From Acidobacteriaceae bacterium (lineage in GTDB: Bacteria > Acidobacteriota > Terriglobia > Terriglobales > Acidobacteriaceae), in the NCBI GenBank assembly GCA_030041435.1, contig JASHNW010000090.1, forward strand, positions 62,001-126,000: 64,000 bases of DNA, in the 5' to 3' direction. The translations under genes were made by a program, and so were the position numbers. This document shows positions 1 to 64,000 of the stretch, one piece after another; positions within the stretch are counted from its first letter, which is position 1; each line of letters opens with the position of its first letter. Under the pieces are notes generated by a model. That model did not search any database. It saw nothing but the letters and a program-made list of their open reading frames with translations, and had not been told where the DNA came from.

Positions 1-1
1 G

Positions 2-853
2 TCGCTGCGCATTTTGCCGGGGCAGGAAGTTCGCAAAGGGGAGAAGATCGGGACCTTGCAGAGCAGCGACGCGGCGCAGGCGCGCTCGGATTTTGAGAAG
101 GCAAAGATCGAGGCCGACCGCGCCGATCTGCAACTGGCGCGGGCGAAAGAGCTGCTGGCGCATGAGGTGATGGCGCAGCGCGATTACGACGATCTGCAGG
201 CGCTCGACGCTGCGGATCACTCCGAACTGGAGCGTGCACGTCAGACTTTGCACCTGCTGGGGTTCAATGAGAATGACACCTCCGATGTTGTTCCCATCGT
301 GGCGCCCATCTCGGGAGTGGTGCTGGATGTAGGCACCGGCCCCGGCGAACTACAGCGTTCCCTCGACAATGCGACCGCCATTGCGACCATCGCCAACATC
401 GACACGATCTGGGTCGTTGGCGATCTTTACCCGCGCGATCAGGCTTCTGTGCACGTCGGCCAGGCGGCTGCCATCACCGTCAACGGCTATCCGGGATTGA
501 CGCTGCATGGAGCGATTGAGAATATCTCCGATGCTGTCGATCCCGTTTCGCTGACACTCAAGGTTCGCGTGGTACTTCCGAATCCAGGCCATCGCCTCAA
601 GCCGGATATGTACGCGAATATGACGGTAACCGGCAAGCAGCGCGAAGTCATCGTGGTGCCTGCAACTGCTGTCATCCAGAACGGGCACGACGTGTACGTC
701 TTTCGCGAAACCGCGCCGGGAAAATACGAGCGCCGCGGCGTCACGCTGGGCAGTACGAGTGCGGACACCGATGAGATCACGCAGGGCCTGAGCGACGGAG
801 ACAGAGTGGTCACCGCGGGCGCCGAACTTCTGCGCGGCAGCGAGGACGAGTAG
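2..853 (+). CDS. RND efflux periplasmic adaptor subunit (5'-truncated)
   Basis: This is the C-terminal part (about 283 residues) of a CusB/HlyD-type membrane fusion protein that joins an inner-membrane RND pump to an outer-membrane channel. The frame is open to the left window edge, so the N-terminal signal and first lipoyl half are missing. Visible parts are the end of a biotinyl-lipoyl half (PGQEVRKGEKIGTL), an alpha-helical hairpin rich in Ala, Arg and Glu at about residues 20-80, the second lipoyl half (VAPISGVVLDV), and the beta-barrel and membrane-proximal domains (PATAVIQNG, GDRVVTAGAELL). The stop lies 2 bp before the pump gene, so the two are co-transcribed. The substrate cannot be read directly; pairing with a CusA/CzcA-type pump suggests metal ions. 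Confidence 0.9.
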   Translation, partial: SLRILPGQEVRKGEKIGTLQSSDAAQARSDFEKAKIEADRADLQLARAKELLAHEVMAQRDYDDLQALDAADHSELERARQTLHLLGFNENDTSDVVPIVAPISGVVLDVGTGPGELQRSLDNATAIATIANIDTIWVVGDLYPRDQASVHVGQAAAITVNGYPGLTLHGAIENISDAVDPVSLTLKVRVVLPNPGHRLKPDMYANMTVTGKQREVIVVPATAVIQNGHDVYVFRETAPGKYERRGVTLGSTSADTDEITQGLSDGDRVVTAGAELLRGSEDE

Positions 854-855
854 CC

Positions 856-3800
856 ATGCAGCCGCTGATGCGCATCCTGCTGCGATACCGCAATGTCGTG
901 CTGATTGTCTTTGTCGCAGCACTGGCTGTGGGCGCGTACGCCTTTGTGCAGCTGGACATTGAAGCCTACCCCGATCCGTCGCCGCCCATGGTGGAGTTCA
1001 TCACGCAGAACCCGTCGTGGTCGGCCGAGGAGATGGAGCAGCAGGTCACGATTCCTCTGGAAACCGGATTGAACGGCACACCGGAGCTCGATCAGATTCG
1101 CTCGATCAGCATCTTCGGGCTGAGCGACGTGAAGATGTACTTCGACTTCGACAGTAATTACTTTGTCGACCGCCAGGAGGCGCTGAATCGGCTGCAGCAA
1201 GTCACCCTCCCGGCGAATCTGCAGCCGCAGCTCTCGCCGGAGTCGCCGGTAGGGGAGATTTATCGCTACCAGCTCACCGGGCCGGGGTACTCGCTCAACC
1301 AGATCAAGGCGACCCAGGATTGGCTGGTGGTGCGGGAGATCAAGCAGGTTCCGGGCATCATCGATGTGGCGACGTTCGGCGGCACGACGCGGCAATACCA
1401 GGCGGAGGTCGATCCCAATAAGCTGCTGACCTACGGCGTTACGATGACGCAGGTGGTTAACGCGGTTCAGAACAGCAACGCAAACGCGGGCGGCAACTAC
1501 CTCACCGTCGGCAGCCAGAGCGTAAACGTGCGCGGCATCGGTCTGCTGCACTCGCTGGGCGATATGCGGAACATCGTCGTCGCCGAGCACAACGGCGTGC
1601 CCGTGCTGCTGAGCGATGTGGCCGATGTCCGCGAGGGATACCAGCCGCGGCTGGGCAAGGTGGGCCGCAACGGCGATCCCGACGTCGTGGAGGCGATCGT
1701 CCTCCTGCAGAAGGGCGCCAAATCGTTGCCGGCCCTCGCCGCCCTGCGCGCCAGGATCCACGCGCTGAACCACGGTAACCTGCTGCCGCCTGGCATGCAC
1801 ATCAGCACGATCTACGATCGAACGAACCTTATCGACATTACGACTGCAACGGTCCGCCGCGTTGTGATCCTGGGTCTCACGCTCGTCACGCTGGTCCTGC
1901 TCAGCATGCTCGGCGACTGGCGCATCACGCTGATCGCGGCCATCACGATTCCCTTCGCTGTACTTTTCTCCTTCAGCCTGATGGTGCTCACGAACCAGTC
2001 GGCGAATCTGATTTCGATCGGCGCGATCGACTTCGGGATCCTGGTCGACGCCTCCATCGTCGTACTGGAGAGCGTGCACCGCAAAGTGTCGCGCAGAGTG
2101 GAAGGCGAAGAGGTAACCGAGCTGATTCTCGCGGGCGTGGCGGACGCGGCCAAGCCGGTTCTTTTCGCGACGCTCATTATTCTGGTCGCATTCATCCCGC
2201 TGTTCACCATGCAGGGCGTACCGGGAAAGATTTTTGCACCGATGTCGGTCACGTACGGCTTCGCGCTGACCGGCGCGCTGATCTTTGCGCTCATCTTCGC
2301 GCCGGTGCTGGGCTCTCTGGCTGTTCCCAAAACGATTCGCCACGAGCCCAGGGATACCTGGCTTAGCTCCTTTTTCCGTCGCCGCTACGCCGAGGGGCTG
2401 CCGCGTACCCTGCGCTTCAGCGGCATCACCTGGATGGTTGCGCTTGCGGCACTGATTGGCGCCGGGTTGCTTTTCCAGTTCGTTGGCGGCGAGTTCATGC
2501 CAGCGCTCGAAGAGGGAAATCTGTGGATTCGCGCCGACATGCAGCAGGACATCTCCTTTCAGTCTTCCGCGAAGATGGCCGACGACATTCGGGCGACGCT
2601 GCGCGCCTATCCCGAGATCACGCAGGTGGTGTCGCAGATGGGGCGTCCGGACGATGGAACCGACGTGAGCACCTTCAACAACATCGAATTTCTGGCTGAC
2701 CTCAAGCCTGTTTCCCAGTGGCGCCCGCAGTTCCATGGCAAAAAGGATGAGCTGATTGCGGCCATCGAGCAGAGCTTCCGCCAGTACCCGGGCGTCGATT
2801 TCAATTTCTCGCAGAATATTCAGGACAACGTCGAGGAAGCGATGTCCGGCGTAAAGGGCGAGAACTCGCTCAAGCTCTTCGGCAACGATTTCGATGAACT
2901 GACGCACCTGGCCGATCAGATCGAAGGGATCATGAAGCAGGTTTCCGGCATAACGGATGTCGGCGTTTTCGATGTCACCGGCCAGCCGAGCCTTCTGGTG
3001 TCGATTGACCGCGAAAAAGCGGCCCGCTACGGCCTCCAGGCGCAGGACATTAATAACGTGGTGCAGGCAGCGGTGGGCGGCGCGCCCGTAACTCAGATCA
3101 TCGACGGCGACCGCCGCTTCGATTTCGCTGTGCGATATGGGCCGCAGTTTCGCAGCACACCGGAGGAGATTTCCCGCATCCTGCTGCCGACTCCCGACGG
3201 CAACGAGGTCCAGCTCGGCATGGTGGCGGATGTGTCGATCCGGAACGGCGCCTTCATGATCTATCACGAAGGAGGCCGGCGGTACATCCCCATCAAGTTC
3301 AGCGTGCGGGGGCGCGATCTGGCCGGCGCGATTCAGGATCTGCAGGACCGGCTTGCGGATCAGGTCAAACTTCCCAGCGGTTATGAGTACACGTGGGCCG
3401 GAGAGTTCGACAGCCTCAAAAAAGAGCAGCATCGCCTTGCGCTGATCATCCCGGTCAGCATTGCGATCATTCTTGTGCTGCTATACATACAGTTCCGCAC
3501 CTGGCGGGACGCATTCATCGTGATCGGCACCCTGCCCTTCTCCGCCATTGGCGGCATCCTCTCCCTCTATCTCACCGGCACTCCCTTCAGCATCTCGGCG
3601 GCCGTAGGGTTTACGTCGCTTACCGGCGTCGCCACGCTGGGCGCCGTAGTCTTCCTGTCGGGAATCCGCAGAGCACAGCGCGAAGAGGGCTTCGATGCGG
3701 GCCTGAGAAAAGGCTGCCTCGACGAGATGCGCCCTGTTGTCATGGCCTGCATGGCGGCCGGCATCGGATTGCTCCCCGCAGCCGTTGCCTCCAGCATTGG

Positions 3801-3939
3801 CGCGCAGGCGCAGCAGCCGCTGGCGCGCGTCGTGGTGGGCGGAATGGTGACGACGGTCTTTGCGATTCTGTTCATCATGCCGCTGCTGGTGAGGCAGTTC
3901 ACGCCGCGTCAGGATCTCGCTCGGGACGACGGGAGCTAG
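856..3939 (+). CDS. CusA/CzcA-type RND efflux pump, inner-membrane subunit
   Basis: A 1027-residue proton-driven RND pump, full length for the heavy-metal-efflux (HME) class. The first transmembrane helix (about residues 12-32) is followed by the LDIEAYPDPSPP entry to the porter domain. The HME signature DFGILVDASIVVLES, at about residues 390-405 in TM4, keeps the two Asp and one Glu of the proton relay. A large second periplasmic loop and a second six-helix block (about 860-1015) follow. The ATG sits 2 bp after the adaptor stop. The stop codon TAG coincides with the left terminus of the MITE-like repeat at 3937. The metal specificity is not determinable here. Confidence 0.93.
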   Translation: MQPLMRILLRYRNVVLIVFVAALAVGAYAFVQLDIEAYPDPSPPMVEFITQNPSWSAEEMEQQVTIPLETGLNGTPELDQIRSISIFGLSDVKMYFDFDSNYFVDRQEALNRLQQVTLPANLQPQLSPESPVGEIYRYQLTGPGYSLNQIKATQDWLVVREIKQVPGIIDVATFGGTTRQYQAEVDPNKLLTYGVTMTQVVNAVQNSNANAGGNYLTVGSQSVNVRGIGLLHSLGDMRNIVVAEHNGVPVLLSDVADVREGYQPRLGKVGRNGDPDVVEAIVLLQKGAKSLPALAALRARIHALNHGNLLPPGMHISTIYDRTNLIDITTATVRRVVILGLTLVTLVLLSMLGDWRITLIAAITIPFAVLFSFSLMVLTNQSANLISIGAIDFGILVDASIVVLESVHRKVSRRVEGEEVTELILAGVADAAKPVLFATLIILVAFIPLFTMQGVPGKIFAPMSVTYGFALTGALIFALIFAPVLGSLAVPKTIRHEPRDTWLSSFFRRRYAEGLPRTLRFSGITWMVALAALIGAGLLFQFVGGEFMPALEEGNLWIRADMQQDISFQSSAKMADDIRATLRAYPEITQVVSQMGRPDDGTDVSTFNNIEFLADLKPVSQWRPQFHGKKDELIAAIEQSFRQYPGVDFNFSQNIQDNVEEAMSGVKGENSLKLFGNDFDELTHLADQIEGIMKQVSGITDVGVFDVTGQPSLLVSIDREKAARYGLQAQDINNVVQAAVGGAPVTQIIDGDRRFDFAVRYGPQFRSTPEEISRILLPTPDGNEVQLGMVADVSIRNGAFMIYHEGGRRYIPIKFSVRGRDLAGAIQDLQDRLADQVKLPSGYEYTWAGEFDSLKKEQHRLALIIPVSIAIILVLLYIQFRTWRDAFIVIGTLPFSAIGGILSLYLTGTPFSISAAVGFTSLTGVATLGAVVFLSGIRRAQREEGFDAGLRKGCLDEMRPVVMACMAAGIGLLPAAVASSIGAQAQQPLARVVVGGMVTTVFAILFIMPLLVRQFTPRQDLARDDGS

Positions 3940-4053
3940 AGCAGTTTCGGAATAAACGCAGACTTTTTGAGGCTGGCACAGGGCGGCTTTTTCTTGATTT
4001 AAAAGCCACTTGAGCGTGTGCCTTCGGTCTACACCAATTCCGAAACTGCTATA
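3937..4053. repeat. MITE-like element with 17-bp terminal inverted repeats
   Basis: A 117-bp non-coding element. The left end TAGAGCAGTTTCGGAAT (3937-3953) and the right end ATTCCGAAACTGCTATA (4037-4053) are inverted repeats with one mismatch. Inner segments are also partly self-complementary (GGCTTTT at about 3990 and AAAAGCC at about 4004), so the whole element could fold into one long hairpin. Both ends carry TA, which fits a TA-type target. It fills the gap between two convergent genes and supplies or overlaps the pump gene's stop codon. It could act as a terminator for both. Confidence 0.65.
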
Positions 4054-4145
4054 GCCGTTTCGCCATTGGGCGTGGTCCACCGCCGGCCGCGTCACGACTT
4101 TCCTTACCATGACGCCAGGCGGCAAGTGGGACGACGGTCTCAGGC

Positions 4146-5045
4146 TCAGCGGATGGTCGCCGAGATTTTGCGATCGGCGCTCCCCGCGCCCATGAGCATC
4201 AGCGAACGCTGAGCGAACGGCGACCACGCGAGCAGCGCAGTGCACGAGAGCGCTACGCCGAAATCGATGTGATGCAGGAGCAGAAAGGGCGAAAGGGCCC
4301 ACAGCTCATCGAGCGGGAGCAAAACCAGCCAAAGCCTGAGGAACTTTTCGCGCACGCCGGGCGCATGGAAGAGCACGGCGGCGAGCACGAAGGCGCGTAC
4401 GGCGATCAGGATGCCGGCCGTCACGATGAGAACGGTGAGCGCGAGAATCGGTTTGGGCAGAGCCGTGAAAAGGTCCTGAATTTCGGGCAGGTTGGCGAGG
4501 GCTCCGACATAGAAGCCTACATACATGAGCTGGAGCAGAACGAAGAGCGTCTGCGCGACAGAGTGCGAGATTCTGGGGAGTTCCTGCGCTGTGGCAAGAA
4601 TCCGACGGCGCCGTGCGGGCAGCGCTGCGGCGGGAACCACAGCCGATTGAGGCTGGCCAGGCTCGGTCGGATTTGAAGATTCGGGTGGCGAGGAGGTTTC
4701 GCCAGGGGCGATTCGTTCGACGGGCGCAACGAAGCGATAGCCACGGCGGGCCAGGGTTTCGACGAAACGCGGGCTGCCTGCCGTATCGCCGAGAGCTTCG
4801 CGGATGCGATTGACCGCTGAGTTGACGCCGTGTTCGTAGTCGACGAAGGTGCCATCTGGCCAGAGTAATTTGCAGATCTCGTCGCGCGTCAGCAGATCAC
4901 CGGGACGTTCGAGCAGCAGACAGAGGACCTGGAAGGGCTGGGCGTTCAGCTTGACGCGCACTCCCTGGCGGCGAAGTTCTCCCGTGGAGGCGTCCGCCTC
5001 GAATACTCCGAAGCGATAGCGCCGCGCTGGCGGTAGGGCGGTCAT
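4146..5045 (-). CDS. Membrane-anchored OmpR/CadC-type winged-helix transcriptional regulator
   Basis: 299 residues from the ATG at 5045; upstream in-frame codons lie within the divergent promoter region and show no domain. Residues 1 to about 105 form a Trans_reg_C winged helix, recognisable by FGVFEADASTGELRRQG, AQPFQVLCLLLERPGDLLTR, LWPDGTFVDYEHGVN and RRGYRFVAPV. This class of DNA-binding domain occurs in CadC/ToxR-like regulators and in acidobacterial TolB-linked regulators. After a Pro-rich linker the C-terminal half contains about four hydrophobic helices (roughly residues 165-290), with no receiver domain and no large periplasmic sensor. It is therefore probably a one-component membrane regulator. 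It is divergent from the secreted protein / CDP-alcohol phosphatidyltransferase / GtrA operon, a plausible target. Confidence 0.8.
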   Translation of the reverse strand: MTALPPARRYRFGVFEADASTGELRRQGVRVKLNAQPFQVLCLLLERPGDLLTRDEICKLLWPDGTFVDYEHGVNSAVNRIREALGDTAGSPRFVETLARRGYRFVAPVERIAPGETSSPPESSNPTEPGQPQSAVVPAAALPARRRRILATAQELPRISHSVAQTLFVLLQLMYVGFYVGALANLPEIQDLFTALPKPILALTVLIVTAGILIAVRAFVLAAVLFHAPGVREKFLRLWLVLLPLDELWALSPFLLLHHIDFGVALSCTALLAWSPFAQRSLMLMGAGSADRKISATIR

Positions 5046-5213
5046 GATGCATGTCGAGTTTAGCTGATGGCGTGCGCATTTCGGTCGTGTCGCGCAATGT
5101 ACAACTCGGCGGAAGTCTCCATGCTGCAGGCACTTGCGTCGTGAGAAACAATCGTCAGGCGGTGAGCTTCCATGCATTGCGTTGCCGTGGCCGGTGGGAG
5201 CATCGTGCGGAGC

Positions 5214-6038
5214 ATGAAACACGGCCGAGGCAAATATATTCGGACACTCCTCCTGCTCAGCGGGATGTGGATCCTGGCGGCGGCTCCGGGCTGCAGCGCG
5301 GAGGAGCCCACGCCGGCGGCCGTGGCCGGTTTCGACCGTTACGTGAGCGAGATTGAAGCTCGGCTGGCGGAGCAGCATCAAGCGCAAGGCGATTTTCTGA
5401 CCAGGATGGATGCCGATCCACAAATCGAAACGCGGCTGCACCGGGGCGAGTTCGTCTTCGAGGATCTGACACCTTCGCCGGGTGTGGCGCTGCCGGGTGC
5501 GTTGCTCCATGACTGGCGGGGCACCGCGTTTGTCCGGAGCGCGACGACTGCGGAGTTTGAGGGGCTGATGCGGAATTTCAGTGTCTGGCCGCAGCGATTC
5601 GCTCCCCAGGTGCTTGCGACCCAGGTACTGGCGCACGAGCGCGACCGATATCAGGTGCGGATGCGGGTCCGGCAGCGGCACGTTATCACCGTGGTGCTGG
5701 ACACGACCTATGACGTCACGTTTTCGCGGCTGGATGCGCGACACGGATACAGTACGTCGCGCAGTACGCAGATTGACGAGATCGGCTCCGGCGGGCGCGC
5801 GCTCAATCCTGACAAGGAGCACGGCTTTCTGTGGCGCATGGAGACCTGGTGGAGCTACGAGGAGCGGGACGGCGGACTGTACATGCAGATCGAGTCGGTT
5901 TCGCTGACGCGTTCGATCCCCACCGGGCTGGGCTGGGCGGTGGGGCCGTATGTGGAGAGTGTGCCGCGCGATTCGCTGCAGTTCACACTGCGCTCTGTTC
6001 GCAACGCGTTGCTGAAACAGGGCAGCGACCCGAGATGA
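5214..6038 (+). CDS. Secreted hypothetical protein heading a lipid-type operon
   Basis: 274 residues counted from the ATG at 5214, chosen because an N-terminal signal peptide follows directly (basic MKHGRGKYIR, hydrophobic TLLLLSGMWILAAAP, then GCSA). An earlier in-frame ATG at 5172 would bury the signal. The cysteine could be lipidated, but the -3 to -1 residues are only a weak lipobox. The mature part has no motif I can name. It contains a WRGTAFVRSATTAEFEGLM segment and a conserved-looking end GLGWAVGPYVESVPRDSLQF, reminiscent of a lipid-binding START/SRPBCC-like fold, but that is a guess. It sits 24 bp upstream of the CDP-alcohol phosphatidyltransferase and is probably in the same operon. 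Confidence 0.7.
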   Translation: MKHGRGKYIRTLLLLSGMWILAAAPGCSAEEPTPAAVAGFDRYVSEIEARLAEQHQAQGDFLTRMDADPQIETRLHRGEFVFEDLTPSPGVALPGALLHDWRGTAFVRSATTAEFEGLMRNFSVWPQRFAPQVLATQVLAHERDRYQVRMRVRQRHVITVVLDTTYDVTFSRLDARHGYSTSRSTQIDEIGSGGRALNPDKEHGFLWRMETWWSYEERDGGLYMQIESVSLTRSIPTGLGWAVGPYVESVPRDSLQFTLRSVRNALLKQGSDPR

Positions 6039-6062
6039 ACAGGTTTGGGAAAGGACACCATC

Positions 6063-6761
6063 ATGAGTGTTCAGGCAGCAACGACAGAGGTGCAGACGGA
6101 ATTCGCCACGGCGCAGCGGGTGAATCGGGCGCTGACGGCATCGGTCGAAAAACACGTTCTGCGGTGGATGGCCAAGCGCGCGCCCGGGTGGGTCACGTCG
6201 GATCAACTGACGGCCCTGGGCCTGAGCGCGCAGGTGGGCGCGGGCGCCCTTTATGTGCTGACCCGCTACGACCGGCGTGCGCTGCTGTTGGTGATTGTGT
6301 GCATTGTGCTCAACTGGCTGGGCGACAGTCTGGACGGGACGCTGGCTCGCATACGGCAGCAGCAACGGCCGCGTTATGGGTTCTACGTCGATCACATGGT
6401 AGACATCTTCGGAGCAGTCGCGCTGATGGGCGGCCTTGCGTGCTCCGGACTCCTGCACTGGTGGACGGCGGTCGCGATGCTCGTCGCCTTTCTGCTGCTG
6501 TCGAGTGAGAGCTATCTGGCGACCTATACGTTATCGCGGTTTGAGCTGTCGCAGGGATTCTTTGGCCCGACGGAGATCCGGATTCTGCTCATCCTCGGCA
6601 ACCTTGCGCTGCTGCGCAGTCCGTATGCGACGATATTCGGTCGCCGGATGCTGCTGTTCGATCTGGGAGGGACGATTGCGGCGGCGGGCATGTTCGCCAT
6701 GGCGGTGATCGTAACCGTGCGGCATACGGCGCAACTCTACCGGCAGGAGCCGCTGCCGTGA
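6063..6761 (+). CDS. CDP-alcohol phosphatidyltransferase family protein
   Basis: 232 residues from the ATG at 6063, preceded by GGGAAAGGA at a good distance; an in-frame TTG at 6045 is less likely. The family signature is complete: D-x2-D-G-x2-A-R followed by G-x3-D-x3-D (DSLDGTLAR, then GFYVDHMVD) at about residues 88-114. These Asp residues bind the metal and the CDP moiety. About six membrane helices are visible. The enzyme joins a CDP-activated alcohol to a second alcohol in the inner membrane; neither substrate can be identified. The downstream gtrA-like gene starts within its stop codon, so translation is coupled, suggesting a polyprenyl- or phospholipid-linked product. Confidence 0.85.
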   Translation: MSVQAATTEVQTEFATAQRVNRALTASVEKHVLRWMAKRAPGWVTSDQLTALGLSAQVGAGALYVLTRYDRRALLLVIVCIVLNWLGDSLDGTLARIRQQQRPRYGFYVDHMVDIFGAVALMGGLACSGLLHWWTAVAMLVAFLLLSSESYLATYTLSRFELSQGFFGPTEIRILLILGNLALLRSPYATIFGRRMLLFDLGGTIAAAGMFAMAVIVTVRHTAQLYRQEPLP

Positions 6762-7165
6762 ACACCTTCGTCCGCTGGTGCAGGTTCAATGTAGTGGGAG
6801 CGATGGGCATGGGCGTGCAGCTGGGCGCACTGGCTGCGCTGAACCGGTGGGCGGGCGGCCACTATCTTTGGGCGACGGCGGCGGCGATCGAGATCACGCT
6901 GTTACACAACTTCACATGGCACCTGCACTACACGTGGCGCGACCGCCGCGATGAGTCAACCCTGCCTGCGCAATTTGTGCGCTTTCATCTGTCGAACGGG
7001 CTGGTCTCGATGCTTGGCAATCTGGCGCTGATGCGCGTGCTCATCGATGAGGCGCGGCTGCCCCTGCTCGCCGCAAACTGTGTTGCAATTCTGTGCTGTT
7101 CGATCGCGAATTTCTGCCTTGGCGATCAATGGGCGTTCGCGGTTCGAGCACAAACAAGCGCGTGA
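6758..7165 (+). CDS. GtrA family membrane protein
   Basis: 135 residues with four predicted membrane helices in the GtrA pattern: RWCRFNVVGAMGMGVQLGAL, then a helix ending LLHNFTWHLHYTW (the NF.WH.HYTWR motif is typical of the family), then FVRFHLSNGLVSMLGNLALM, then LLAANCVAILCCSIANFCLGDQWAF. GtrA-like proteins are thought to move or handle polyprenyl-phosphate-linked sugars across the inner membrane. The GTG start overlaps the previous stop (GTGA at 6758-6761), so translation is coupled to the CDP-alcohol phosphatidyltransferase. No glycosyltransferase is adjacent, which is unusual for GtrA. Confidence 0.85.
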   Translation: MNTFVRWCRFNVVGAMGMGVQLGALAALNRWAGGHYLWATAAAIEITLLHNFTWHLHYTWRDRRDESTLPAQFVRFHLSNGLVSMLGNLALMRVLIDEARLPLLAANCVAILCCSIANFCLGDQWAFAVRAQTSA

Positions 7166-7270
7166 AGAGTGCAGAGGAGCCTATGACAGGGACGGGCGTG
7201 GGGAAGTCACGACCACGGAGTCCGAGGCCCGAGACTTGATTTCTTCAGGCGTCTGAGCGATTCAATTGGT

Positions 7271-7777
7271 ATGAGCAATCAACCTGAGCCCTGGCTGCGG
7301 GGCACGCATGGCGAGGTTCCCGCGACGATTCGGGCGGTGATTCACGCCCTGGAGCTTGCGAAGGAAGACATCGAGAGGTGGTGCGCACCTCTCAGCGACG
7401 AAGCTCTGAATGCCCGGCCCGCCGGGATGGCGCCGGTGGCATTTCACGTGCGGCATATTGTCCGCAGCCTCGACCGGCTGCTGACGTATGCCGAGGGGCG
7501 ACAGCTGAGCGAGGAGCAGATGGCGGAGCTGCGAACCGAACTGGACATGCAAACCACACACGTCGAGCTGTTTGCGGAATTCAGGAGGGGGATGGATGAC
7601 GCAATTGGGCGCGTCCGTGCTTTCGCGGGAAGCGACCTCGATCAGCACCGCGGCGTGGGACGAAAGGGTCTGCCGACGAGCGTCGGCGGGCTACTGGTTC
7701 ACTGTGCCGACCACACCCAACGCCATACGGGCCAGGCGGTGACAACGGCGAAAATTGCCGGCTCAGGGATGACTTGA
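7271..7777 (+). CDS. DinB family (metal-binding four-helix) protein
   Basis: 168 residues matching the DinB/YfiT-like putative metalloenzyme family, related to mycothiol- and bacillithiol-dependent transferases. The first metal-ligand region is in AFHVRHIVRSLDRLLTYAEG (about residues 57-76). The second is HCADHTQRHTGQ (about 142-153), where two histidines four residues apart close the site. The helical spacing fits the family. The thiol cofactor and substrate are unknown. The gene stands alone between the GtrA operon and the BlaI operator. Confidence 0.85.
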   Translation: MSNQPEPWLRGTHGEVPATIRAVIHALELAKEDIERWCAPLSDEALNARPAGMAPVAFHVRHIVRSLDRLLTYAEGRQLSEEQMAELRTELDMQTTHVELFAEFRRGMDDAIGRVRAFAGSDLDQHRGVGRKGLPTSVGGLLVHCADHTQRHTGQAVTTAKIAGSGMT

Positions 7778-7794
7778 TCCATGGGGCTTGCGGA

Positions 7795-7814
7795 GCAACT
7801 AAGAAATTAGTTAC
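7795..7814. promoter_or_regulatory. Candidate BlaI-family operator upstream of blaI
   Basis: GCAACTAAGAAATTAGTTAC at 7795-7814 is a near-perfect palindrome (AACTAA-N4-TTAGTT). It lies about 45 bp before the BlaI-like start. The same core recurs at 9847-9866 before the HtrA gene. Known BlaI/MecI operators are similar-sized AT-rich palindromes with TACA/TGTA cores; this core differs, so assignment rests on position and recurrence. Confidence 0.7.
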
Positions 7815-7858
7815 TTTTGATGGGGAGCTCTGTCTAAACGAGTGGAAGGGGATTCCAG

Positions 7859-8272
7859 GTGCCACGGAAGACGTCGGAAACGCTGACCGAAGCCGAACTG
7901 CGCATTATGCAGGTGCTGTGGCAGAAGGAGTACGGCACGGTGCAGCAGATTCTGGATGCGCTGCCGGAAAAGCCTGCCCTTGCGTACAACACGGTGCTGA
8001 CGACGATCCGGATCCTGGAGCGGAAGGGATATGTGGGCCATGACAAAGACGGGCGGGCACACGTCTATCGGCCGGTGGTCGAACGGGACGAGGCGAGCCG
8101 GTCGGAAATTCGTCACCTGGTGAGCCGGTTCTTCCGCAACTCCCATGAGGATCTGGTGCTGAACATCCTGGAGGATCGCGGAATCGCTCCGCAGGAGCTG
8201 GAGCGGCTGCGCAAGATGCTGGAGACGGTCGAGCGCGGCGCGAAGATTGACGGGCGGAGCGAGAGGCGATGA
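7859..8272 (+). CDS. BlaI/MecI/CopY family transcriptional repressor
   Basis: 137 residues from a GTG start. The N-terminal winged helix is typical (LTEAELRIMQVLWQKEYGTVQQIL, then LAYNTVLTTIRILERKGYVGHDKDGRAHVY), followed by a helical dimerisation tail (LVSRFFRNSHEDLVLNIL). Family members repress their own operon and target genes until a partner BlaR1-type protease inactivates them. It overlaps the downstream M56 peptidase gene by 4 bp (ATGA). Two matching palindromes, just upstream and before the HtrA protease gene, give a likely operator set. Confidence 0.92.
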   Translation: MPRKTSETLTEAELRIMQVLWQKEYGTVQQILDALPEKPALAYNTVLTTIRILERKGYVGHDKDGRAHVYRPVVERDEASRSEIRHLVSRFFRNSHEDLVLNILEDRGIAPQELERLRKMLETVERGAKIDGRSERR

Positions 8273-9828
8273 CGGCTTTGGCATTGGGAGCTCCGGGGAT
8301 GGAAAGGCTGGCGGAGGGGGTTGTCGCGCATGCACTCAACTCCCTGCCTGAAGGGTTACTGATTGCACTCTGCGCGTGGATGCTGCTGCGGCTGATGAGC
8401 CGTGCGAATGCGGGAACGCGGTTCGCGGTGTGGCTGGTAGCGCTGGCGGGCGTGGTGGGCTTGCCGATGCTGGGCGGACTGGGGACGGCGGGGCGTGTGC
8501 TGAGCGCGGTACCCCATGCCGAAGTGACCGTGACGGGGATCTGGGCGGTCGTGTTTGTCGCTCTGTGGATACCGGTGGCGTGCGTGGCCCTGGCGCGAGT
8601 GATTGCGGGCGTGTGGCAGATCCATACGATTCGGGAAAGCTGCAACGAAGTTGAAGTGGTGAGTTTGGATCCGGCGCTGCAGGAAGCCATGCGGCAGCCT
8701 GGCATGGAACGGCGAGTTCGGCTTCTCGTCTCCGATAAGGCGAAAGTGCCCGCGGCCATCGGATTCAAAAATGCGGCCATCGTGCTGCCGGCGTGGTGCC
8801 TGCGCGAGATGAGCGCGGAGGAACTGCTACCGATCCTGATCCACGAAATGGCTCACCTGCGGCGGCGGGACGACTGGACGAATCTGCTGCAGAAGTTGGT
8901 CCGCGCGGTGCTGTTCTTTCACCCGGCAGTGTGGTGGATCGATGCGCGGCTTTCGCTGGAAAGGGAGATGGCGTGCGACGACGCGGTGCTGGCGGCGACC
9001 GGCAATGCGCGAGCCTATGCGGGATCGCTGATCGGGCTGCTCGAAAGGGGCTGTGCGCGGCGCGGATGGAAGATGGCGCAGGCGGCAGTGGCGCGTGCGC
9101 GGGAAGCGTCGCTGCGGATTGCGCGGATTCTGGAAGGGCGACCCGCATCCACGCGCGTGAAACGCAGAGCAGTCGGGGTGGCGGCGGCGCTAAGCCTGAC
9201 GTGCTGCCTTATGTTGCAGGATGCTCCGCGCCTGGTGAGGTTCTCGCCGAATGGAACTTCCACCGGGATGCAGGCGGCTGCGCGGATGCACCCATGGGAG
9301 CCGGCGATTACCCATGCGGAGTCGCATGGGGCCAGGGTGGTGCCGGCGATGTTCCATCCGCGGGTGGAGGGTCGGCCTTCGCTCGTGCACAGAGCTGTGG
9401 CCAGGAGTGTCGCGAGGGACCGGTTGATGGCGTCTTCGGCTGTGCCCACAGAGCGAGTGAATGCGTTGAAGAGCGATCCCCACAGTGCGCCTCCGGTGGA
9501 GATGGCCAGGCTGGATGAGCCGACGCCGCATGACCGCGCGCAGCGGCCAGACGCGGCACCCACCGCGCAAATGCTGCTGGTGGTGGAGACGGCAGAGACG
9601 GACTATGCGCCGGCAGATGGGACGCAGGCGCAGGGTCCCATACCGGAGAAGGCTGGCGCGCAGGCAGGCGCGCACCCAGTGCGGGTGCAGGCTGTAGAGA
9701 TGCAGGCAGTGCAGGTGCAGACGGTGGAGGTGGTGGAGGAAGATGCGATGGGATGGCAGGTCCGGACGTATCGGCTGGTGCTGATGGTTCCGGTTGCGCA
9801 GGAGGGATCGATGCAGAAGGCGATCTGA
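8269..9828 (+). CDS. BlaR1-type M56 family membrane metallopeptidase, no penicillin-sensor domain
   Basis: 519 residues. Three or four N-terminal membrane helices precede the zinc site HEMAHLRRRDD (HExxH at about residues 191-195), with the M56 continuation FFHPAVWWIDARLSLEREMACDD supplying the third ligand region. Another hydrophobic helix (about residues 300-320) leads to a long polar, low-complexity C-terminal part, probably periplasmic. Classical BlaR1/MecR1 proteins carry a C-terminal penicillin-binding sensor domain with SxxK; none is visible here, so the signal is unlikely to be beta-lactam acylation. The gene is translationally coupled to the BlaI-like repressor, its probable cleavage target. 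Confidence 0.88.
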   Translation: MTALALGAPGMERLAEGVVAHALNSLPEGLLIALCAWMLLRLMSRANAGTRFAVWLVALAGVVGLPMLGGLGTAGRVLSAVPHAEVTVTGIWAVVFVALWIPVACVALARVIAGVWQIHTIRESCNEVEVVSLDPALQEAMRQPGMERRVRLLVSDKAKVPAAIGFKNAAIVLPAWCLREMSAEELLPILIHEMAHLRRRDDWTNLLQKLVRAVLFFHPAVWWIDARLSLEREMACDDAVLAATGNARAYAGSLIGLLERGCARRGWKMAQAAVARAREASLRIARILEGRPASTRVKRRAVGVAAALSLTCCLMLQDAPRLVRFSPNGTSTGMQAAARMHPWEPAITHAESHGARVVPAMFHPRVEGRPSLVHRAVARSVARDRLMASSAVPTERVNALKSDPHSAPPVEMARLDEPTPHDRAQRPDAAPTAQMLLVVETAETDYAPADGTQAQGPIPEKAGAQAGAHPVRVQAVEMQAVQVQTVEVVEEDAMGWQVRTYRLVLMVPVAQEGSMQKAI

Positions 9829-9846
9829 CAAAAAATTTTGTAATGA

Positions 9847-9866
9847 GCAACTAAATCTTTAGTTGC
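9847..9866. promoter_or_regulatory. Candidate BlaI-family operator upstream of the HtrA-like protease
   Basis: GCAACTAAATCTTTAGTTGC is a perfect 9+9 palindrome with a 2-bp centre. It shares AACTAA-N4-TTAGTT with the site before blaI. It lies 46 bp before the protease start, inside the 83-bp spacer after blaR1, so the protease probably has its own promoter under BlaI control. Confidence 0.75.
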
Positions 9867-9911
9867 ACAGGTTAAGCAAGACAGTACTCACGACTACAAG
9901 GAGAAATGAAG

Positions 9912-11456
9912 ATGAAACTCGGGAAACTGCAATCGTTGTTCGCGCGGCGGATGGTCGTTCCGATGATTGCCGCCGGAGCGCTGGTGGGCGCCGGACTATG
10001 GGAGTTTGCGAGGCCGGCTTCGGCGGCCGTGGCTCCGGCGACAGCGCCCGCACCGCCGGAAGAGAGCAACGCGCTGTTGTCGCTGGATCAGGCGATGGAA
10101 GCACTGGCAGCGCGCGTGACGCCCGCGGTTGTCAACGTGACGGTGACGTCCAGGCTGACGCAACAGCAGCTGGCCGAAGACGGTGGCGGGCAAAACGAGC
10201 AGCAGGAACAGCAGCAGATGCAGCAGTTCTTCGGTCCGGGATTTCCGTTTGGGCAGTTCTTCCAGGGTCCAGGCCAGCGCGGGCCGCAAATTGAGAAGGG
10301 GCTGGGCAGCGGCGTGATCATCTCGCCCGACGGCTACATTGTTACGAACAACCATGTGGTGCAGGGTGCGATCGACATTCACGTGACGATGAGCAATCGC
10401 GACGTGTATACGGCGAAGCTGATCGGGACCGATCCGCTGACGGATTTGGCGGTGATCAAAATCAACGCGACCAACCTGCCGAGTGTGCAGTGGGGGCCTA
10501 CGCCGGAGCTGCGGCCGGGCGAGCTGGTGCTGGCGTTCGGCAATCCTTACGGGTTCCGTTTCACGGTGACACGCGGGATCATCAGCGCGCTGAACCGGCC
10601 GAATCCTGAGGCGGATCCGCGTAAGCCGGGCGAATTCATCCAGACGGATGCGGCGATCAATCCAGGCAACTCCGGCGGAGCGCTGGTGGATGCGCGCGGG
10701 CAGCTGATTGGGATCAATACCTTCCTGATTTCGCCGACGGGGTCTTTCTCCGGAATGGGCTTTGCGATTCCGACGGAAGTGGCGGAACCGATCGTGAACG
10801 AACTGATTAAGAATGGGCACGTGCGGCACGGCCTGATGGGCGTGACCATCACCGACGTGACGCCGGAGAATGCGAAATTCTTCGACATGCAGAAGGCGGA
10901 GGGCGCCGTGGTGACGCAGGTGAATCCCGATTCTGCCGGTGAAAAGGCCGGGCTGAAGACGGGCGACGTAATCACCGGACTGAATGGCCAGCCGGTTACC
11001 GACGCGGGCGAGCTGCAGATGAAGGTCGGGCAGCAGCAGCCAGGCACCACCATCCATCTCCAGGTTTCGCGCAACGGAAACACGACGAATATCCCGGTGA
11101 CGCTGGAATCGATGAACGGCAGCTCCGGCGACGAAGTGGCTCAGGACGGCAATGGTAAAGGACGTTGGGGACTTGGCCTGGCGGACCTGACTCCTGAAGT
11201 GCGGCAGCAGATCCAGGCTCCGCAGAGCGTGCAGGGTGCGGTGGTGGAGAACGTGCGTTCGGGCACCCCGGCCGACTATGCGGGACTGCAGCAGGGCGAT
11301 GTGATTGTTTCCGTCAATCGCAAGCCGACCCGCAACGCCTCTGAGGTCGCGCAGGCACTGGCGAACGTGCCGCAGGGACAGGATGCGCTGGTGCTGGTGT
11401 GGACGAGGGGTGGAGACACATTCCTTGTACTGCACGCAGCGTCTTCGCAGGAATAA
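9912..11456 (+). CDS. Do/HtrA-type periplasmic serine endopeptidase with two PDZ domains
   Basis: 514 residues from the ATG at 9912, preferred because CAAGGAG lies 8 nt upstream; the ATG at 9906 is only 2 nt from it. A basic N-terminus and hydrophobic stretch (MVVPMIAAGALVGAGLWEF) form a signal or anchor. A Gln-rich linker follows, then the trypsin-like core with the full triad: His in VTNNHVV (about 147), Asp in DPLTDLAVIKI (about 178) and Ser in NPGNSGGALVD (about 253). PDZ1 starts near HGLMGVTI and PDZ2 near GRWGLGLADL. It degrades or refolds damaged envelope proteins. The palindrome at 9847 links its expression to the BlaI/BlaR1 pair. Confidence 0.93.
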   Translation: MKLGKLQSLFARRMVVPMIAAGALVGAGLWEFARPASAAVAPATAPAPPEESNALLSLDQAMEALAARVTPAVVNVTVTSRLTQQQLAEDGGGQNEQQEQQQMQQFFGPGFPFGQFFQGPGQRGPQIEKGLGSGVIISPDGYIVTNNHVVQGAIDIHVTMSNRDVYTAKLIGTDPLTDLAVIKINATNLPSVQWGPTPELRPGELVLAFGNPYGFRFTVTRGIISALNRPNPEADPRKPGEFIQTDAAINPGNSGGALVDARGQLIGINTFLISPTGSFSGMGFAIPTEVAEPIVNELIKNGHVRHGLMGVTITDVTPENAKFFDMQKAEGAVVTQVNPDSAGEKAGLKTGDVITGLNGQPVTDAGELQMKVGQQQPGTTIHLQVSRNGNTTNIPVTLESMNGSSGDEVAQDGNGKGRWGLGLADLTPEVRQQIQAPQSVQGAVVENVRSGTPADYAGLQQGDVIVSVNRKPTRNASEVAQALANVPQGQDALVLVWTRGGDTFLVLHAASSQE

Positions 11457-11477
11457 CGTGTATGAAGTGATGTCCAG

Positions 11478-11509
11478 GGCAGCCGGTGCACGATGCCGGC
11501 TGCCTTTCT
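11478..11509. terminator. Intrinsic terminator between convergent genes
   Basis: A perfect 9-bp stem, GGCAGCCGG (11478-11486) with CCGGCTGCC (11496-11504), has a 9-nt loop and is followed by TTTCT. It lies 22 bp after the HtrA-like stop and before the convergent glycoside hydrolase end. The T run favours the + strand. Confidence 0.8.
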
Positions 11510-11527
11510 GTCAGAGAAGAGGAAGCA

Positions 11528-14500
11528 TCACTTCGTGTTCCAGTGGTAGTTGGCGAGAAGTGTGCCATCGTTACCGATGAGCAACAATGCAGCGCGGCCG
11601 GGATCGAGTGCGCCCGTGAAGGTCTTGACGCTGCGCCGATCGCGAAAAGAAACGGCCGTTTGATTCGTCTCGGAGGTCAGCACGTATAAGGTTGCCTGCG
11701 GAAAGAGCGTGGGGCAAATAAGGATGCCGGGGTCGGTGCTGGTGGTTGTGTACGCCGATTCGATGCCGGCAGCTTCGATTGCGTACGAGTAAACGGCAGC
11801 GACAGAATCGAGGCGGTCGTTCAGTTCGAGGGGCAGCGCGGAGAACAGGATTCTGCCGCGGCCCAGGGGCTGCTCCATCCAGTCTTCGCCGCCGGGGAGC
11901 TGGGCGCGGCTGAGGATGGTGGTCTTGCTGCCGCCGTAGATGAGAGGCAGAGGTTTGCCTGCCCAGGTGAAGGTCTGATCGCGAAGTTCAAGGGGGACGG
12001 ATTTGTAACCGAAGCCGATCTTATCGGCGCGATCCGTGGGGTGGAAATGCGCGTCGCCGGCAAAAGGACCGGAAATGAGCAGAACGGCGCCGTCGCGGAC
12101 GTGGGTTTCGAGGGCTTCCCAGGCAGCGTCGGTGAGTCCGTAAGCGGAAGGCAGGATGATGAGCTTCGGCGACCCAAGGGTGCCGATCTGGTATTCACCG
12201 ACCGCATAGGCCGGGGTGTGGTCGTAGTTGTAGAGGACGCGGACTGCGGTTTGCTGGGCTTCGAGAGCTTCTGCGTTGTAAACGGAGAGCTGCAGCGACT
12301 GCGGCAGGACGATGGCCACCTGAGGCAGAGTGAGTCCGGTGGCGTACGGCGCGGCCAGCTCGGCGAAATGACCGAGGTCGCGCATCATGTTTTCCCAGAC
12401 TTTGGCTGAACCGTCGCTGCGCTCGATGCCGAAATCGACTTCGCGATCCCAATCCCACTGCATGGCTCCACTGGATCCGGCGGCGAAACCCAGGGCCCAC
12501 TTGCGCTCTTCGAGGCCCGTGCCGGTGAGCTCGTCGTAACGCCAGGTTCCGTCGGCAGCCCACACGGGCTGATAGCCGGTTTCTCCCGTGATGTTAGGGA
12601 TGCCGGGATGCTTTGCGGCGACGGAGTCCCAGAGCAGCGCGCCGTCCTGCCAGTAGGTGTGGTTGGTGGTGAAGGAAACGCCGCTGGTTGCGTAGAACTG
12701 GTTGAGGACGCGGTCGATGACGCCGCCTTCGTCCTGGCCGACATTGATGAGTTGCCGGCTGCCTGCGTTGCGGATGGCTTCGACCATGCCGTGAACCCAA
12801 TGCGAGAACATGTCCTGCGCGAAGAGGTTGTAATCCAACGCGCGAACCTCATTCGGATTGCCGGAGCGGCTGTAGCGGAGGTCGGATTCTTCGGGAAGCG
12901 GGACGTTGTCAAAGCTGCCGAGTTGGTTGGGTGGAACGGACCACGCGGCAGCAAGAGCGTCGGTGCCGGAGTATTTATCGCGGAGCCATTTGTGCCACGC
13001 GGAGACTTCCGAGGGGTCGCCATTGGGGACGTTGCCGTGGAAGACGACGCGCGGGTTGGAGAAGCTGGGCTCGTTGATGAGGTCGTAGGAAAGGAACGGA
13101 ACGTGCGCGAAACGGCGGACCACGGAGAGGACGTATCCCTGCTCGGAGCGGATCATTTCCTGGTTGAGGTAAGGATTCGGCGGTGGGGGCTCCGGTCCGG
13201 AGGCATTGGGGCAGCGGAATTGCTCACCCATGCGCGGGGCGAAGGCAAAGAAGGTGAAGTTGACCGCTATGTGGTGAGCGTGCGCGGCTGCCAGAAAGGC
13301 CTCAACGTTGCGCAGGAATCGCTCGTTGACTTCGCCGGTGCTCGGCTCGACAAATCTGGAGTTGGACATCCAGACACCGGTACGGACGAAGGAGACGCCA
13401 TGGCGCTCCATGTCAGCGAAATCGTCTTCCCACACCTGGGCGTTGCGTGGGCCGGAAAAATCCCAGCCATCCGATTCGGTGCTGAAGTAGTTCGTGCCGA
13501 CCGGGAAGAAGGGCTTGCCGCCGCGAGTGAGGAAGTTGCCGTTGACGCCAAGGGCGAGGCCGGACTCGATCGCGGACAAGTCTTCAACAACAAAGCCGTT
13601 CGCGTAGAACTCGCGAGGCTGGCCGCCAACCAACCAGGTCGCACGGACAGTGTAGAAGCCCGGAGGCAAAGCCTTGCGGAAAGGAATGGCAGCATCGGCC
13701 TGTGCGCCATCGAGGGGGACGGTGGCTGCATCGATGGTGCGGCCGCCAGAGTCGAGTTCGACGTGCGCTTCGCTTTGCAGGGCGTCCGACGGTGCTGCCG
13801 GCGATCCGGTTTCGACACGCGGGCGGCGCAGGTGCAGCGTGAGCAGCGGCAACTCACCGGGACGCAACGCGCAGTACTGTTCCTCGATCCAGAACTGCGT
13901 CGCGCCTGCTTCGGCGTACTGAGCGGCGGCGCGGATGAGAGCGATGCCGTCGGCAGATTCCCAGTAGCCCGGCGCGGGGTCGAAGTCGAGGGCGACGATG
14001 CGGGAGCCGCCGCGGTCGGCGACGATGAGAGGCGCGGCAACCTTGTCGCCGCTCGCGTCGATCATGTAGCCGAGGCCGTTCAGGCTGCCCTCCACAGCAT
14101 AGAAATGCTGCGCGCGGATCGAGATCCTGGGAAGGAAACTGTAGCCATCGCGCCAGGCAAAGGTCACGGCGCTGCCCATGGCGGGAAGCTCGTAGGTATG
14201 ACGGAAATCGAACACGCGGGCGAACGTGTCCTGCGAGTATTGCGCATGGAAGCCGCCGGCGCGGCCATTGACGGGGACATGGAATGGCTGGCCGCCGATG
14301 ACGAGCACGTTGCCACCGGAATGCAGATACGCTTCGATGGCAGGCCATACTTCTGCGGGGAAGGCTGAGCCATAGGGCAGGACGAGCAAGTCGGCTCCGT
14401 GCAGGGTGTCGGGGTTGGCGAGCGCATCGATACCGGCGAAGACAGCGTCGTGGCCAAGGGCGGCCGAAAGTGTGGCGGAGCTGACCGGCTGGCTGTTGAC

Positions 14501-14596
14501 GGTGGGGAAGTCAGGCTCAGAGAAAACTACGACTTTGGCTTGCAGGGAGGCCGCCGGGAACAGAGTCAGCAGGAGGACAACGCAATACGAGCGCAT
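11528..14596 (-). CDS. Secreted clan GH-A-like glycoside hydrolase with amidotransferase-like flanking domains
   Basis: 1022 residues with a cleavable signal peptide (MRSYCVVLLLTLFPAASLQA). The central TIM-barrel resembles GH5/GH42-type enzymes. It starts near residue 345 (NGNFLTRGGKPFFPVGTNYF), has a likely acid/base Glu in DLINEPSF (about 508) and a likely nucleophile Glu in NITGETGY (about 672). Regions before and after the barrel (LLVLPYGSAFP with GGNVLVIGG; PKLIILPSAYGLTD with DGAVLLISG) have the alternating pattern of a class I glutamine-amidotransferase-like fold, as in GH42 trimerisation domains. It probably cleaves an extracellular polysaccharide or glycoside; the sugar is unknown. 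Monocistronic. Confidence 0.82.
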   Translation of the reverse strand: MRSYCVVLLLTLFPAASLQAKVVVFSEPDFPTVNSQPVSSATLSAALGHDAVFAGIDALANPDTLHGADLLVLPYGSAFPAEVWPAIEAYLHSGGNVLVIGGQPFHVPVNGRAGGFHAQYSQDTFARVFDFRHTYELPAMGSAVTFAWRDGYSFLPRISIRAQHFYAVEGSLNGLGYMIDASGDKVAAPLIVADRGGSRIVALDFDPAPGYWESADGIALIRAAAQYAEAGATQFWIEEQYCALRPGELPLLTLHLRRPRVETGSPAAPSDALQSEAHVELDSGGRTIDAATVPLDGAQADAAIPFRKALPPGFYTVRATWLVGGQPREFYANGFVVEDLSAIESGLALGVNGNFLTRGGKPFFPVGTNYFSTESDGWDFSGPRNAQVWEDDFADMERHGVSFVRTGVWMSNSRFVEPSTGEVNERFLRNVEAFLAAAHAHHIAVNFTFFAFAPRMGEQFRCPNASGPEPPPPNPYLNQEMIRSEQGYVLSVVRRFAHVPFLSYDLINEPSFSNPRVVFHGNVPNGDPSEVSAWHKWLRDKYSGTDALAAAWSVPPNQLGSFDNVPLPEESDLRYSRSGNPNEVRALDYNLFAQDMFSHWVHGMVEAIRNAGSRQLINVGQDEGGVIDRVLNQFYATSGVSFTTNHTYWQDGALLWDSVAAKHPGIPNITGETGYQPVWAADGTWRYDELTGTGLEERKWALGFAAGSSGAMQWDWDREVDFGIERSDGSAKVWENMMRDLGHFAELAAPYATGLTLPQVAIVLPQSLQLSVYNAEALEAQQTAVRVLYNYDHTPAYAVGEYQIGTLGSPKLIILPSAYGLTDAAWEALETHVRDGAVLLISGPFAGDAHFHPTDRADKIGFGYKSVPLELRDQTFTWAGKPLPLIYGGSKTTILSRAQLPGGEDWMEQPLGRGRILFSALPLELNDRLDSVAAVYSYAIEAAGIESAYTTTSTDPGILICPTLFPQATLYVLTSETNQTAVSFRDRRSVKTFTGALDPGRAALLLIGNDGTLLANYHWNTK

Positions 14597-14945
14597 CGGA
14601 ACTTCCTTGTTATGGGGAGAGGGCTTCGGAAACCCCGGAAGGATAGCACGGCTGGGGACGACGGTTAGACGTCGGAGTTGGCACGGCCGGCGAAACAGCG
14701 TTTTGGGCGATCGGTAAATCTCGCGGAATCAGCGTTCCGGGTCGCCCCCACGGCATTTCTCAAACTTCTTTGCGACCAGCCAGAACCATTCCCGGGCAAC
14801 CGGGTTTGCACAGGAGAAGACCCTCCGCGGGTGCGCGCTCTCTTTCGAATGCGGCAGGGCTGGAACGACCGCACGTTAGACATTGAATCCGGGCTGCGCG
14901 GCGGCCCGATTCTCGACGGCGCCGCCTGGGCCATGGAAGGGAATT
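14597..14945. other. 349-bp divergent intergenic region
   Basis: It separates the glycoside hydrolase (leftward) from the DUF3300 gene (rightward) and should hold both promoters. GAAGGGAATT before 14946 is the likely ribosome-binding site of the DUF3300 gene. I see no convincing -35/-10 pair, operator or RNA gene. Confidence 0.6.
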
Positions 14946-16799
14946 ATGAATAATCGCGCGTACCTGTCGTTGTCGCGCACTGCCGGGGTTTCTCTCCTGC
15001 CCGGGTGTTCCGTTCTGGAGACAACCAAAAAGCAAAGATGCGGGCGGTTGCTGCGTACCGGTTTTGTTGTGGTGCTGGCCATATTGCTGACGCCGGCCAT
15101 AGAGGGCGGCTTGTTTGCGCAGCAGACTGCGTACCCGAGCGACGTGCCGCAGGCTCCGCCCAATCAGCAGGATTATGCTCCCGCCCCTCCGCAGCAGCCA
15201 GCCTACGGGCAACAGCCGGGCTATCCGCAGCAGCCGGTTTACGCGCAACAGCCGGGCGACGACCAGGCTCCGCCTCCACCCGACGCGGGGCAGGCATATC
15301 CGGAGGCGGGAGCGCAGCAGGCGCTGGCGCCGGAGCAACTCGAGCAGCTCGTCGCACCGATCGCGCTTTATCCTGATTCGCTGGTGGCGGAAGTGGTGGC
15401 GGCGGCGACCTATCCGGCACAAATCGTCGACGCAGATCGCTGGCGTCAGGCACAGGGCGATGCGCCGCCCGAACAGATAGCGGCGGGAGCGGACGCGCAG
15501 CCGTGGGATCCGAGCGTGAAGGCGCTGACGGCGTTCCCGCAGGTGCTGGAGCAGCTGAGCCAGAATTTGTCGTGGACCACGGAACTGGGCAACGCGTATT
15601 ACAACCAGCCACAGGACGTGCTGAATGCGGTGCAGTCTCTGCGCGAGCGGGCACAGGCCTCGGGCACGCTCGAAAGCACACCGCAGGAGACGGTTAACGA
15701 CGATCAGGGATACATCGGTCTGGCGCCCGCGAATCCCCAGGTGGTTTATGTACCGGAATACGATCCGTGGACGGTCTACGGACAGCCCGTTGCGCCATAC
15801 CCGGGGTATTCGATGTGGGGCGATGTGGGATCGTTCCTGGGATCGAATGTGTTGCAGTACGGATTGGGTATCGCCTTGTCGGCATTTACGCACATGAGTT
15901 GGGGATGGCCGATGTGGGGTCTGGACTGGCTGGGGCAGTCGCTGCTGTTCCACGGAGGAGGCTGGTACTCGCACAGCAGGACGGTGGCGGACTGGGGCCT
16001 GCCGCACGGAGGGCCACGAGCCTACGGATGGCGCGGAGGGTATGGAGATCGCGGATACGCGGGCGAAAGGGCATACTACGGCCGGCAGGGCAGTGGGTAT
16101 TACGGTAATCGCGGCGGCTACTTCGGAGATCGTGGATTCCATGAGTACGGCGCGGGGCCGGCGCGGCTGGCGGCAGAGCGTGGCGATTACCGCAGCGGCT
16201 ATGGAACGCGGGGTGAGTACGGCCGGCCGGCACAAGAGGCATATAACCGTGCGCCTGGGATGAATGGACGCAGCGATGATCGCCCCGGTGGCGCTTACGG
16301 CCAGGGTTTCTATGGACGGAGTGGAAATTACGATCGCGGCTCGGATGCTTACGGGCGCGGTGCTCGTTCTTACAGCGAGAATTACGCGCGACCGGAGACA
16401 TTCGGCCGCAACGATGGCGCGGGCTGGCGCCAGCCGGAGGCGATGAATAGCAATCGAGGATTTGCCGGAAACTTCGGAAGGCAGGGCTCGAGTTATCGCG
16501 GCTATGGAGAGAGTTATCGATCTCCGGCACAAAGTTACCGCGGTTCCGCGCACCAGACGTTTCAGGCTTCGCAACCCGGACGGAGCAGCGGGTGGGGAAG
16601 ACCATCGCGCGGATTCGGTGGGTACTCAGAGAAGATGCCCCGTTCGGGCGGCTCGCACTTCTTTGGTGGCAACCGCGCGCCGAAGGGGTTCAGCGGTGGT
16701 GGCCACTTTAGCGGAGGAGGACACTCCGGCGGCGGACACGGCGGCGGGCATTTCGGTGGCGGGCATTCGGGCGGCGGTGGCCACGGACACCGGCGCTGA
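14946..16799 (+). CDS. DUF3300 domain-containing envelope protein with Gly/Tyr/Arg- and Gly/His-rich tail
   Basis: 617 residues from the ATG at 14946 (ribosome-binding site GAAGGGA); an in-frame start at 14883 has none. A hydrophobic segment (TGFVVVLAILLTPAIEGGLF, about residues 41-60) acts as signal or anchor. A Pro/Gln repeat tract with repeated YxQQPGY-type units spans about 70-115. The DUF3300 domain follows (LEQLVAPIALYPDSLVAEVV, then YPAQIVDADRW and NPQVVYVPEYDPWTVYG). The rest is low complexity: Gly/Tyr/Arg-rich from about residue 355 and ending in HSGGGHGGGHFGGG-type Gly/His repeats, which could bind metal. Function is unknown; the family is usually found in the envelopes of Gram-negative bacteria. 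Confidence 0.85.
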   Translation: MNNRAYLSLSRTAGVSLLPGCSVLETTKKQRCGRLLRTGFVVVLAILLTPAIEGGLFAQQTAYPSDVPQAPPNQQDYAPAPPQQPAYGQQPGYPQQPVYAQQPGDDQAPPPPDAGQAYPEAGAQQALAPEQLEQLVAPIALYPDSLVAEVVAAATYPAQIVDADRWRQAQGDAPPEQIAAGADAQPWDPSVKALTAFPQVLEQLSQNLSWTTELGNAYYNQPQDVLNAVQSLRERAQASGTLESTPQETVNDDQGYIGLAPANPQVVYVPEYDPWTVYGQPVAPYPGYSMWGDVGSFLGSNVLQYGLGIALSAFTHMSWGWPMWGLDWLGQSLLFHGGGWYSHSRTVADWGLPHGGPRAYGWRGGYGDRGYAGERAYYGRQGSGYYGNRGGYFGDRGFHEYGAGPARLAAERGDYRSGYGTRGEYGRPAQEAYNRAPGMNGRSDDRPGGAYGQGFYGRSGNYDRGSDAYGRGARSYSENYARPETFGRNDGAGWRQPEAMNSNRGFAGNFGRQGSSYRGYGESYRSPAQSYRGSAHQTFQASQPGRSSGWGRPSRGFGGYSEKMPRSGGSHFFGGNRAPKGFSGGGHFSGGGHSGGGHGGGHFGGGHSGGGGHGHRR

Positions 16800-16810
16800 G
16801 CTGCTGCAGC

Positions 16811-17299
16811 TCAAACCGCAGGTTGTGGGGGCAGAATGCCGATGCGTCGCAGGGCGGCGATGGACGCCTGGGCTGAGGTGTGGTGAATGAAGACACCACC
16901 GGCCTCTTCCCAGCGAGATTTGTATTTCAGATAGTCGTCGATCAGAACATCGCCTGGACGCATGTGTTTCCATTTGTCGCGGGACATACAGGTGATGATG
17001 CGCGTGCCCGGGAAGTGCTCGGCAGCCCACGCGATCTTTTGCGGTTCGGACCAGCCGCCGACCGGGCAGCCGGTGAGGATGGCTGGGTTGAGGTGCGCGA
17101 GGGCACCGAAGAGTTCGCGCGCATCCGGCATGAGCCGGAGATGGCGGTAGAAAATCCGATGATTGCGGATTGTTGCCCAGAACTTTTCTGTGCCGATTTT
17201 GGCTTCCGCGTCACGGGGTGGCATTCCGAAGATTTCTGTGGCGGCGTCATCGAAATCCGCTAACACGCCATCGCAGTCGAGAAAAAGCTGAGGTTTCAT
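16811..17299 (-). CDS. HAD-family 5'-nucleotidase (NT5C deoxyribonucleotidase-like)
   Basis: 162 residues. HAD motif I is LFLDCDGVLADFD (nucleophile Asp8 and general acid Asp10), motif II is AILTGCP (about 73-79), and the late acidic motif is DVLIDDYLKYKSRW (about 116-129). The small helical cap between motifs I and II and the total length fit the NT5C family, which dephosphorylates (deoxy)nucleoside monophosphates. The gene is convergent with the DUF3300 gene (11 bp apart), and a long hairpin lies just upstream of its start (17316-17375). Confidence 0.85.
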   Translation of the reverse strand: MKPQLFLDCDGVLADFDDAATEIFGMPPRDAEAKIGTEKFWATIRNHRIFYRHLRLMPDARELFGALAHLNPAILTGCPVGGWSEPQKIAWAAEHFPGTRIITCMSRDKWKHMRPGDVLIDDYLKYKSRWEEAGGVFIHHTSAQASIAALRRIGILPPQPAV

Positions 17300-17315
17300 T
17301 TTCGGTCGTCCTGAA

Positions 17316-17375
17316 AAAGGAATGCCCGGGAAATCTTCACGCGCAATGCGGAATTTCTCCCGGGCTTCATCCTTT
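17316..17375 (-). promoter_or_regulatory. Long imperfect hairpin upstream of the nucleotidase gene
   Basis: AAAGGAATGCCCGGGAAAT (17316-17334) pairs, with bulges, with the arm at 17353-17375, which contains ATTTCTCCCGGGC and ATCCTTT. Read leftward it ends in CCTTTTTC, like an intrinsic terminator or attenuator 17 bp before the nucleotidase ATG. It could equally be a decayed mobile palindrome. Confidence 0.45.
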
Positions 17376-17525
17376 AGTTTACCCGGTCACGCCGGCCTGG
17401 TTCACCGTTCAAGTGACGGCGGTGGCGACTGTCCCCTGACCGATGGTGGCGTCTTTCCCGTGATGTCAGCGGTGTTTTCGGGGTTTACGGAGGGAACATC
17501 GCAGCCGAATTGCAATAATGTGCCT

Positions 17526-18590
17526 ATGCAGGAACCGATCGGTGTGGGGGTAGTGGGGTTCGGATTGGCGGGGCGGATTTTTCACACCGCCGTGGTGGAG
17601 GCGACTCCGGGGCTGGAACTGAAGTGCGTGGTGCAGCGCAGTGGGGACGATGCGGCGAAGGAATACCCGCACGTCCGGCAGGCTCGATCTGTGGAGGAGA
17701 TGCTGGCCGACGTCAGCATCCAGCTGGTGGTGATCGCGACGCCGAACTACTCGCACTATGAGCTGGCGAAGCAGTGCCTGCACGAACAGCGGCATGTCGT
17801 GGTCGACAAGCCGTTCACCCTGACATCGGAAGAGGCTGCGCAGCTGATCCATATGGCGCGGGACCGGAACCTGCTGCTGACGGCATATCAGAACCGGCGA
17901 TGGGATGGGGATTTCCAGACCCTGCGGCAGGTGATAGCGCGCGGGGAACTGGGACGGCTGGTTGCGTTCGAATCGCATATCGACCGCTTTCGGCCGGAGC
18001 CGCGACTGGGAGTCTGGCGCGAGAGCGGCGGACCGGGCGGAGGGATTCTGTTCGATCTGGGCCCGCACCTGGTCGATCAGGCGTTAACGCTTTTTGGGAC
18101 GCCCCGGACCATCGCCGCGAACGTGCGGATCGAGCGCGACGATGCTGTGGTGGACGATGCCTGGGATATTTTCCTCGAGTACGAGAGGCCGCAACCCCTG
18201 GCCGTGTTGTTGCGCTCCACGCTGACGGCGTGCACTCCCGGTCCGCGGTACGTGCTGCACGGAACGCGAGGGAGCTTTGTGAAGTGGGGCATCGATCCGC
18301 AGGAGGATCAACTCAAAGCGGGGATGAGGTTCGACTCGCCGGGATTCGGGGAAGAGCCGGAGAGCGCGTGGGGTGAGCTGAAGATCTGCGGCGGCGAGAC
18401 CCGTCGGGTGAAGACGGCGCGCGGCGACTATCGCGGCTTCTACGAGAACGTGCGCGATGCTCTTCTGGGGAAGGTGGAACTTGCCGTGAAGCCGGAGCAG
18501 GCGTGGCAGACCACGCGCCTGATCGAACTGGCGCGCGAGAGCGCAGGCCAGGGACGGCGTCTGCGGGTGGATTTCTCAGCGGAACCGTAG
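17526..18590 (+). CDS. Gfo/Idh/MocA family NAD(P)-dependent oxidoreductase
   Basis: 354 residues from the ATG at 17526; the longer frame upstream has no domain. The N-terminal Rossmann motif is GVGVVGFGLAGRIFHTAV (about residues 6-23). IQLVVIATPNYSHYELAKQC and VVVDKPFTLTSEEA (the EKP-type Lys as DKP) follow at about 65-105. The C-terminal alpha/beta domain contains GGGILFDLGPHLVDQAL, which carries the usual catalytic Asp/His pattern. Members oxidise or reduce sugars, inositols and related polyols; the substrate is not readable. The gene ends 8 bp from the convergent ADOP permease. Confidence 0.88.
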   Translation: MQEPIGVGVVGFGLAGRIFHTAVVEATPGLELKCVVQRSGDDAAKEYPHVRQARSVEEMLADVSIQLVVIATPNYSHYELAKQCLHEQRHVVVDKPFTLTSEEAAQLIHMARDRNLLLTAYQNRRWDGDFQTLRQVIARGELGRLVAFESHIDRFRPEPRLGVWRESGGPGGGILFDLGPHLVDQALTLFGTPRTIAANVRIERDDAVVDDAWDIFLEYERPQPLAVLLRSTLTACTPGPRYVLHGTRGSFVKWGIDPQEDQLKAGMRFDSPGFGEEPESAWGELKICGGETRRVKTARGDYRGFYENVRDALLGKVELAVKPEQAWQTTRLIELARESAGQGRRLRVDFSAEP

Positions 18591-18598
18591 GAGCCGCA

Positions 18599-21049
18599 CT
18601 ATTCGTTGCGCAGAACCTGCATCGGGTCGGTCTGGGCGGCGCGGCGCGCTGGGAGTAACGAAGCGAGCAGAGCCACAGCCAGCAGCAGAGCGATGCTGGC
18701 GACGATGGAGATGGGGTCAGCGGCACTTGTCTCATAAAGCAAGCTGTGAACCCACCGGGTGGCAGCAAAGGCCAGTCCCAGGCCGGCGACGATGCCGCCG
18801 GCCACGGGTAGTACGGCTTGGCGGGCGACAAAGGTCATGAGGGCGGATTTGTCGCAGCCCAGAGCGATGCGAATGCCGAATTCCCGCGCCCGCAGCGAAA
18901 CGGAATATGCCAGCACGCCATAAATTCCAAGCAGGGCCAGCAGCAGTCCGGCGGCGCCGAAGCTCGAAAGCAGCAGCGTCTGGAAACGCTCCGTGGCGAC
19001 CGAGTCGGAAACCTGCTCGTTCATCGACTTCAGCGTCGGAATGGCCACCTGCGGATCGATCTTCCAGATCGTGCGCTGGATCTCGCCAGCCAGCGCGCTG
19101 GTTGGTTGCGGGCTGCGGACGAGGAAGTTCACGCGCCACCAGGCGTTCTGCCAGTAGGGAAAATAGATCATGTTGGGCGTGCTCTTCAGGTCGTTGATGC
19201 GCGCGTCGGCCAGCACGCCCACCACCGTGTACAGCCCCTTGTCGCCGAGCGTGAAGGTGCGTCCGATGGGGTTCTCACCCGGCCAGATGCTCCGCGCCGC
19301 CTGCTCGGAAATGAGCGCATTGTCGGCATGCTGCTTGTCCTCCGCCTTGAGGTTGCGGCCCGCCAGCAGCGGAATCCGCAGCGTGTCGGCATAGCTGGGG
19401 CTGATCCAGCGAATGTTGGCCAGCGGCGTCTGCGTGTCGGGCAGGGGATGGTCGGGCCGGGTCACGTTGTCGATCCACGTGTCTCCGGCCATCGGCGTCT
19501 CGCTGGTGGAAGCGACAGATTGCACCCCCGGAATCGCGGCCAGATCCGCGAGCGCCCGCTCGGTAAACGCCGCGCGGACGGCTTCGGACTTCGGGCTGAG
19601 GTCGCCATACTGCGGCGCGTAGAGAAACACCCGCACCAGCGTCACGTACGACGCGTCAAAGTCGCGGTTCTGGTCCAGCAGGTGCGAGAAGCTGCGCACC
19701 AGCAGGCCGGTGACGATGAGCAGGGCCAGCGTGCAGGCTACTTCCGCGGCCACCAGCAGCTGCCGCGTCCGCTGGCTTTCCCGCGAAGCGGAGAGGCGCG
19801 TGGTGCTGGTCTGGAGAGCCGACTGCGGATCGACGCCCATGGAGCGCAGAGCGGGCAGCAGACCGAAGAACAGCGCCGTAAGAATGGAGAGGCCGGCGGC
19901 CGTGAGCAGCACCGGCCACGAAACGTGAATCCCGCCCAGGCGAGGCAGATTCAGCGGCGCCGCGGCTACGAAGAAGCGCACGCCGGCGAAGGAGAGCAGG
20001 ATTCCCAGCGAACCGCCGATCACCGCCAGCACCAGGCTTTCTGCCAGGGCCGACCAGACCAGACGATCGCGCCCAGCGCCGAGCGCTGCACGCACGGCCA
20101 GCTCGCGCTCCCGAGAGACGGCACGTGCCAGCTGCAGATTCGCCAGATTCGCGCACCCAATGAGCAGCACCGATCCCACCGCCGCCAGCAGCAGCCAGAG
20201 CGCGGTGCTCACGCTCCCGGCCACTTCCACAATCAGCGGCTCCGTCATGGGCTCTGGATTATCGTCAAGATGGTTGGCACGGTTAAAGGCCTGCTGGATG
20301 GTGCTCAGCTCCACCTGCGCCTGCCGTACTGAGACGCCGGCGTGCAGCCGCGCCACAGCCATATAGTTGAAGTTCCCATCCGCACTCTGCCGGTCGTCCG
20401 CACGCAGCACCAGCGGGCTGAAAATCTCATACGGCTCAGCGGCGTTTTGCGACATTGTTCCCGGAATCTCGCTCACGCGCGGAAAGCTGAAACCTCGCGG
20501 CAGCACGCCGACCACGGTATAGGGGATGCCACCGCTGCGGAGGGTCTGGCCAATCGCCGCAGGATCGCCGCCGAAGTAGTGCTGCCAGGCCTCCCAGGTC
20601 AGAATTAACACGTTGTTGTGACCGTCGATGGCTTCGTTGGGCAGAAAGGTCCGGCCCAGCCAGGGCCGGACGTCCAGCACGGAGAAGAAATTCGGCTGCA
20701 CATCGAGGCCGTTCACAATCTCCGGATGGTCGGTTCCCGCCGCAATGCTGTACCCGTGATTCTGGAAGAGAGCCATGCCGGCGATGCTCTTCGCAGCGGC
20801 CTGCCAGGCGAGGAAATGGCGGGGATTGTCCGGCAGGGGTGGCGTGCTCATTTCGGTTTCGCGCAGCATCAGCAACTGCTCGGACTGTGGCAGCGAGAAG
20901 GGCGTCAGCAGCACCGAGTCAACCACACTGAAGATGGCCGTGACCGCGCCAATGCCGAGGGCGAGCGTGAGGATGGCGGTGATCGTGAATCCGGGCGATT
21001 TGCGGAGGGTGCGGACGCTGAAGCGCAGGTCGTTCACAAAATTCGGCAT
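18599..21049 (-). CDS. ADOP-type orphan ABC permease (MacB/FtsX fold, duplicated)
   Basis: 816 residues from the ATG at 21049 (MPNFVNDLRFSVRTLRKSPGF, the usual beginning of this class); an ATG at 21097 would add 16 unsupported residues. There are two copies of a MacB periplasmic core plus FtsX three-helix unit. The first has TM1 after KSPGFTITAILTLALGIGA and the block LLAAVGSVLLIGCANLANLQ. The second has LLVAAEVACTLALLIVTGLL and the C-terminal FGAAGLLLALLGIYGVLAYS and REFGIRIALGCDKS. No ATPase gene is adjacent, as is typical of acidobacterial duplicated orphan permeases. Its export substrate is unknown. Confidence 0.88.
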   Translation of the reverse strand: MPNFVNDLRFSVRTLRKSPGFTITAILTLALGIGAVTAIFSVVDSVLLTPFSLPQSEQLLMLRETEMSTPPLPDNPRHFLAWQAAAKSIAGMALFQNHGYSIAAGTDHPEIVNGLDVQPNFFSVLDVRPWLGRTFLPNEAIDGHNNVLILTWEAWQHYFGGDPAAIGQTLRSGGIPYTVVGVLPRGFSFPRVSEIPGTMSQNAAEPYEIFSPLVLRADDRQSADGNFNYMAVARLHAGVSVRQAQVELSTIQQAFNRANHLDDNPEPMTEPLIVEVAGSVSTALWLLLAAVGSVLLIGCANLANLQLARAVSRERELAVRAALGAGRDRLVWSALAESLVLAVIGGSLGILLSFAGVRFFVAAAPLNLPRLGGIHVSWPVLLTAAGLSILTALFFGLLPALRSMGVDPQSALQTSTTRLSASRESQRTRQLLVAAEVACTLALLIVTGLLVRSFSHLLDQNRDFDASYVTLVRVFLYAPQYGDLSPKSEAVRAAFTERALADLAAIPGVQSVASTSETPMAGDTWIDNVTRPDHPLPDTQTPLANIRWISPSYADTLRIPLLAGRNLKAEDKQHADNALISEQAARSIWPGENPIGRTFTLGDKGLYTVVGVLADARINDLKSTPNMIYFPYWQNAWWRVNFLVRSPQPTSALAGEIQRTIWKIDPQVAIPTLKSMNEQVSDSVATERFQTLLLSSFGAAGLLLALLGIYGVLAYSVSLRAREFGIRIALGCDKSALMTFVARQAVLPVAGGIVAGLGLAFAATRWVHSLLYETSAADPISIVASIALLLAVALLASLLPARRAAQTDPMQVLRNE

Positions 21050-21229
21050 AGCGATCCTTAGGACACGTGACAAACGCTGCAGCAAATGATGAGCCACGGC
21101 GGCGGGCAGGGCAAGGGGCTTATTTCGTGGCAGATCGGCCGAATTGACAGGGACGGCGCTGCCCGCGCTGTCCGGGAGTGGACGCTGGTGTTCAGGGATG
21201 GACGGTGGGAATCCGGTATGCTGTTCGCG

Positions 21230-21553
21230 ATGTCAAAGCAATATTTCTATTTCCGGCTGATCCCGCCCCGCGCGACATTCCCGCAGGACATCACAGCCGG
21301 GGAAGCGGCGCTGATGCAGCGGCACGCGGATTATTTCGAGGCGGAGTTTCGCGCCGGGCGGGTGATCGCGTACGGACCGGTGCTGTCGCCGCAGGGGGCG
21401 TTCGGGCTGGCGATTCTGGAAATGGACGACGAAGCGCAGGCGAGGGCTTTCGGGGCCGGCGATCCTTCGGTGATCGCCGGGCTGAATCGATTCGAGTTTT
21501 TTCCCATGCGGCTGGCGGCGTCCCGGGCTAAGCAGCAGAACAGTCAGGGCTGA
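21230..21553 (+). CDS. YciI-like (YCII-related) protein
   Basis: 107 residues from the ATG at 21230; an ATG at 21218, better spaced from GGTGGGAA, would add four residues. The fold markers are YFYFRLIPPRATFPQDIT, then MQRHADYFEAEFRAGRVIAYGPV (with the family's conserved His) and GAFGLAILEMDDEAQARAF. YciI proteins are small ferredoxin-like dimers proposed to act as enzymes or sensor partners; the function is unproven. The last 10 bp overlap the 3' end of the convergent zinc-type oxidoreductase gene. Confidence 0.75.
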   Translation: MSKQYFYFRLIPPRATFPQDITAGEAALMQRHADYFEAEFRAGRVIAYGPVLSPQGAFGLAILEMDDEAQARAFGAGDPSVIAGLNRFEFFPMRLAASRAKQQNSQG

Positions 21554-22503
21554 AAGACGATCCGCGCGGCGTCGCCGGGGGTGTTCCACAGCGATTCGAC
21601 CTCGCGCAGAGGAGCGGCTGTGGTTTTGATCCGGAACGGCGAGGCTGCGGCGGCCTTGAGGAGATTGGCCAGCGCGGCGAACAGCCGCTCCATGTTGACG
21701 CTGCCGAAACCGCTGCCCATTATCTCCAGGCCAGAGCTCCGCAGCGTGGCGGCGGGCAGCGGAATCGTCGGACCGGCGATACTGCCGATCTGGATGTAGC
21801 GGATGCGCGCGGCAGCGTGGTCGAGGCCCTTCTGGGCAATGGCGGCGAGTGCCGCTTCAGCGGGCGGGCCCCACACGTAGTCGAGCACGACGTCGATGCG
21901 GCTGCCGGCGATTTCCTCGCGCAGCGCGGCGACCAGAGCGTCACGGTCGAAGGTGAGGGAGATGGCGGCGTCGGCGCCGAGGGACTTCGCCTCGTCGAGG
22001 GCCGCGGCATTGCGCCCCACAGCGACAACCCTCCGCGCACCGAGCCGTTTCGCGATCTGCACGGCCAGCAGGCCGGCGCTGCCGGTCGCGCCGAGGATGA
22101 GCACGGCTTCCCCGGCCCTGAACTGCGCGCGCTCGGCCAGCGCCGCCCATGAGGACATGCCGGGATTCATCATTCCCGCCACCGTCACATCGTCCAGGGC
22201 GTCCGGGATGGCGATGCACCGGTCGCGGGCGGCCACAGCGCGCTCGGCCATGGTCCCCCACGGGCTGCGCGTTCCGAAATAGACGCGCGTTCCGTCCTCC
22301 AGCCGTCCCACGCCGTCCACCCCGGCAACGAACGGCAGTTTCCCGGTGCTGCCGTAGTGGCTGCCGTTAGCGAGAGCTTTGACGATGGGATGCAGCCCGG
22401 CCGCGGTCACGCGAACGGGCACTTCGCCCTCGAGGGGCGTCGGATCGGCGAAATCGGCATACTTTGGCGGCGCGGAGAAGCTGGAAACAACGGCGGCTTT
22501 CAT
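21544..22503 (-). CDS. Quinone oxidoreductase-like medium-chain dehydrogenase
   Basis: 319 residues from the ATG at 22503 (MKAAVVSSFSAPPKYADF); the longer frame upstream is spurious. A GroES-like N-terminal domain (GEVPVRVTAAGLHPIVKALA) is followed by the NAD(P)-binding domain with GATGSAGLLAVQIAKRLGA (about residues 145-165, the AxxGxxG type of quinone oxidoreductases). No zinc-ligand Cys cluster is present, so this is a zinc-independent QOR-like enzyme that reduces quinones or enones with NADPH. The gene is monocistronic. Confidence 0.85.
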   Translation of the reverse strand: MKAAVVSSFSAPPKYADFADPTPLEGEVPVRVTAAGLHPIVKALANGSHYGSTGKLPFVAGVDGVGRLEDGTRVYFGTRSPWGTMAERAVAARDRCIAIPDALDDVTVAGMMNPGMSSWAALAERAQFRAGEAVLILGATGSAGLLAVQIAKRLGARRVVAVGRNAAALDEAKSLGADAAISLTFDRDALVAALREEIAGSRIDVVLDYVWGPPAEAALAAIAQKGLDHAAARIRYIQIGSIAGPTIPLPAATLRSSGLEIMGSGFGSVNMERLFAALANLLKAAAASPFRIKTTAAPLREVESLWNTPGDAARIVFQP

Positions 22504-22633
22504 GGTGAAGTCTCCATCGTACGAAATTGTTGGGCGAGGTCGCTGAAGCACTCCTTTCGATTCGCGGCCGGCGGCAACGATGCAGAGGCGCGTGGCATGG
22601 TATGGTGCTGCGATACGGGCGAAGGAGCGATCG

Positions 22634-23797
22634 ATGAGCGCAAAACAGGGAGCACGGGAACGCTTCAACGGGGCGCAGGACGATCTTATCGCGCTCAGCC
22701 ATCGCATTCATGCCCATCCGGAGCTGGGATTTGAGGAAGAGAAAGCATCCGCGTGGCTGTGCGATGCGCTCGATGAGGCTGGGTTCGCGGTGGAGAAAGG
22801 GATTTGCGGACTGCCGACGGCGTTTTGGGCGCGGGTGGGATCGGGGGCGCTGCACATCGGCATCTGCGCGGAGTACGACTGCCTTCCGGAGATCGGGCAC
22901 GCGTGCGGGCACAACATCATTGCCGCGTCGGCAATTGGGGCGGCGATGGCCGCAGGGAAGGTCGCCGACGAGGTGGGGCTGACGATCAGCGTGATGGGCA
23001 CGCCGGCCGAGGAGGTGGGCAATGCGAGCGGGAAGATTCTGATGCTGGAGCGTGGCGGGTTCGATGGGTTGCACGCGGCGATGATGGTTCACCCGGCGCC
23101 GATGGACATGCTGCAGGCGAAGATCATCGCCGCATCGATGTTCGACGTCCACTGCACGGGCAAGGAGTCGCATGCGTCGGCGTTCCCGGAACTGGGCGTG
23201 AATGCGGCGGACGCGCTGACCATCGCACAGATGGCGATCGGGCTGCTGCGTCAGCATATCCGCGCGACGGATCGCATTCACGGGATCGTGACTCATGGCG
23301 GGGCAGCACCGAATGTGGTTCCGGCGCATACATCGGCACGGTATATCGTGCGGTCGGAGACGCTCGACCAGCTGAACGAGTTGCGGCCGAGAGTCTATCG
23401 ATGCTTTGAGGCTGGCGGGCTTGCGACCGGCGCGAAGGTGGAGATAACCGGGGGCGACAAGCCGTATGCGGAGATGCATCACGACGCCGACATGGCGGCG
23501 CTGTATCGGGCGAATTCAGAGGCGCTGGGGCGGCCGTTCCCGGATCTGGGCGAAGCGGGAAAGCGTCCGACAGGTTCCACGGATATGGGGAACGTGTCGC
23601 GGGCGATACCGTCGATTCATCCCATGATCGGGATCAACTCGCTGCCGGCGGTGAATCATCAGCCGGAGTTTACGGCTCACTGTGTGACGGCGGATGCGGA
23701 CAAGGCATTGATCGATGGCGCCCTCGCCATGGCTTGGACGTGCATCGACATGGCCGCCAACGCGGAAGTGCGCGAGCGGCTGATGGCGTCACGCTGA
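22634..23797 (+). CDS. M20D family amidohydrolase (AbgB / amidohydrolase-like)
   Basis: 387 residues from the ATG at 22634, with GAAGGAG 6 nt upstream. The metal and catalytic motifs of the M20 family are intact: SHRIHAHPELGFEEEKA (about 20-36), GICAEYDCLPEIGHACGHN (about 77-95) and SVMGTPAEEVGN (about 117-128). A dimerisation domain begins near the VHCTGKESHASAFPE segment. The M20D group hydrolyses N-acyl amino acids, aminobenzoyl-glutamate or small peptides, so it is probably cytoplasmic. It is divergent from the QOR gene and 56 bp upstream of the VOC protein gene. Confidence 0.88.
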   Translation: MSAKQGARERFNGAQDDLIALSHRIHAHPELGFEEEKASAWLCDALDEAGFAVEKGICGLPTAFWARVGSGALHIGICAEYDCLPEIGHACGHNIIAASAIGAAMAAGKVADEVGLTISVMGTPAEEVGNASGKILMLERGGFDGLHAAMMVHPAPMDMLQAKIIAASMFDVHCTGKESHASAFPELGVNAADALTIAQMAIGLLRQHIRATDRIHGIVTHGGAAPNVVPAHTSARYIVRSETLDQLNELRPRVYRCFEAGGLATGAKVEITGGDKPYAEMHHDADMAALYRANSEALGRPFPDLGEAGKRPTGSTDMGNVSRAIPSIHPMIGINSLPAVNHQPEFTAHCVTADADKALIDGALAMAWTCIDMAANAEVRERLMASR

Positions 23798-23853
23798 ATC
23801 GGGCCTGGTTGGGAGCATGCCCGGCTCAGGCAATTGCAACGGAGGTGATTTTG

Positions 23854-24270
23854 ATGGAAATCCGCGGCGTCTGCCCCTACTTCGAGGTCTACGACATGCC
23901 CACCTCGCTGCGCTTCTACATCGACCAGCTCGGCTTCACCATCGTCGAGCATTCGCCGCCCCTGGGCGGCGATCCCTACCGCTACCACTGGGTCTGGCTG
24001 CGGCTGGGCGGCACCGCGGATCTCATGCTGAACTCTGCCTATGAATTCGACGATGAGCGCCCCACTCGCGAAGCGCACCTCCGCCTGCGTCAGCACCGCG
24101 AAGCCTGCCTTTTTTTCGGTTGCCCCGACGTGGACGGTGCCTATACGGAGCTAACCGCAAAGGGCGTGAAGATCGACCGCGAGCCGAAGGTCGCTCCTTA
24201 CGGCATGAAGCAGATGTACTTCAAGGATCCCGACGGCTTCGGCCTGTGCTTCCAGTGGAAGGCGAGTTAA
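23854..24270 (+). CDS. VOC superfamily (glyoxalase/bleomycin-resistance-like) protein
   Basis: 138 residues from the ATG at 23854, with GGAGGTGA just upstream; the longer frame overlaps the M20 gene. Two beta-alpha-beta-beta-beta halves are visible: VCPYFEVYDMPTSLRFYIDQLGFT with WVWLRLGGTADLML, and LFFGCPDVDGAYTELTAKG with KQMYFKDPDGFGLCFQ. The substrate is unknown. It may be co-transcribed with the upstream amidohydrolase. Confidence 0.85.
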   Translation: MEIRGVCPYFEVYDMPTSLRFYIDQLGFTIVEHSPPLGGDPYRYHWVWLRLGGTADLMLNSAYEFDDERPTREAHLRLRQHREACLFFGCPDVDGAYTELTAKGVKIDREPKVAPYGMKQMYFKDPDGFGLCFQWKAS

Positions 24271-24354
24271 TCGAGGAACCGCTTCCCGCGGCGCGATTTG
24301 ATGCAGGGAACCGCCCGTTTGGCCGCCGATTCCGACACTTCTCCGCATAGGGAG

Positions 24355-24383
24355 TTGCAGCCGTTTCCCGTCTGTGGTATCTA
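24355..24383 (+). promoter_or_regulatory. Sigma-70-type promoter for the SAM-riboswitch transcript
   Basis: TTGCAG (24355-24360) is separated by 17 bp from TATCTA (24378-24383). This would start transcription near 24390, shortly before the riboswitch aptamer. Confidence 0.6.
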
Positions 24384-24417
24384 TTGATCATTCAAGTTTG
24401 CTCTCAGGAGCGAGCCT

Positions 24418-24533
24418 GAATTTCATGCAGAGTGGCTGAGGGACGGGCCCTGTGACGCCACGACAACCGGCCTGAGCAATTCGGGACATCGGTGTCAACT
24501 CTCGCTCGCCGTGAGGCGGGGAACATGAGATTC
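24418..24533 (+). promoter_or_regulatory. SAM-I (S-box) riboswitch aptamer
   Basis: The conserved S-box core is clear: AGAGTGGCTGAGGGA, GGGCCCTGTGACGCC, CGACAACCGGCC and GGTGTCAACTC occur in order. Stem P1 closes the element, with GAATTTCATG (24418-24427) pairing with CATGAGATTC (24524-24533). A GC-rich hairpin (CGCTCGCC and GGCGGGG) precedes the 3' P1 strand. Expression should fall when S-adenosylmethionine is abundant. The downstream GAGAT/ATCTC alternative pairing and a short hairpin that covers the purine-rich GAGGG before the start codon (24643-24657) suggest translational control. It controls the threonine-synthase-like gene and the sulfur carrier. Confidence 0.9.
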
Positions 24534-24661
24534 GGGGTGCAGGCTGTATCGCATCTCGCTAAATCCATAGCAGTACCGCAGTTGTTGTACAGACGTCACG
24601 CGTGCCCGTATTTGTCCACGGCGATCGTGGATGCCGATGCCGCTCTCGAATCGAGGGCTGG

Positions 24662-25933
24662 ATGGCTGCTGCATACGAACTGCGATGTCGGGAATGCGGG
24701 AAGCGTTACGAGAACGCCCCGCTGTCGATCTGTGACGAATGCTTTTCTCCGCTGGAAGTGGTTTGCGACCTGGAAGCGGCGAAGCGGACGTTGACTCGTG
24801 AGGCAATTGCCGCGGGTCCGTCGAGCATGTGGCGCTACCAGGCGCTGCTGCCGGTTCCTGAGGACTACAAGCCCGTGACCCCGGCCGGATGGACGCCCCT
24901 GCTGCATGCGCCGCGGCTGGCCGAGCGGATTGGGGCGCGGAATCTGTTCATCAAGAACGACGCTGTCTGCCTGCCAACGCTGAGCTTCAAGGATCGCGTG
25001 GTGGCGGTGGCGCTGGCGAACGCGCAGATCTTCGGCTTCGACACGGTCGGCTGCTCGTCGACAGGGAACCTGGCAAACGCAGTCGCGGCCGGGGCGGCGC
25101 GGCTGGGACTGAAGACGTACATCCTGGTGCCGGGCGATCTGGAGCCGGCGAAGATTCTGAACACGCAGGTGTACGGCGCAACGCTGGTGCGGATTGACGG
25201 CAACTACGACCACGTGAACCGGCTGTGCTCGCAGATTGCGGACCGGTACAACTGGGGCTTCGTGAATGTGAACCTGCGGCCGTACTACGCAGAGGGATCG
25301 AAGACGGTGGGCTTCGAGATCGCGGAGCAACTGGGCTGGCGCCTGCCGGATAACGTGGTGGTGCCCATGGCCGGCGGTTCTCTGATCACCAAGATCCGCA
25401 AGGCGTTCAAAGAGCTGATCGCCCTTGGACTGGTCGAGGAGAAGGAGGTCCGGTTCTTTGGCGCACAGGCCACAGGGTGCTCGCCGATTGCAACAGCGGT
25501 GAAGACAGGCGCGGATCACATTGAGCCGCAGCGACCCGCGACAATTGCGCGGTCTCTGGCGATTGGGAACCCGGCGGACGGCGTCTACGCAGCGCGCGCC
25601 ATTCGCGAGAGCGGCGGCTGGGCCGAGGATGTGTCCGACGTGGAGATTGTTTCGGCAATCCAGGAACTGGCAGAAACGGAAGGCATCTTTACGGAAACAG
25701 CCGGCGGCGTCACCACGGCGGTGACGGCGCGGCTGTACGCGCACGGGCGAATTCATCCGGACGAGCTGACAGTGGCCTGCATTACCGGCAACGGATTGAA
25801 AACGACGGACGTGTTGCAGGGCGCATACGAGCAGCATGCGGCCATCCGCCCGCGACTGACCGACTTTGAAAATTATCTCGAAGAATGCAGCGAAGAGAAC
25901 GAGCTGGAACTGGGAGGAGCGTATGTCCGTTAG
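24662..25933 (+). CDS. Threonine-synthase-like PLP enzyme under SAM riboswitch control
   Basis: 423 residues from the ATG at 24662. An N-terminal zinc ribbon has four cysteines (C9, C12, C24, C27 in LRCRECGK and ICDECF). The fold-type II PLP domain has the Schiff-base lysine in TLSFKDRVVAVA (about 109), a phosphate/PLP loop SSTGNLANAVAAGAA, and a Gly-rich C-terminal motif VACITGNGLKTTD. By sequence it is a ThrC-family enzyme acting on O-phosphohomoserine. Its SAM riboswitch, and an 11-bp overlap with a MoaD/ThiS-type sulfur carrier gene, instead suggest sulfur assimilation. It might sulfhydrylate O-phosphohomoserine to homocysteine with a protein thiocarboxylate, by analogy with CysM/CysO. 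That role is inference; plain threonine synthesis is the alternative. Confidence 0.85.
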   Translation: MAAAYELRCRECGKRYENAPLSICDECFSPLEVVCDLEAAKRTLTREAIAAGPSSMWRYQALLPVPEDYKPVTPAGWTPLLHAPRLAERIGARNLFIKNDAVCLPTLSFKDRVVAVALANAQIFGFDTVGCSSTGNLANAVAAGAARLGLKTYILVPGDLEPAKILNTQVYGATLVRIDGNYDHVNRLCSQIADRYNWGFVNVNLRPYYAEGSKTVGFEIAEQLGWRLPDNVVVPMAGGSLITKIRKAFKELIALGLVEEKEVRFFGAQATGCSPIATAVKTGADHIEPQRPATIARSLAIGNPADGVYAARAIRESGGWAEDVSDVEIVSAIQELAETEGIFTETAGGVTTAVTARLYAHGRIHPDELTVACITGNGLKTTDVLQGAYEQHAAIRPRLTDFENYLEECSEENELELGGAYVR

Positions 25934-26297
25934 AGTCCTTTTGCCGAATGCATTTCAGAAGCACACCAACGGAACGCGCGAGATTCAGTCGAGCGCGGGG
26001 AATTTGCCGCAGCTGATCAGCGAGATCGAGACGACGTTCCCGGCGCTGCGCTCGCATCTGCGCGATGAGTCGGGGCAGGTGCGGCGATTCATCAACTTCT
26101 ACGTGAACGAAGAAGACATTCGTTTTCTCGGGAACGACAAATACTCGTTCAAGGATGGGGATGAGGTCTTAGTCATTCCCTCCATCGCAGGCGGGTGCTG
26201 CGCGGCAGGCGAGTGCGCGTCGCGTGGGATTCGATTGGCAGCGGTTTGCTCCTGTTGCTCTTATTGCGGGCAGGAAGAGTGCTGTTGCGGCGACTGA
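25923..26297 (+). CDS. MoaD/ThiS-type sulfur carrier protein with Cys-rich C-terminal extension
   Basis: 124 residues. Residues 1-91 form a ubiquitin-like MoaD/ThiS domain (RVLLPNAFQKHTNG, INFYVNEEDIRFL, DGDEVLVIPSIAGG) ending in the diglycine at 90-91 that is thiocarboxylated in such carriers. Unusually, the frame continues for 33 residues containing ten cysteines, starting CCAAGEC and ending CSCCSYCGQEECCCGD. A carrier must have a free C-terminal glycine, so the tail would need proteolytic removal, or the protein works differently. The gene starts inside the end of the PLP enzyme gene, so both are translated together under the SAM riboswitch. It ends 1 bp before the convergent TonB-like gene. 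No E1-like activator or Mec-type protease is in the window. Confidence 0.85.
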   Translation: MSVRVLLPNAFQKHTNGTREIQSSAGNLPQLISEIETTFPALRSHLRDESGQVRRFINFYVNEEDIRFLGNDKYSFKDGDEVLVIPSIAGGCCAAGECASRGIRLAAVCSCCSYCGQEECCCGD

Positions 26298-26298
26298 G

Positions 26299-26949
26299 CT
26301 AGCTGGGGTTCGGTGGCGGCTGGTAGTCGAGGTTGAAGGGGAAAACCAGGTCCTCGACGGAAGCGACCGCCGTGCCTTTGAGCGTTGCCGGGTGGAATCG
26401 CCAGACTTTCACCGTGTCGAGCACGATCTGATCGAGTCCGTTGCCCAGGCCATGGACGAGCCTCTCGTCGGTGACCTCACCCAGCGCGCTGATGTCAACC
26501 TCAACCACGACGTTCTGCTGGGCGGCGGGCAGCAGCGATCGATCCGGCACCCCAGGCTGCGGGTAGTAGAGCGGCAGAGCGGGCTCGGCATCCTCGGAGC
26601 CGGCGCCCGCCCCCAGCGTGGCCTGCTGCTGCGGGGAAATCGCCCCGGTTTGAGTCGCGGTTTGCACCATCACCGCGGGAGCTGAGGCAAGGACCGGTTG
26701 CGACGCCGGCGCAGGCAATGGCGTGGGGCGCTTGATGCGCACGGCATGCTTTGGCTTCGCGCTGGCCGCGCTGGTATTCGGAGCCCAGTAGAGCGCGTCG
26801 GAGCAGCATCGGCTTTCCGTGTACACGGGGCGAGTATGCGCAGGGCCCAGGGCGAGGAAGAGCAGCGCGAGAACGGCTGCATGGGCCGCCATCGAGACAA
26901 AAACGCTCGCCGGCCTTCTCGAATTCTTCACATTCTCTGCAAAAAGCAT
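26299..26949 (-). CDS. TonB-like energy transducer protein
   Basis: 216 residues from the ATG at 26949. A basic N-terminus and a single membrane helix (SVFVSMAAHAAVLALLFLAL, about residues 15-35) precede a Pro/Ala-rich periplasmic linker (RIKRPTPLPAPASQPV) and a C-terminal TonB_C-like domain (VVVEVDISALGEVTDERLVHG, then LDTVKVWRFHPATLKGTAV). TonB passes proton-motive energy from ExbBD to outer-membrane receptors; none of these partners is adjacent. The gene is single and divergent from a small CxxC protein gene. Confidence 0.82.
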   Translation of the reverse strand: MLFAENVKNSRRPASVFVSMAAHAAVLALLFLALGPAHTRPVYTESRCCSDALYWAPNTSAASAKPKHAVRIKRPTPLPAPASQPVLASAPAVMVQTATQTGAISPQQQATLGAGAGSEDAEPALPLYYPQPGVPDRSLLPAAQQNVVVEVDISALGEVTDERLVHGLGNGLDQIVLDTVKVWRFHPATLKGTAVASVEDLVFPFNLDYQPPPNPS

Positions 26950-27080
26950 CCGGTGTTCCCGACTGGTGGAATCGAGACCCTGCAAGCCCTGCAGGTATGT
27001 TACCTTCCTGAGCACGGCTTGCCGCAAGCCGAGCAAAGAAAACCTGGCCTGGCACAAGGCCGGTGACGGGAGCGCTCGTT

Positions 27081-27320
27081 ATGGCGTGGACAGAATCGTT
27101 CCACTGCGATGTATGCAACAAAGCGAAGGACGAGGCGACGGAGGATTGGTGGCTGGCGTGGACGGAAACCGTCTCCGGCGCCCCAGGCGACGCGGAGCAG
27201 CGGGCAGTGAAGCTGACTCCGTGGAATAACTTTCTGGCGCATTCCGCGGAAATGCGGCACCTGTGCGGAGCGCGCTGCGTGCACACCATGCTGGACCGCT
27301 GGATGATGGCGAAGAGCTGA
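27081..27320 (+). CDS. Small conserved-looking cysteine-motif protein
   Basis: 79 residues from the ATG at 27081 (GGGAG upstream). A CDVC pair near residue 8 and LCGARC near residue 65 could form a zinc site. The middle is Trp-rich (WWLAWTETVSG, LTPWNNFLAH). I do not recognise the family. The gene has its own ribosome-binding site and a downstream intrinsic terminator, which argues that it is real. Confidence 0.6.
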   Translation: MAWTESFHCDVCNKAKDEATEDWWLAWTETVSGAPGDAEQRAVKLTPWNNFLAHSAEMRHLCGARCVHTMLDRWMMAKS

Positions 27321-27335
27321 CGTGCAATAGAAACG

Positions 27336-27364
27336 GAGCAGTTGCCGGGGCAACTCCTTTTTTT
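27336..27364 (+). terminator. Intrinsic terminator
   Basis: AGTTGC (27340-27345) pairs with GCAACT (27350-27355) around a CGGG loop and is followed by CCTTTTTTTT. It lies just after the small CxxC protein gene and before the convergent GH16 gene. Confidence 0.75.
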
Positions 27365-27377
27365 CTGAGGGGTGGAT

Positions 27378-28565
27378 TCAGTTCGTATAGATGCGAACGT
27401 ACTGGACCTGCATGGTCGATGGGAAGACGGTGCTGGAATTGACATCTCCGGGCCAGGATCCGCCGACAGCAAGGTTCAGGATGATGAACATCGGCCCCTG
27501 ATCGAACGGCCAGGTGCCGGTTCCGGGGTTGCTGGTGCTGAAGGTCTCGTAAATGTTGGTCGGATCGTCGATGTAGTACTGGATCTGCCCTTTCGTCCAG
27601 ATCATGCCGTACCTATGCCACGCGGTCGCGGAATATCCATTGCTGGCGGAAGTTGGATACGGTGTGCCGCCGTCAAGGCCGGTACCATGGATGGAAGCCT
27701 GATACCAGTCGTATCCTGGGAGAGCCCCCGTGCCTGGGCCGCCAAACGGGGTATTGTCGGCGTCGATGTGTTCCATGATGTCGGCTTCGCCGCAGGCGGG
27801 CCACGGTTCGGTATTGGCAATGTTATTGCCGAGCATCCAGAAGGCTGGCCACATGCCCTGCGATTCCGGTAAGAGAATCTTTGCCTCGATGCGGCCATAC
27901 ATAAAGCTGAAGAGGCCTTCGGATTTGAGGCGGGCCGAGGTGTAATTGGTGCCGGACGGGTTCTCCGCAACGATATTCAGGCCGCCGCCTGGGGCGATGT
28001 AGGCGTTGGGATTCGAGGGGTTGCATGGACCGGTGGTGGAACCCCAGGCACAGTAGGTTTCCTGCTCGTTGTTGCCGCAGCACTGGAATCCGGTGTCGTA
28101 GGTCCAGGTAGTGGGATTCGGCTGGGCATTGCTGGTTCCGGAGTTGGTGAACTCATCGCTCCAGACGAGTGTGCCCGAGGCGATGTTCGGTGAGAAGGCT
28201 TGCGTAGCGACGTTGCTGTTGAGGTAGCTGGGGGGCTCGGCGGCGATCGCGTTCACCGTGATACTCGAAGCGACGAGAAACGGCCCGGTATAGATTTGCG
28301 AAGTATTGGTGGGCGTGCTGCCGTCGAGCGTGTAGTAGATGTTCGCGCCGCTGGTCGTGTCGGCCAGCGTCACAATCACCGCGCCGGTGGCCCCGTTGGG
28401 CGACTGTGCTGTGGTGATGGAGGGTGTGGCCGCCTGCGGCTGCGTGGCGATGTGACAACTGCCGCAGGAACTGGTTCCGCCGCCGCAGCCGGAGAAGCTG
28501 CACAGCGCCAACCCAGGACCGGCGATGCAGAGGAAGAAGCGGCTCATCGAGCGCCAACGCTTCAT
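27378..28565 (-). CDS. GH16 endo-beta-glucanase (laminarinase-like) lipoprotein with chitobiase-type C-terminal-like domain
   Basis: 395 residues from the ATG at 28565, giving a lipoprotein signal (MSRFFLCIAGPGLALCSFSGC, lipid on the SGC cysteine). An in-frame ATG at 28619 with a weak AGGA is the alternative. An N-terminal CHB_HEX_C_1-like beta domain (GANIYYTLDGSTPTNTSQIY) spans about residues 50-130. The GH16 catalytic domain follows, with TYDTGFQCCGNNEQETYCAW, the substrate-groove Trp in GMWPAFWMLG, and the catalytic signature GEADIMEHID (ExDxxE). The family hydrolyses beta-1,3 and mixed-linkage glucans. It is probably surface-anchored and used for fungal or plant glucan breakdown. Confidence 0.9.
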   Translation of the reverse strand: MKRWRSMSRFFLCIAGPGLALCSFSGCGGGTSSCGSCHIATQPQAATPSITTAQSPNGATGAVIVTLADTTSGANIYYTLDGSTPTNTSQIYTGPFLVASSITVNAIAAEPPSYLNSNVATQAFSPNIASGTLVWSDEFTNSGTSNAQPNPTTWTYDTGFQCCGNNEQETYCAWGSTTGPCNPSNPNAYIAPGGGLNIVAENPSGTNYTSARLKSEGLFSFMYGRIEAKILLPESQGMWPAFWMLGNNIANTEPWPACGEADIMEHIDADNTPFGGPGTGALPGYDWYQASIHGTGLDGGTPYPTSASNGYSATAWHRYGMIWTKGQIQYYIDDPTNIYETFSTSNPGTGTWPFDQGPMFIILNLAVGGSWPGDVNSSTVFPSTMQVQYVRIYTN

Positions 28566-28765
28566 CAGGGAGAGCGTGCCGCCGTTCTGGTCGGAAGGAT
28601 ATTCAATGCGCCTGGTCATGGCCATCCTGCTTTGGCGGCCCGGAGCGGCCGGAGTTGCGCGCGCCCCGAGACCGAACATGGAATCCGCACAAAAATGTAC
28701 TGCTTTTGTGAGGCGGCCGGGAAGAGCATCCTAGCCTGCGCAATGCCTTTGGTAAGCTGCTCCCA

Positions 28766-30019
28766 ATGCCGAATCCCTTTCGCAGCCTGAATTCGCGGCA
28801 GAAACACACCTTCGCCGCCTGCTTCCTGGGCTGGACGATGGATGCCTTCGACTTCTTCATCCTGGTTTTTTGCGTTTCGGCGATCGCAGGGGATTTCCAC
28901 GTGGCGCGGTCGGAGGTGGCGGAGGCTCTCTTTCTCACCCTGGCGTTTCGGCCGCTGGGGGCGTTTCTGTTCGGGGCGCTCGCGGACCGCTTCGGACGGC
29001 GGCCGGTGCTGATGTTCAACATCGCCTGCTATTCGCTGCTGGAGATGAGCTGTGCCTTTGCGGGTTCGATGGATCAGTTGCTGGTGCTGCGAGCGCTGTT
29101 TGGCATTGCAATGGGCGGCGAATGGGGTGTAGGCGCGGCGCTGGCCTTTGAGACGCTGCCGAAGGAGAACCGCGGATTCTTCTCCGGGTTGCTGCAGATG
29201 GGCTACGCGGCTGGTTATCTGGTGGCGGCGGCGGCGTATGCGCTGCTGTTTCCGTGGTTCTCGCATTTCTCGTGGCATGGGCAGGCGTTTGGCTGGCGAG
29301 GGATGTTCCTGGTGGGCGCGGCGCCGGCACTGCTGGTGGTGTACATCGGCGGCAAGGTGGACGAGTCGCCGACGTGGCGGGCGGGCCGGGCGGCCGCAGC
29401 GCAGGGAAAAGGAGCCGGGACGAGGACGGTCCAGGGGGTTCTGCGCTACGTGGGGACGTTTGTGTTCCTTGTGCTGCTGATGACGGGTTTCAACTCGTTT
29501 TCGCACGGGACGCAGGATTTGTATCCGACGTTTTTGCAGCAGGACCACGGGTTTTCGCCGCAGATGACGGGGCTGATCGCGATTCTGTACAACGTGGCCG
29601 CCATTGCCGGGGGCATCAGCTTTGGCGCGCTGTCGGAGCGCATCGGTCGCCGCCGGGCGATTATTCTGGCGGCGCTGCTGGCGCTGCCGGTGATCCCGCT
29701 GTTTGCGTTTTCGCGTACGGCGGCGACCCTGGCCGTGGGCGCGATGCTGATGCAGTTTATGGTGCAGGGCGCGTGGGGGGTGATTCCGGCGTGGCTGAGC
29801 GAACTGTCGCCAGGGCCCGTGCGGGCTACTTTTCCGGGGCTGACCTACCAACTGGGAAATCTGATTGCATCGAAAAACGATGTGATTCAGGCGCGCTTTG
29901 GCGAGAAGCTGGGTGGGTATGGCGGAGTTTTGGCAGTTACGGTCGCCATTGTCGCCATCTACATTGTCGTTGTCGCAGCGTTCGGGCGCGAGTCGAAGGG
30001 CACGGAATTGACAGCCTGA
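28766..30019 (+). CDS. MFS metabolite:proton symporter
   Basis: 417 residues with 12 predicted helices. TM1 carries GWTMDAFDFFILVF, the acidic signature of the sialate/carboxylate (NanT/JEN-like) symporters. The loop 2-3 motif is GALADRFGRRPVL, helix 4-5 contains GIAMGGEWGVGAAL, and the second-half copy is GALSERIGRRRAI. It probably imports a monocarboxylate or sugar acid with protons. It ends 8 bp from the convergent kdsB; divergent from GH16. Confidence 0.87.
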   Translation: MPNPFRSLNSRQKHTFAACFLGWTMDAFDFFILVFCVSAIAGDFHVARSEVAEALFLTLAFRPLGAFLFGALADRFGRRPVLMFNIACYSLLEMSCAFAGSMDQLLVLRALFGIAMGGEWGVGAALAFETLPKENRGFFSGLLQMGYAAGYLVAAAAYALLFPWFSHFSWHGQAFGWRGMFLVGAAPALLVVYIGGKVDESPTWRAGRAAAAQGKGAGTRTVQGVLRYVGTFVFLVLLMTGFNSFSHGTQDLYPTFLQQDHGFSPQMTGLIAILYNVAAIAGGISFGALSERIGRRRAIILAALLALPVIPLFAFSRTAATLAVGAMLMQFMVQGAWGVIPAWLSELSPGPVRATFPGLTYQLGNLIASKNDVIQARFGEKLGGYGGVLAVTVAIVAIYIVVVAAFGRESKGTELTA

Positions 30020-30027
30020 CCGGTGGG

Positions 30028-30780
30028 CTAACGCGCTTCCGGGCTGCGGGCGAGGAGAATCGCCTCCGCGGCCTGCAAATCCTCTTCGGTGTCCACGCCG
30101 ATGGTGTCGCCGGGGGCGGCAGCGACGTAGACGTCGATGCCGTTGTCGAGAAGGCGGAGTTGCTCCAGGCGTTCGACGCGTTCCAGCCAGGAGGGCGGCA
30201 GCGCGGCGAACTTCTCCAGCGCGGCGCGACGATAGGCGTAGATGCCAAGGTGCTTGCGATAGCCAGCGAAGCCGCTGGAGTCGCGGTCGTACGGGATGGT
30301 CGCGCGGGAAAAGTACAGAGCGCGGTCGTCGCCGGCGGTGACGACTTTGACCGCGTTCGGATTGGCAATGTCGTTCGGCGCGCAGCGAACGGCGAGCGTT
30401 GCAACCTGAACTTCGGGACGGTGGAACAGCTCGAGAAGCGGAGTGAAATGCTCCGGCGTGAGGAGCGGTTCGTCGCCCTGGATGTTGACGTAGATGTCGG
30501 CGGGGATGGACTGCGCGACGGCGTGGACGCGGTCGGTGCCGCTGGCGCAATCCTCGGGCGTGAAGACGGCAGGAAGGCCGTGGGACTGGGCGAAGTCGAG
30601 GACCTCCTGCGAGTCCGTCGCGATCAGCACGTGATCGAGCAGGGGGCAGGCACGCGCAGCGCGATAGACCCAGGTGAGCATGGGCTCGCCGGCGATCTGT
30701 CGCAGGACTTTGCGAGGCAGGCGCGTGGAGCCGAGGCGCGCGGGGATGACAGCGAGAACGTGGCCGAGGTCAGAAGCCAA
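30028..30780 (-). CDS. kdsB: 3-deoxy-manno-octulosonate cytidylyltransferase
   Basis: 250 residues from a TTG start at 30780. This start has AGAGGA 7 nt upstream and gives the family length (E. coli KdsB is 248). The first ATG, at 30885, would overlap the divergent acetyl-CoA synthetase start and add a low-complexity leader. Motifs: [19 protein letters not shown] (nucleotide-binding), [32 protein letters not shown] and a C-terminal [13 protein letters not shown]. It makes CMP-Kdo for lipopolysaccharide inner core, confirming a Gram-negative envelope. Confidence 0.93.
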
Positions 30781-30883
30781 AGGCGATTCCTCTGACCAAA
30801 GTGTATCCAGGGAAGCCGCTTGCCACGGTCCTGGTTGCGCGGGCGGCGCTGCAGCCTTTACTGTGTTGGCTGACGGAGAATGC

Positions 30884-32850
<1,967 letters not shown>

Positions 32851-32851
<1 letters not shown>

Positions 32852-32878
32852 CTGGGAGCCGGGAGCCGGGAGCTCTTC
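32851..32878. repeat. Short heptad-phased tandem repeat after acs
   Basis: Four consecutive 7-bp units begin at the last base of the acs stop codon: GCTGGGA, GCCGGGA, GCCGGGA, GCTCTTC. The period of seven is the same as in the arrays at 48704, 49205 and 52379. Confidence 0.6.
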
Positions 32879-33371
32879 CGTGCGCGGCTTACCTGGAATT
32901 TTTTTGCTCTTTAACTTTTTCCTAAGTGCTTTGTTGGCGGGTAAGTGCGGTTTTTGTTTGAGGGCCTGCCAGGGTGATTGACTGGAGACAGGGTACTTTT
33001 CGGAGCCTCCAAAACGCACGTTTTTCGGTCGCCTGCCGGAAACAGGGCAGTTGGCCGAGGGCTCCTGGCCATGCCCCTTCAAAGCAGGAGATCTCAACGA
33101 TAGCCGAAGGCGACGTTGTCGAAGTTGACAACATGGTGAGCTTCCTGCGCGGGAGTTTTCGGCCCGCTCGTTTGTCTCAAAGAGCTGCGCTGCAGTTTGC
33201 GGCATCTGGATGCCGGGAACAGAAAAGGGATCGTCGGCAGACGATCCCCCTCCATTTTTGAGCGTAGCAGGGGCGGTGGAATCGGGTCCAGTGAATTCGG
33301 GGGGTGGGACGGTACGTTGGTACCGCGCTTCGCGGCCCGAGATTCGCCGGCGGCGAAAGCGCCTTGCGGCG
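32879..33371. other. 493-bp gene-free stretch between acs and the ThuA-like gene
   Basis: The short open frames on both strands look like chance frames. A T-rich segment at 32899-32932 (TTTTTTTGCTCTTTAACTTT and following) could terminate acs. On the minus strand a short frame ends at about 33094 with a protein-like tail (NFDNVAFGYR), possibly the relic of an older gene. Nothing else is supported. Confidence 0.5.
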
Positions 33372-34253
33372 TTAGTGGGATGGGAGGGCCGCGGCGGGGC
33401 GGGGGTGAGAGGCGGTGCTGCCGTCGGTCATCCAGAGCGCCCACTTGATGGCTTCGAAGTACATCCTGCGGATGTCGGGGTCCTGCCAGGATTCCTCGGT
33501 ATGGCCGAGGGTGGAGTAGAAGACGCGGCCCTTGCCGTACATCTTGCACCAGGCGACAGCGAAGTCATGGTCGGTGCGGTGAATGCGGGGGTTGTTGGCG
33601 TAGTCGAGGCGGGCGGGGTCGAGGCTGAGCAGGACGTTCACTTTGTCGCGCGACCAAGCCTTCACCTGGTAGATCTCGTCGTACTTGACGAACTCGTGGG
33701 GGAAGTGGCGGACGGCGGGAAAATCGGGAGCTTCATTGACGATGGGCGCCTCGAAGGTCAGCCACGGGTGCTGGTCGAACCAGCCGCCGATCATTTCGCC
33801 ATACTCGGGCCAGGTGTAATTCGTATCGAGCGCGGCGTGGATGCCGACGAAGCCTTTGCCATCGTCGTGGATGAAGGACATCATGTCTTTCTTCTGGCTG
33901 TCGTCCATGTCGAGCTCGCCGGTGGTGCTGGCGAAGACGATGACATCGAAGTAGTTCAGATTTTTTGCGTTGCGGCCGAGGTCCTTTTTGGTGAGGAGCT
34001 CGGTGTCGGTGCGCATGGTGGTGTCCCACAGGCCGCTCTGCCGGCCCATTTCGTAGACGGCGGCCATGGCGTCGGAGACGGAGTCGTGCTCCCAGCCTTT
34101 GGTTTCGCCGATGACCAGCACATGCTTGAGGTGGATTTGCTCCGCATGCGGCGCGGGCGGCAAAGCTGATTGTGCGATTGCGGAACAGGTGGAGAAAATG
34201 AACGGCGCGCCGGCGGCCGCGCAGAAGGCAAGACAGGTTCGGAGAGGGCGCAA
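33372..34253 (-). CDS. Secreted ThuA-like (class I glutamine amidotransferase-like fold) protein
   Basis: 293 residues from a TTG at 34253, chosen because AAAGGAG lies 5 nt upstream and a signal peptide follows directly (LRTCLAFCAAAGAPFIFSTCSAIAQS). The ATG at 34310 would place 19 polar residues before the signal. The ThuA fold shows KHVLVIGETKGWEHDSV, FDVIVFASTTGELD, GKGFVGIHAALDTNYTW and GRVFYSTLGHTEESWQDPD. ThuA-type proteins take part in trehalose or other sugar utilisation, often with Gfo/Idh enzymes; the catalytic role is unclear. The gene is single. Confidence 0.87.
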   Translation of the reverse strand: MRPLRTCLAFCAAAGAPFIFSTCSAIAQSALPPAPHAEQIHLKHVLVIGETKGWEHDSVSDAMAAVYEMGRQSGLWDTTMRTDTELLTKKDLGRNAKNLNYFDVIVFASTTGELDMDDSQKKDMMSFIHDDGKGFVGIHAALDTNYTWPEYGEMIGGWFDQHPWLTFEAPIVNEAPDFPAVRHFPHEFVKYDEIYQVKAWSRDKVNVLLSLDPARLDYANNPRIHRTDHDFAVAWCKMYGKGRVFYSTLGHTEESWQDPDIRRMYFEAIKWALWMTDGSTASHPRPAAALPSH

Positions 34254-34352
34254 GAGAGCTCCTTTGCTGCTGCGACGTGATGGGTGAGCGACGCGGTGGG
34301 AAGGCCGCACCGGGGCAACAGGCGTATTCTCTCACCCGGCGCAGAAGAGTGT

Positions 34353-36794
34353 TCAGTCGTGGCGCAGCGCGACCACGGGCTCGATGCGGGTGACGCGGTG
34401 GGCGGGCCAATAGCAGGCAGCCAGGGCCACAGCGAAGAGCAGGAGAGCCACGCAGGCGAAGGTAAGCGGGTCGCGCGGGGTGACGCCGAAGAGCTGGCTG
34501 GCCATGAGGCGGGTGAGGGCGAGGGCGAGGACGACGCCGAGCGCGATGCCGAGAAGGGCCATCCTGGCTCCATGCCCAAGGATGAGGCGCAGCACGTCGC
34601 TGTGGCGCGCGCCGAGCGCCATGCGCAGGCCGATTTCGCGGGTGCGCTCGCCGATCAGGCAGGAAATGACGCCATAGATGCCGACGCAGGACAACGCGAG
34701 CGCGAGTGCGGCGAAGGCAGAGATCAGGATCATGGAGAGGCGGCGTGCGGCGAAGGAATTCTCGATGACGTCGTTCATGGTTTCGACGGCATAGACGACC
34801 GCGCCGGGATCGAATTCTGCGACGGCGCGGCGCACGGGCGGCATCACCACGGCAGGGTTGTCGCGGGTGCGCAGGACCACGGCTACGCCGTCGGCTACCA
34901 GGGGCATCAGCTTCGCGGGAAGCTGCATGAACGGGTAGTAGAACTGCGCTTCAATGGCGGCTTTGGGATCGTTGCCCGGTCCCCATTGCCGAACGTGACC
35001 GACGACGCCGACAATCTCGGCCTGGTTGTCGAACTCGGCGAGATGGATGTGCTGGCCGATGGGATTCTGACGGGAAAAATAAGTGCGGGCGAAGACGTCG
35101 TCGATGTCGACCACGGTGGGGGCGTTCTCGTTGTCCTGCGGCGCGATGAAGCGGCCGCGCTCGAGGGCGATGCCCATGGCCTGCTGGAAGCCGGACTCGA
35201 CGAGGTAGAACATGGCCTGCGGCATGTCGTTATCATTGGCGGGTTTGGGGCGGCCTTCGATCCAGAAAGGCAATTCGGAGTCGTGGATCATAGGGCGCGA
35301 TCCGAGGGTGACGGAAACCGCTTCAACGCCGGGGATGGAACGCATGGTGGCGTCGAACCGGCGCAGACGGGCGCGGGTTTCCGCGGCGGTGGTTTTGGAA
35401 TTGGCGGGAAGCGAGAGGGAGAAGGTAACGGCGTTTGCGGGGTTATAGCCCGGATTGACGCGCCAGAGGGCGGCGAGGGAGCGCAGCATAAGTCCGGCGC
35501 CGACGAGGAGCACCAGAGACAAGGCGAGCTGGGCAGCGACGAAGATTCCATGCAAACGATGGCGTGCGCCGCCGGCACCGCGGCTGCTTTGGCGCAGGAC
35601 CTGCTGCAGGCTGGTGCGCGAGGATTGGAGCGCGGGCGCGAGGCCGAAAAGGATGCCGCTGAGCAGGGAAGCGGCGAGGGTAAAGAGCAGAACGCGACCG
35701 TCGAGCGAGACGCCGGCAGCGCGGGGCAGAGCGGCTGGCAGCAGACCGGCAGCGGCCCTCGTCCCAAGCCAGGCGAGCAGGAGCCCGAGCCCGCCTCCGA
35801 GGCTGCTGAGCAGCAGGCTTTCGGTGAGAAGCTGGCGGATAACGCGGGATGGGCCGGCGCCGAGAGCGCTGCGGATGGCGAATTCCGCTGACCTGTGCGT
35901 GGAGCGCGCGAGCAGGAGACTGGCGACGTTGGCGCAGGCAATGAGCAGCAGAAACGCGACGGCCGCGAGCAGCACGAGCAGGAATGGCTGCACGTTGCCG
36001 ACGATGTCCTGCTTCATGGAGAGGAGCTGGATGCCGACGTCCTTGTCGGCTTCGGGGTACTCGACAGCGAGGTGGTGGGCGACAGAATCCATGTCGGCGC
36101 GCGCCCGAGCGAGGGTGACGCCGGGCTTGAGGCGGCCGACGGCGTGGGCGCTCATGTCGACGCGCCGGTCGAGGAAGGAGGGATCGTTCCACAGGCCGAT
36201 GGGGGTATAGACGTCGCGATCGACGCCGTAGAAGGAGAAGTCAGCGGGCAGGATGCCGATGACCGTGTAGTCAGTGCCGCTGAGAGCGATGGGCTTGCCG
36301 AGGATGGACGGAGAGCCGCCGAAGCGGCGATGCCAGAAGGCGTTGCTGAGCACGGCGACGGGCGCTGCGCCGATGCGATCGTCGCCGGGCTGCAGATCGC
36401 GGCCGAGGATGGGATGGATGCCGAGCGTGGCAAAGAAGCCGGCGGAGACCATGAAGCCGTCGACGCGCTCGGCCTGGCCTGCACCGGTGAGGTTGTAGTC
36501 GTTATGACGGTAGATGGCGAGCGAAGAGAGGGTCTGGGTAGCGCGCTGCCAGTCGAGGAAATTGAGATAGCTGATGGGAGCGCAGTCCATGCCGGCATTC
36601 TTTTCGCAGATGGCGACGAGCTGGGCGGAGTGCGGGTAGGGCAGCGGGTTGAGCAGGACGCCGTTGACGACGGAAAAGAGAGAGGTGTTGGCGCCGATGC
36701 CGAGAGCCGTCGTGAGGATGGCGATGGCCGCAAAGCCCGGCGACTTAAGGAGCATGCGGCATGCGTAGCGAATGTCCTGCAGCAGGGTGGTCAT
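34353..36794 (-). CDS. ADOP-type orphan ABC permease (second copy)
   Basis: 813 residues from the ATG at 36794, which has GAGG upstream; a TTG at 36806 is less likely. The layout is the same as in the permease at 18599: an N-terminal helix after LLKSPGFAAIAILTTALGIGA, a MacB periplasmic core, a TM block (PFLLVLLAAVAFLLLIACAN), a second core, and the C-terminal ISAFAALALALSCVGIYGVI with RTREIGLRMALGARHSDVLR. No nucleotide-binding subunit gene is nearby. The two copies belong to the same class but differ clearly in sequence, so they are not a recent duplication. Confidence 0.88.
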   Translation of the reverse strand: MTTLLQDIRYACRMLLKSPGFAAIAILTTALGIGANTSLFSVVNGVLLNPLPYPHSAQLVAICEKNAGMDCAPISYLNFLDWQRATQTLSSLAIYRHNDYNLTGAGQAERVDGFMVSAGFFATLGIHPILGRDLQPGDDRIGAAPVAVLSNAFWHRRFGGSPSILGKPIALSGTDYTVIGILPADFSFYGVDRDVYTPIGLWNDPSFLDRRVDMSAHAVGRLKPGVTLARARADMDSVAHHLAVEYPEADKDVGIQLLSMKQDIVGNVQPFLLVLLAAVAFLLLIACANVASLLLARSTHRSAEFAIRSALGAGPSRVIRQLLTESLLLSSLGGGLGLLLAWLGTRAAAGLLPAALPRAAGVSLDGRVLLFTLAASLLSGILFGLAPALQSSRTSLQQVLRQSSRGAGGARHRLHGIFVAAQLALSLVLLVGAGLMLRSLAALWRVNPGYNPANAVTFSLSLPANSKTTAAETRARLRRFDATMRSIPGVEAVSVTLGSRPMIHDSELPFWIEGRPKPANDNDMPQAMFYLVESGFQQAMGIALERGRFIAPQDNENAPTVVDIDDVFARTYFSRQNPIGQHIHLAEFDNQAEIVGVVGHVRQWGPGNDPKAAIEAQFYYPFMQLPAKLMPLVADGVAVVLRTRDNPAVVMPPVRRAVAEFDPGAVVYAVETMNDVIENSFAARRLSMILISAFAALALALSCVGIYGVISCLIGERTREIGLRMALGARHSDVLRLILGHGARMALLGIALGVVLALALTRLMASQLFGVTPRDPLTFACVALLLFAVALAACYWPAHRVTRIEPVVALRHD

Positions 36795-36952
36795 GAAGGA
36801 CCTCAACGGGCGAACGACATGAAATCCGCAAGCGCTCGGCGCGGATCGACTGAAGAAGAGATGTTACCCCGGGGTGTGCGCTGAAAACCATATCCGCCTG
36901 CGAGGCGAATCCCTCTGAAAATCCCTCCGGCAAGGTGATGCGGAGCGCGGAT

Positions 36953-39199
36953 CTACTGCGGCTCGGGGAGTTCGAGGTGGGAAGCGGCGTAGATGTGCTG
37001 CACGGCGGAGTGGTAGTCCGAGGGCTGCGCGGTCATGATGTTGGGGACGAAGGTTTGGGGGTTGCGGTCGTAGAGGGGGAACCAGGTGCTCTGGACCTGG
37101 ACCATGATGCGGTGCCCTTTGAAGAAGACGTGGTCGGCGGCGTGGAGAGAGAACTTGTATTCCTCGGGGGTGTTGGCGGGGATCGGCGCGGGGTGCTCGA
37201 AGCTGAGGCGGTAGCGGCCGCGGAAGATTTCGTCGGCGATCATGAGCTCGTAGCCGGAGGGGTTGGCGTTGAAGTACGGGATAGACGGATCGATGCGGAG
37301 ACAGGTGGGGCAGGGCGCGGAGCCGGCGCCGGGGAAGACGTCGATGAGCTTGACGATCCAGTCGCTGTCGGTGCCGGAGGTGGAGGCGATGAGATCAGCG
37401 ATGACGTTGCCGGTGACGGTGACGTCGCGGTCGAGGGGCGGGGTGACGAAGGTCGCGACGTCACGGCGGCCGTCGGGCTGGTCTGAGTCGTCAGGGCGCT
37501 GATCCTGCACGAGCCAGGTGTACCAGTGCGAGTCAGGCCCGTAGGTGGCTTCGATGGGACGGCGGCGGTAGGGGACGGGGTTGGCGGGGTCTGACGTGTA
37601 GGCTTTGAAGGCGCTGGGGTCGGCGGGCCTGGTGAAGGTAGCGGAGCCGTCGGCGTCGAGATAAAGATCATGCTCGGTTACATTTTTCGGGGGCCACTGG
37701 GTGTAGAACATCCAGCGGTCGGTGCCGGTTTGGTAGGTCGCGGTGTTGGCGAGGGTGAAGCCGGGCTGGTCCTTTAAGTAATAGGCGAAGAAGGGGGCTT
37801 CGATGCGCTGGCGGAACTCGTCGCCAACGGGCTCGCGGAAATCGAGAGGGCCGAGATGGTCGGAGGTGGACGCCCAGCTGCCGTGGTACCACGGGCCGAG
37901 GACCATGAAGACGCGGTGGGCCGGGTCGGCGGGCTGATTGTGCGCTGCGTCGTCCGATTCAAGGGCGGCGTACTCGGCCTGGGGTCCCCAGAGATCTTCC
38001 TGATCCCACCAGCCGCCGACTTCGAGAGTGGGAACGGCGACGGTGGTGAGCCGATCCTGAACGGCGCGGGAGCGCCAGAAATCATCATAGGCGGGGTGGT
38101 CGAGGAAGTCCTGCCAGGTGGCGAGGAGTTCGAGTTGGTTGGATTTGTTCTCAGCGGATTTATCGGTTGGATCAAGGGAGCTGCCGGACATCGCATCGGG
38201 CGCATGAATGGCGGCGGCGAACGATCCGTATTTGAGGAGGGTGGTGTACTCGTCGGGATTGCCGAGGGTGGAATTTTTGCCGGTGTCGACGCCGAGGACG
38301 TAGTCGTAGCCATAGGTTTGGCGGAAGGCGCCATTGTGGAAGAAGTCGTCGCCGAGCCAGACGTCGGTCATGGGGGCCTGGGGGGAGATGGCGCGGATGG
38401 CGGGATGGGGGTCGATGCCGGCTTCGGCGGCGAGGAAGCCGGGATAGGAGGTGCCGAGGACGCCGACGCGGCCGTTGTTGCGGGGGACGTGGGTGAGGAG
38501 CCAGGCGACGGTATCGTATGTGTCGGTGGATTCGTCGATGGCGTGGGGGTCATGATGGCCGGCGAGGGGACGCATCATGACGAAGGCGCCCTGGGATTTG
38601 TAACGGCCACGGATATCTTCCATGACGAAGATGTAGCCGCTTTGGGCGAGCTCGGTGTAGTGCGCGTTGATGGTGTCGGAGGTGGCGAGGTCGACGCCGT
38701 AGGGAGTGCGCTGCATGAGGAAAGGCAGCGGCTCGCGCGTGTCTTTGGGGCGCAGGATGACGGCGTGAAGCTGGATGCCGTCGCGCATGGGGATCATGAC
38801 TTCCTGGCGCGCATAGGGGCGGAAATGGTTGGGGACGGGCTGGGTGGAGATGCGAACGAGATCCCAGGTGGTTTCGCCACTGATGCGGACGGCGGCAGGC
38901 GCGGTGGAGGTGGCGTGAGTAAAGGTGTAATGGACCTGGCTTTTATCGGCGGTGAAGACGGTGTCGGACTCGGCGGTGAGGATGGTGCGCGGCGTGCGTG
39001 GGCCTTCGCAGTAGAGCCGGTCGCGGTCGCGAAAGAAGGAGAGATGCCAGTCGGGGTCGGCGGTGAGGCTGTATTCGCCGACGTAGCTGTCGAGAGTGGC
39101 GGCGGGGACGTGGACAGGAGTGGGATTCTGGCCAGAGAGAACTGGAGCGGGAGTGAGGCAGAGAAGGGTAAGGACGATCGCGAGGCGGCGGAGTGGCAT
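36953..39199 (-). CDS. Secreted CocE/NonD-type alpha/beta hydrolase (X-Pro dipeptidyl-peptidase S15 family)
   Basis: 748 residues with a signal peptide (LRRLAIVLTLLCLTPAPVLSG). Residues of about 30-125 form a beta-rich DUF3471-like domain (LDSYVGEYSLTADPDWHLSF). The hydrolase core follows, with IPMRDGIQLHAVILRPKD, IFVMEDIRGRYKSQG and the nucleophile elbow VGVLGTSYPGFLAAEAG (Ser near residue 255). A helical cap and a C-terminal jelly-roll domain (FVTPPLDRDVTVTGNVIADL) complete the family layout. Relatives are cocaine esterase and glutaryl-7-ACA acylase; here probably a periplasmic esterase or peptidase. It lies 6 bp downstream of a small conserved-looking gene. Confidence 0.87.
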   Translation of the reverse strand: MPLRRLAIVLTLLCLTPAPVLSGQNPTPVHVPAATLDSYVGEYSLTADPDWHLSFFRDRDRLYCEGPRTPRTILTAESDTVFTADKSQVHYTFTHATSTAPAAVRISGETTWDLVRISTQPVPNHFRPYARQEVMIPMRDGIQLHAVILRPKDTREPLPFLMQRTPYGVDLATSDTINAHYTELAQSGYIFVMEDIRGRYKSQGAFVMMRPLAGHHDPHAIDESTDTYDTVAWLLTHVPRNNGRVGVLGTSYPGFLAAEAGIDPHPAIRAISPQAPMTDVWLGDDFFHNGAFRQTYGYDYVLGVDTGKNSTLGNPDEYTTLLKYGSFAAAIHAPDAMSGSSLDPTDKSAENKSNQLELLATWQDFLDHPAYDDFWRSRAVQDRLTTVAVPTLEVGGWWDQEDLWGPQAEYAALESDDAAHNQPADPAHRVFMVLGPWYHGSWASTSDHLGPLDFREPVGDEFRQRIEAPFFAYYLKDQPGFTLANTATYQTGTDRWMFYTQWPPKNVTEHDLYLDADGSATFTRPADPSAFKAYTSDPANPVPYRRRPIEATYGPDSHWYTWLVQDQRPDDSDQPDGRRDVATFVTPPLDRDVTVTGNVIADLIASTSGTDSDWIVKLIDVFPGAGSAPCPTCLRIDPSIPYFNANPSGYELMIADEIFRGRYRLSFEHPAPIPANTPEEYKFSLHAADHVFFKGHRIMVQVQSTWFPLYDRNPQTFVPNIMTAQPSDYHSAVQHIYAASHLELPEPQ

Positions 39200-39205
39200 C
39201 GGAGT

Positions 39206-39463
39206 TTATGGTAACGCCAGAGTCTCCCTGATGAGGCGGAGAAGCCGGAGACGCTCGGAGCGGGTGTTCACGGGCAGTCGCATCCAATTGCGGCCGGTGC
39301 GCACATCGGCAAAAATGCCTGCCGGATCATCGTGAAAATGCAGAAAGGCCGACGACTTTCTGTAGAAGACTCCACGCTTTGGTTCACGGAGACCGTCGCA
39401 GCGACGAAGCTCGACAAGCAGCGACTCAACTCGATCCAGCGCAGCCTCACCGGCGTGTTTCAT
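39206..39463 (-). CDS. Small conserved-looking hypothetical protein
   Basis: 85 residues from the ATG at 39463. The segments RGVFYRKSSAFLHFHDDPAGIFADVR and RSERLRLLRLIRE look like a compact alpha/beta domain that I believe recurs as a short hypothetical protein in soil bacteria, but I cannot name a family. It ends 6 bp before the CocE-type hydrolase start and is probably in the same transcript. The opposite-strand frames over this interval look spurious. Confidence 0.65.
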   Translation of the reverse strand: MKHAGEAALDRVESLLVELRRCDGLREPKRGVFYRKSSAFLHFHDDPAGIFADVRTGRNWMRLPVNTRSERLRLLRLIRETLALP

Positions 39464-39777
39464 GCGGACGTCCGATCACCGCAGGCAGACAATTCAGGTT
39501 CAGGATTTCATAACGCGCCTGAACGGGCTGCGGGAAAAAGCCGGTGAAGGGATAAAGAGCCATCGCTTAGCGGCTGAAGCCGGATTCATAACGCGGCTGT
39601 TGCGGCACCCTTCGGCTTCGCTCATGGCAGGTTCTGAAGGCGCGCCCCTGCAAAGAGGCTAATTTTTCGTAAGCAGTGGAGACGACAGCTTTTCCAGATT
39701 CCAATCGGTATGTATGGGGATACGCGCGGGGTGTGCTGCTTTTCATGATGCGCTTCGAGCGGCGAGAATGGATGCAC
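39464..39777. other. 314-bp gene-free region with intergenic repeats
   Basis: It contains a repeated TTCATAACGCG-CTG word (about 39506 and 39588) and a REP-like run ending CTTCGGCTTCGCTCATGGCAG (39609-39629), followed by GCGCGCCCCTGCAAAGAGGC. Similar CTTCGCTCAGGG-type words occur near 46573 and 48758. It should also hold the promoter of the VCBS gene, which I cannot point to. Confidence 0.5.
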
Positions 39778-41667
39778 ATGAATACTCCGGTGGGACGGGC
39801 AAGGTTGCGCGCAGGGGTGGGGTTGGTTGTCGCGTGGGGAACGGTTGTTGCGGGGATACTGGCGATTTGCGGATTCGCGGGCCTGGGACGGGTGGGAGCG
39901 CAGGAGGCGCAGCAGGCGGGCGGGATGGCGACCGGCGGGGCGCATCAGGCGGTCTACGACGAACAGCATCGGCCGATTACGGAGGGGGGCTTCGTCAAGA
40001 GCGGGCCGATTGTGTTTGAGGACATTGCGAAGGCGGCGGGGCTGACGAGCTGGCATCACACGGCGGGAACGAAGGACAAGCCGTACATCGTGGAGGCGAA
40101 GGGGCCGGGCGTTTGCCTGCTGGACTACGACAACGATGGGTGGATGGACATCTATCTGGTGAACGGGTCGACGATCGATGCGATGAATGGGAAGGCGGAG
40201 CCGCCGCATGCGGCGCTGTTCCACAACAACCACGACGGGACGTTTACGGATGTGACGGAGAAGGCGGGGGTGGCCAACGACCGGTGGGGGTACGGCTGCG
40301 CGGTGGCAGATTACGACAACGATGGCTGGCCCGATCTGTACGTGACGAACTACGGGCAGAACCGGCTGTACCACAACAATCACGACGGGACGTTTACGGA
40401 TGTGGCGGAGAAGGCGGGGGTGCAGCTGGGGACGTGGTCGACGGGGGCGACGTTTGGGGATTACGACGGCGACGGGCGGCTGGACTTGTTTGTGGCGGGG
40501 TACATTCATTTCGATTTTGTGCACCCGCCGGTTTCCGGATCGAAGGCGGTGAATTACGCGAACTGCCAGTTCCGCGGCGTGCCGGTGATGTGCGGGCCGC
40601 GGGGGCTGCCGGGGGAGCGGGACCATCTGTTCCACAACAACGGGGATGGGACGTTCACGGACGTGAGCGAGAAGCTGGGTGTGGACAACAAGGCGGGCTA
40701 CTACGGGCTGGGCGCGCTGTTTGTGGACGTGAACGGGGACGGGAAGCCGGATTTGATTGTGGCGAACGATTCGACGCCGAATTATCTGTACATCAACAAG
40801 GGGGACGGGACGTTCGAGGACGATAGTTATCTGAGCGGGCTGGCGCTGAACGCGGATGGACGCGAGGCGGCGAATATGGGGCTGGCAGCGGGAGATTACG
40901 AGAACAACGGGCACGAAGACATCGTGAGCACGACGTTCTCAGACGATTACGACATTCTTTTTGAGAACGACGGGAAGGGCAACTTTACCGATGTGAGCTA
41001 TGAGGCGGGGATTGCGGCGCCGACGATTCCGTTTGTGGGGTTCGGCGACGGATTTCTGGATTACGACAACGACGGATGGAAGGATTTGTTTATCGCGAAC
41101 GGGCATGTGTATCCGGTGGTGGACGAGCATCCGGAGTGGGGAACGAGCTATGCGGAGCGGCCGCTGCTGTTCCACAACCTGAAGAACGGGAAGTTTGCGC
41201 TGGTGCCGGCGGTGGAGGGGACGGGGCTGGCGCTGGTGGTGGTGGGACGCGGCGCGGCGTTTGGGGATTTGTTCAACAACGGGAAGATCGACGTGGTGAT
41301 GAACAATATGGATGGGGTTCCGGTACTTTTGAAGAACGTGAATCCGGATCATCATCACTGGGTGGATCTGAAGCTGGTGGGGGGGCCGAAGAGCCCGCGC
41401 GATGCGGTGGGAGCGACGGTGTATCTGACGGCGGGCGGGATGCGGCAAAGGGGGGATGTGCTGAGCGGGGGAAGCTACTTGTCGTCGAACGATCCGCGGG
41501 TGCATTTTGGGCTGGGGGACGCGACGAAGGTCGACGAGGTGGAGATTCACTGGCCGGATGGAGCGGTGGAAAAGATGCAGCTGCCGGGGATCGACAGCAT
41601 CTTCACCATCGAAGAGGGCAAAGGAATCAGCGAGGCGGCGGGGGCGGCTGGCGGGGCAATGCGTTGA
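39778..41667 (+). CDS. Secreted CRTAC1-type FG-GAP/VCBS repeat protein with ASPIC/UnbV domain
   Basis: 629 residues from the ATG at 39778; ATGs at 39676, 39745 and 39772 are possible. A signal or anchor helix (GVGLVVAWGTVVAGILAICG) is followed by at least six calcium-binding-like FG-GAP repeats: DYDNDGWMDIYLVNG, DYDNDGWPDLYVTNYG, DYDGDGRLDLFVAGY, DVNGDGKPDLIVAND, DYENNGHEDIVSTTF and DYDNDGWKDLFIANG. They probably form a beta-propeller. The C-terminal ASPIC/UnbV domain has DLKLVGGPKSPRDAVGATV and DEVEIHWPDGAVEK. It probably binds or modifies extracellular glycan or protein. It lies 36 bp before the LacI gene. Confidence 0.88.
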   Translation: MNTPVGRARLRAGVGLVVAWGTVVAGILAICGFAGLGRVGAQEAQQAGGMATGGAHQAVYDEQHRPITEGGFVKSGPIVFEDIAKAAGLTSWHHTAGTKDKPYIVEAKGPGVCLLDYDNDGWMDIYLVNGSTIDAMNGKAEPPHAALFHNNHDGTFTDVTEKAGVANDRWGYGCAVADYDNDGWPDLYVTNYGQNRLYHNNHDGTFTDVAEKAGVQLGTWSTGATFGDYDGDGRLDLFVAGYIHFDFVHPPVSGSKAVNYANCQFRGVPVMCGPRGLPGERDHLFHNNGDGTFTDVSEKLGVDNKAGYYGLGALFVDVNGDGKPDLIVANDSTPNYLYINKGDGTFEDDSYLSGLALNADGREAANMGLAAGDYENNGHEDIVSTTFSDDYDILFENDGKGNFTDVSYEAGIAAPTIPFVGFGDGFLDYDNDGWKDLFIANGHVYPVVDEHPEWGTSYAERPLLFHNLKNGKFALVPAVEGTGLALVVVGRGAAFGDLFNNGKIDVVMNNMDGVPVLLKNVNPDHHHWVDLKLVGGPKSPRDAVGATVYLTAGGMRQRGDVLSGGSYLSSNDPRVHFGLGDATKVDEVEIHWPDGAVEKMQLPGIDSIFTIEEGKGISEAAGAAGGAMR

Positions 41668-41703
41668 ACGGCGCGCAGCGATGGAATATAACGGGTTGAC
41701 CTG

Positions 41704-42741
41704 ATGAACATCAGAGAAGTCGCACGGCTGGCAAGGGTATCGACGGCGACGGTGTCGCGGACGATCAACGGATCGGACAAGGTGACGCCGAAGACGAAGG
41801 AGCGCGTGCAGCGCGCCATCGAGGAGCTGAAGTTTTATCCGAACACGTGGGCGCGGGCGCTGGGATCGGGGCGGAGCAGCCTGTACGGGCTGATTATTTC
41901 GGACATCACGAATCCGTTTTTTCCGGAGCTGGTGAAAAGCTTCGAGGATATTGCGGTGCAGCACGGACAGGAAGTGCTGATAGCGAATACGAATTACGAT
42001 CCGGCGCGGATGGAAGTGTGCGTGAGCCGGATGCTGCAACGCAAGGTGGACGGGGTGGCCATCATGACGTCGGAGATGGACGAGCGTCTGGTGATGGAAT
42101 TCGAGAGCCGGAGGATTCCGGTGGTGTTTCTGGACACGGGCACGGTGCGGGATCTGGCGAGCAACATCGTGGTGGATTATGGCGCAGGGGTGATGGCAGC
42201 CGTGGAGCATGTGACGGGGCTGGGGCATACGGAGATTGCGTTCATCGCGGGGCCGGGGACGCTGCGCTCGGCGCGCATCCGGCGAGAGGCTTTTGTGGAA
42301 GGGATGACGCGGAAGGGCCTGGATGCGGGGCAGATCGAGCAGGGGAACCACCAGGTGAGCGGGGGCCATGAGGCGATGGCGCGGCTGCTGCGCGCGAAGC
42401 GGCGGCCGACGGCGGTGCTGACGTCGAACGATATGACGGCGATTGGGGCACTGGGGGCGATCCACGAGACGGGATTGCGGGTGCCGGAGGATATATCCTT
42501 AGCGGGATTCGACGACATAGCGCTGAGCGCGTTCACGCAGCCGGCCCTGACGACGGTGAGGCTGTCGCGGGAGGAGATTGCGCGGATGGCGTTCCGGGCG
42601 ATGTACAACACGAGCCGGGAGGGCGCAGCGGGGAGGGAGTTCACGGTCCGGCCGGTGCTGGTGGTGCGGCAGTCGACGGGGCCGGTGCCGGCGAAGGGCA
42701 CGAGACGGCTGCGCGAGGCAGCGGGAGCGCCGGCGCACTGA
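41704..42741 (+). CDS. LacI/GalR family transcriptional regulator
   Basis: 345 residues. The N-terminal LacI helix-turn-helix is typical (MNIREVARLARVSTATVSR, then INGSDKVTPKTKERVQRAIE). The hinge helix YPNTWARALGSGRSS is less typical, lacking the usual NxxA-R-L spacing around RAL. The periplasmic-binding-like effector domain shows GLIISDITNPFFPELVKSFE, VDGVAIMTSEMD, AFIAGP, RREAFVEGM, TSNDMTAIGALGAIHETGL and DISLAGFDDIALS. The ligand is presumably a sugar. It may control the VCBS gene upstream; the target is unknown. Confidence 0.92.
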   Translation: MNIREVARLARVSTATVSRTINGSDKVTPKTKERVQRAIEELKFYPNTWARALGSGRSSLYGLIISDITNPFFPELVKSFEDIAVQHGQEVLIANTNYDPARMEVCVSRMLQRKVDGVAIMTSEMDERLVMEFESRRIPVVFLDTGTVRDLASNIVVDYGAGVMAAVEHVTGLGHTEIAFIAGPGTLRSARIRREAFVEGMTRKGLDAGQIEQGNHQVSGGHEAMARLLRAKRRPTAVLTSNDMTAIGALGAIHETGLRVPEDISLAGFDDIALSAFTQPALTTVRLSREEIARMAFRAMYNTSREGAAGREFTVRPVLVVRQSTGPVPAKGTRRLREAAGAPAH

Positions 42742-42754
42742 GGAGCGCGGCGGC

Positions 42755-43807
42755 TTACTGCACCTTGCCCTGGGGGCGGAGGCGGTTCAGCTCGAGGGCG
42801 CAGGCAACCGCGTTGAGGGCGGCGAAACGCAGATTATCGAGGCCGGCCCAAATCCAAAAGCGAGTGGTGGGGGTTTCGCCGTTGTGGCCGCCCTGGGGGC
42901 GCACGCGGGCGAGAATGTTGGGCTGACCGGCGACGCTGAGGTTGGTGGGCGGATCGGAGTCGGCAGTGACGATCTCGACGTGCTCGCCGGCCAGCGCGGC
43001 TTCCATCTGGTCGAGGACGATGGGCTGGTCCAACTCGACGGCAAGCGAGATGCCGTAACCGTGAAAAACAGGGGCGTGGAGGAGCTGGATGCCGACCTCG
43101 GGCAGGCGGCCGGCGGCGAGCACCGCGAAGTGGCGGCGGATGCGGGATTCGCTGGCGGCAAGGCTGTAGCGGGAGGATTCGCCAAAGGCGGGAGTGGTGT
43201 TGAAAGCCACCTGGGTGTCGTACACCTGCCTGGGGAGATCCTGGAAGCTGAGGAGCTTGACGGTTTGCTGGTGGAGCTCGTCCATGGCGGCGCGGCCGTA
43301 TTCCGACGCGGGCTCGATGACGGTGGCGGAGGCAGCGCGGATGGAAGCGGTCTGGCCGGCGCGGCCGAGGAGGAGCGCGAGCGTGACGGCGACGGAATGG
43401 GCGGGGACGACGGCGCGGGTTTCGAGGCCGGGGGAACCCTGACGGGCGGCGGGTTGCGCCTCCTCGTTCACCCAGGGGGCACGGACGAGGACGCCGCGTT
43501 CGCTTTCCAGCGCGCCGGAGAGGTCGACGATGCTGGCGCCGGAGCGGCTGGCGCTCTGCCAATGCTTGCGGGTGAGCTGCTCGTCGCCGGCAAAGAAGGC
43601 AATATCGACGCGGTTAAAGGAATTGGCGTCGATGCGCTGGATGAAGGTGACCTCGTCGCCGACGGCCTCGAGGGTGCCGAGCTCGGATTCGTCATCCATG
43701 AGGAGGAAGTCGGCTTCGGCAAAGGGGGAGTCGGCGAGGGCGTCGTTCAGTTCGCGGCCGCGCAGCGAGCCGGCTCCGACGATGGCGATTTTCGATTGAT
43801 CCGTCAT
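42755..43807 (-). CDS. Asd/ArgC-fold protein lacking the catalytic cysteine
   Basis: 350 residues with the aspartate-semialdehyde dehydrogenase architecture: an N-terminal NADP-binding start (KIAIVGAGSLRGRELNDAL), VDIAFFAGDEQLTRKHW, SIVDLSGALE, and a C-terminal dimerisation domain with LLHAPVFHGYGISLAVEL and RFWIWAGLDNLRFAALNAVA. Where true Asd enzymes have the N-C-(S/T) active site, this has VVPAHSVAVTLALLL, so the cysteine position is occupied by His. It is unlikely to be a normal Asd and resembles non-catalytic paralogues such as E. coli UsgA. Its start overlaps the pssA end by 4 bp, linking it to phospholipid synthesis. Its role is unknown. Confidence 0.82.
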   Translation of the reverse strand: MTDQSKIAIVGAGSLRGRELNDALADSPFAEADFLLMDDESELGTLEAVGDEVTFIQRIDANSFNRVDIAFFAGDEQLTRKHWQSASRSGASIVDLSGALESERGVLVRAPWVNEEAQPAARQGSPGLETRAVVPAHSVAVTLALLLGRAGQTASIRAASATVIEPASEYGRAAMDELHQQTVKLLSFQDLPRQVYDTQVAFNTTPAFGESSRYSLAASESRIRRHFAVLAAGRLPEVGIQLLHAPVFHGYGISLAVELDQPIVLDQMEAALAGEHVEIVTADSDPPTNLSVAGQPNILARVRPQGGHNGETPTTRFWIWAGLDNLRFAALNAVACALELNRLRPQGKVQ

Positions 43808-44685
43808 GAGTATGGGCCTTGCAGCGAAGAGGGGAGCGGTTGCGCGCGGGGTTTATGATGCCGGCGCCAGGAATAAGCGAGGCGGGCGATCACGCCGGAA
43901 AACATGTAGACAAAGGCCAGAATGAGCAGGACCTGACGGGAGAAGAAGACGAGGAGATAGATGCTGAGGCCGAGGAAAACGATCCAGCGAAAGGGCTGAC
44001 GGGCAGTGAGGTTGATTTCTTTGCCGCTCCAGAAGCGCCAGGTGCTGACCATGAGGAAGCCGACGAAGGCGACCAGCAAAGCCCAGATGAGGGCCACCCA
44101 CCAGTTGAAGATGGGCCAGCCGATGAAAGCGTGGACGACGGCGGCAACAAAGCCGGCGGCGGCGGGGATGGGCATGCCGACAAAATATTTGCGGCCGGGG
44201 CGGCCGGGATTTTTGGGTTCGGGATTGGAGCTGATGTTGAAGCGGGCGAGACGGGCGGCTCCGCAAAGCAGGAAGAGGAAGCAGACGAAGGCGCCGAACT
44301 GGATGAGCTTGATCCGGTAATCGGAATTCATGGTCGCCGGGAGGGAGCGGAAGCCCCAGGCGAAGGCGAGGATGCTGGGAGCGACGCCGAAGGTGATGAC
44401 ATCGGCGAGGGAATCGAGCTCGCGGCCGAAGTCGCTCTCGGTGTTGGTGAGGCGGGCGATGCGGCCATCGAGGGCGTCGAAGGGGATGGCGAAGCCGATG
44501 GCGAGGGCCGCGTAGTCAAAGTGGTGCGGGGCGCTCGCCGAGCCTTCGAGGCTTTGCGTGATGGCAAAAAAGCCGGCAGCGATGTTGACGGCGGTGAACA
44601 TGGAGGGCAGCAGGAACAAGCCGCGCGGACGGCGCCGGGGGTAGTGCGGCGGGCCCGCGAAGAGCTGATGCTCGGCGTGGCTCAC
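43804..44685 (-). CDS. pssA: CDP-diacylglycerol--serine O-phosphatidyltransferase
   Basis: 293 residues. The CDP-alcohol signature is complete: [20 protein letters not shown], continuing LDSLADV (about residues 72-98; D-x2-D-G-x2-A-R ... G-x3-D-x3-D). The preceding [20 protein letters not shown] and the later [16 protein letters not shown] are typical of the PssA subclass, with about eight membrane helices. It makes phosphatidylserine from CDP-diacylglycerol and serine. It overlaps psd upstream and the Asd-like gene downstream by 4 bp each, so all three are translationally coupled. Confidence 0.92.
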
Positions 44686-45350
44686 GCGTGCAGCTCCGCG
44701 CCTGCTGCGGTCACCAACTCTCCGGGTTCGGTGGCCTCGATGCGGGCGATGACGCTGGATCCGCCTCGGACGCGGTCGCCGACTTTGACCAGGACTTCGG
44801 CGTGGCCGGTGAGCAGAACGTCGGTGCGCGAGCCGAACTTGATGAGGCCGACGCGTTCGCCGCGGGCGACGGGGTCGCCGGGACGCTTGTTGAAGACGAT
44901 GCGGCGGGCGAGCAGGCCGGCGATCTGCGTGAAGGCAATCAGATAGCCGTCGGAGGCGTCGATAATCGCCTGGTTCTGCTCATTCTGCGCGGCGCTGGCG
45001 GGGTTCATGGCGTTGAGAAACAGGCCTTTGCGGTAGCGGACATCGCGCACGACGCCGGCCACGGGGGAACGGTTGACGTGAACGTCGAAGACGCTGAGGA
45101 AGATGCTGATGCGGAAGCATTCGCCGTCCGGGGTGGAGATGCGGGCGACCTCGGTGACTTTGCCGTCGGCGGGAGAGACGACGAGGCCCGGTTCCTGAGG
45201 GATGGCGCGCTCGGGATCGCGGAAAAACCAGAGGAAGAAGGCGGCGAGCAGCAGGGGCGGCACAGACCAGCCCCAGCCGCCGGTGACCAGCCAGAGAACG
45301 ACGGCCACGACAACCAGGGCCAGCCCGTAAAAGTATCCGTCACGCACCAT
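44682..45350 (-). CDS. psd: Phosphatidylserine decarboxylase
   Basis: 222 residues from the ATG at 45350 ([20 protein letters not shown]); an ATG at 45374 would add eight residues, and neither has a clear ribosome-binding site. Two N-terminal helices precede [45 protein letters not shown] and the self-cleavage site [10 protein letters not shown], where the Gly-Ser bond yields the pyruvoyl group. This is the short Psd class of about 220 residues. With PssA next to it, this unit makes phosphatidylethanolamine in the inner membrane. Confidence 0.92.
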
Positions 45351-45615
45351 AAGAAAGAGACCAGCGCGAGGCATCCGCAAGTCTTTTTCATTCTAGAGCG
45401 AGGGGGCTGAAACAGAAAGCGACTGGAAATGGGGGCGCATGCAGGGATGCGCAGTGCGGTACGGCGGGTGTGCGTTGGCCGAGAGGAGAGAAGGGATGCG
45501 GGTCCCCGTTTGGCGCGGAAGGGCGGCAAACATGGAACCTGGATTCCCGAGGCGGTTCGCAGCGCTAACCCGACTCGGATAGCCAGTGCGTGCTTGCGCA
45601 CCATGCTTTGCCTCC

Positions 45616-46317
45616 TTAGAAGCGGTTTCCAGGGTTTGCTTCAGGCTCTCGGTGGTCTCCCCGAGTCGCAAAGGTGCTCGCGTCCCACACCTTGACGGAC
45701 GCCATCGACTCGATCCGTCCAGCCAACGCCCACAGGGCCAGACCGCAGTCCACGCAAAGCACCCATTCCCAAAACGCCAGGCTGGTGAATAGGCGGTCGT
45801 TATTAAAATCAACCGGGCCATAGCAAAGAAAGATCACGAGCAGTAGCGCCGCGAACTGAAAAACAAGCAGAGCCGGTGCTGCCCGGGCCGCCAGCAGATG
45901 CAGCCAGGCGCCGGCGGAGATGCCGATGAATGCGGCGGATGCCAACTGCACGTGCAGAGGTGTATAGCCGCGGGTGAACGGAGCAAGGATGCCAACGGCA
46001 GTTGCCGACGCCAATCCCGCTGTGAACATGACCACGCCCGTCACCGCGAGCCTGGGGTGGGCGGGCCGCAGCTGCCGGTGGAACACGGTCACCGCGGGAG
46101 CCAGGAGAATCGCCGAGATGGCAGTCGCAGCGGCTGACGCCCCATAACCGCGCGGGTTGTCGTCGGGCGATTGAAGGTCAGAGAGTATAGCTGCCTTCGC
46201 GTCGAATGGCCTTGTGTGGAAGAAGATCGCACTCGAAACCAGCATTCCCGCGAGGAACGCCAGATAGCTTGCGGGAAGCAGAGCGCGGCGCACGAGCCGC
46301 GGCGTGAGACGGAGCAT
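45616..46317 (-). CDS. DUF998-like multi-pass membrane protein
   Basis: 233 residues from the ATG at 46317. About six hydrophobic helices are visible (LLPASYLAFLAGMLVSSAIF, AAATAISAILLAPAVTVF, LAVTGVVMFTAGLASATAVG, VQLASAAFIGISAGAWLHLL, APALLVFQFAALLLVIFLCY, LFTSLAFWEWVLCVDCGLAL). The pattern resembles DUF998-type proteins, of unknown function. The last 20 residues are polar. It stands alone between the psd operon and a repeat-rich region. Confidence 0.65.
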   Translation of the reverse strand: MLRLTPRLVRRALLPASYLAFLAGMLVSSAIFFHTRPFDAKAAILSDLQSPDDNPRGYGASAAATAISAILLAPAVTVFHRQLRPAHPRLAVTGVVMFTAGLASATAVGILAPFTRGYTPLHVQLASAAFIGISAGAWLHLLAARAAPALLVFQFAALLLVIFLCYGPVDFNNDRLFTSLAFWEWVLCVDCGLALWALAGRIESMASVKVWDASTFATRGDHREPEANPGNRF

Positions 46318-47138
46318 GGTCTGCAATGGTAGCCCTGTTCCATCTCTCTCGCTGCGATACCGTCACTTCGGGCGAGTAGTCCGTGACGCAAGAGGGGGCG
46401 TGGTTAGGGCGCTGTGCGAAACGCGAGGTTTTTCACTGCGGCTGCGACTTCGTTCAGACGGTTGGCGGAGCAATCCTGGCGGAGCGAACCTGGTGTGGTG
46501 TCCGAGAAATTCGTATCACAGGGCCAGGAACAGCAGCCGCAGATTCCTGTTCAACTTGGGTGCTGCGCACCCTCGCTCAGGGCAGGCTTTCGCTGACCAC
46601 TCCCAAACTGAAGAACGTTTGGGGGCCCCGTGCGCTTGAGAAGGAAAGCCATTCTTTTGAGGACTTCCTGGACACCACACTCGTGTGGCGAGTCTGAAGT
46701 GTCTTTATGGGCCCGGAGTCAAGCGGAGGGAGCGGCAAAAAGCAACCGCGGATCCCTCCGCTGCGCGTTCGGGATGACAACGGTCAGGAGTGTTCGGACA
46801 CATCACACTGGTGTCCCGAGTCTGAAGTTTCTTTCACGCTTTGACGCATCGAAGTGGGTCGAAGAACACCCCCCAGGGGCTAAAGCCCAACGTATTTTCA
46901 GCCGCTTACGGCACGACTGAAGTCGTGCCCTGATACAAAAACAAAGACAATTCCTAAACGAAACTAATGACTCAGGACACTGGCTGATGACGACGCCAGC
47001 TAAGGACGACAGTTTTCATTGATTCAGGACGGACCTGATGAATACGGCGCGCTCCGATCCCTGCCAAGGCATACAAATTCACGGCGGGCGATGCGGGAGC
47101 GTCGCAGAGCAAGCCGAATTGTGAGGTGCGGGCGCGCG
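46318..47138. other. About 820-bp gene-free region dense in intergenic repeats
   Basis: No convincing gene. A 37-40 bp direct repeat occurs at 46670-46706 and 46795-46833 (shared core CGAGTCTGAAGT); the first copy contains the palindrome CCACACTCGTGTGG. Between the two copies lies CCCTCCGCTGCGCGTTCGGG. GGGCTAAAGCCC (46876-46887) and GGCACGACTGAAGTCGTGCC (46910-46929) are hairpins of the kind scattered in acidobacterial spacers. The area looks like a landing field for REP-type repeats. Confidence 0.6.
46910..46929. repeat. REP-like palindrome
   Basis: GGCACGACTGAAGTCGTGCC is a perfect 8-bp stem (GGCACGAC / GTCGTGCC) with a TGAA loop. It follows a smaller palindrome, GGGCTAAAGCCC, about 22 bp upstream. 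The two together look like one composite repeat unit. Confidence 0.6.
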
Positions 47139-47357
47139 TCAGGCGGCGCTGAACGCTCGCAACTGGCCTTTTCGCATGGCCAGCTGATCTTTTATGTGCA
47201 ATTTGAGTTTTTTCAGGCGAACTTCCTCGAGTTGCTCATCGTCGGAAAGCCAGGGTTTTTGGAGCAGAGCTTCGAGCTTCTCCGAATAGTGACGATGCTG
47301 TTCTTCCAGGCGGTGTATTTCCTCACTATCCGGCTGACCGTTCGCTTCCAGATCCAT
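47139..47357 (-). CDS. DUF465 / YdcH-like small protein
   Basis: 72 residues from the ATG at 47357, which has GGAGG 8 nt upstream. The helical hairpin EEIHRLEEQHRHYSEKLEAL and EVRLKKLKLHIKDQLAM matches the YdcH/DUF465 pattern, ending in the characteristic KLKLHIKDQL. Function is unknown; the family is a short coiled-coil protein, common and highly expressed. Confidence 0.8.
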   Translation of the reverse strand: MDLEANGQPDSEEIHRLEEQHRHYSEKLEALLQKPWLSDDEQLEEVRLKKLKLHIKDQLAMRKGQLRAFSAA

Positions 47358-47474
47358 AGACGACACCTCCGTTTCGGGATCGATCCCGGCGGAGCCGGCG
47401 GAACGGCTTGCCGGGCGAATTGTCCCACATGAGTGAGACGTACCACGCTAGCACCGCGATGGACGACCTTCAAC

Positions 47475-48008
47475 CTATTTCTCGGTGGAAAACGAGTGGG
47501 GGTGCTGCACTGGGGTAACCATCATGCCCATGAGCAGGGCATCCTCTTCGGGTTGCGAGTAGTAGCGTGGGCGGCGGCCCTCCGGGTGGAGGCCGAGCCG
47601 CTGGTAGAGGCGGATGGCGGGGGTGTTGCCGGCGCGGACTTCAAGGGCGAGGCGGTGAGCGCCATGGTGAGCTGCCCAGGCAAGGACGGAGCGGACGAGA
47701 GCTGTGCCGAGGCCGTGGCGGCGGGCCTGGGGATGGACGGCCATGGAGTCGAGTTCGCAGCGATTTTGCTGGCCGTCGAGGAGGAGCGTGGCGGCGGCGA
47801 AGCCGGAAATTACGGGTTGGGAATCGCCGGGTTTCGAGACGGCGACGAAGGCGGTGCGGAGGAGCGGCGGCTCGGGGGTTGGGCTGAGGTAGGGTTCGAA
47901 GGCGGAGGGTGGCCAGCGGGGAGCCTGAGGGGATGCGGCATTGATGGCGAGGACGGCGGGGAGATCGGCGGCGGCCATGGGGCGGATTTGGGTTGGGTCG
48001 GGGGTCAT
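47475..48008 (-). CDS. rimI: Ribosomal-protein-alanine N-acetyltransferase-like GNAT enzyme
   Basis: 177 residues, GNAT fold: IRPMAAADLPAVLAINAAS, CELDSMAVHPQARRHGLGTA (acetyl-CoA loop, Q/R-x-x-G-x-G/A type), and LALEVRAGNTPAIRLYQRLG (motif B with the N-x-x-A-x-x-L-Y signature of RimI). RimI acetylates the N-terminal alanine of ribosomal protein S18. It overlaps tsaB by 4 bp, the common tsaB-rimI arrangement. The specific substrate is inferred from context. Confidence 0.85.
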   Translation of the reverse strand: MTPDPTQIRPMAAADLPAVLAINAASPQAPRWPPSAFEPYLSPTPEPPLLRTAFVAVSKPGDSQPVISGFAAATLLLDGQQNRCELDSMAVHPQARRHGLGTALVRSVLAWAAHHGAHRLALEVRAGNTPAIRLYQRLGLHPEGRRPRYYSQPEEDALLMGMMVTPVQHPHSFSTEK

Positions 48009-48694
48009 GGCTCGACGAGGTCCGATGGGCGAGCAGCTACGGCCTGGGGCCGGAAGAAGATTTCGGCGTCGGAGCGGCGGAGGTAGTTGCCGTCGAGGGT
48101 GACGGGATCGTCGAAGCGGCGAGCGCGCAGGCGAGGCAGGGCGAAGCGGAGGGCGTCGGCGGCGGTGGGCGCGGAAACAAGCTGCGCGTGCGGGGCGAGG
48201 GCGAGGACGGATTCTTCGCAGACGGCGAGATGGTGGCCGAGAGTGGCGGAAAGTTGCTGGAAGTGGCTGAGGGTGAGGAGGGATTCGCGCGGGGTGGGGC
48301 CGGAGTAGTCGCCCAGGTAGAACTCGTGGCGGGAGGCGTCGAGCGCGGCGGCCTGCGTTGGGTGGGTGGGGTTTTGGGCCTTGTGGGCGAGGACGGCGAG
48401 GCGCGAGACGACGAGGATGGGCGTGGAGTGGGCCTCAGCGAGTCCCTTGGCCGTGCTGAGGGCGATGCGGATGCCGGTGAAGCTGCCCGGTCCGCTGGTG
48501 ACGACGATGGCGTCGAGGGCAGGGAGGGTGAAGTCCTGGGCGGCGAGCAGTTCGCGGATGGCGGGGATGAGGCGGGCGGAGTAGGTCTTGCCGGGGAGAT
48601 CGGTTTGGGCGAGGACTGCGAGGCGGTCGCCGTTGAGGCGGGCGAGGGCGACGGTGCCGTTGTGTCCGCAGGTGTCGATGGAGAGGAGGAGCAT
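48005..48694 (-). CDS. tsaB: tRNA threonylcarbamoyladenosine biosynthesis protein TsaB
   Basis: 229 residues of the ASKHA fold: LLLSIDTCGHNGTVALA (phosphate loop 1), KTYSARLIPAIRELL, and AIVVTSGPGSFTGIRIALSTAKGLA, the TsaB/YeaZ signature. It works with TsaD and TsaE to place t6A at position 37 of ANN-decoding tRNAs. TsaD is not in the window. Coupled to rimI by ATGA overlap. A heptad repeat array follows its start on the upstream side (48704-48752). Confidence 0.9.
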   Translation of the reverse strand: MLLLSIDTCGHNGTVALARLNGDRLAVLAQTDLPGKTYSARLIPAIRELLAAQDFTLPALDAIVVTSGPGSFTGIRIALSTAKGLAEAHSTPILVVSRLAVLAHKAQNPTHPTQAAALDASRHEFYLGDYSGPTPRESLLTLSHFQQLSATLGHHLAVCEESVLALAPHAQLVSAPTAADALRFALPRLRARRFDDPVTLDGNYLRRSDAEIFFRPQAVAARPSDLVEP

Positions 48695-48703
48695 GGTTTT
48701 AGG

Positions 48704-48752
48704 GGATAGCGGATAGCGGATAGCTGATAGCGGATAGCTGGCAGCGCGTAGC
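48704..48752. repeat. Heptanucleotide tandem array (7 units) between tsaB and the epimerase gene
   Basis: Seven phased 7-bp units run without slippage, based on GGATAGC with variants TGATAGC, TGGCAGC and GCGTAGC. It begins 10 bp upstream of the tsaB start and fills about half of the 95-bp spacer. It is followed by a REP-like CCTTCGCTCAGGG word. Confidence 0.75.
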
Positions 48753-48789
48753 GCGTCCTTCGCTCAGGGTGCCACGCCTGTCGCCGATG

Positions 48790-49197
48790 TTACACATCGG
48801 CGATGGGGTCCTGGCAGATTTCGAGGAGGACGCCGCCGGCGCTGGAGGGGTGGACGAAGAAGTAGAGGTGGCCGCCGGCGCCGATCTGAATGTCTTCAGA
48901 GATGACGCGAGCGCCCTGGGCTTTGAGGGTTTCAAGGGCGGCGGAGATGTTGTCGACGTGGAGGGCGATGTGGTGGAGGCCTTCTCCGCGTTTGGCGAGG
49001 AAGCGGCCGATGGGCGAGTTGGGGGTGGTGGGCTCGAGGAGCTCGATGCGGGCGTCGCCGGCGGGGATGAGGGCGGTGCGGACCTGTTCCTGCTCGACGG
49101 TTTCCTCGTGCACGACGCGGAGGCCGAGGCTCTCGTAGAGGGCGCGGGCCTGGTCGATGCTGCGGACGGCGATGCCGATGTGGTCGAGGGTGGGCAT
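48790..49197 (-). CDS. mce: Methylmalonyl-CoA epimerase
   Basis: 135 residues of the VOC fold with the epimerase pattern: LDHIGIAVRSIDQARALYES (metal His5 region), ARIELLEPTTPNSPIGRFLA (typical of MCE), KRGEGLHHIALHVDNI (second metal His), and VHPSSAGGVLLEICQD (metal Glu). It interconverts the R and S forms of methylmalonyl-CoA in propionate metabolism. MeaB, the mutase chaperone, is the next gene upstream; the mutase itself is not in the window. It is flanked on both sides by heptad arrays. Confidence 0.92.
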   Translation of the reverse strand: MPTLDHIGIAVRSIDQARALYESLGLRVVHEETVEQEQVRTALIPAGDARIELLEPTTPNSPIGRFLAKRGEGLHHIALHVDNISAALETLKAQGARVISEDIQIGAGGHLYFFVHPSSAGGVLLEICQDPIADV

Positions 49198-49204
49198 GGG
49201 AACA

Positions 49205-49309
49205 GGGTATAGGGGTTAGGGGTTAGGGGTTAGGGTATAGGGTTTAGCGGATAGCGGATAGCGGACAGCGTTCAGCGTTCAGGGTACTGCGCGTCGCTGG
49301 TCGCTGGAT
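49205..49309. repeat. Heptanucleotide degenerate tandem array (15 units) between mce and meaB
   Basis: Fifteen consecutive 7-bp units in one unbroken phase fill nearly the whole spacer. The units drift from GGGGTTA (three copies) through GGGTATA and GGGTTTA to GCGGATA, GCGGACA, GCGTTCA (two copies), GGGTACT and GCTGG-type. The GCGGATA units match the array at 48704. Confidence 0.8.
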
Positions 49310-49315
49310 GGACCT

Positions 49316-50329
49316 TCAGTGTTCGGGGGGCTGCTCCTCAAAGAGTTTCTGTGCGAGTTGGGCTACCAGCTGCCAGGGGTCTTCGCGGCCTTTGGCTATG
49401 CGGGCGGCGTGTTCGCTGAGTTGATTTTCGCCGAGGCCGTGACGACGGGCGCGGCGCATGAGCTCAGTGCGCAGCATGGCGTGGAGACGGCGCTGCCAGT
49501 GTTGGGCGCGGCGGTGGGTGAGGCGATGCTCCGCGGTTAGCCACTGTTCCATTTGAGCGATGGCCTGGGCGAGGCGATCGACGCCCTCGCCGGTGGTGGC
49601 GACGGTGCGGACGATGGGGGGCGTCCAGGCGGCGTGGGTGGATGCGAGGGACTGGAGGGCGCGGATTTCCTGCTCGACGCGGTCGGCGCCGTCGCGGTCG
49701 GATTTGTTGATGACGTAGAGGTCGGCGATTTCCATGACGCCGGCTTTGAGGCTCTGCACGTCGTCGCCCATGCCGGGGACGAGGACGAGGAGAACGATGT
49801 CGGCGAGGCGGGCGATTTCGATTTCGTCCTGGCCGACGCCGACGGTTTCGATGAGGAGAATGTCTTTGCCGCTGGCTTCGAGGACGAGGGCGACGTCGGC
49901 GGTGGCGAGGGCGAGGCCGCCGAGGGAGCCGCGGGTGGCCATAGAGCGGGCGTAGAAGCCGGGGTCGGCGATGCGCTCCTGAAGGCGGATGCGGTCGCCG
50001 AGGATGGCGCCGCCGGTGAAGGGGCTGGAGGGGTCGACGGCGACGACGCCGACGGTTTTGCCGGCTTCGCGGTAATGGCGGGAGAGGCGATCGACGAGGG
50101 TGCTTTTGCCTGCGCCGGGGGCGCCGGTGATGCCGATGCGCAGGGCATGGCCGGTGTGCGGGAAGCAGGCGGAGAGCAGAGCGTGGGCCTGGGGCGCGTC
50201 GTTTTCAACGAGCGAGATGGCGCGGGCGAGGGCGCGGGTATCGCCCTGGCGGAGGCGGGCGACGAGGGGCTCAATATCCAGAGCCGAAAGTTGGGAAGCA
50301 TTTGATTCCATTCGATCTGACGGGGTCAT
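49316..50329 (-). CDS. meaB: Methylmalonyl-CoA mutase-associated GTPase MeaB
   Basis: 337 residues (ATG at 50329; an ATG at 50311 is equally possible). G3E-type GTPase: Walker A GITGAPGAGKSTLVDRLS (about 65-82), switch region VVAVDPSSPFTGGAILGDRIR, DILLIETVGVGQDEIEIA, MGDDVQSLKAG and the specificity motif VINKSDRDG. The C-terminal helical arm (about 270-335) is typical of the MeaB/ArgK dimer. It protects and loads the B12-dependent methylmalonyl-CoA mutase. It is upstream of mce on the same strand. Confidence 0.94.
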   Translation of the reverse strand: MTPSDRMESNASQLSALDIEPLVARLRQGDTRALARAISLVENDAPQAHALLSACFPHTGHALRIGITGAPGAGKSTLVDRLSRHYREAGKTVGVVAVDPSSPFTGGAILGDRIRLQERIADPGFYARSMATRGSLGGLALATADVALVLEASGKDILLIETVGVGQDEIEIARLADIVLLVLVPGMGDDVQSLKAGVMEIADLYVINKSDRDGADRVEQEIRALQSLASTHAAWTPPIVRTVATTGEGVDRLAQAIAQMEQWLTAEHRLTHRRAQHWQRRLHAMLRTELMRRARRHGLGENQLSEHAARIAKGREDPWQLVAQLAQKLFEEQPPEH

Positions 50330-50484
50330 TTTTCAGCTATGCATATGATTCCAAAGTGAATGGGCCCATGCACTCTGTTTTCAAGTGCTTGCGGCCCGCA
50401 AAGAGGGAGCGGCTCTCCATTGTATTTGGAATTGCGGAGGGAGCAATCGACGAGAGCGGCGGAGGATCGTGCCACACTGGATGC

Positions 50485-51531
50485 ATGAAGGCGATGGTGC
50501 TCAGCGAGTACAAGCATCTGGAGATGGCGGATGTTCCGCAGCCTGTGCCGGGCGAGGGCGAAGTGCTGGTGCGGGTAGCGGCGTGCGGCATTTGCGGCAG
50601 CGACGTGCACGGGTACGACGGGTCGTCGGGGCGGAGGATTCCGCCGATTGTGATGGGGCACGAAGCGGCGGGGACGGTGGCGGCGGTGGGGAAAGGGGTC
50701 ACGGCGTTTCGCGCGGGCGACCGCGTCACATTCGACTCGACGCTGTACTGCGGGGAGTGCGCTTTTTGCCGGCGCGGCGATGTGAACCTTTGCGACCGGC
50801 GGCAGGTGCTGGGAGTTTCCTGCGGCGAGTATCGGCGCGCGGGGGCGTTTGCGGAATTTGTAACCGTGCCGGAGCGGATTGTGTTCAAGCTGCCGGACGC
50901 GATGAGTTTTGCGGAAGCGGCGATGCTGGAGCCGGTGGCGGTGGCGCTGCACGCGGTGAAGATGAGCGCAGTGCGCGGGGGCGAGACGGCGCTGGTGATC
51001 GGCGCGGGGATGATCGGGCTGCTGACCATGCAGGCGGCGCGGGCCGCGGGCTGCGGTCGGGTGCTGATTGCGGATGTGGATGCCACGCGGCTGCGGGTGG
51101 CCGAATCACTGGGAGCCACGGAGGCGCTGCATCTTTCCGGAGCGGAGCTGGCGCGCGAGGTGGTGCAGCGGACGGGCGCGGGGGCGGATGTGGTGTTCGA
51201 GGCAGTGGGGCGAAACGAGACGGTGGTGGCGGCAATCGATGCGGTGCGCAAGGGCGGGACGGTGACGCTGATCGGGAACATCGCGCCGCAGGTGGCGCTG
51301 CCGCTGCAGATCGTGGTGAGCCGGCAACTGCGTTTGCAGGGCACGGCGGCGTCGGCAGGGGAATATCCGGAGGCGATTGCGATGATGAGCCGCGGCGAGA
51401 TCGAGGTGAAGCCGCTGATTACGGCGGTTGCGCCGCTGGAAGAAGGGCCGCGGTGGTTTGAGCGGCTGTATGCCCATGAGCCGAACCTGATGAAGATTGT
51501 GCTGACGCCGGGGGAGGAGATGGCGGGATGA
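50485..51531 (+). CDS. Zinc-dependent medium-chain dehydrogenase (sorbitol/threonine dehydrogenase-like)
   Basis: 348 residues from the ATG at 50485 (MKAMVLSEYKHLEMADVPQP). The catalytic zinc ligands are in CGICGSDVHGYDG and MGHEAAG. The structural zinc site has four Cys in CGECAFCRRGDVNLC. The Rossmann motif is VIGAGMIGLLTMQAA (about 165-180), followed by an acidic residue in LIADVDATR suggesting NAD. It oxidises a polyol or sugar alcohol, probably. The stop overlaps the start of the following SDR gene (ATGA), so the pair likely acts on consecutive steps. Confidence 0.9.
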   Translation: MKAMVLSEYKHLEMADVPQPVPGEGEVLVRVAACGICGSDVHGYDGSSGRRIPPIVMGHEAAGTVAAVGKGVTAFRAGDRVTFDSTLYCGECAFCRRGDVNLCDRRQVLGVSCGEYRRAGAFAEFVTVPERIVFKLPDAMSFAEAAMLEPVAVALHAVKMSAVRGGETALVIGAGMIGLLTMQAARAAGCGRVLIADVDATRLRVAESLGATEALHLSGAELAREVVQRTGAGADVVFEAVGRNETVVAAIDAVRKGGTVTLIGNIAPQVALPLQIVVSRQLRLQGTAASAGEYPEAIAMMSRGEIEVKPLITAVAPLEEGPRWFERLYAHEPNLMKIVLTPGEEMAG

Positions 51532-52325
51532 GCGAATCGCTGTTCGACCTATCCGGCCAGGTGGCTCTGGTGACGGGCACGAGCCGGGGGCTGGGGCAGT
51601 ATTTTGCGCGGGCGCTGGCGCGGGCGGGAGCGGACCTGATTCTGACCAGCCGGCGGCGGGAGTCGCTCAAGGAGATGGAAGCGGAGATCAGCGCGATGGG
51701 ACGCCGCGCTGTGGCGGTCGAGCTCGACGTGCGCGATGAGGCGAGTATCCGGCGCATGGCGGTCGAGGCGGAGCGCGCTTTCGGACAGATTCATGTCCTC
51801 GTGAACAACGCAGGCTGCAACGTGCGGAAACCGGCGCTGGACGTGACCTGGGATGACTGGAATCTGGTGGTGGAGACGAATCTGCGGGGCAGCTTCTTTG
51901 TCGCGCAGGCCATCGCGCGGGGGATGATTGCGCGCGGATATGGACGCATCATCAACATCGGCTCGGTGACCAGCGTGTTCGGGTATGCGGGGCTCGCGCC
52001 GTATGGAGCGAGCCGCGGGGGGATTCGCCAGCTGACGATGAGCCTTGCGGACGACTGGGGTCCGCATGGAGTGACGGTGAACTGCCTGGCTCCGGGATGG
52101 TTCAAAACGCAGCAAAACCAGGTGCTGTACGAGGACCAGGAGTGGGTGGAGTATCTGAAGGAGCGGATTCCGGTGCGGCGACCGGGCGCGCCGAACGATC
52201 TGGATGGAGCCGTGGTGTTTCTTGCGTCGGAGGCGAGCCGGTATGTTACCGGGCAGACGCTGCTGGTGGATGGGGGGATCTCGACGGGGGCGATGCGGGC
52301 TACGGTGCGGGGGAAGCAGGGTTAG
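51528..52325 (+). CDS. Short-chain dehydrogenase (SDR, gluconate 5-dehydrogenase-like) with Arg in place of catalytic Lys
   Basis: 265 residues, classical SDR: cofactor motif TGTSRGLGQYFARAL (about 16-30), NNAGCNVRKP, active-site Ser in NIGSVTS, and Tyr in YGASRGGIRQLTMSL. In the YxxxK motif the lysine is replaced by arginine (Y-G-A-S-R). The C-terminal GAVVFLASEASRYVTGQTLLVDGG is typical. Such enzymes interconvert keto- and hydroxy-groups on sugar acids. The Lys to Arg change may lower activity or reflect a subfamily trait. It is translationally coupled to the zinc dehydrogenase. Confidence 0.88.
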   Translation: MSESLFDLSGQVALVTGTSRGLGQYFARALARAGADLILTSRRRESLKEMEAEISAMGRRAVAVELDVRDEASIRRMAVEAERAFGQIHVLVNNAGCNVRKPALDVTWDDWNLVVETNLRGSFFVAQAIARGMIARGYGRIINIGSVTSVFGYAGLAPYGASRGGIRQLTMSLADDWGPHGVTVNCLAPGWFKTQQNQVLYEDQEWVEYLKERIPVRRPGAPNDLDGAVVFLASEASRYVTGQTLLVDGGISTGAMRATVRGKQG

Positions 52326-52653
52326 AGAGTCTCTGATTAACCGGCGCAATCGTGCCTCGGGGGCTGAAGTGTGTGCGTGAGAACCGGGAATCGAGGACCG
52401 GGAATCGAGGACCGGGAAGGAGGAGGAGTCGATGTTTCAAATCGGTCTGCGTGAGGTACTTCGGGCGGAATCCAGGCAAGAAGTGGTTTGACCCTCCGGC
52501 GCGAAAAGAGTTTGCTTCTTGCTGTGGGGTGAACCTGGCCGCCGCGCCGCGCGGCCCTTCCCTCCGCGCATCGATGGCCGGGGAAGGCGCGGTGTGGGCT
52601 GGGCGCGAGGGTGAACCTGGCCGCCGGGCCGGGCTGGGCTGCAGTGCAGGGAT
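52326..52653. other. Gene-free stretch with heptad and direct repeats
   Basis: It contains a heptad array (52379-52427) and two direct copies of GGTGAACCTGGCCGCCG (about 52527 and 52610) around a palindromic GCGCCGCGCGGC segment. Chance frames cover it; no gene is supported. It leads into the IS110-like remnant. Confidence 0.5.
52379..52427. repeat. Heptad-phased tandem repeat (7 units, 14-bp higher order)
   Basis: The units alternate GAGGACC and GGGAATC, with variants GAGAACC, GGGAAGG and AGGAGGA, so the array also reads as a 14-bp repeat. It lies 53 bp after the SDR stop. The 7-bp period matches the arrays at 32851, 48704 and 49205. Confidence 0.65.
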
Positions 52654-52833
52654 ACGCAATCATCCGGACTCAGTGCGTGGCTCGGCCAGCTTGCATCGCG
52701 AGTTCACGCCAACGTGGCCGCGGTGGCGCTGGCCAACAAGATGGCTCGTGTCGCCTGGGCGGTGCTGGCCAAAAGCAAAGCCTATCGGCCACCGCTTTCG
52801 GTGAATCCAACGGAGGCACTGGCCTGCAATTGA
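52654..52833 (+). pseudogene. IS110-family transposase C-terminal remnant
   Basis: In one frame from about 52654 to the stop at 52831-52833 the translation reads like the conserved end of IS110/IS116/IS902 transposases: SAWLGQLASRVHANVAAVAL, then ANKMARVAWAVLAKSKAYR. The family end is typically V-A-L-A-N-K-x-A-R-I-x-W-A-(M/L)-L. No N-terminal DEDD domain is present upstream, so only about 60 codons remain. Confidence 0.6.
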
Positions 52834-53210
52834 CGCCTGGCCCAGAACGCCAGACTTGGAAATCGCTCTGGCGATTTCCACAATCGCAGACCAGCGACGA
52901 CGGATTTTGAACAAGGTTTTCTGCCAGGTCTGCTGGCGAACAACGAGATGACAAAATGGTCGAACCCCGCGCCCTCGAAACCTGTCATACGGAACAGCCC
53001 TCTGAGGCTTCCAAACTAATTAGGACGAGGGCGCAGCGCATTCCATCAGGGTCCCGAGCTTCGGCTCACTCAAAGACCGGATACATTTGCGCAGACCCGA
53101 CCGCTATCTTCACTTTTCGCTTGCAACAAGGCGGCGGACCATACGATCCGGGTTGGCGGTAATACACCCGAAGTGCTGCTCCGTGTAGCTGGCATTGCGC
53201 CTACGTTCTT
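52834..53210. other. 377-bp gene-free stretch left of the IS5 element
   Basis: The first part may be the former 3' end of the IS110 element. Near 53120-53205 a frame reads HTIRVGGNTPEVLLRVAGIA before meeting the IS end, suggesting a fragment of a secreted beta-rich protein; too short to name. Confidence 0.4.
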
Positions 53211-54110
53211 AGAGCCTGTTATTAACCTGCGGCGAGCATTTTGAAGAGAGTGGCGAGCATGAGGCAGGCGCAGGCGAGGAAGTGGAAGCTGCCGAGGGTC
53301 TTTGCCAGCCGTTCGTAGTCGCGGGCCAGACGGCGGAAGCGGGCCGCCCACGCGAAGCTTCTCTCCACCACCCAGCGGCGGGGCAGCAGGACGAAGCCTC
53401 GTTTCGCCTGGGTGTGTTTCACCACTTCCAGCTCGATGCCGTGCTGGTTGGCGGCCTCCACGGCAGCTTCGCCGGTGTAACCCTGATCGACATAGGCAAG
53501 CTGAACGTGGTCGCCGGTCATTTCCTGCACCTGTCGCGCCAGTTCGCCCACCTGGGCGCGGTCCTGCTCGTTGGCCGGAGTTACATGCAGAGCCAGCAGA
53601 TGGCCCAGGGCATCCACGGCAGCATGCACTTTTGAGCCCTTGCGCCGCTTGGCCCCGTCGTATCCGGCGCGTGCGCCGGATTCCGGTGTCGACTGCAGAG
53701 TGCGACTGTCGATAACCATGGCGGTGGGCTGCGCCGTGCGCCCGGCAAACTCGCGCAGCAGCATGCGCAAATCCTCGACCATGGTCTCGAAACAGCGCGC
53801 CCGCATCCAGCGCTGCGCCTGCTGATAGACCGCACTCCATGGAGGCAGATCGTTGGGCAGGTAACGCCACTGGCAGCCGGTCCGCACCACATAGCGCAAC
53901 GCGTTGAACACATCCCGCAGCGGATACTCGCGCTGCTCAGCGTCTTCTCTGCACAGGGCCAGATAGGGCGCTGCCAGCGCCCATTCCTCATCCGTCACAT
54001 CGCTCGGATAGCCCCGCCGCTCACCCTGTGCCACCGCCCCAGGATGCACGATCCCACACTGGATCGATCATCTCTTTCAAAACGCAGGAACAAAGTTAAT
54101 AACAGGCTCT
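53211..54110 (-). mobile_element. IS5-family insertion sequence, apparently complete
   Basis: A 900-bp element with perfect 16-bp terminal inverted repeats: AGAGCCTGTTATTAAC at 53211-53226 and GTTAATAACAGGCTCT at 54095-54110. It carries one transposase gene nearly filling it. Flanking bases are CTT on the left and AAA on the right, so the target duplication is uncertain; the terminus may be defined as GAGCC with TA or YTAR outside. The transposase stop codon lies within the left repeat. The element sits at the 3' end of a TonB-receptor fragment whose stop codon is formed by its right end. Confidence 0.88.
53222..54049 (-). CDS. IS5-family transposase
   Basis: 275 residues, intact. An N-terminal DUF4096-like domain ([37 protein letters not shown]) precedes the DDE catalytic domain. 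First Asp is in [12 protein letters not shown] (about 113), second in [14 protein letters not shown] (about 188), and Glu in [20 protein letters not shown] (about 232). The Y-(2)-R-(3)-E spacing near the last motif fits the IS5/IS1031 groups. No frameshift is needed, and the coding frame is undisturbed, so the element may still be active. Confidence 0.93.
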
Positions 54111-54640
54111 AAAAATTCAGGCACAAAGAGGCCTGAAGCTGACGGGCAGGACCGGTGGAGTTCGGTGAGCCAAAGGTGGGATTGGCGGGACTGCCGATGC
54201 CGTCGCCAAACTGGTGCGGCACCGGTCCCAGAAAATCGGCTGCGCGATAAACCTGGTCGATGCTCTGCACGTTGCGATGGTTCCACAGGTTGAACGCTTC
54301 CATGCTGGCCTCAGTGGAGAGGCGTTCGGACAGATGGAAGCTCCACTGCAGGCGCAGATCGCTGTCATAGGAGGAGCCGTCGCGACGCCGACGATCCCCG
54401 ATGGTCCCAGGCCCACCACGCAGTTCGGCTTGTCGAAATCGGGCACCAGCGGATTATTCATGGAGGTAAAGGCGGATGCGGCCTGCCACCCGACCATCAG
54501 GTCGCTGTAGTCCCAGGGGCCTGTGAAAAGGCCGAAGGCGGCGCGGACCACCTGTTTGCCTCCGCGCAGCGCATAGGCCAGACCGACGCGCGGCTGCAGG
54601 TTAGCGTAGTTCGTGGAGTTCATCGGTCCGACAACGTGAA
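54109..54640 (-). pseudogene. TonB-dependent (Oar-like) receptor C-terminal fragment, frameshifted
   Basis: The fragment reads as the end of an acidobacterial carboxypeptidase-regulatory-like TonB receptor, but over different frames. One frame (to about 54400) gives MNSTNYANLQPRVGLAYAL and AAFGLFTGPWDYSDL. A second (54303-54109) gives MEAFNLWNHRNVQSIDQVYR and ends in the outer-membrane-type C-terminus LQASLCLNF. A frameshift lies at about 54390-54420, and another break occurs near 54630, where FTLSD and MNST should join. About 85% of the gene is missing. The stop codon TAG uses bases of the IS5 right end. Confidence 0.78.
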
Positions 54641-54713
54641 AGTGAATCGAACGTGTTGGCGGGAATGTCTCTGACTCCCGCCTGGACTGAATCGGCAGAT
54701 CGACGATGTGGCC

Positions 54714-55358
54714 CTACATCCCCGACGTCTGAATCCCGGCAATCCGGTTCTTCGGCTCATAGCCGCTGAGCGCGAGGCGCTTACCGTGCAGACGGTGCGC
54801 TTCATCCGAAACCGAATGAACACCCGATGCGGTGACCCAGCGGTTGTAGAAGTTGAAGAGCGCGACCACCATGATCGTGTAGTAGATGGCCTCGTCGTTC
54901 CATCCGCAGATGCGGAGTTCGGCGATGTCCTGCTCGGTCATCTGCGGCAGATCTTTGGTCATACTGCGGGCAAAACGCAGCAGCGCCTTCTCCGCTTCCG
55001 GCAGCGGGGACGCTTCGAGATCGACAAGGACACTGTGCACCAGGTCCTCGCTGCCCAGCATCTCTGCGGCCACGGCCGCGTGCGACCGCCAGCAGAAATG
55101 GCATTCGTTCGTCCAGGAGGTGTAGGCAGCGATCAGCTCGCGCAGGCCTGCGCTGATGGGAGCCGGGCTGCGCATCACTCCTTCGGTGAAGCTCGCCAGG
55201 TGCGCAGTGACTTCCGGGCGGAACGCAAAGAGGTTCCAGATTTGCCAGTGCTCGCGGCCCGACGACTGTGCCATCCGAATCAGGTCCGCGTACGGGCTGG
55301 GCTGCGGATTGGCTTCCACTCCGGGGAGCCAGGTGGGAATCTGCTCAGTTGCTTTCAA
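54714..55358 (-). CDS. AhpD-like (carboxymuconolactone decarboxylase fold) peroxidase-related protein
   Basis: 214 residues from a TTG start at 55358 (AAGGAG at a good distance); no ATG upstream fits. The AhpD-type active site is NECHFCWRSHAAVAAEML (CxxC plus His, about residues 86-103) in an all-helical fold, with a C-terminal helix ELRICGWNDEAIYYTIMVVA typical of uncharacterised peroxidase-related enzymes. It is likely a thiol-based alkylhydroperoxidase. It overlaps the MFS transporter gene by 14 bp and is co-transcribed after it. A second AhpD-like gene lies beyond the transporter. Confidence 0.83.
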   Translation of the reverse strand: MKATEQIPTWLPGVEANPQPSPYADLIRMAQSSGREHWQIWNLFAFRPEVTAHLASFTEGVMRSPAPISAGLRELIAAYTSWTNECHFCWRSHAAVAAEMLGSEDLVHSVLVDLEASPLPEAEKALLRFARSMTKDLPQMTEQDIAELRICGWNDEAIYYTIMVVALFNFYNRWVTASGVHSVSDEAHRLHGKRLALSGYEPKNRIAGIQTSGM

Positions 55359-56697
55359 AGGCTGCTCCTTTTTCGGTGGTGAGGGCGGACTCCGCTATGT
55401 CGGCCGGCGACTCATCAGGCCGGTTCGTTTTCGAATCCGCGGATGGAGCGAATCGATAGGCGGGCAGCGCCAGCATGGCGGCAGCGCCAGCGATGGTGAC
55501 TCCGCAAAAGACGTTGAGAATCCCGGTGTACGATCCGGTCCTGTCGTAGACGCGGCCCAGTGCGAGGGGCGCGATGGCGCCTGCGACAGCATAGGCGCTG
55601 TAGACCAGGCCGTAGAGCGTGGAAAACGAGCGCATGCCGAAGTAGCGGCGCAGCATGTAGGGAATGAGATCGAGTTCGCAGCCACCGCCAAGGCCGGCGA
55701 CGAACGCCGCCGGAGCCGCGGCGGAGAACGACTGCGCATGCGCCAGCAGGAAGATTCCCCCGCCGCTGGCGAGCAGCGAGGCGAGTGCAATGTGGGAACC
55801 CTCGAGGAAATCGAGCAGCCAGCCCAGCACAAAGCGGCCGGTGAGACTGGATATGCCGAGCAGCGACGCCGTAAAGGCGATGTCCCGAGGGCTGAGGCGG
55901 TGGTCGCTCAACATGGGTGCGAGATGGGCAAGCGTTCCATTTTCGCTCAGCGACAGGGCGCACACGCCCATTGCCAGGAGCCAGAAGCTGCGGGATTGAA
56001 GCGCCTCGGACCAGCGCAGGCCGGCTACCTGCGCGGATCGCGCGGGGCCGGTGGCGCGGTGAAACGACGCCGCTCGCGGCGATCGCGCAAACAACAGGGT
56101 GAGCGGAGTTCCAGCGAGGAGTGGCAGCGCGGCCAGAGCCAGGTAGGTGGTCCTCCAGCCGTAGGCGGCGAGGAGATGCTCGACCAGCGGAGGAACCACA
56201 AACGATCCCACGCCCGAACCGGCCACAACAATCGAGAGCGCCGCGCCCAGGCGCCGGTCAAACCAGGCTGCGACGATGCGCGCATAGCCCAGCTGGTAAG
56301 TTCCGGCGCCGGCGACGCCGATGACGACTGCGCTCGAATAGAACTGAACCAGGTTCGGGGTGAGAAAGGCAAGCGAAGCGATACCGAGGCCGAAGACCGC
56401 CATAAAGCCGGCGATCAGCCTGCGCGGATCGAAGCGGTCGAACAGCTTGCCGATGCCGGGGGAGCAAATTGCAACCGAGATCGCGGCCAGGCTGAAGGCC
56501 TGCGCAATCTGTTCCCGATTCCAGCCGAATTGCTGCTGCAGAGGCTTCACCATGAAGCTGAAGCTGTAGATGAACACGGTGGCGAAGCCGGTGAGCACGC
56601 CGATATGGCAAACGACGGCCACACGCCAGCCCGGGTATCCAGGGCTGTTTTCGGCAGAGCGCACAGGGGTACGGCCCGGCATGTTTGTCAGAACCAT
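55345..56697 (-). CDS. MFS transporter (oxalate/formate antiporter / monocarboxylate-like)
   Basis: 450 residues, 12 helices. The N-terminal GWRVAVVCHIGVLTGFATVF and FMVKPLQQQFGWNREQIAQA are typical of OFA/monocarboxylate porters. The motif after TM2 is GIGKLFDRFDPRRLIAG, and helix 4 has GVAGAGTYQLGYARIVAAWF. The second half shows SLTGRFVLGWLLD and SFSTLYGLVYSAYAVAGAIA. It probably moves a small organic acid. It is the first gene of a two-gene operon with the AhpD-like protein and is divergent from another AhpD-like gene, suggesting a shared substrate pathway. Confidence 0.87.
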   Translation of the reverse strand: MVLTNMPGRTPVRSAENSPGYPGWRVAVVCHIGVLTGFATVFIYSFSFMVKPLQQQFGWNREQIAQAFSLAAISVAICSPGIGKLFDRFDPRRLIAGFMAVFGLGIASLAFLTPNLVQFYSSAVVIGVAGAGTYQLGYARIVAAWFDRRLGAALSIVVAGSGVGSFVVPPLVEHLLAAYGWRTTYLALAALPLLAGTPLTLLFARSPRAASFHRATGPARSAQVAGLRWSEALQSRSFWLLAMGVCALSLSENGTLAHLAPMLSDHRLSPRDIAFTASLLGISSLTGRFVLGWLLDFLEGSHIALASLLASGGGIFLLAHAQSFSAAAPAAFVAGLGGGCELDLIPYMLRRYFGMRSFSTLYGLVYSAYAVAGAIAPLALGRVYDRTGSYTGILNVFCGVTIAGAAAMLALPAYRFAPSADSKTNRPDESPADIAESALTTEKGAAFESN

Positions 56698-56916
56698 CAG
56701 CGCAGAAGTTTAAGGGCCCCGGGGATCAGGACGCGCGAGCCGGATTATGGAGGACCGGCGGTGCGGTTCACAACCGCAGGAGTGTCGGCATTTTTCTCCA
56801 TCTTTCGAACGATGCGCGCAATCCGTCGTTTTCTTAGCATTCCCATGCGGACTGCAGCCGCCCTTTGCGGGTCTCCAGGCGGAAACCTCCGCGACCACCG
56901 ACAGGAGTTGCTTCGC

Positions 56917-57501
56917 ATGGCGTGGATTGAATTGCCGATTGCCCCGGAACTCGGCCGCGAATTTCCCGGCATTGTCGGGCCCATGACGTTTCGCCCGGAA
57001 ACCGCCGCTCCGCTCAATGAGCTGGTGAACATTCTGCTGCGCGGAGAAAGCACCCTTTCGCCCGGCGAACGCGAGCTGATCGCCACGCATGTTTCGTGGC
57101 GCAACGACTGTTTCTTTTGCCAGACCATTCACGGAGCTGTGGCCGCGGCACAGCTCAACCACGACGAAGAACTCGTGCAGCAGGCGAAAAGGGACTGGCT
57201 TCACGCGGAGATTTCTCCGAAGCTGAAGGCGCTGCTGAACATTGCCGGCAAAGTGCAGCAGGGAGGTAAATACGTCGGGGAAGAGGACATCGCTGCCGCC
57301 CGCCAGCTCGGCGCAACGGATCGGGAGATCCACGACACCGTGCTGATCGCCGCCGTCTTCTGTATGTGCAACCGGTACGTCGACGGCCTGGGCACCTGGG
57401 CTCCGCAGGATCCGGACATTTATCGTGCCCGGGCGGCCCAAATCGTAGAGCACGGGTATTCGGCGGTCACAGAGACTGCTGCAGCTCAGGTCGTGCGCTG
57501 A
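56917..57501 (+). CDS. AhpD-like (carboxymuconolactone decarboxylase fold) protein, second copy
   Basis: 194 residues from the ATG at 56917 (ACAGGAG 9 nt upstream). The active-site motif is NDCFFCQTIHGAVAAAQLN (CxxC and His, about residues 69-87), with a C-terminal EIHDTVLIAAVFCMCNRYVD helix pair. It belongs to the same class as the protein at 54714 but is clearly diverged. It is likely a peroxidatic thiol enzyme. It is divergent from the MFS operon with a 219-bp shared upstream region in which I see no clear operator. Confidence 0.83.
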   Translation: MAWIELPIAPELGREFPGIVGPMTFRPETAAPLNELVNILLRGESTLSPGERELIATHVSWRNDCFFCQTIHGAVAAAQLNHDEELVQQAKRDWLHAEISPKLKALLNIAGKVQQGGKYVGEEDIAAARQLGATDREIHDTVLIAAVFCMCNRYVDGLGTWAPQDPDIYRARAAQIVEHGYSAVTETAAAQVVR

Positions 57502-57652
57502 AAGCCGGCTTCAGCCACGGCTGCAATCTCGGCGTCAACCAACGAACAGCACCCGCGCCATTTCGGCGCCTCGCCTTATTTCATTTCGGAATCGATCACG
57601 CCGGACAACGGGCACTCGCTGCGAGGAGAATTGGGGGCAGGATTCGGAATCG

Positions 57653-59026
57653 TCACGGTGTTTGCAGCGCAATCGCGAAACAGCATCCACGATCGGATGG
57701 TTCAAACGAAAGATCTCCGCCAAAACTCTTCATCAGGGCACGAGAGACATAAAGTCCAAGACCTGTGGCTTTGGCATCGCGCTGAAAGGGGCGGAATAAC
57801 ATTTGCGGCTCGGAAATCCCGGGTCCGGTATCTTCAACCCGGACGATGACGCACCCGGAGTTGCGGCGCACGCTCACTCTGATTCGCTTTTCAGAGGAGG
57901 ATTCAAGCGCCTGTCGGCTGTTCTTCACCAGATTCAGAAAAACCTGGACCAGCCCGTAACGGTCGGCCCAAACGGAGGGAGGGAGATCGGTCACTTCCCA
58001 GTCGAGCTCGATTCCGGAATTGCGGCAAATGGTTTCGATCAGCAGGCGGACTTCGTCCATAAGGGGAGCCAGTTCGACCAGCTGGCGTTCGTGCTCCGTA
58101 CTACTCGACAGTTCGAGTGCGGACAATTTTTCGAGGCCATGAATGACCGTGCCCAGCGCATCAAAGTCTTCGTTGTCCTTCAGAGCCGGGACGCGGGCCA
58201 GGTTCTGGTGCAGGACCAAAGCTGCTCCTGCCATGTTCCTGATCTCGTGCGAGACTGCGCTGATGAGAATTCTGGCGTTCTTGAGCAGGTAATCAAGGCT
58301 CAGGTCCTCCCGGCTGCACAGTTCCTCGGAAAGATCGACGACAATGGCCGCCAGCTGATTGCCGGACTCCGAGTTATAGGTCGAAAACCACGTTCCTGCG
58401 AGGAAAGCTTCTCCATCGGCTCGGCGCGCCCGGCATTGAAGGGCGGTACGGTAAAGGCGCGACTGGCCATGACGCAGAGCAGAGGAAAGCGCCGGGATGA
58501 AGTTCTCGATCTGCTGGCCCTTCAGGTCAGCGCCTTTGGCGCCAAGCAGTTCGCGTGCCGCCTCGTTGGCCAGCAGAATTTCGCCTGAGGAGCCCACAGT
58601 GAGAATCGCGGCAGGACTGCTGGCGACCAGCATCCGGAGTTGGTCCTCCGCTTCCCGGCGCTGCTGAATCTGGCGTTCGAGCTCATCGAGATGAACGAGC
58701 ACCATGCGCCGATTTCGCAGGAGTTCAAACATGAACAATCCGGTGCCGGCAAAACCCAGCCAGGAAAAGATAAGACGCGGAATCGCACTGTCGAAGGGGA
58801 GATTGCTAAACACCTCCTGCAGCAGAGTGAAGCCGGAAGCGACGCAGACAATCTGCCATCTGCGGAAGATCCCGCTCACCAGCATCACGGGAAAAAGGTA
58901 GAGGAAGCCGATCGAGATGTAGGGTCTCGTATACCAGTCCACCGCGGCGATCAGACCGGTCAAAATGGCCGCGAGGGCGAGCAGAACTCGTCGATTGGAA
59001 CGGGAGTAGAGTGCAAGTGCATCCAT
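57653..59026 (-). CDS. PAS-domain sensor histidine kinase
   Basis: 457 residues. Three or four N-terminal membrane helices (about 12-105: VLLALAAILTGLIAAVDWYT, YISIGFLYLFPVMLVSGIF, LIFSWLGFAGTGLFMFEL) precede a coiled coil, a PAS domain (LRMLVASSPAAILTVGSSGE, LANEAARELLGAKG), a HisKA-like helix with the phospho-acceptor in ISAVSHEIRNMAG (about 257), and a HATPase domain: N-box VFLNLVKNSRQAL, G1 VEDTGPGIS and G2 ATGLGLYVSRAL. Its partner is probably the divergent NarL-type regulator at 59204. Confidence 0.9.
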   Translation of the reverse strand: MDALALYSRSNRRVLLALAAILTGLIAAVDWYTRPYISIGFLYLFPVMLVSGIFRRWQIVCVASGFTLLQEVFSNLPFDSAIPRLIFSWLGFAGTGLFMFELLRNRRMVLVHLDELERQIQQRREAEDQLRMLVASSPAAILTVGSSGEILLANEAARELLGAKGADLKGQQIENFIPALSSALRHGQSRLYRTALQCRARRADGEAFLAGTWFSTYNSESGNQLAAIVVDLSEELCSREDLSLDYLLKNARILISAVSHEIRNMAGAALVLHQNLARVPALKDNEDFDALGTVIHGLEKLSALELSSSTEHERQLVELAPLMDEVRLLIETICRNSGIELDWEVTDLPPSVWADRYGLVQVFLNLVKNSRQALESSSEKRIRVSVRRNSGCVIVRVEDTGPGISEPQMLFRPFQRDAKATGLGLYVSRALMKSFGGDLSFEPSDRGCCFAIALQTP

Positions 59027-59203
59027 AAAGCGCGCCTATGCCCGGCTGGCGGAGCAAAGTGTCACAGTGAGCTTCGGGCCGGTTGATCCAATGCTAATCG
59101 GTGCCAAATCGCCCAACCACCTGGCGGCGCTCTTTGACAGCCGGCTTCGCTTCGCCCAATCAATAGATTTTGTCGTGGCGTAAGATAAGCTGCGGATTGT
59201 GCA

Positions 59204-59887
59204 ATGAACGAGAACCCAATCGACGAAGTCCGCCTCCTGGTTGTCGACGACCATGCTCTTTTTCGGGAGGGCCTGGTTCGGCTGCTGGCGGCCGAGCCTG
59301 GCTTTCGGGTGGTCGCAAAATGCGCGCACCTCGCGGAGGCGATCGATGTGCTCGACCGGGAATCCGTCGACGTTGTGTTGCTGGACTTCGACCTTGATAC
59401 CGAGCAGGGTTCGCGGCTGGTAGAGGAGATTCGGCGCAGAGAATTGCCGACTCGCGTGTTGATGGTGACGGCGGGAATGACCCGCCAGGGAATGCTGGAC
59501 ATTCTCAACCGTGGGGCAGTGGGGATCTTCCTCAAATACAGCCAGCCATCTCAGCTGGCCGAGGCCATACGAAGGGTGATGGCGGGGGAAATGTGGCTCG
59601 ATCCGGGCGCAGTCAAGCCGATAGTGGACAGCGCCATTCGCAACCCGTCTCAGGAGGCAGCTTCGTTCACCCTGACCGGCCGCGAGAAGGACGTCCTCAG
59701 AGGCGTTCTCGAGGGTGCGAGCAATAAGATCATCGCGGATACGCTTCATGTTTCCGAAAGCTCGGTCAAGGCGACACTGCAGCAGCTCTTCACGAAAACG
59801 GGCGTGCGCACCCGCAGCCAACTGGTGCGAATCGCTCTGGAGGCGCACCCTCAGGACTGGCTGGCCGACGATGCAAAAGCCGTGTGA
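59204..59887 (+). CDS. NarL/LuxR-family response regulator
   Basis: 227 residues. The receiver domain has acidic residues in VRLLVVDDHALFREGLVRLL, the phospho-Asp in VDVVLLDFDLD (about 60), Thr in LMVTAG and Lys in GIFLKYSQP. The LuxR-type helix-turn-helix is LTGREKDVLRGVLEGASNKI, continuing IADTLHVSESSVKATLQQLF. It is divergent from the histidine kinase (177-bp gap) and convergent with the RND pump gene. Kinase, regulator and pump could form a functional unit, although the pump promoter lies outside the window. Confidence 0.92.
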   Translation: MNENPIDEVRLLVVDDHALFREGLVRLLAAEPGFRVVAKCAHLAEAIDVLDRESVDVVLLDFDLDTEQGSRLVEEIRRRELPTRVLMVTAGMTRQGMLDILNRGAVGIFLKYSQPSQLAEAIRRVMAGEMWLDPGAVKPIVDSAIRNPSQEAASFTLTGREKDVLRGVLEGASNKIIADTLHVSESSVKATLQQLFTKTGVRTRSQLVRIALEAHPQDWLADDAKAV

Positions 59888-59977
59888 CTCCGGCATGCGA
59901 GGCGCATCTGCCTTGCTTTGGCTCCAATTCTTCAGATCGCAGTCCACCTTTCCTTCGCCTTGCAGCTGCGAACGGCC

Positions 59978-62900
59978 TCAGTTCTCGAACTCCATCTCGG
60001 GCGGGGGTAGGACATCCTTTTCGCGCGCGATCCAGACGTAAAGCGTCGGCAAAAGGAAGATGCTCATCGCCAAATCCGCGACCAGACCTCCGACGATGAC
60101 AATCGCGAAAGGCCGTTGCGAGTCCGAACCGATGCCGTGCGACATAGCTGCGGGCAGCAGACCCAGCGTGGCCACCAGCATCGTCATCATGATGGGACGA
60201 AGGCGAAGGACCGCGCCCTCCACGGCTGCATCCTCCACCGTGTCGCCGCGCGCTCGCAGCTGGTTGATGTACTCCAGCATGATGACGCCGGTCTGCACCG
60301 ACACGCCGAACAGCGCGAGGAATCCCACCTCGGAAGAAACGCTGAAATTTGTGTGGGTAATGAGCAGCACCAGCAGCCCGCCGATGCTGGCCATGGCCAC
60401 TGTCGCCAAAATGAGAATCGTCCACTTAAACGACCGGTACATCGAGTAGAGAATGATGAAGATCAGCAACACGGTGATGGGCACGATGATGGCCATCCGT
60501 TTCTCAGCCCGCACCTCGCTCTGGTATTCACCCTCCCAGCTAATCTGGTAGCCGCGCGGTAGTTTCACCTGAGCGCTGACTCTCTGAATTGCCTCGCGGA
60601 CCGTATCGCCCAAAGCGCGGCCGCGCACACTGTACTTGATGGCCACGTAGCGCTGGTTGTTCTCCCGGTAGATTTCCGACCCTTCGTCTGCTTCCCGAAT
60701 GTTGCACAGCTGAGCGAGTGAAACACGCTCGCCGCCAGGCGCGAGCAGCCGGATATTCCCGATCGCTTCCTCGGTATCCCGGTAATTCGGCAGATAGCGC
60801 AGCGTCAAGTTGTACACTTGCTCGCCGCGCAGCACCTGCGTGAGTGCCGTTCCGCCGACAGCCGTCTGCACCGCGTCCTGCACGTCGGCGACATTGATGC
60901 CCCAGCGCGCGGCCCGAGTGCGATCTACCTGAATGTCGAGGTCCGGTTGTCCGGTAACCTGCAGTACGCCCAGGTCCGCAATCCCCGGCACGCCGCTCAT
61001 CACCCCGGCAACATGATCGGCGATGTCCTCCAGGGTGTGCAGATCGCTGCCGTACACCTTGGTAGCCAGCTCGCCCTTCACGCCGCTAACCGCCTCTTCC
61101 ATGTTGTCTTCAATGGGTTGCGAAAAGCCCCAGATCACAGTGGGAAAGCGCTTCTCCAGTTCGTAGTTCATCGCGGCGATCAGGTTGTCCTCATTGCCGC
61201 GGAATACAGGCCGCCATTCCTGCTTCGGCTTCAGGCCGACAAAGTATTCCGTGTTGAAGAAACCGGTGTGATCGGTCCCGTCATCCGGGCGTCCGGTCTG
61301 GCTCGTGCACTCGGTCGTCTCGGGAAAAGAGCAGAGGATGATGCGCGCCTGGTCAGCCAACTGGATGCTCTCCGTCGGCCCCACGCTCTGGTTAAGCTCC
61401 CCGCGCACCCAAAGCGCACCCTCGTCCAGGTGGGGAAGAAACTCCGATCCGATCACGCCGCTGAAGGCAAGATAGGCGGCCACCAGTAAACCGAGCAAGC
61501 CACAGCCAATGGTGAAGCGGTGGTGATGGATGGCCCAGCGGACACCGTGTCGATAACGTGTGCGCAGGAATTCCATTACCGGGTTCTTCCACTCTTTCGC
61601 TCCCTTGCTGAACATGAAACTGGAAAGAACGGGCGCGAGAATTATGGAGAAAAGCAGTGCGCCGAGCAAAGCGAACGCCACGGTCCATGCCATGGGATGA
61701 AAGAGCCGTCCCTCCACAGCCTGCAGCGTGAAAATGGGCAGATAGGCGGTGATGATGATCGCAATGGCATAAAAAACAGGACGCTGCACCTCGTGCGCAG
61801 CTTCGGCGATGCGCATCTGGACAGGACGTCCGTTCTCTTCCTGCTTGTGCGCCAGATGCCGAACAATGTTTTCCACCATGACCACGGTGCCGTCGACGAC
61901 CATGCCGAAGTCGAGGGCGCCCAGCGAAAGCAGGTTGGCGGGAATTTGTTTCAGGTCCAGACAGATGGCGGCGAAAAGCAGGGAAAACGGTATGGTCAGC
62001 GCCACGATCAACGCGCCGCGCACATTGCCCAGGAAGAGAAACAGAATGATCACAACCAGAACGATGCCTTCGCCCAGATTGTGCAGCACGGTATGAGTCG
62101 TGAAGCGAAGCAGATCGCTGCGATCGATGAAGGGGTGAATCGTAACGCCCTTCGGTAAGATCTGCGTGTTCAGCTCCTTCACCATTCTGTGAACAGCGTC
62201 GAGGACCGGCTGGGCGTCGGCACCTTTTTGCAGGCAGAGAATGCCTGAGACCACATCGTTGTTGTCGACCAGCTTGCCGTCCTTGCGGTGGTAGGCGTCG
62301 CCGAACTGGCCCAGCCGGATCATCGGCCCCTGCTCCACAACGCCAAGGTCTTTGATCCGGATCGGCGTTCCCGCCTTTTGCGTCACCACTGTGCTGCCGA
62401 TATCCTGGATATCGCGGACAAGGCCGACTTCGCGCACGTTGATTTGCTGCTCGCCGTCCTGAATGAAGCTGCCGCCGCCGTTCACGTTGTTATTGGTGAG
62501 CTGCTGCTCGATCTGCGGCAGGCTAAGACCATAGTCGACCAGCTTGTCAGGATCGAGCCGCACCTGATATTCACGCGTCGGCCCCCCGAAGGGGTTGGTA
62601 TCCACGACGCCAGGCACCGACTTGAGATATTTCTGCACCACCCAGTCATCGAGTGACTTCAGGTTCATCACGTCGTAGTTGGGGTTGGTGCTGCGCAGGA
62701 TATAGAAGTAAATCTGACCGACGGGGCTCCAGTCGGTGCCCATCTGCGGCACCACGCCCGGTGGCAACGTGACCTGCGAGAGCCGCTCCAGCACGCGTTC
62801 GCGGTTCTCAAAATTCGTGGTTTCATCGCCGAAGACCAGCTCCACCGTGGAAAGACCGAAGATCGACCACGAACGGACGTGTGCCACGCCCGGCACGCCG

Positions 62901-63121
62901 TTCATCACGGTTTCGAGGGGGATGGTGACCTGCTGCTCGATCTGCTCCGCGGAGATGCCCGGCCATTGCGCGATGATGTCGACGTAGTTGTTGGCCACGT
63001 CCGGATAGGCCTCGACTGGCAGCCGCTCGAAGGACACGATGCCCCAGGCAAAGAGCAGAATCCCGAAGGCCAGCACCAGAAACTTATTCTGAAGGGCAAA
63101 GTCGACAATTCTTCGGATCAT
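59978..63121 (-). CDS. CusA/CzcA-type RND efflux pump, inner-membrane subunit (second system)
   Basis: 1047 residues, full length. TM1 spans FLVLAFGILLFAWGIVSF, followed by ERLPVEAYPDVANNYVDI. The HME proton-relay motif LDFGMVVDGTVVMVENIVRH in TM4 keeps two Asp and Glu. Periplasmic docking and pore domains and a second six-helix block (YMYRSFKWTILILATVAMAS to the C-terminus) follow. Its start overlaps the adaptor end by 4 bp. Sequence differs markedly from the pump at 856 (for example VVDGTVVMVEN against LVDASIVVLES), so these are two separate systems. The metal is not known. Confidence 0.94.
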   Translation of the reverse strand: MIRRIVDFALQNKFLVLAFGILLFAWGIVSFERLPVEAYPDVANNYVDIIAQWPGISAEQIEQQVTIPLETVMNGVPGVAHVRSWSIFGLSTVELVFGDETTNFENRERVLERLSQVTLPPGVVPQMGTDWSPVGQIYFYILRSTNPNYDVMNLKSLDDWVVQKYLKSVPGVVDTNPFGGPTREYQVRLDPDKLVDYGLSLPQIEQQLTNNNVNGGGSFIQDGEQQINVREVGLVRDIQDIGSTVVTQKAGTPIRIKDLGVVEQGPMIRLGQFGDAYHRKDGKLVDNNDVVSGILCLQKGADAQPVLDAVHRMVKELNTQILPKGVTIHPFIDRSDLLRFTTHTVLHNLGEGIVLVVIILFLFLGNVRGALIVALTIPFSLLFAAICLDLKQIPANLLSLGALDFGMVVDGTVVMVENIVRHLAHKQEENGRPVQMRIAEAAHEVQRPVFYAIAIIITAYLPIFTLQAVEGRLFHPMAWTVAFALLGALLFSIILAPVLSSFMFSKGAKEWKNPVMEFLRTRYRHGVRWAIHHHRFTIGCGLLGLLVAAYLAFSGVIGSEFLPHLDEGALWVRGELNQSVGPTESIQLADQARIILCSFPETTECTSQTGRPDDGTDHTGFFNTEYFVGLKPKQEWRPVFRGNEDNLIAAMNYELEKRFPTVIWGFSQPIEDNMEEAVSGVKGELATKVYGSDLHTLEDIADHVAGVMSGVPGIADLGVLQVTGQPDLDIQVDRTRAARWGINVADVQDAVQTAVGGTALTQVLRGEQVYNLTLRYLPNYRDTEEAIGNIRLLAPGGERVSLAQLCNIREADEGSEIYRENNQRYVAIKYSVRGRALGDTVREAIQRVSAQVKLPRGYQISWEGEYQSEVRAEKRMAIIVPITVLLIFIILYSMYRSFKWTILILATVAMASIGGLLVLLITHTNFSVSSEVGFLALFGVSVQTGVIMLEYINQLRARGDTVEDAAVEGAVLRLRPIMMTMLVATLGLLPAAMSHGIGSDSQRPFAIVIVGGLVADLAMSIFLLPTLYVWIAREKDVLPPPEMEFEN

Positions 63122-63999
63122 TGCGACTCCAGCACCGACTCCAGCTGCAGGACGCTCCTGACCACTTGTTGTCCAGGCGTAATGCCGGAGAGAATCTCCT
63201 GGTTGCCGCCAGGCAACATGTTTCCGGCCTGCACGACCACGCGCCGGAAATGGTTCCCTCCCGCGGGCACATACACCCAGTCCTGATCGTGGAGGTGCAG
63301 GATCGCATCGGCGGGCACCGTCGCGTGGATTTCCCTGGTCCGCCCGATCAGGGTTGCCGTCACAAACATGCCCAGCCGCAGCATGCCGGGATTGGCCACG
63401 TCGATGCGCACCTTAGCGGTGCGAATCGTAGGATCCAGTACCGGCCCGATGTCGCTGACTCGCCCGGTGAGTACCTTATCCGGATACGCGTTCAGGGCGA
63501 TCTGTGCCTCCTGTCCCAGTTGCACCTGGGGCAGATCGTTCTCGTAGACGTCGCAGATCACCCACACGTGCGAGAGATCGGCTATAGTGAACGCCGTCGC
63601 CGAGCCGGAGTAGGTTACGCCAGCCGCGGCCGCATTGGTCACGTTCTGCGCCACGATCACGCCGCTGATCGGCGCATAAACATTCACGACATCCGAGGGA
63701 TGATTCCGGTCAAGGCCCAGCGTGTTCAGCTGACGGGTCGCCGCGTCGAGATCTGCCTTCGCATCGTCCTCCGCGTCCTGCGCCTGCTCCAGCATTCCCT
63801 GCGCGATGGCCCCGTGCGCGTAGAGGTCCTTCGCGCGCAGATACGCCTTGTTATTCATCTGCTCGTCGTTCACAGCCTTCAGATACGTATCGAAGGCATT
63901 GAGCACGTCGGGGCTCTGCACCTTCATCAGTAACTGCCCCCTGGTCACGTCCTGATCGAGCGTGACGTGAATGTCCACAACACGCCCGCTGGCCAGCGA
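63118..63999 (-). CDS. RND efflux periplasmic adaptor (second system, 5'-truncated by window edge)
   Basis: The frame is open to the right window edge, giving about 293 visible residues; the N-terminus is missing. Parts seen: lipoyl half (RVVDIHVTLDQDVTRGQLLM), helical hairpin (YLKAVNDEQMNNKAYLRAKD to ADLDAATRQLN), second lipoyl half (VNVYAPISGVIVAQNV), beta-barrel (LSHVWVICDVYENDLPQVQL) and membrane-proximal domain (VPADAILHLHDQDWVYVPAG). Co-transcribed with and overlapping the pump gene (ATGA). The outer-membrane channel gene may lie further upstream. Confidence 0.9.
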   Translation of the reverse strand, partial: SLASGRVVDIHVTLDQDVTRGQLLMKVQSPDVLNAFDTYLKAVNDEQMNNKAYLRAKDLYAHGAIAQGMLEQAQDAEDDAKADLDAATRQLNTLGLDRNHPSDVVNVYAPISGVIVAQNVTNAAAAGVTYSGSATAFTIADLSHVWVICDVYENDLPQVQLGQEAQIALNAYPDKVLTGRVSDIGPVLDPTIRTAKVRIDVANPGMLRLGMFVTATLIGRTREIHATVPADAILHLHDQDWVYVPAGGNHFRRVVVQAGNMLPGGNQEILSGITPGQQVVRSVLQLESVLESQ

Positions 64000-64000
64000 T

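What the first reader, a model, noticed from the sequence alone, without database searches (positions are those of the whole stretch)
26193..26297. Ten-cysteine, 33-residue tail after the diglycine of a MoaD/ThiS-like protein
Seen: the frame continues past the Gly90-Gly91 end of the ubiquitin-like domain and encodes 33 residues with ten Cys, including CSCCSYC and CCCGD, before stopping 1 bp from the next gene. Known: sulfur carriers need a free C-terminal Gly; some are made with a short extension that a metalloprotease removes. Inference: the tail may be a metal- or persulfide-binding module, a cleavable cap, or a cysteine-sensing element that stalls when Cys-tRNA is low.
Basis: partly seen in the sequence, partly recalled or inferred. 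Interest (0 to 1): 0.8.

Follow-up and report, generated by a model that had tools for sequence, protein, structure and literature searches.

The report
Cysteine-rich cap on sulfur carrier
A soil bacterium makes a small sulfur-carrier-like protein with an extra cysteine-rich tail whose last stretch is strictly kept in several related genera, probably as a removable, metal- or thiol-binding cap that keeps the carrier idle until it is cut off.

Summary
Window 25923-26297 (+) encodes a 124-residue ThiS/MoaD-type protein (closest solved relatives: CysO sulfur carriers) whose frame runs 33 residues, ten of them Cys, past Gly90-Gly91. It is not a sequencing error: of 112 distinct thrC-linked orthologues, 26 (seven genus codes of one acidobacterial family) end in the same element, CCSYCxxExCxC, with eight positions invariant in 26 of 26 and pN/pS 0.12 against 0.15 in the core. 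Between GG and CCSYC lie 3-28 variable residues. Of the other 86 genes, 75 have a cap after GG, exactly two residues in 51, which points to an ancestral capped precursor. A JAMM protease, an E1-rhodanese and a second carrier lie elsewhere in the genome. Caps are Cys-rich in both carrier lineages (about 13-25% against 2-3% just after the stops). Best reading: a capped sulfur-carrier precursor, cleaved after Gly91 in trans by JAMM, whose distal tail is a conserved metal- or thiol-binding micro-module. A Cys-tRNA stalling role is unlikely here: Ser, Tyr and Glu are invariant too, and the next gene is convergent. Cleavage and metal binding are inferred, not shown.

The parts
25923..26195 (+). CysO/MoaD/ThiS-type beta-grasp carrier domain, residues 1-91, ending PSIAGG
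   Evidence: Pfam ThiS 1.8e-9; PDB relatives M. tuberculosis CysO 3dwg_C 4.7e-17 and Amycolatopsis 4n6e_B 1.4e-15; AlphaFold model matches 4n6e_B, SAMP1 and CysO
26190..26195 (+). Gly90-Gly91: expected cleavage point and future sulfur-bearing C-terminus
   Evidence: Position in the frame. Present in the 112 counted orthologues, but those were required to contain PSIAGG to be counted
26196..26246 (+). Variable linker, residues 92-108 (CCAAGECASRGIRLAAV); poorly conserved; in one relative the equivalent DNA is a dispersed genomic repeat
   Evidence: Distance GG to CCSYC is 3-28 residues in 26 genes. The linker of G009 has 17 further partial matches in its genome at E<=0.01, two over 53 nt or more and the rest about 19-40 nt. 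The window's own linker has one weak further match at E<=0.01 (0.0088) besides the paralogue's GG region
26247..26294 (+). Conserved C-terminal Cys element, residues 109-124 (CSCCSYCGQEECCCGD); consensus CCSYCxxExCxC plus 1-2 residues, with a Cys two before it in 21 of 26 genes
   Evidence: Eight of 12 positions invariant in 26 of 26 genes, pN/pS 0.12 against 0.15 for the core; alignment A2
26295..26297 (+). Stop codon TGA
24662..25933 (+). Divergent thrC-like PLP enzyme, partner gene overlapping the carrier start by 11 nt (likely ATG at 24662, by alignment; the ORF opens at GTG 24602)
   Evidence: PALP 4.5e-69, TIGR00260 2e-84; 35% identical to the thrB-linked thrC of the same genome
26299..27057 (-). 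Convergent neighbour with TonB C-terminal domain; not part of the system, but leaves no co-directional gene directly downstream

Best explanation
The gene encodes a capped sulfur-carrier precursor of the CysO/SAMP1/MoaD kind, in overlap with a divergent threonine-synthase-like PLP enzyme. The 33-residue tail is a pro-peptide. A JAMM metalloprotease made elsewhere in the genome cuts after Gly91, the E1-rhodanese then loads sulfur on Gly91, and the PLP partner probably uses the thiocarboxylate (as CysM uses CysO). The distal 12-16 residues form an autonomous Cys micro-module, most likely binding a thiophilic metal (zinc first, then copper or iron) or cycling through disulfide or persulfide, and holding or reporting on the uncleaved carrier. 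Shown: reading frame, family, conservation, purifying selection, variable linker length, presence of JAMM, E1 and second carrier in the genome. Inferred: cleavage, metal or thiol binding, regulatory meaning, the partner's reaction.
For: ThiS domain and CysO as closest solved relative. Caps after GG are the family rule: of 86 distinct genes without the element 75 have a cap, 51 of exactly two residues; 11 end at GG. The residue after GG is C, S, A, T or V in 87 of 101 capped genes, which fits the steric limits measured for a JAMM protease there (PMC6043591, section 13 read). JAMM in 59 of 61 genomes including this one, with its active-site motif intact, in a row with CysM-like, carrier and MoeB/MoeZ-rhodanese genes; ThiF in 30 of 31. 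Element: C,C,S,Y,C,E,C,C invariant in 26 of 26, pN/pS 0.12 against core 0.15. GG-to-CCSYC distance of 3-28 residues means the element works without a fixed distance to GG. Cys enrichment of caps is general: element-bearing tails 187 of 737 residues, their linkers 49 of 385, other thrC-linked caps 53 of 273, CysO-type carrier caps 58 of 424, against in-frame post-stop controls of 8 of 311, 25 of 1007 and 14 of 691, and 16 of 10193 in the thrC-linked carrier cores. Among element-free genes Cys at +1 needs at least 22 changes on the tree, so it is not one inheritance.
Against: No cleavage, mass or metal data exist. The JAMM gene is not beside this gene. The window's tail matches no PDB chain at E<=10, and three tails match no Pfam family beyond one chance hit; the model gives no order after residue 89 (pLDDT under 50). 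A variable linker weakens simple steric gating of JAMM by a folded module. 86 of 112 orthologues do without the element, some inside or beside the clade that has it, so it is dispensable on evolutionary time; one clade of element-bearing genes is rejected (p-AU 0.0099, quick tree). The window's PLP enzyme scores over the threonine-synthase cut-off of TIGR00260, so a plain threonine synthase is not excluded, and the genome has one full-length Cys/Met-metabolism PLP enzyme, so no pathway gap demands a new sulfur enzyme.
Confidence: 0.6

Rival explanations
1. Cysteine-tRNA sensor: the run of Cys codons slows ribosomes when cysteine is scarce, so that the tail acts in cis on translation or transcription, as leader-type polycysteine ORFs do in mycobacteria.
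For: Ten Cys codons near the 3' end; Cys-rich but otherwise unconserved caps on CysO-type carriers, where an E1-like motif follows on the same strand in 52 of 59 loci. Precedent: Canestrari 2020, seen only as a reference entry in PMC9094748.
Against: In this gene Ser, Tyr and Glu are as invariant as Cys and most invariant residues vary in synonymous codon; the neighbour is convergent; 11 of 26 orthologues have a terminator-like hairpin within 160 nt after the stop against a shuffled mean of 1.45, though none of the 11 same-genus ones does. Three same-genus loci do show a start codon on the same strand about 50-60 nt on (by eye), not identified.
Confidence: 0.08
2. Permanent C-terminal domain: the protein is no longer a sulfur carrier but a stable partner or regulatory subunit of the PLP enzyme, with the Cys element binding metal next to it and GG inside the chain.
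For: Strict conservation of the element and overlap with the PLP gene; the PLP enzyme itself has an N-terminal CxxC...CxxC pair.
Confidence: 0.15
3. Docking or anchoring handle: the conserved end is recognised by a partner protein (JAMM, E1, PLP enzyme or a chaperone) through its sequence and not through metal or thiol chemistry.
For: Tyr, Ser and Glu are invariant and distance to GG does not matter; tail predicted unordered.
Against: Five invariant Cys in 12 residues is an unusual make-up for a pure docking peptide (inference). No partner that tracks the element is known; none was searched for genome-wide.
Confidence: 0.12
4. Meaningless read-through: loss of a stop codon or a repeat insertion appended neutral sequence.
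For: Fits the linker: its DNA in one relative is a dispersed repeat and linkers vary freely.
Against: The distal element has pN/pS 0.12 and eight invariant positions across seven genus codes, and is kept where only 3-4 residues separate GG and CCSYC (six of 26 genes).
Confidence: 0.03

Closest known systems
CysO of Mycobacterium tuberculosis (CysM-CysO-Mec+-MoeZ cysteine pathway)
   Same: Closest solved relative by sequence (3dwg_C, 4.7e-17) and third by fold; GG end; a CysM-like, JAMM, carrier and MoeB/MoeZ-rhodanese set exists in the same genome; pathway from PMC3227635 passages
   Different: The 93-residue CysO chain matches over its whole length, to our Gly91, with no tail; the window gene pairs with a thrC-like enzyme, not CysM; JAMM is in trans
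Capped sulfur carriers QbsE, PtmS2/PtmS3, HcyS and their JAMM proteases
   Same: Extra residues after GG that must be removed (PMC6006322 section 7: caps MV and C, protease PtmS1, QbsD as precedent; QbsE and HcyS details recalled)
   Different: PtmS2 and PtmS3 caps are two and one residues; here 33, with an invariant Cys element
Caldiarchaeum ubiquitin precursor CsUb-pre and CsRpn11
   Same: Nine-residue cap starting with Cys79, cut exactly after GG by a JAMM enzyme; bulk next to the cut and folding of the fused part affect cleavage (PMC6043591, passages and section 13)
   Different: Archaeal ubiquitin system, not sulfur transfer; its full cap sequence was not seen here
MoaX (MoaD-MoaE fusion) of M. 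tuberculosis
   Same: Internal GG must be cleaved, between Gly82 and Ser83, to give a working carrier (PMC4326299, abstract and passages)
   Different: What follows GG is an enzyme subunit, not a small Cys element; protease unidentified there
Polycysteine ORFs, cysteine-responsive attenuators of mycobacteria
   Same: Cys-codon-rich sequence linked to cysteine supply (title seen as a reference in PMC9094748; content recalled)
   Different: Short leader ORFs upstream of operons; here a C-terminal protein element with invariant non-Cys residues and a convergent neighbour

Membership tests
ThiS/MoaD ubiquitin-like family (PF02597) | Profile match over the curated cut-off and beta-grasp fold | tested here: met
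   38.5 bits against cut-off 22.5; model matches CysO, SAMP1 and MoaD folds
ThiS/MoaD ubiquitin-like family (PF02597) | Gly-Gly at the end of the domain | tested here: met
   PSIAGG at residues 86-91
Sulfur carrier with free C-terminal Gly | Chain ends at GG as encoded | tested here: not met
   33 further residues are encoded
Sulfur carrier with free C-terminal Gly | Thiocarboxylate on the terminal Gly | not testable with these tools
   needs mass spectrometry
JAMM-processed capped sulfur carrier (PtmS2/QbsE type) | Residues after GG, small residue first | tested here: met
   Cys first here; C, S, A, T or V in 87 of 101 capped orthologues
JAMM-processed capped sulfur carrier (PtmS2/QbsE type) | JAMM protease in the genome with intact active site | tested here: met
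   PF14464 1.1e-22 on C117; motif HSHPDHPAQWSQTD; NCBIfam desampylase 1.4e-17, under that model's cut-off
JAMM-processed capped sulfur carrier (PtmS2/QbsE type) | JAMM gene adjacent to the carrier gene | tested here: not met
   JAMM is on another contig beside the second carrier
JAMM-processed capped sulfur carrier (PtmS2/QbsE type) | Cleavage after GG | not testable with these tools
   biochemistry needed
CysO proper | Operon with cysM, mec and moeZ | tested here: not met
   That gene row holds the paralogue on C117; the window gene sits with a thrC-like gene
SAMP1 (NF041918) | Score over the equivalog cut-off | tested here: not met
   32.5 bits against cut-off 60
Known zinc-finger, metallothionein or other Cys-rich domain | Match to a described family or solved chain | tested here: not met
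   Three tails against Pfam at E<=10: one chance hit (0.16) to the linker of one; the window's tail against PDB: none
Cysteine-responsive attenuator | Regulated gene directly downstream on the same strand | tested here: not met
   Convergent neighbour; terminator-like hairpin after 11 of 26 orthologues

The most novel reading that the evidence does not exclude
Cys-rich C-terminal caps are a general control layer on sulfur carriers of Acidobacteriota: a pro-peptide that senses thiophilic metal or sulfur/redox state through its own thiols and so decides when JAMM frees the Gly-Gly end, evolved repeatedly on two carrier lineages and fixed as an invariant CCSYCxxExCxC module in one group. A bolder form, not excluded where the residue after GG is Cys, is that the Gly-Cys bond and neighbouring thiols allow thioester exchange with sulfide, giving a thiocarboxylate without an E1.
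Probability: 0.25. Interest if true: 0.85.

Novelty: new variant of a known kind. Interest (0 to 1): 0.62.

Why it matters
A strictly conserved Cys element in the cap, and Cys enrichment of caps across two carrier lineages, would mean that the cap carries information and that sulfur-carrier maturation is regulated. It also marks a thrC-like enzyme with its own carrier as a candidate thiocarboxylate-using enzyme. Isolates carry it by their record titles (Acidipila rosea, Silvibacterium bohemicum, Paracidobacterium acidisoli), so it can be tested directly.

Tried and rejected
Sequencing error or lost stop: rejected, since 26 distinct genes, isolates included, share the element.

Cys element elsewhere in genomes: one DNA pattern search found one match in each of 12 of 61 genomes, all inside the carrier gene by coordinates, and none with the reversed pattern (the sample left out some genomes that bear the element, such as G045 and G049). 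A six-frame scan of the 124 loci held then found only carrier loci (L052 in another frame) plus one chance hit in L111.

Linker as a repeat in the window: the guessed repeat core is not enriched in the window (1 match, 1.86 expected); the repeat claim rests on one relative.

Known domain for the tail: none. Order in the tail: none predicted.

One origin of the element as a strict clade: rejected (p-AU 0.0099). I read the pattern as early gain with later losses because the same invariant residues arising twice is unlikely, but two gains or transfer are open.

Literature: none of the titles and abstract starts listed by 8 paper searches was about Cys-rich caps of sulfur carriers, aimed at that, returned zero. 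Most subscription papers are not held, so this is no proof of absence in print.

Dropped before counts: one search examined 145 loci; L052 and L165 (same tail, frame shifted at GG), L055 and L112 (no PSIAGG; N in the frame) were set aside, leaving 141, of which 112 distinct; rows had to contain PSIAGG. The tree used 109 of 112: L155, L157 and L159 had too short a PLP part, and two of these bear the element. One search looked at 76 loci: 59 CysO-type carriers with a closed frame were kept; eight whose frame runs on, L132 (no hit), L218 (GG not found) and seven better matched by the thrC-linked query were dropped. Of the 59, 42 lie in genomes that one search covered, and 39 of these have the JAMM match within about 1 kb (coordinates compared by hand); 3 do not (L185, L205, L207) and 17 were not covered. 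Regions were chosen by hand from the lists.

Full report
What is there. The gene at 25923-26297 (+) encodes 124 residues; residues 1-91 hold a ThiS/MoaD domain ending in PSIAGG, and residues 92-124 are the tail CCAAGECASRGIRLAAVCSCCSYCGQEECCCGD with ten Cys. Its start codon lies inside the last 11 nt of a thrC-like PLP enzyme gene, so the two are probably translated together (sequence; inference). The next gene, 1 bp away, is convergent.

Not an error and not chance. I collected thrC-linked carriers from a scan of named genomes (80 loci kept of 111 confirmed), from unnamed relatives (87 of 100 genomes with some match; 233 of 398 family genomes at E<=1e-25; loci given for the best 30 of each) and from 20 regions chosen by hand. 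After merging identical genes, 112 distinct usable genes remained. In 26 the tail contains CCSYC, and in all 26 it goes on as CCSYCxxExCxC with one or two last residues. They fall in seven genus codes of one family (handles) and include the isolates Silvibacterium bohemicum S15, Acidobacterium sp. S8, Paracidobacterium acidisoli and Acidipila rosea (titles).

Two-part tail. The 12-residue element has Cys, Cys, Ser, Tyr, Cys, Glu, Cys, Cys invariant in 26 of 26 genes, with synonymous codons varying; pN/pS is 0.12 against 0.15 in the carrier core, and 0.098 against 0.126 within the window's genus (11 genes). GG and CCSYC are 3 to 28 residues apart, and this stretch is poorly conserved. In one relative (G009) the linker DNA has 17 further partial matches in its genome at E<=0.01 (40 of 50 candidates scored), so a dispersed repeat has been taken into the frame there; several other linkers look like related GC-rich repeats by eye, and the window's own shows only one weak match. 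So the element can sit at any distance from GG.

The ancestral state is a short cap. Of the 86 genes without the element, 51 have exactly two residues after GG, 11 end at GG, and 24 have other lengths. The first residue after GG is C, S, A, T or V in 87 of 101 capped genes, with and without the element. JAMM enzymes tolerate only limited bulk there: in Caldiarchaeum CsRpn11, Cys79Glu and Gly80Trp block processing (PMC6043591, section 13). In a Streptomyces strain use of capped carriers needs the JAMM protease PtmS1 (PMC6006322, section 7), and MoaX must be cut between Gly82 and Ser83 (PMC4326299, abstract and passages).

The machinery in trans. The genome has a JAMM gene on contig C117 with an intact motif, in a row with a CysM-like gene (TIGR01138 1.6e-105, under its cut-off), a second carrier and a MoeB/MoeZ gene with a rhodanese part: the recognisable CysM-Mec-CysO-MoeZ set. 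JAMM was found in 59 of 61 genomes and ThiF in 30 of 31. Presence of JAMM does not track the element, since JAMM is nearly everywhere.

Cys enrichment is wider than this gene. Seven of the 59 CysO-type caps hold three or more Cys, with no shared motif; 29 of 59 hold none. Cys at +1 among element-free thrC-linked genes (33 of 75 capped) needs at least 22 changes on the tree, so relatedness alone does not make the enrichment. The samples were chosen by hand from hit lists, and the counts treat distinct genes alike.

History. On a tree of PLP enzyme plus carrier core (109 rows, 24 with the element) the element needs at least four changes, and holding its bearers as one clade is rejected (p-AU 0.0099). 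Early gain with several losses is the likeliest reading.

What the partner may be. The genome has a second thrC directly followed by a homoserine kinase gene (TIGR00191 5.8e-70); the window's copy is 35% identical to it (33-35% over the three such copies compared) and differs around the PLP lysine. This makes the window's enzyme a candidate for a reaction other than threonine synthesis, as CysM is to CysO (inference). Against it: the window's copy scores higher on the PRK08197 threonine-synthase model than the thrB-linked one (293.9 against 234.4 bits, cut-off 303) and both pass TIGR00260.

How it most likely works. The tail is a pro-peptide; JAMM cuts after Gly91, E1-rhodanese loads sulfur, the PLP partner uses it (all inferred from known systems). 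The conserved end is most likely a metal- or thiol-binding micro-module that acts while the carrier is uncut. Because distance to GG is free, chemistry directly on GG or tight steric gating is less likely than an autonomous binding or reporting role. The predicted model shows a CysO-like fold (best PDB matches BexX/CysO, SAMP1, CysO) and nothing ordered after residue 89, as expected for a peptide that would fold only around metal or on a partner.

Confidence. That this is a real, selected element: about 0.97. That the tail is removed after Gly91: about 0.75. That the element binds metal or works through its thiols: about 0.55. That it is a regulatory sensor: about 0.25.

Noticed in passing
window 24662-25933: The thrC-like gene is a divergent paralogue (35% identical to the thrB-linked thrC on C119) with CLPTLSFKDR where the other has MNPTGSFKDT; candidate carrier-dependent PLP enzyme rather than the housekeeping threonine synthase.
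   Followed up: partly
L143 3153-6521: CysM-like, JAMM, CysO-type carrier (tail CWPQGQTRLRRKN) and MoeB/MoeZ-rhodanese genes in a row in the same genome.
   Followed up: yes
L184, L204, L209, L213, L128, L222, L134: CysO-type carriers in other Acidobacteriota with unrelated Cys-rich caps such as GCRCLGGCCCCPR and SGRMADCACSCCCCR; JAMM adjacency checked by coordinates for five of the seven (not L209, L213).
   Followed up: partly
L206, L208, L220, L223, L228, L229, L233, L234: CysO-type carriers whose frame runs on past GG into ThiF-like (E1) sequence, by eye: carrier-E1 fusions that would also need cleavage after GG.
   Followed up: no
L052 around 4000-4090 (same tail as L165): Acidipila sp. 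EB88: the Cys element is intact but in another frame than the carrier, shifted right at the GG codons; recent mutation, assembly error or frameshifting.
   Followed up: partly
86 thrC-linked carriers without the element: Caps of exactly two residues in 51 of 86, with Cys the commonest first (21) and second (11) residue.
   Followed up: partly
L012 1774-1849: Linker DNA is a dispersed genomic repeat taken in frame between GG and the Cys element.
   Followed up: partly
L086: Record titled Verrucomicrobia bacterium groups inside Granulicella and relatives on the tree; the title or binning is probably wrong.
   Followed up: no
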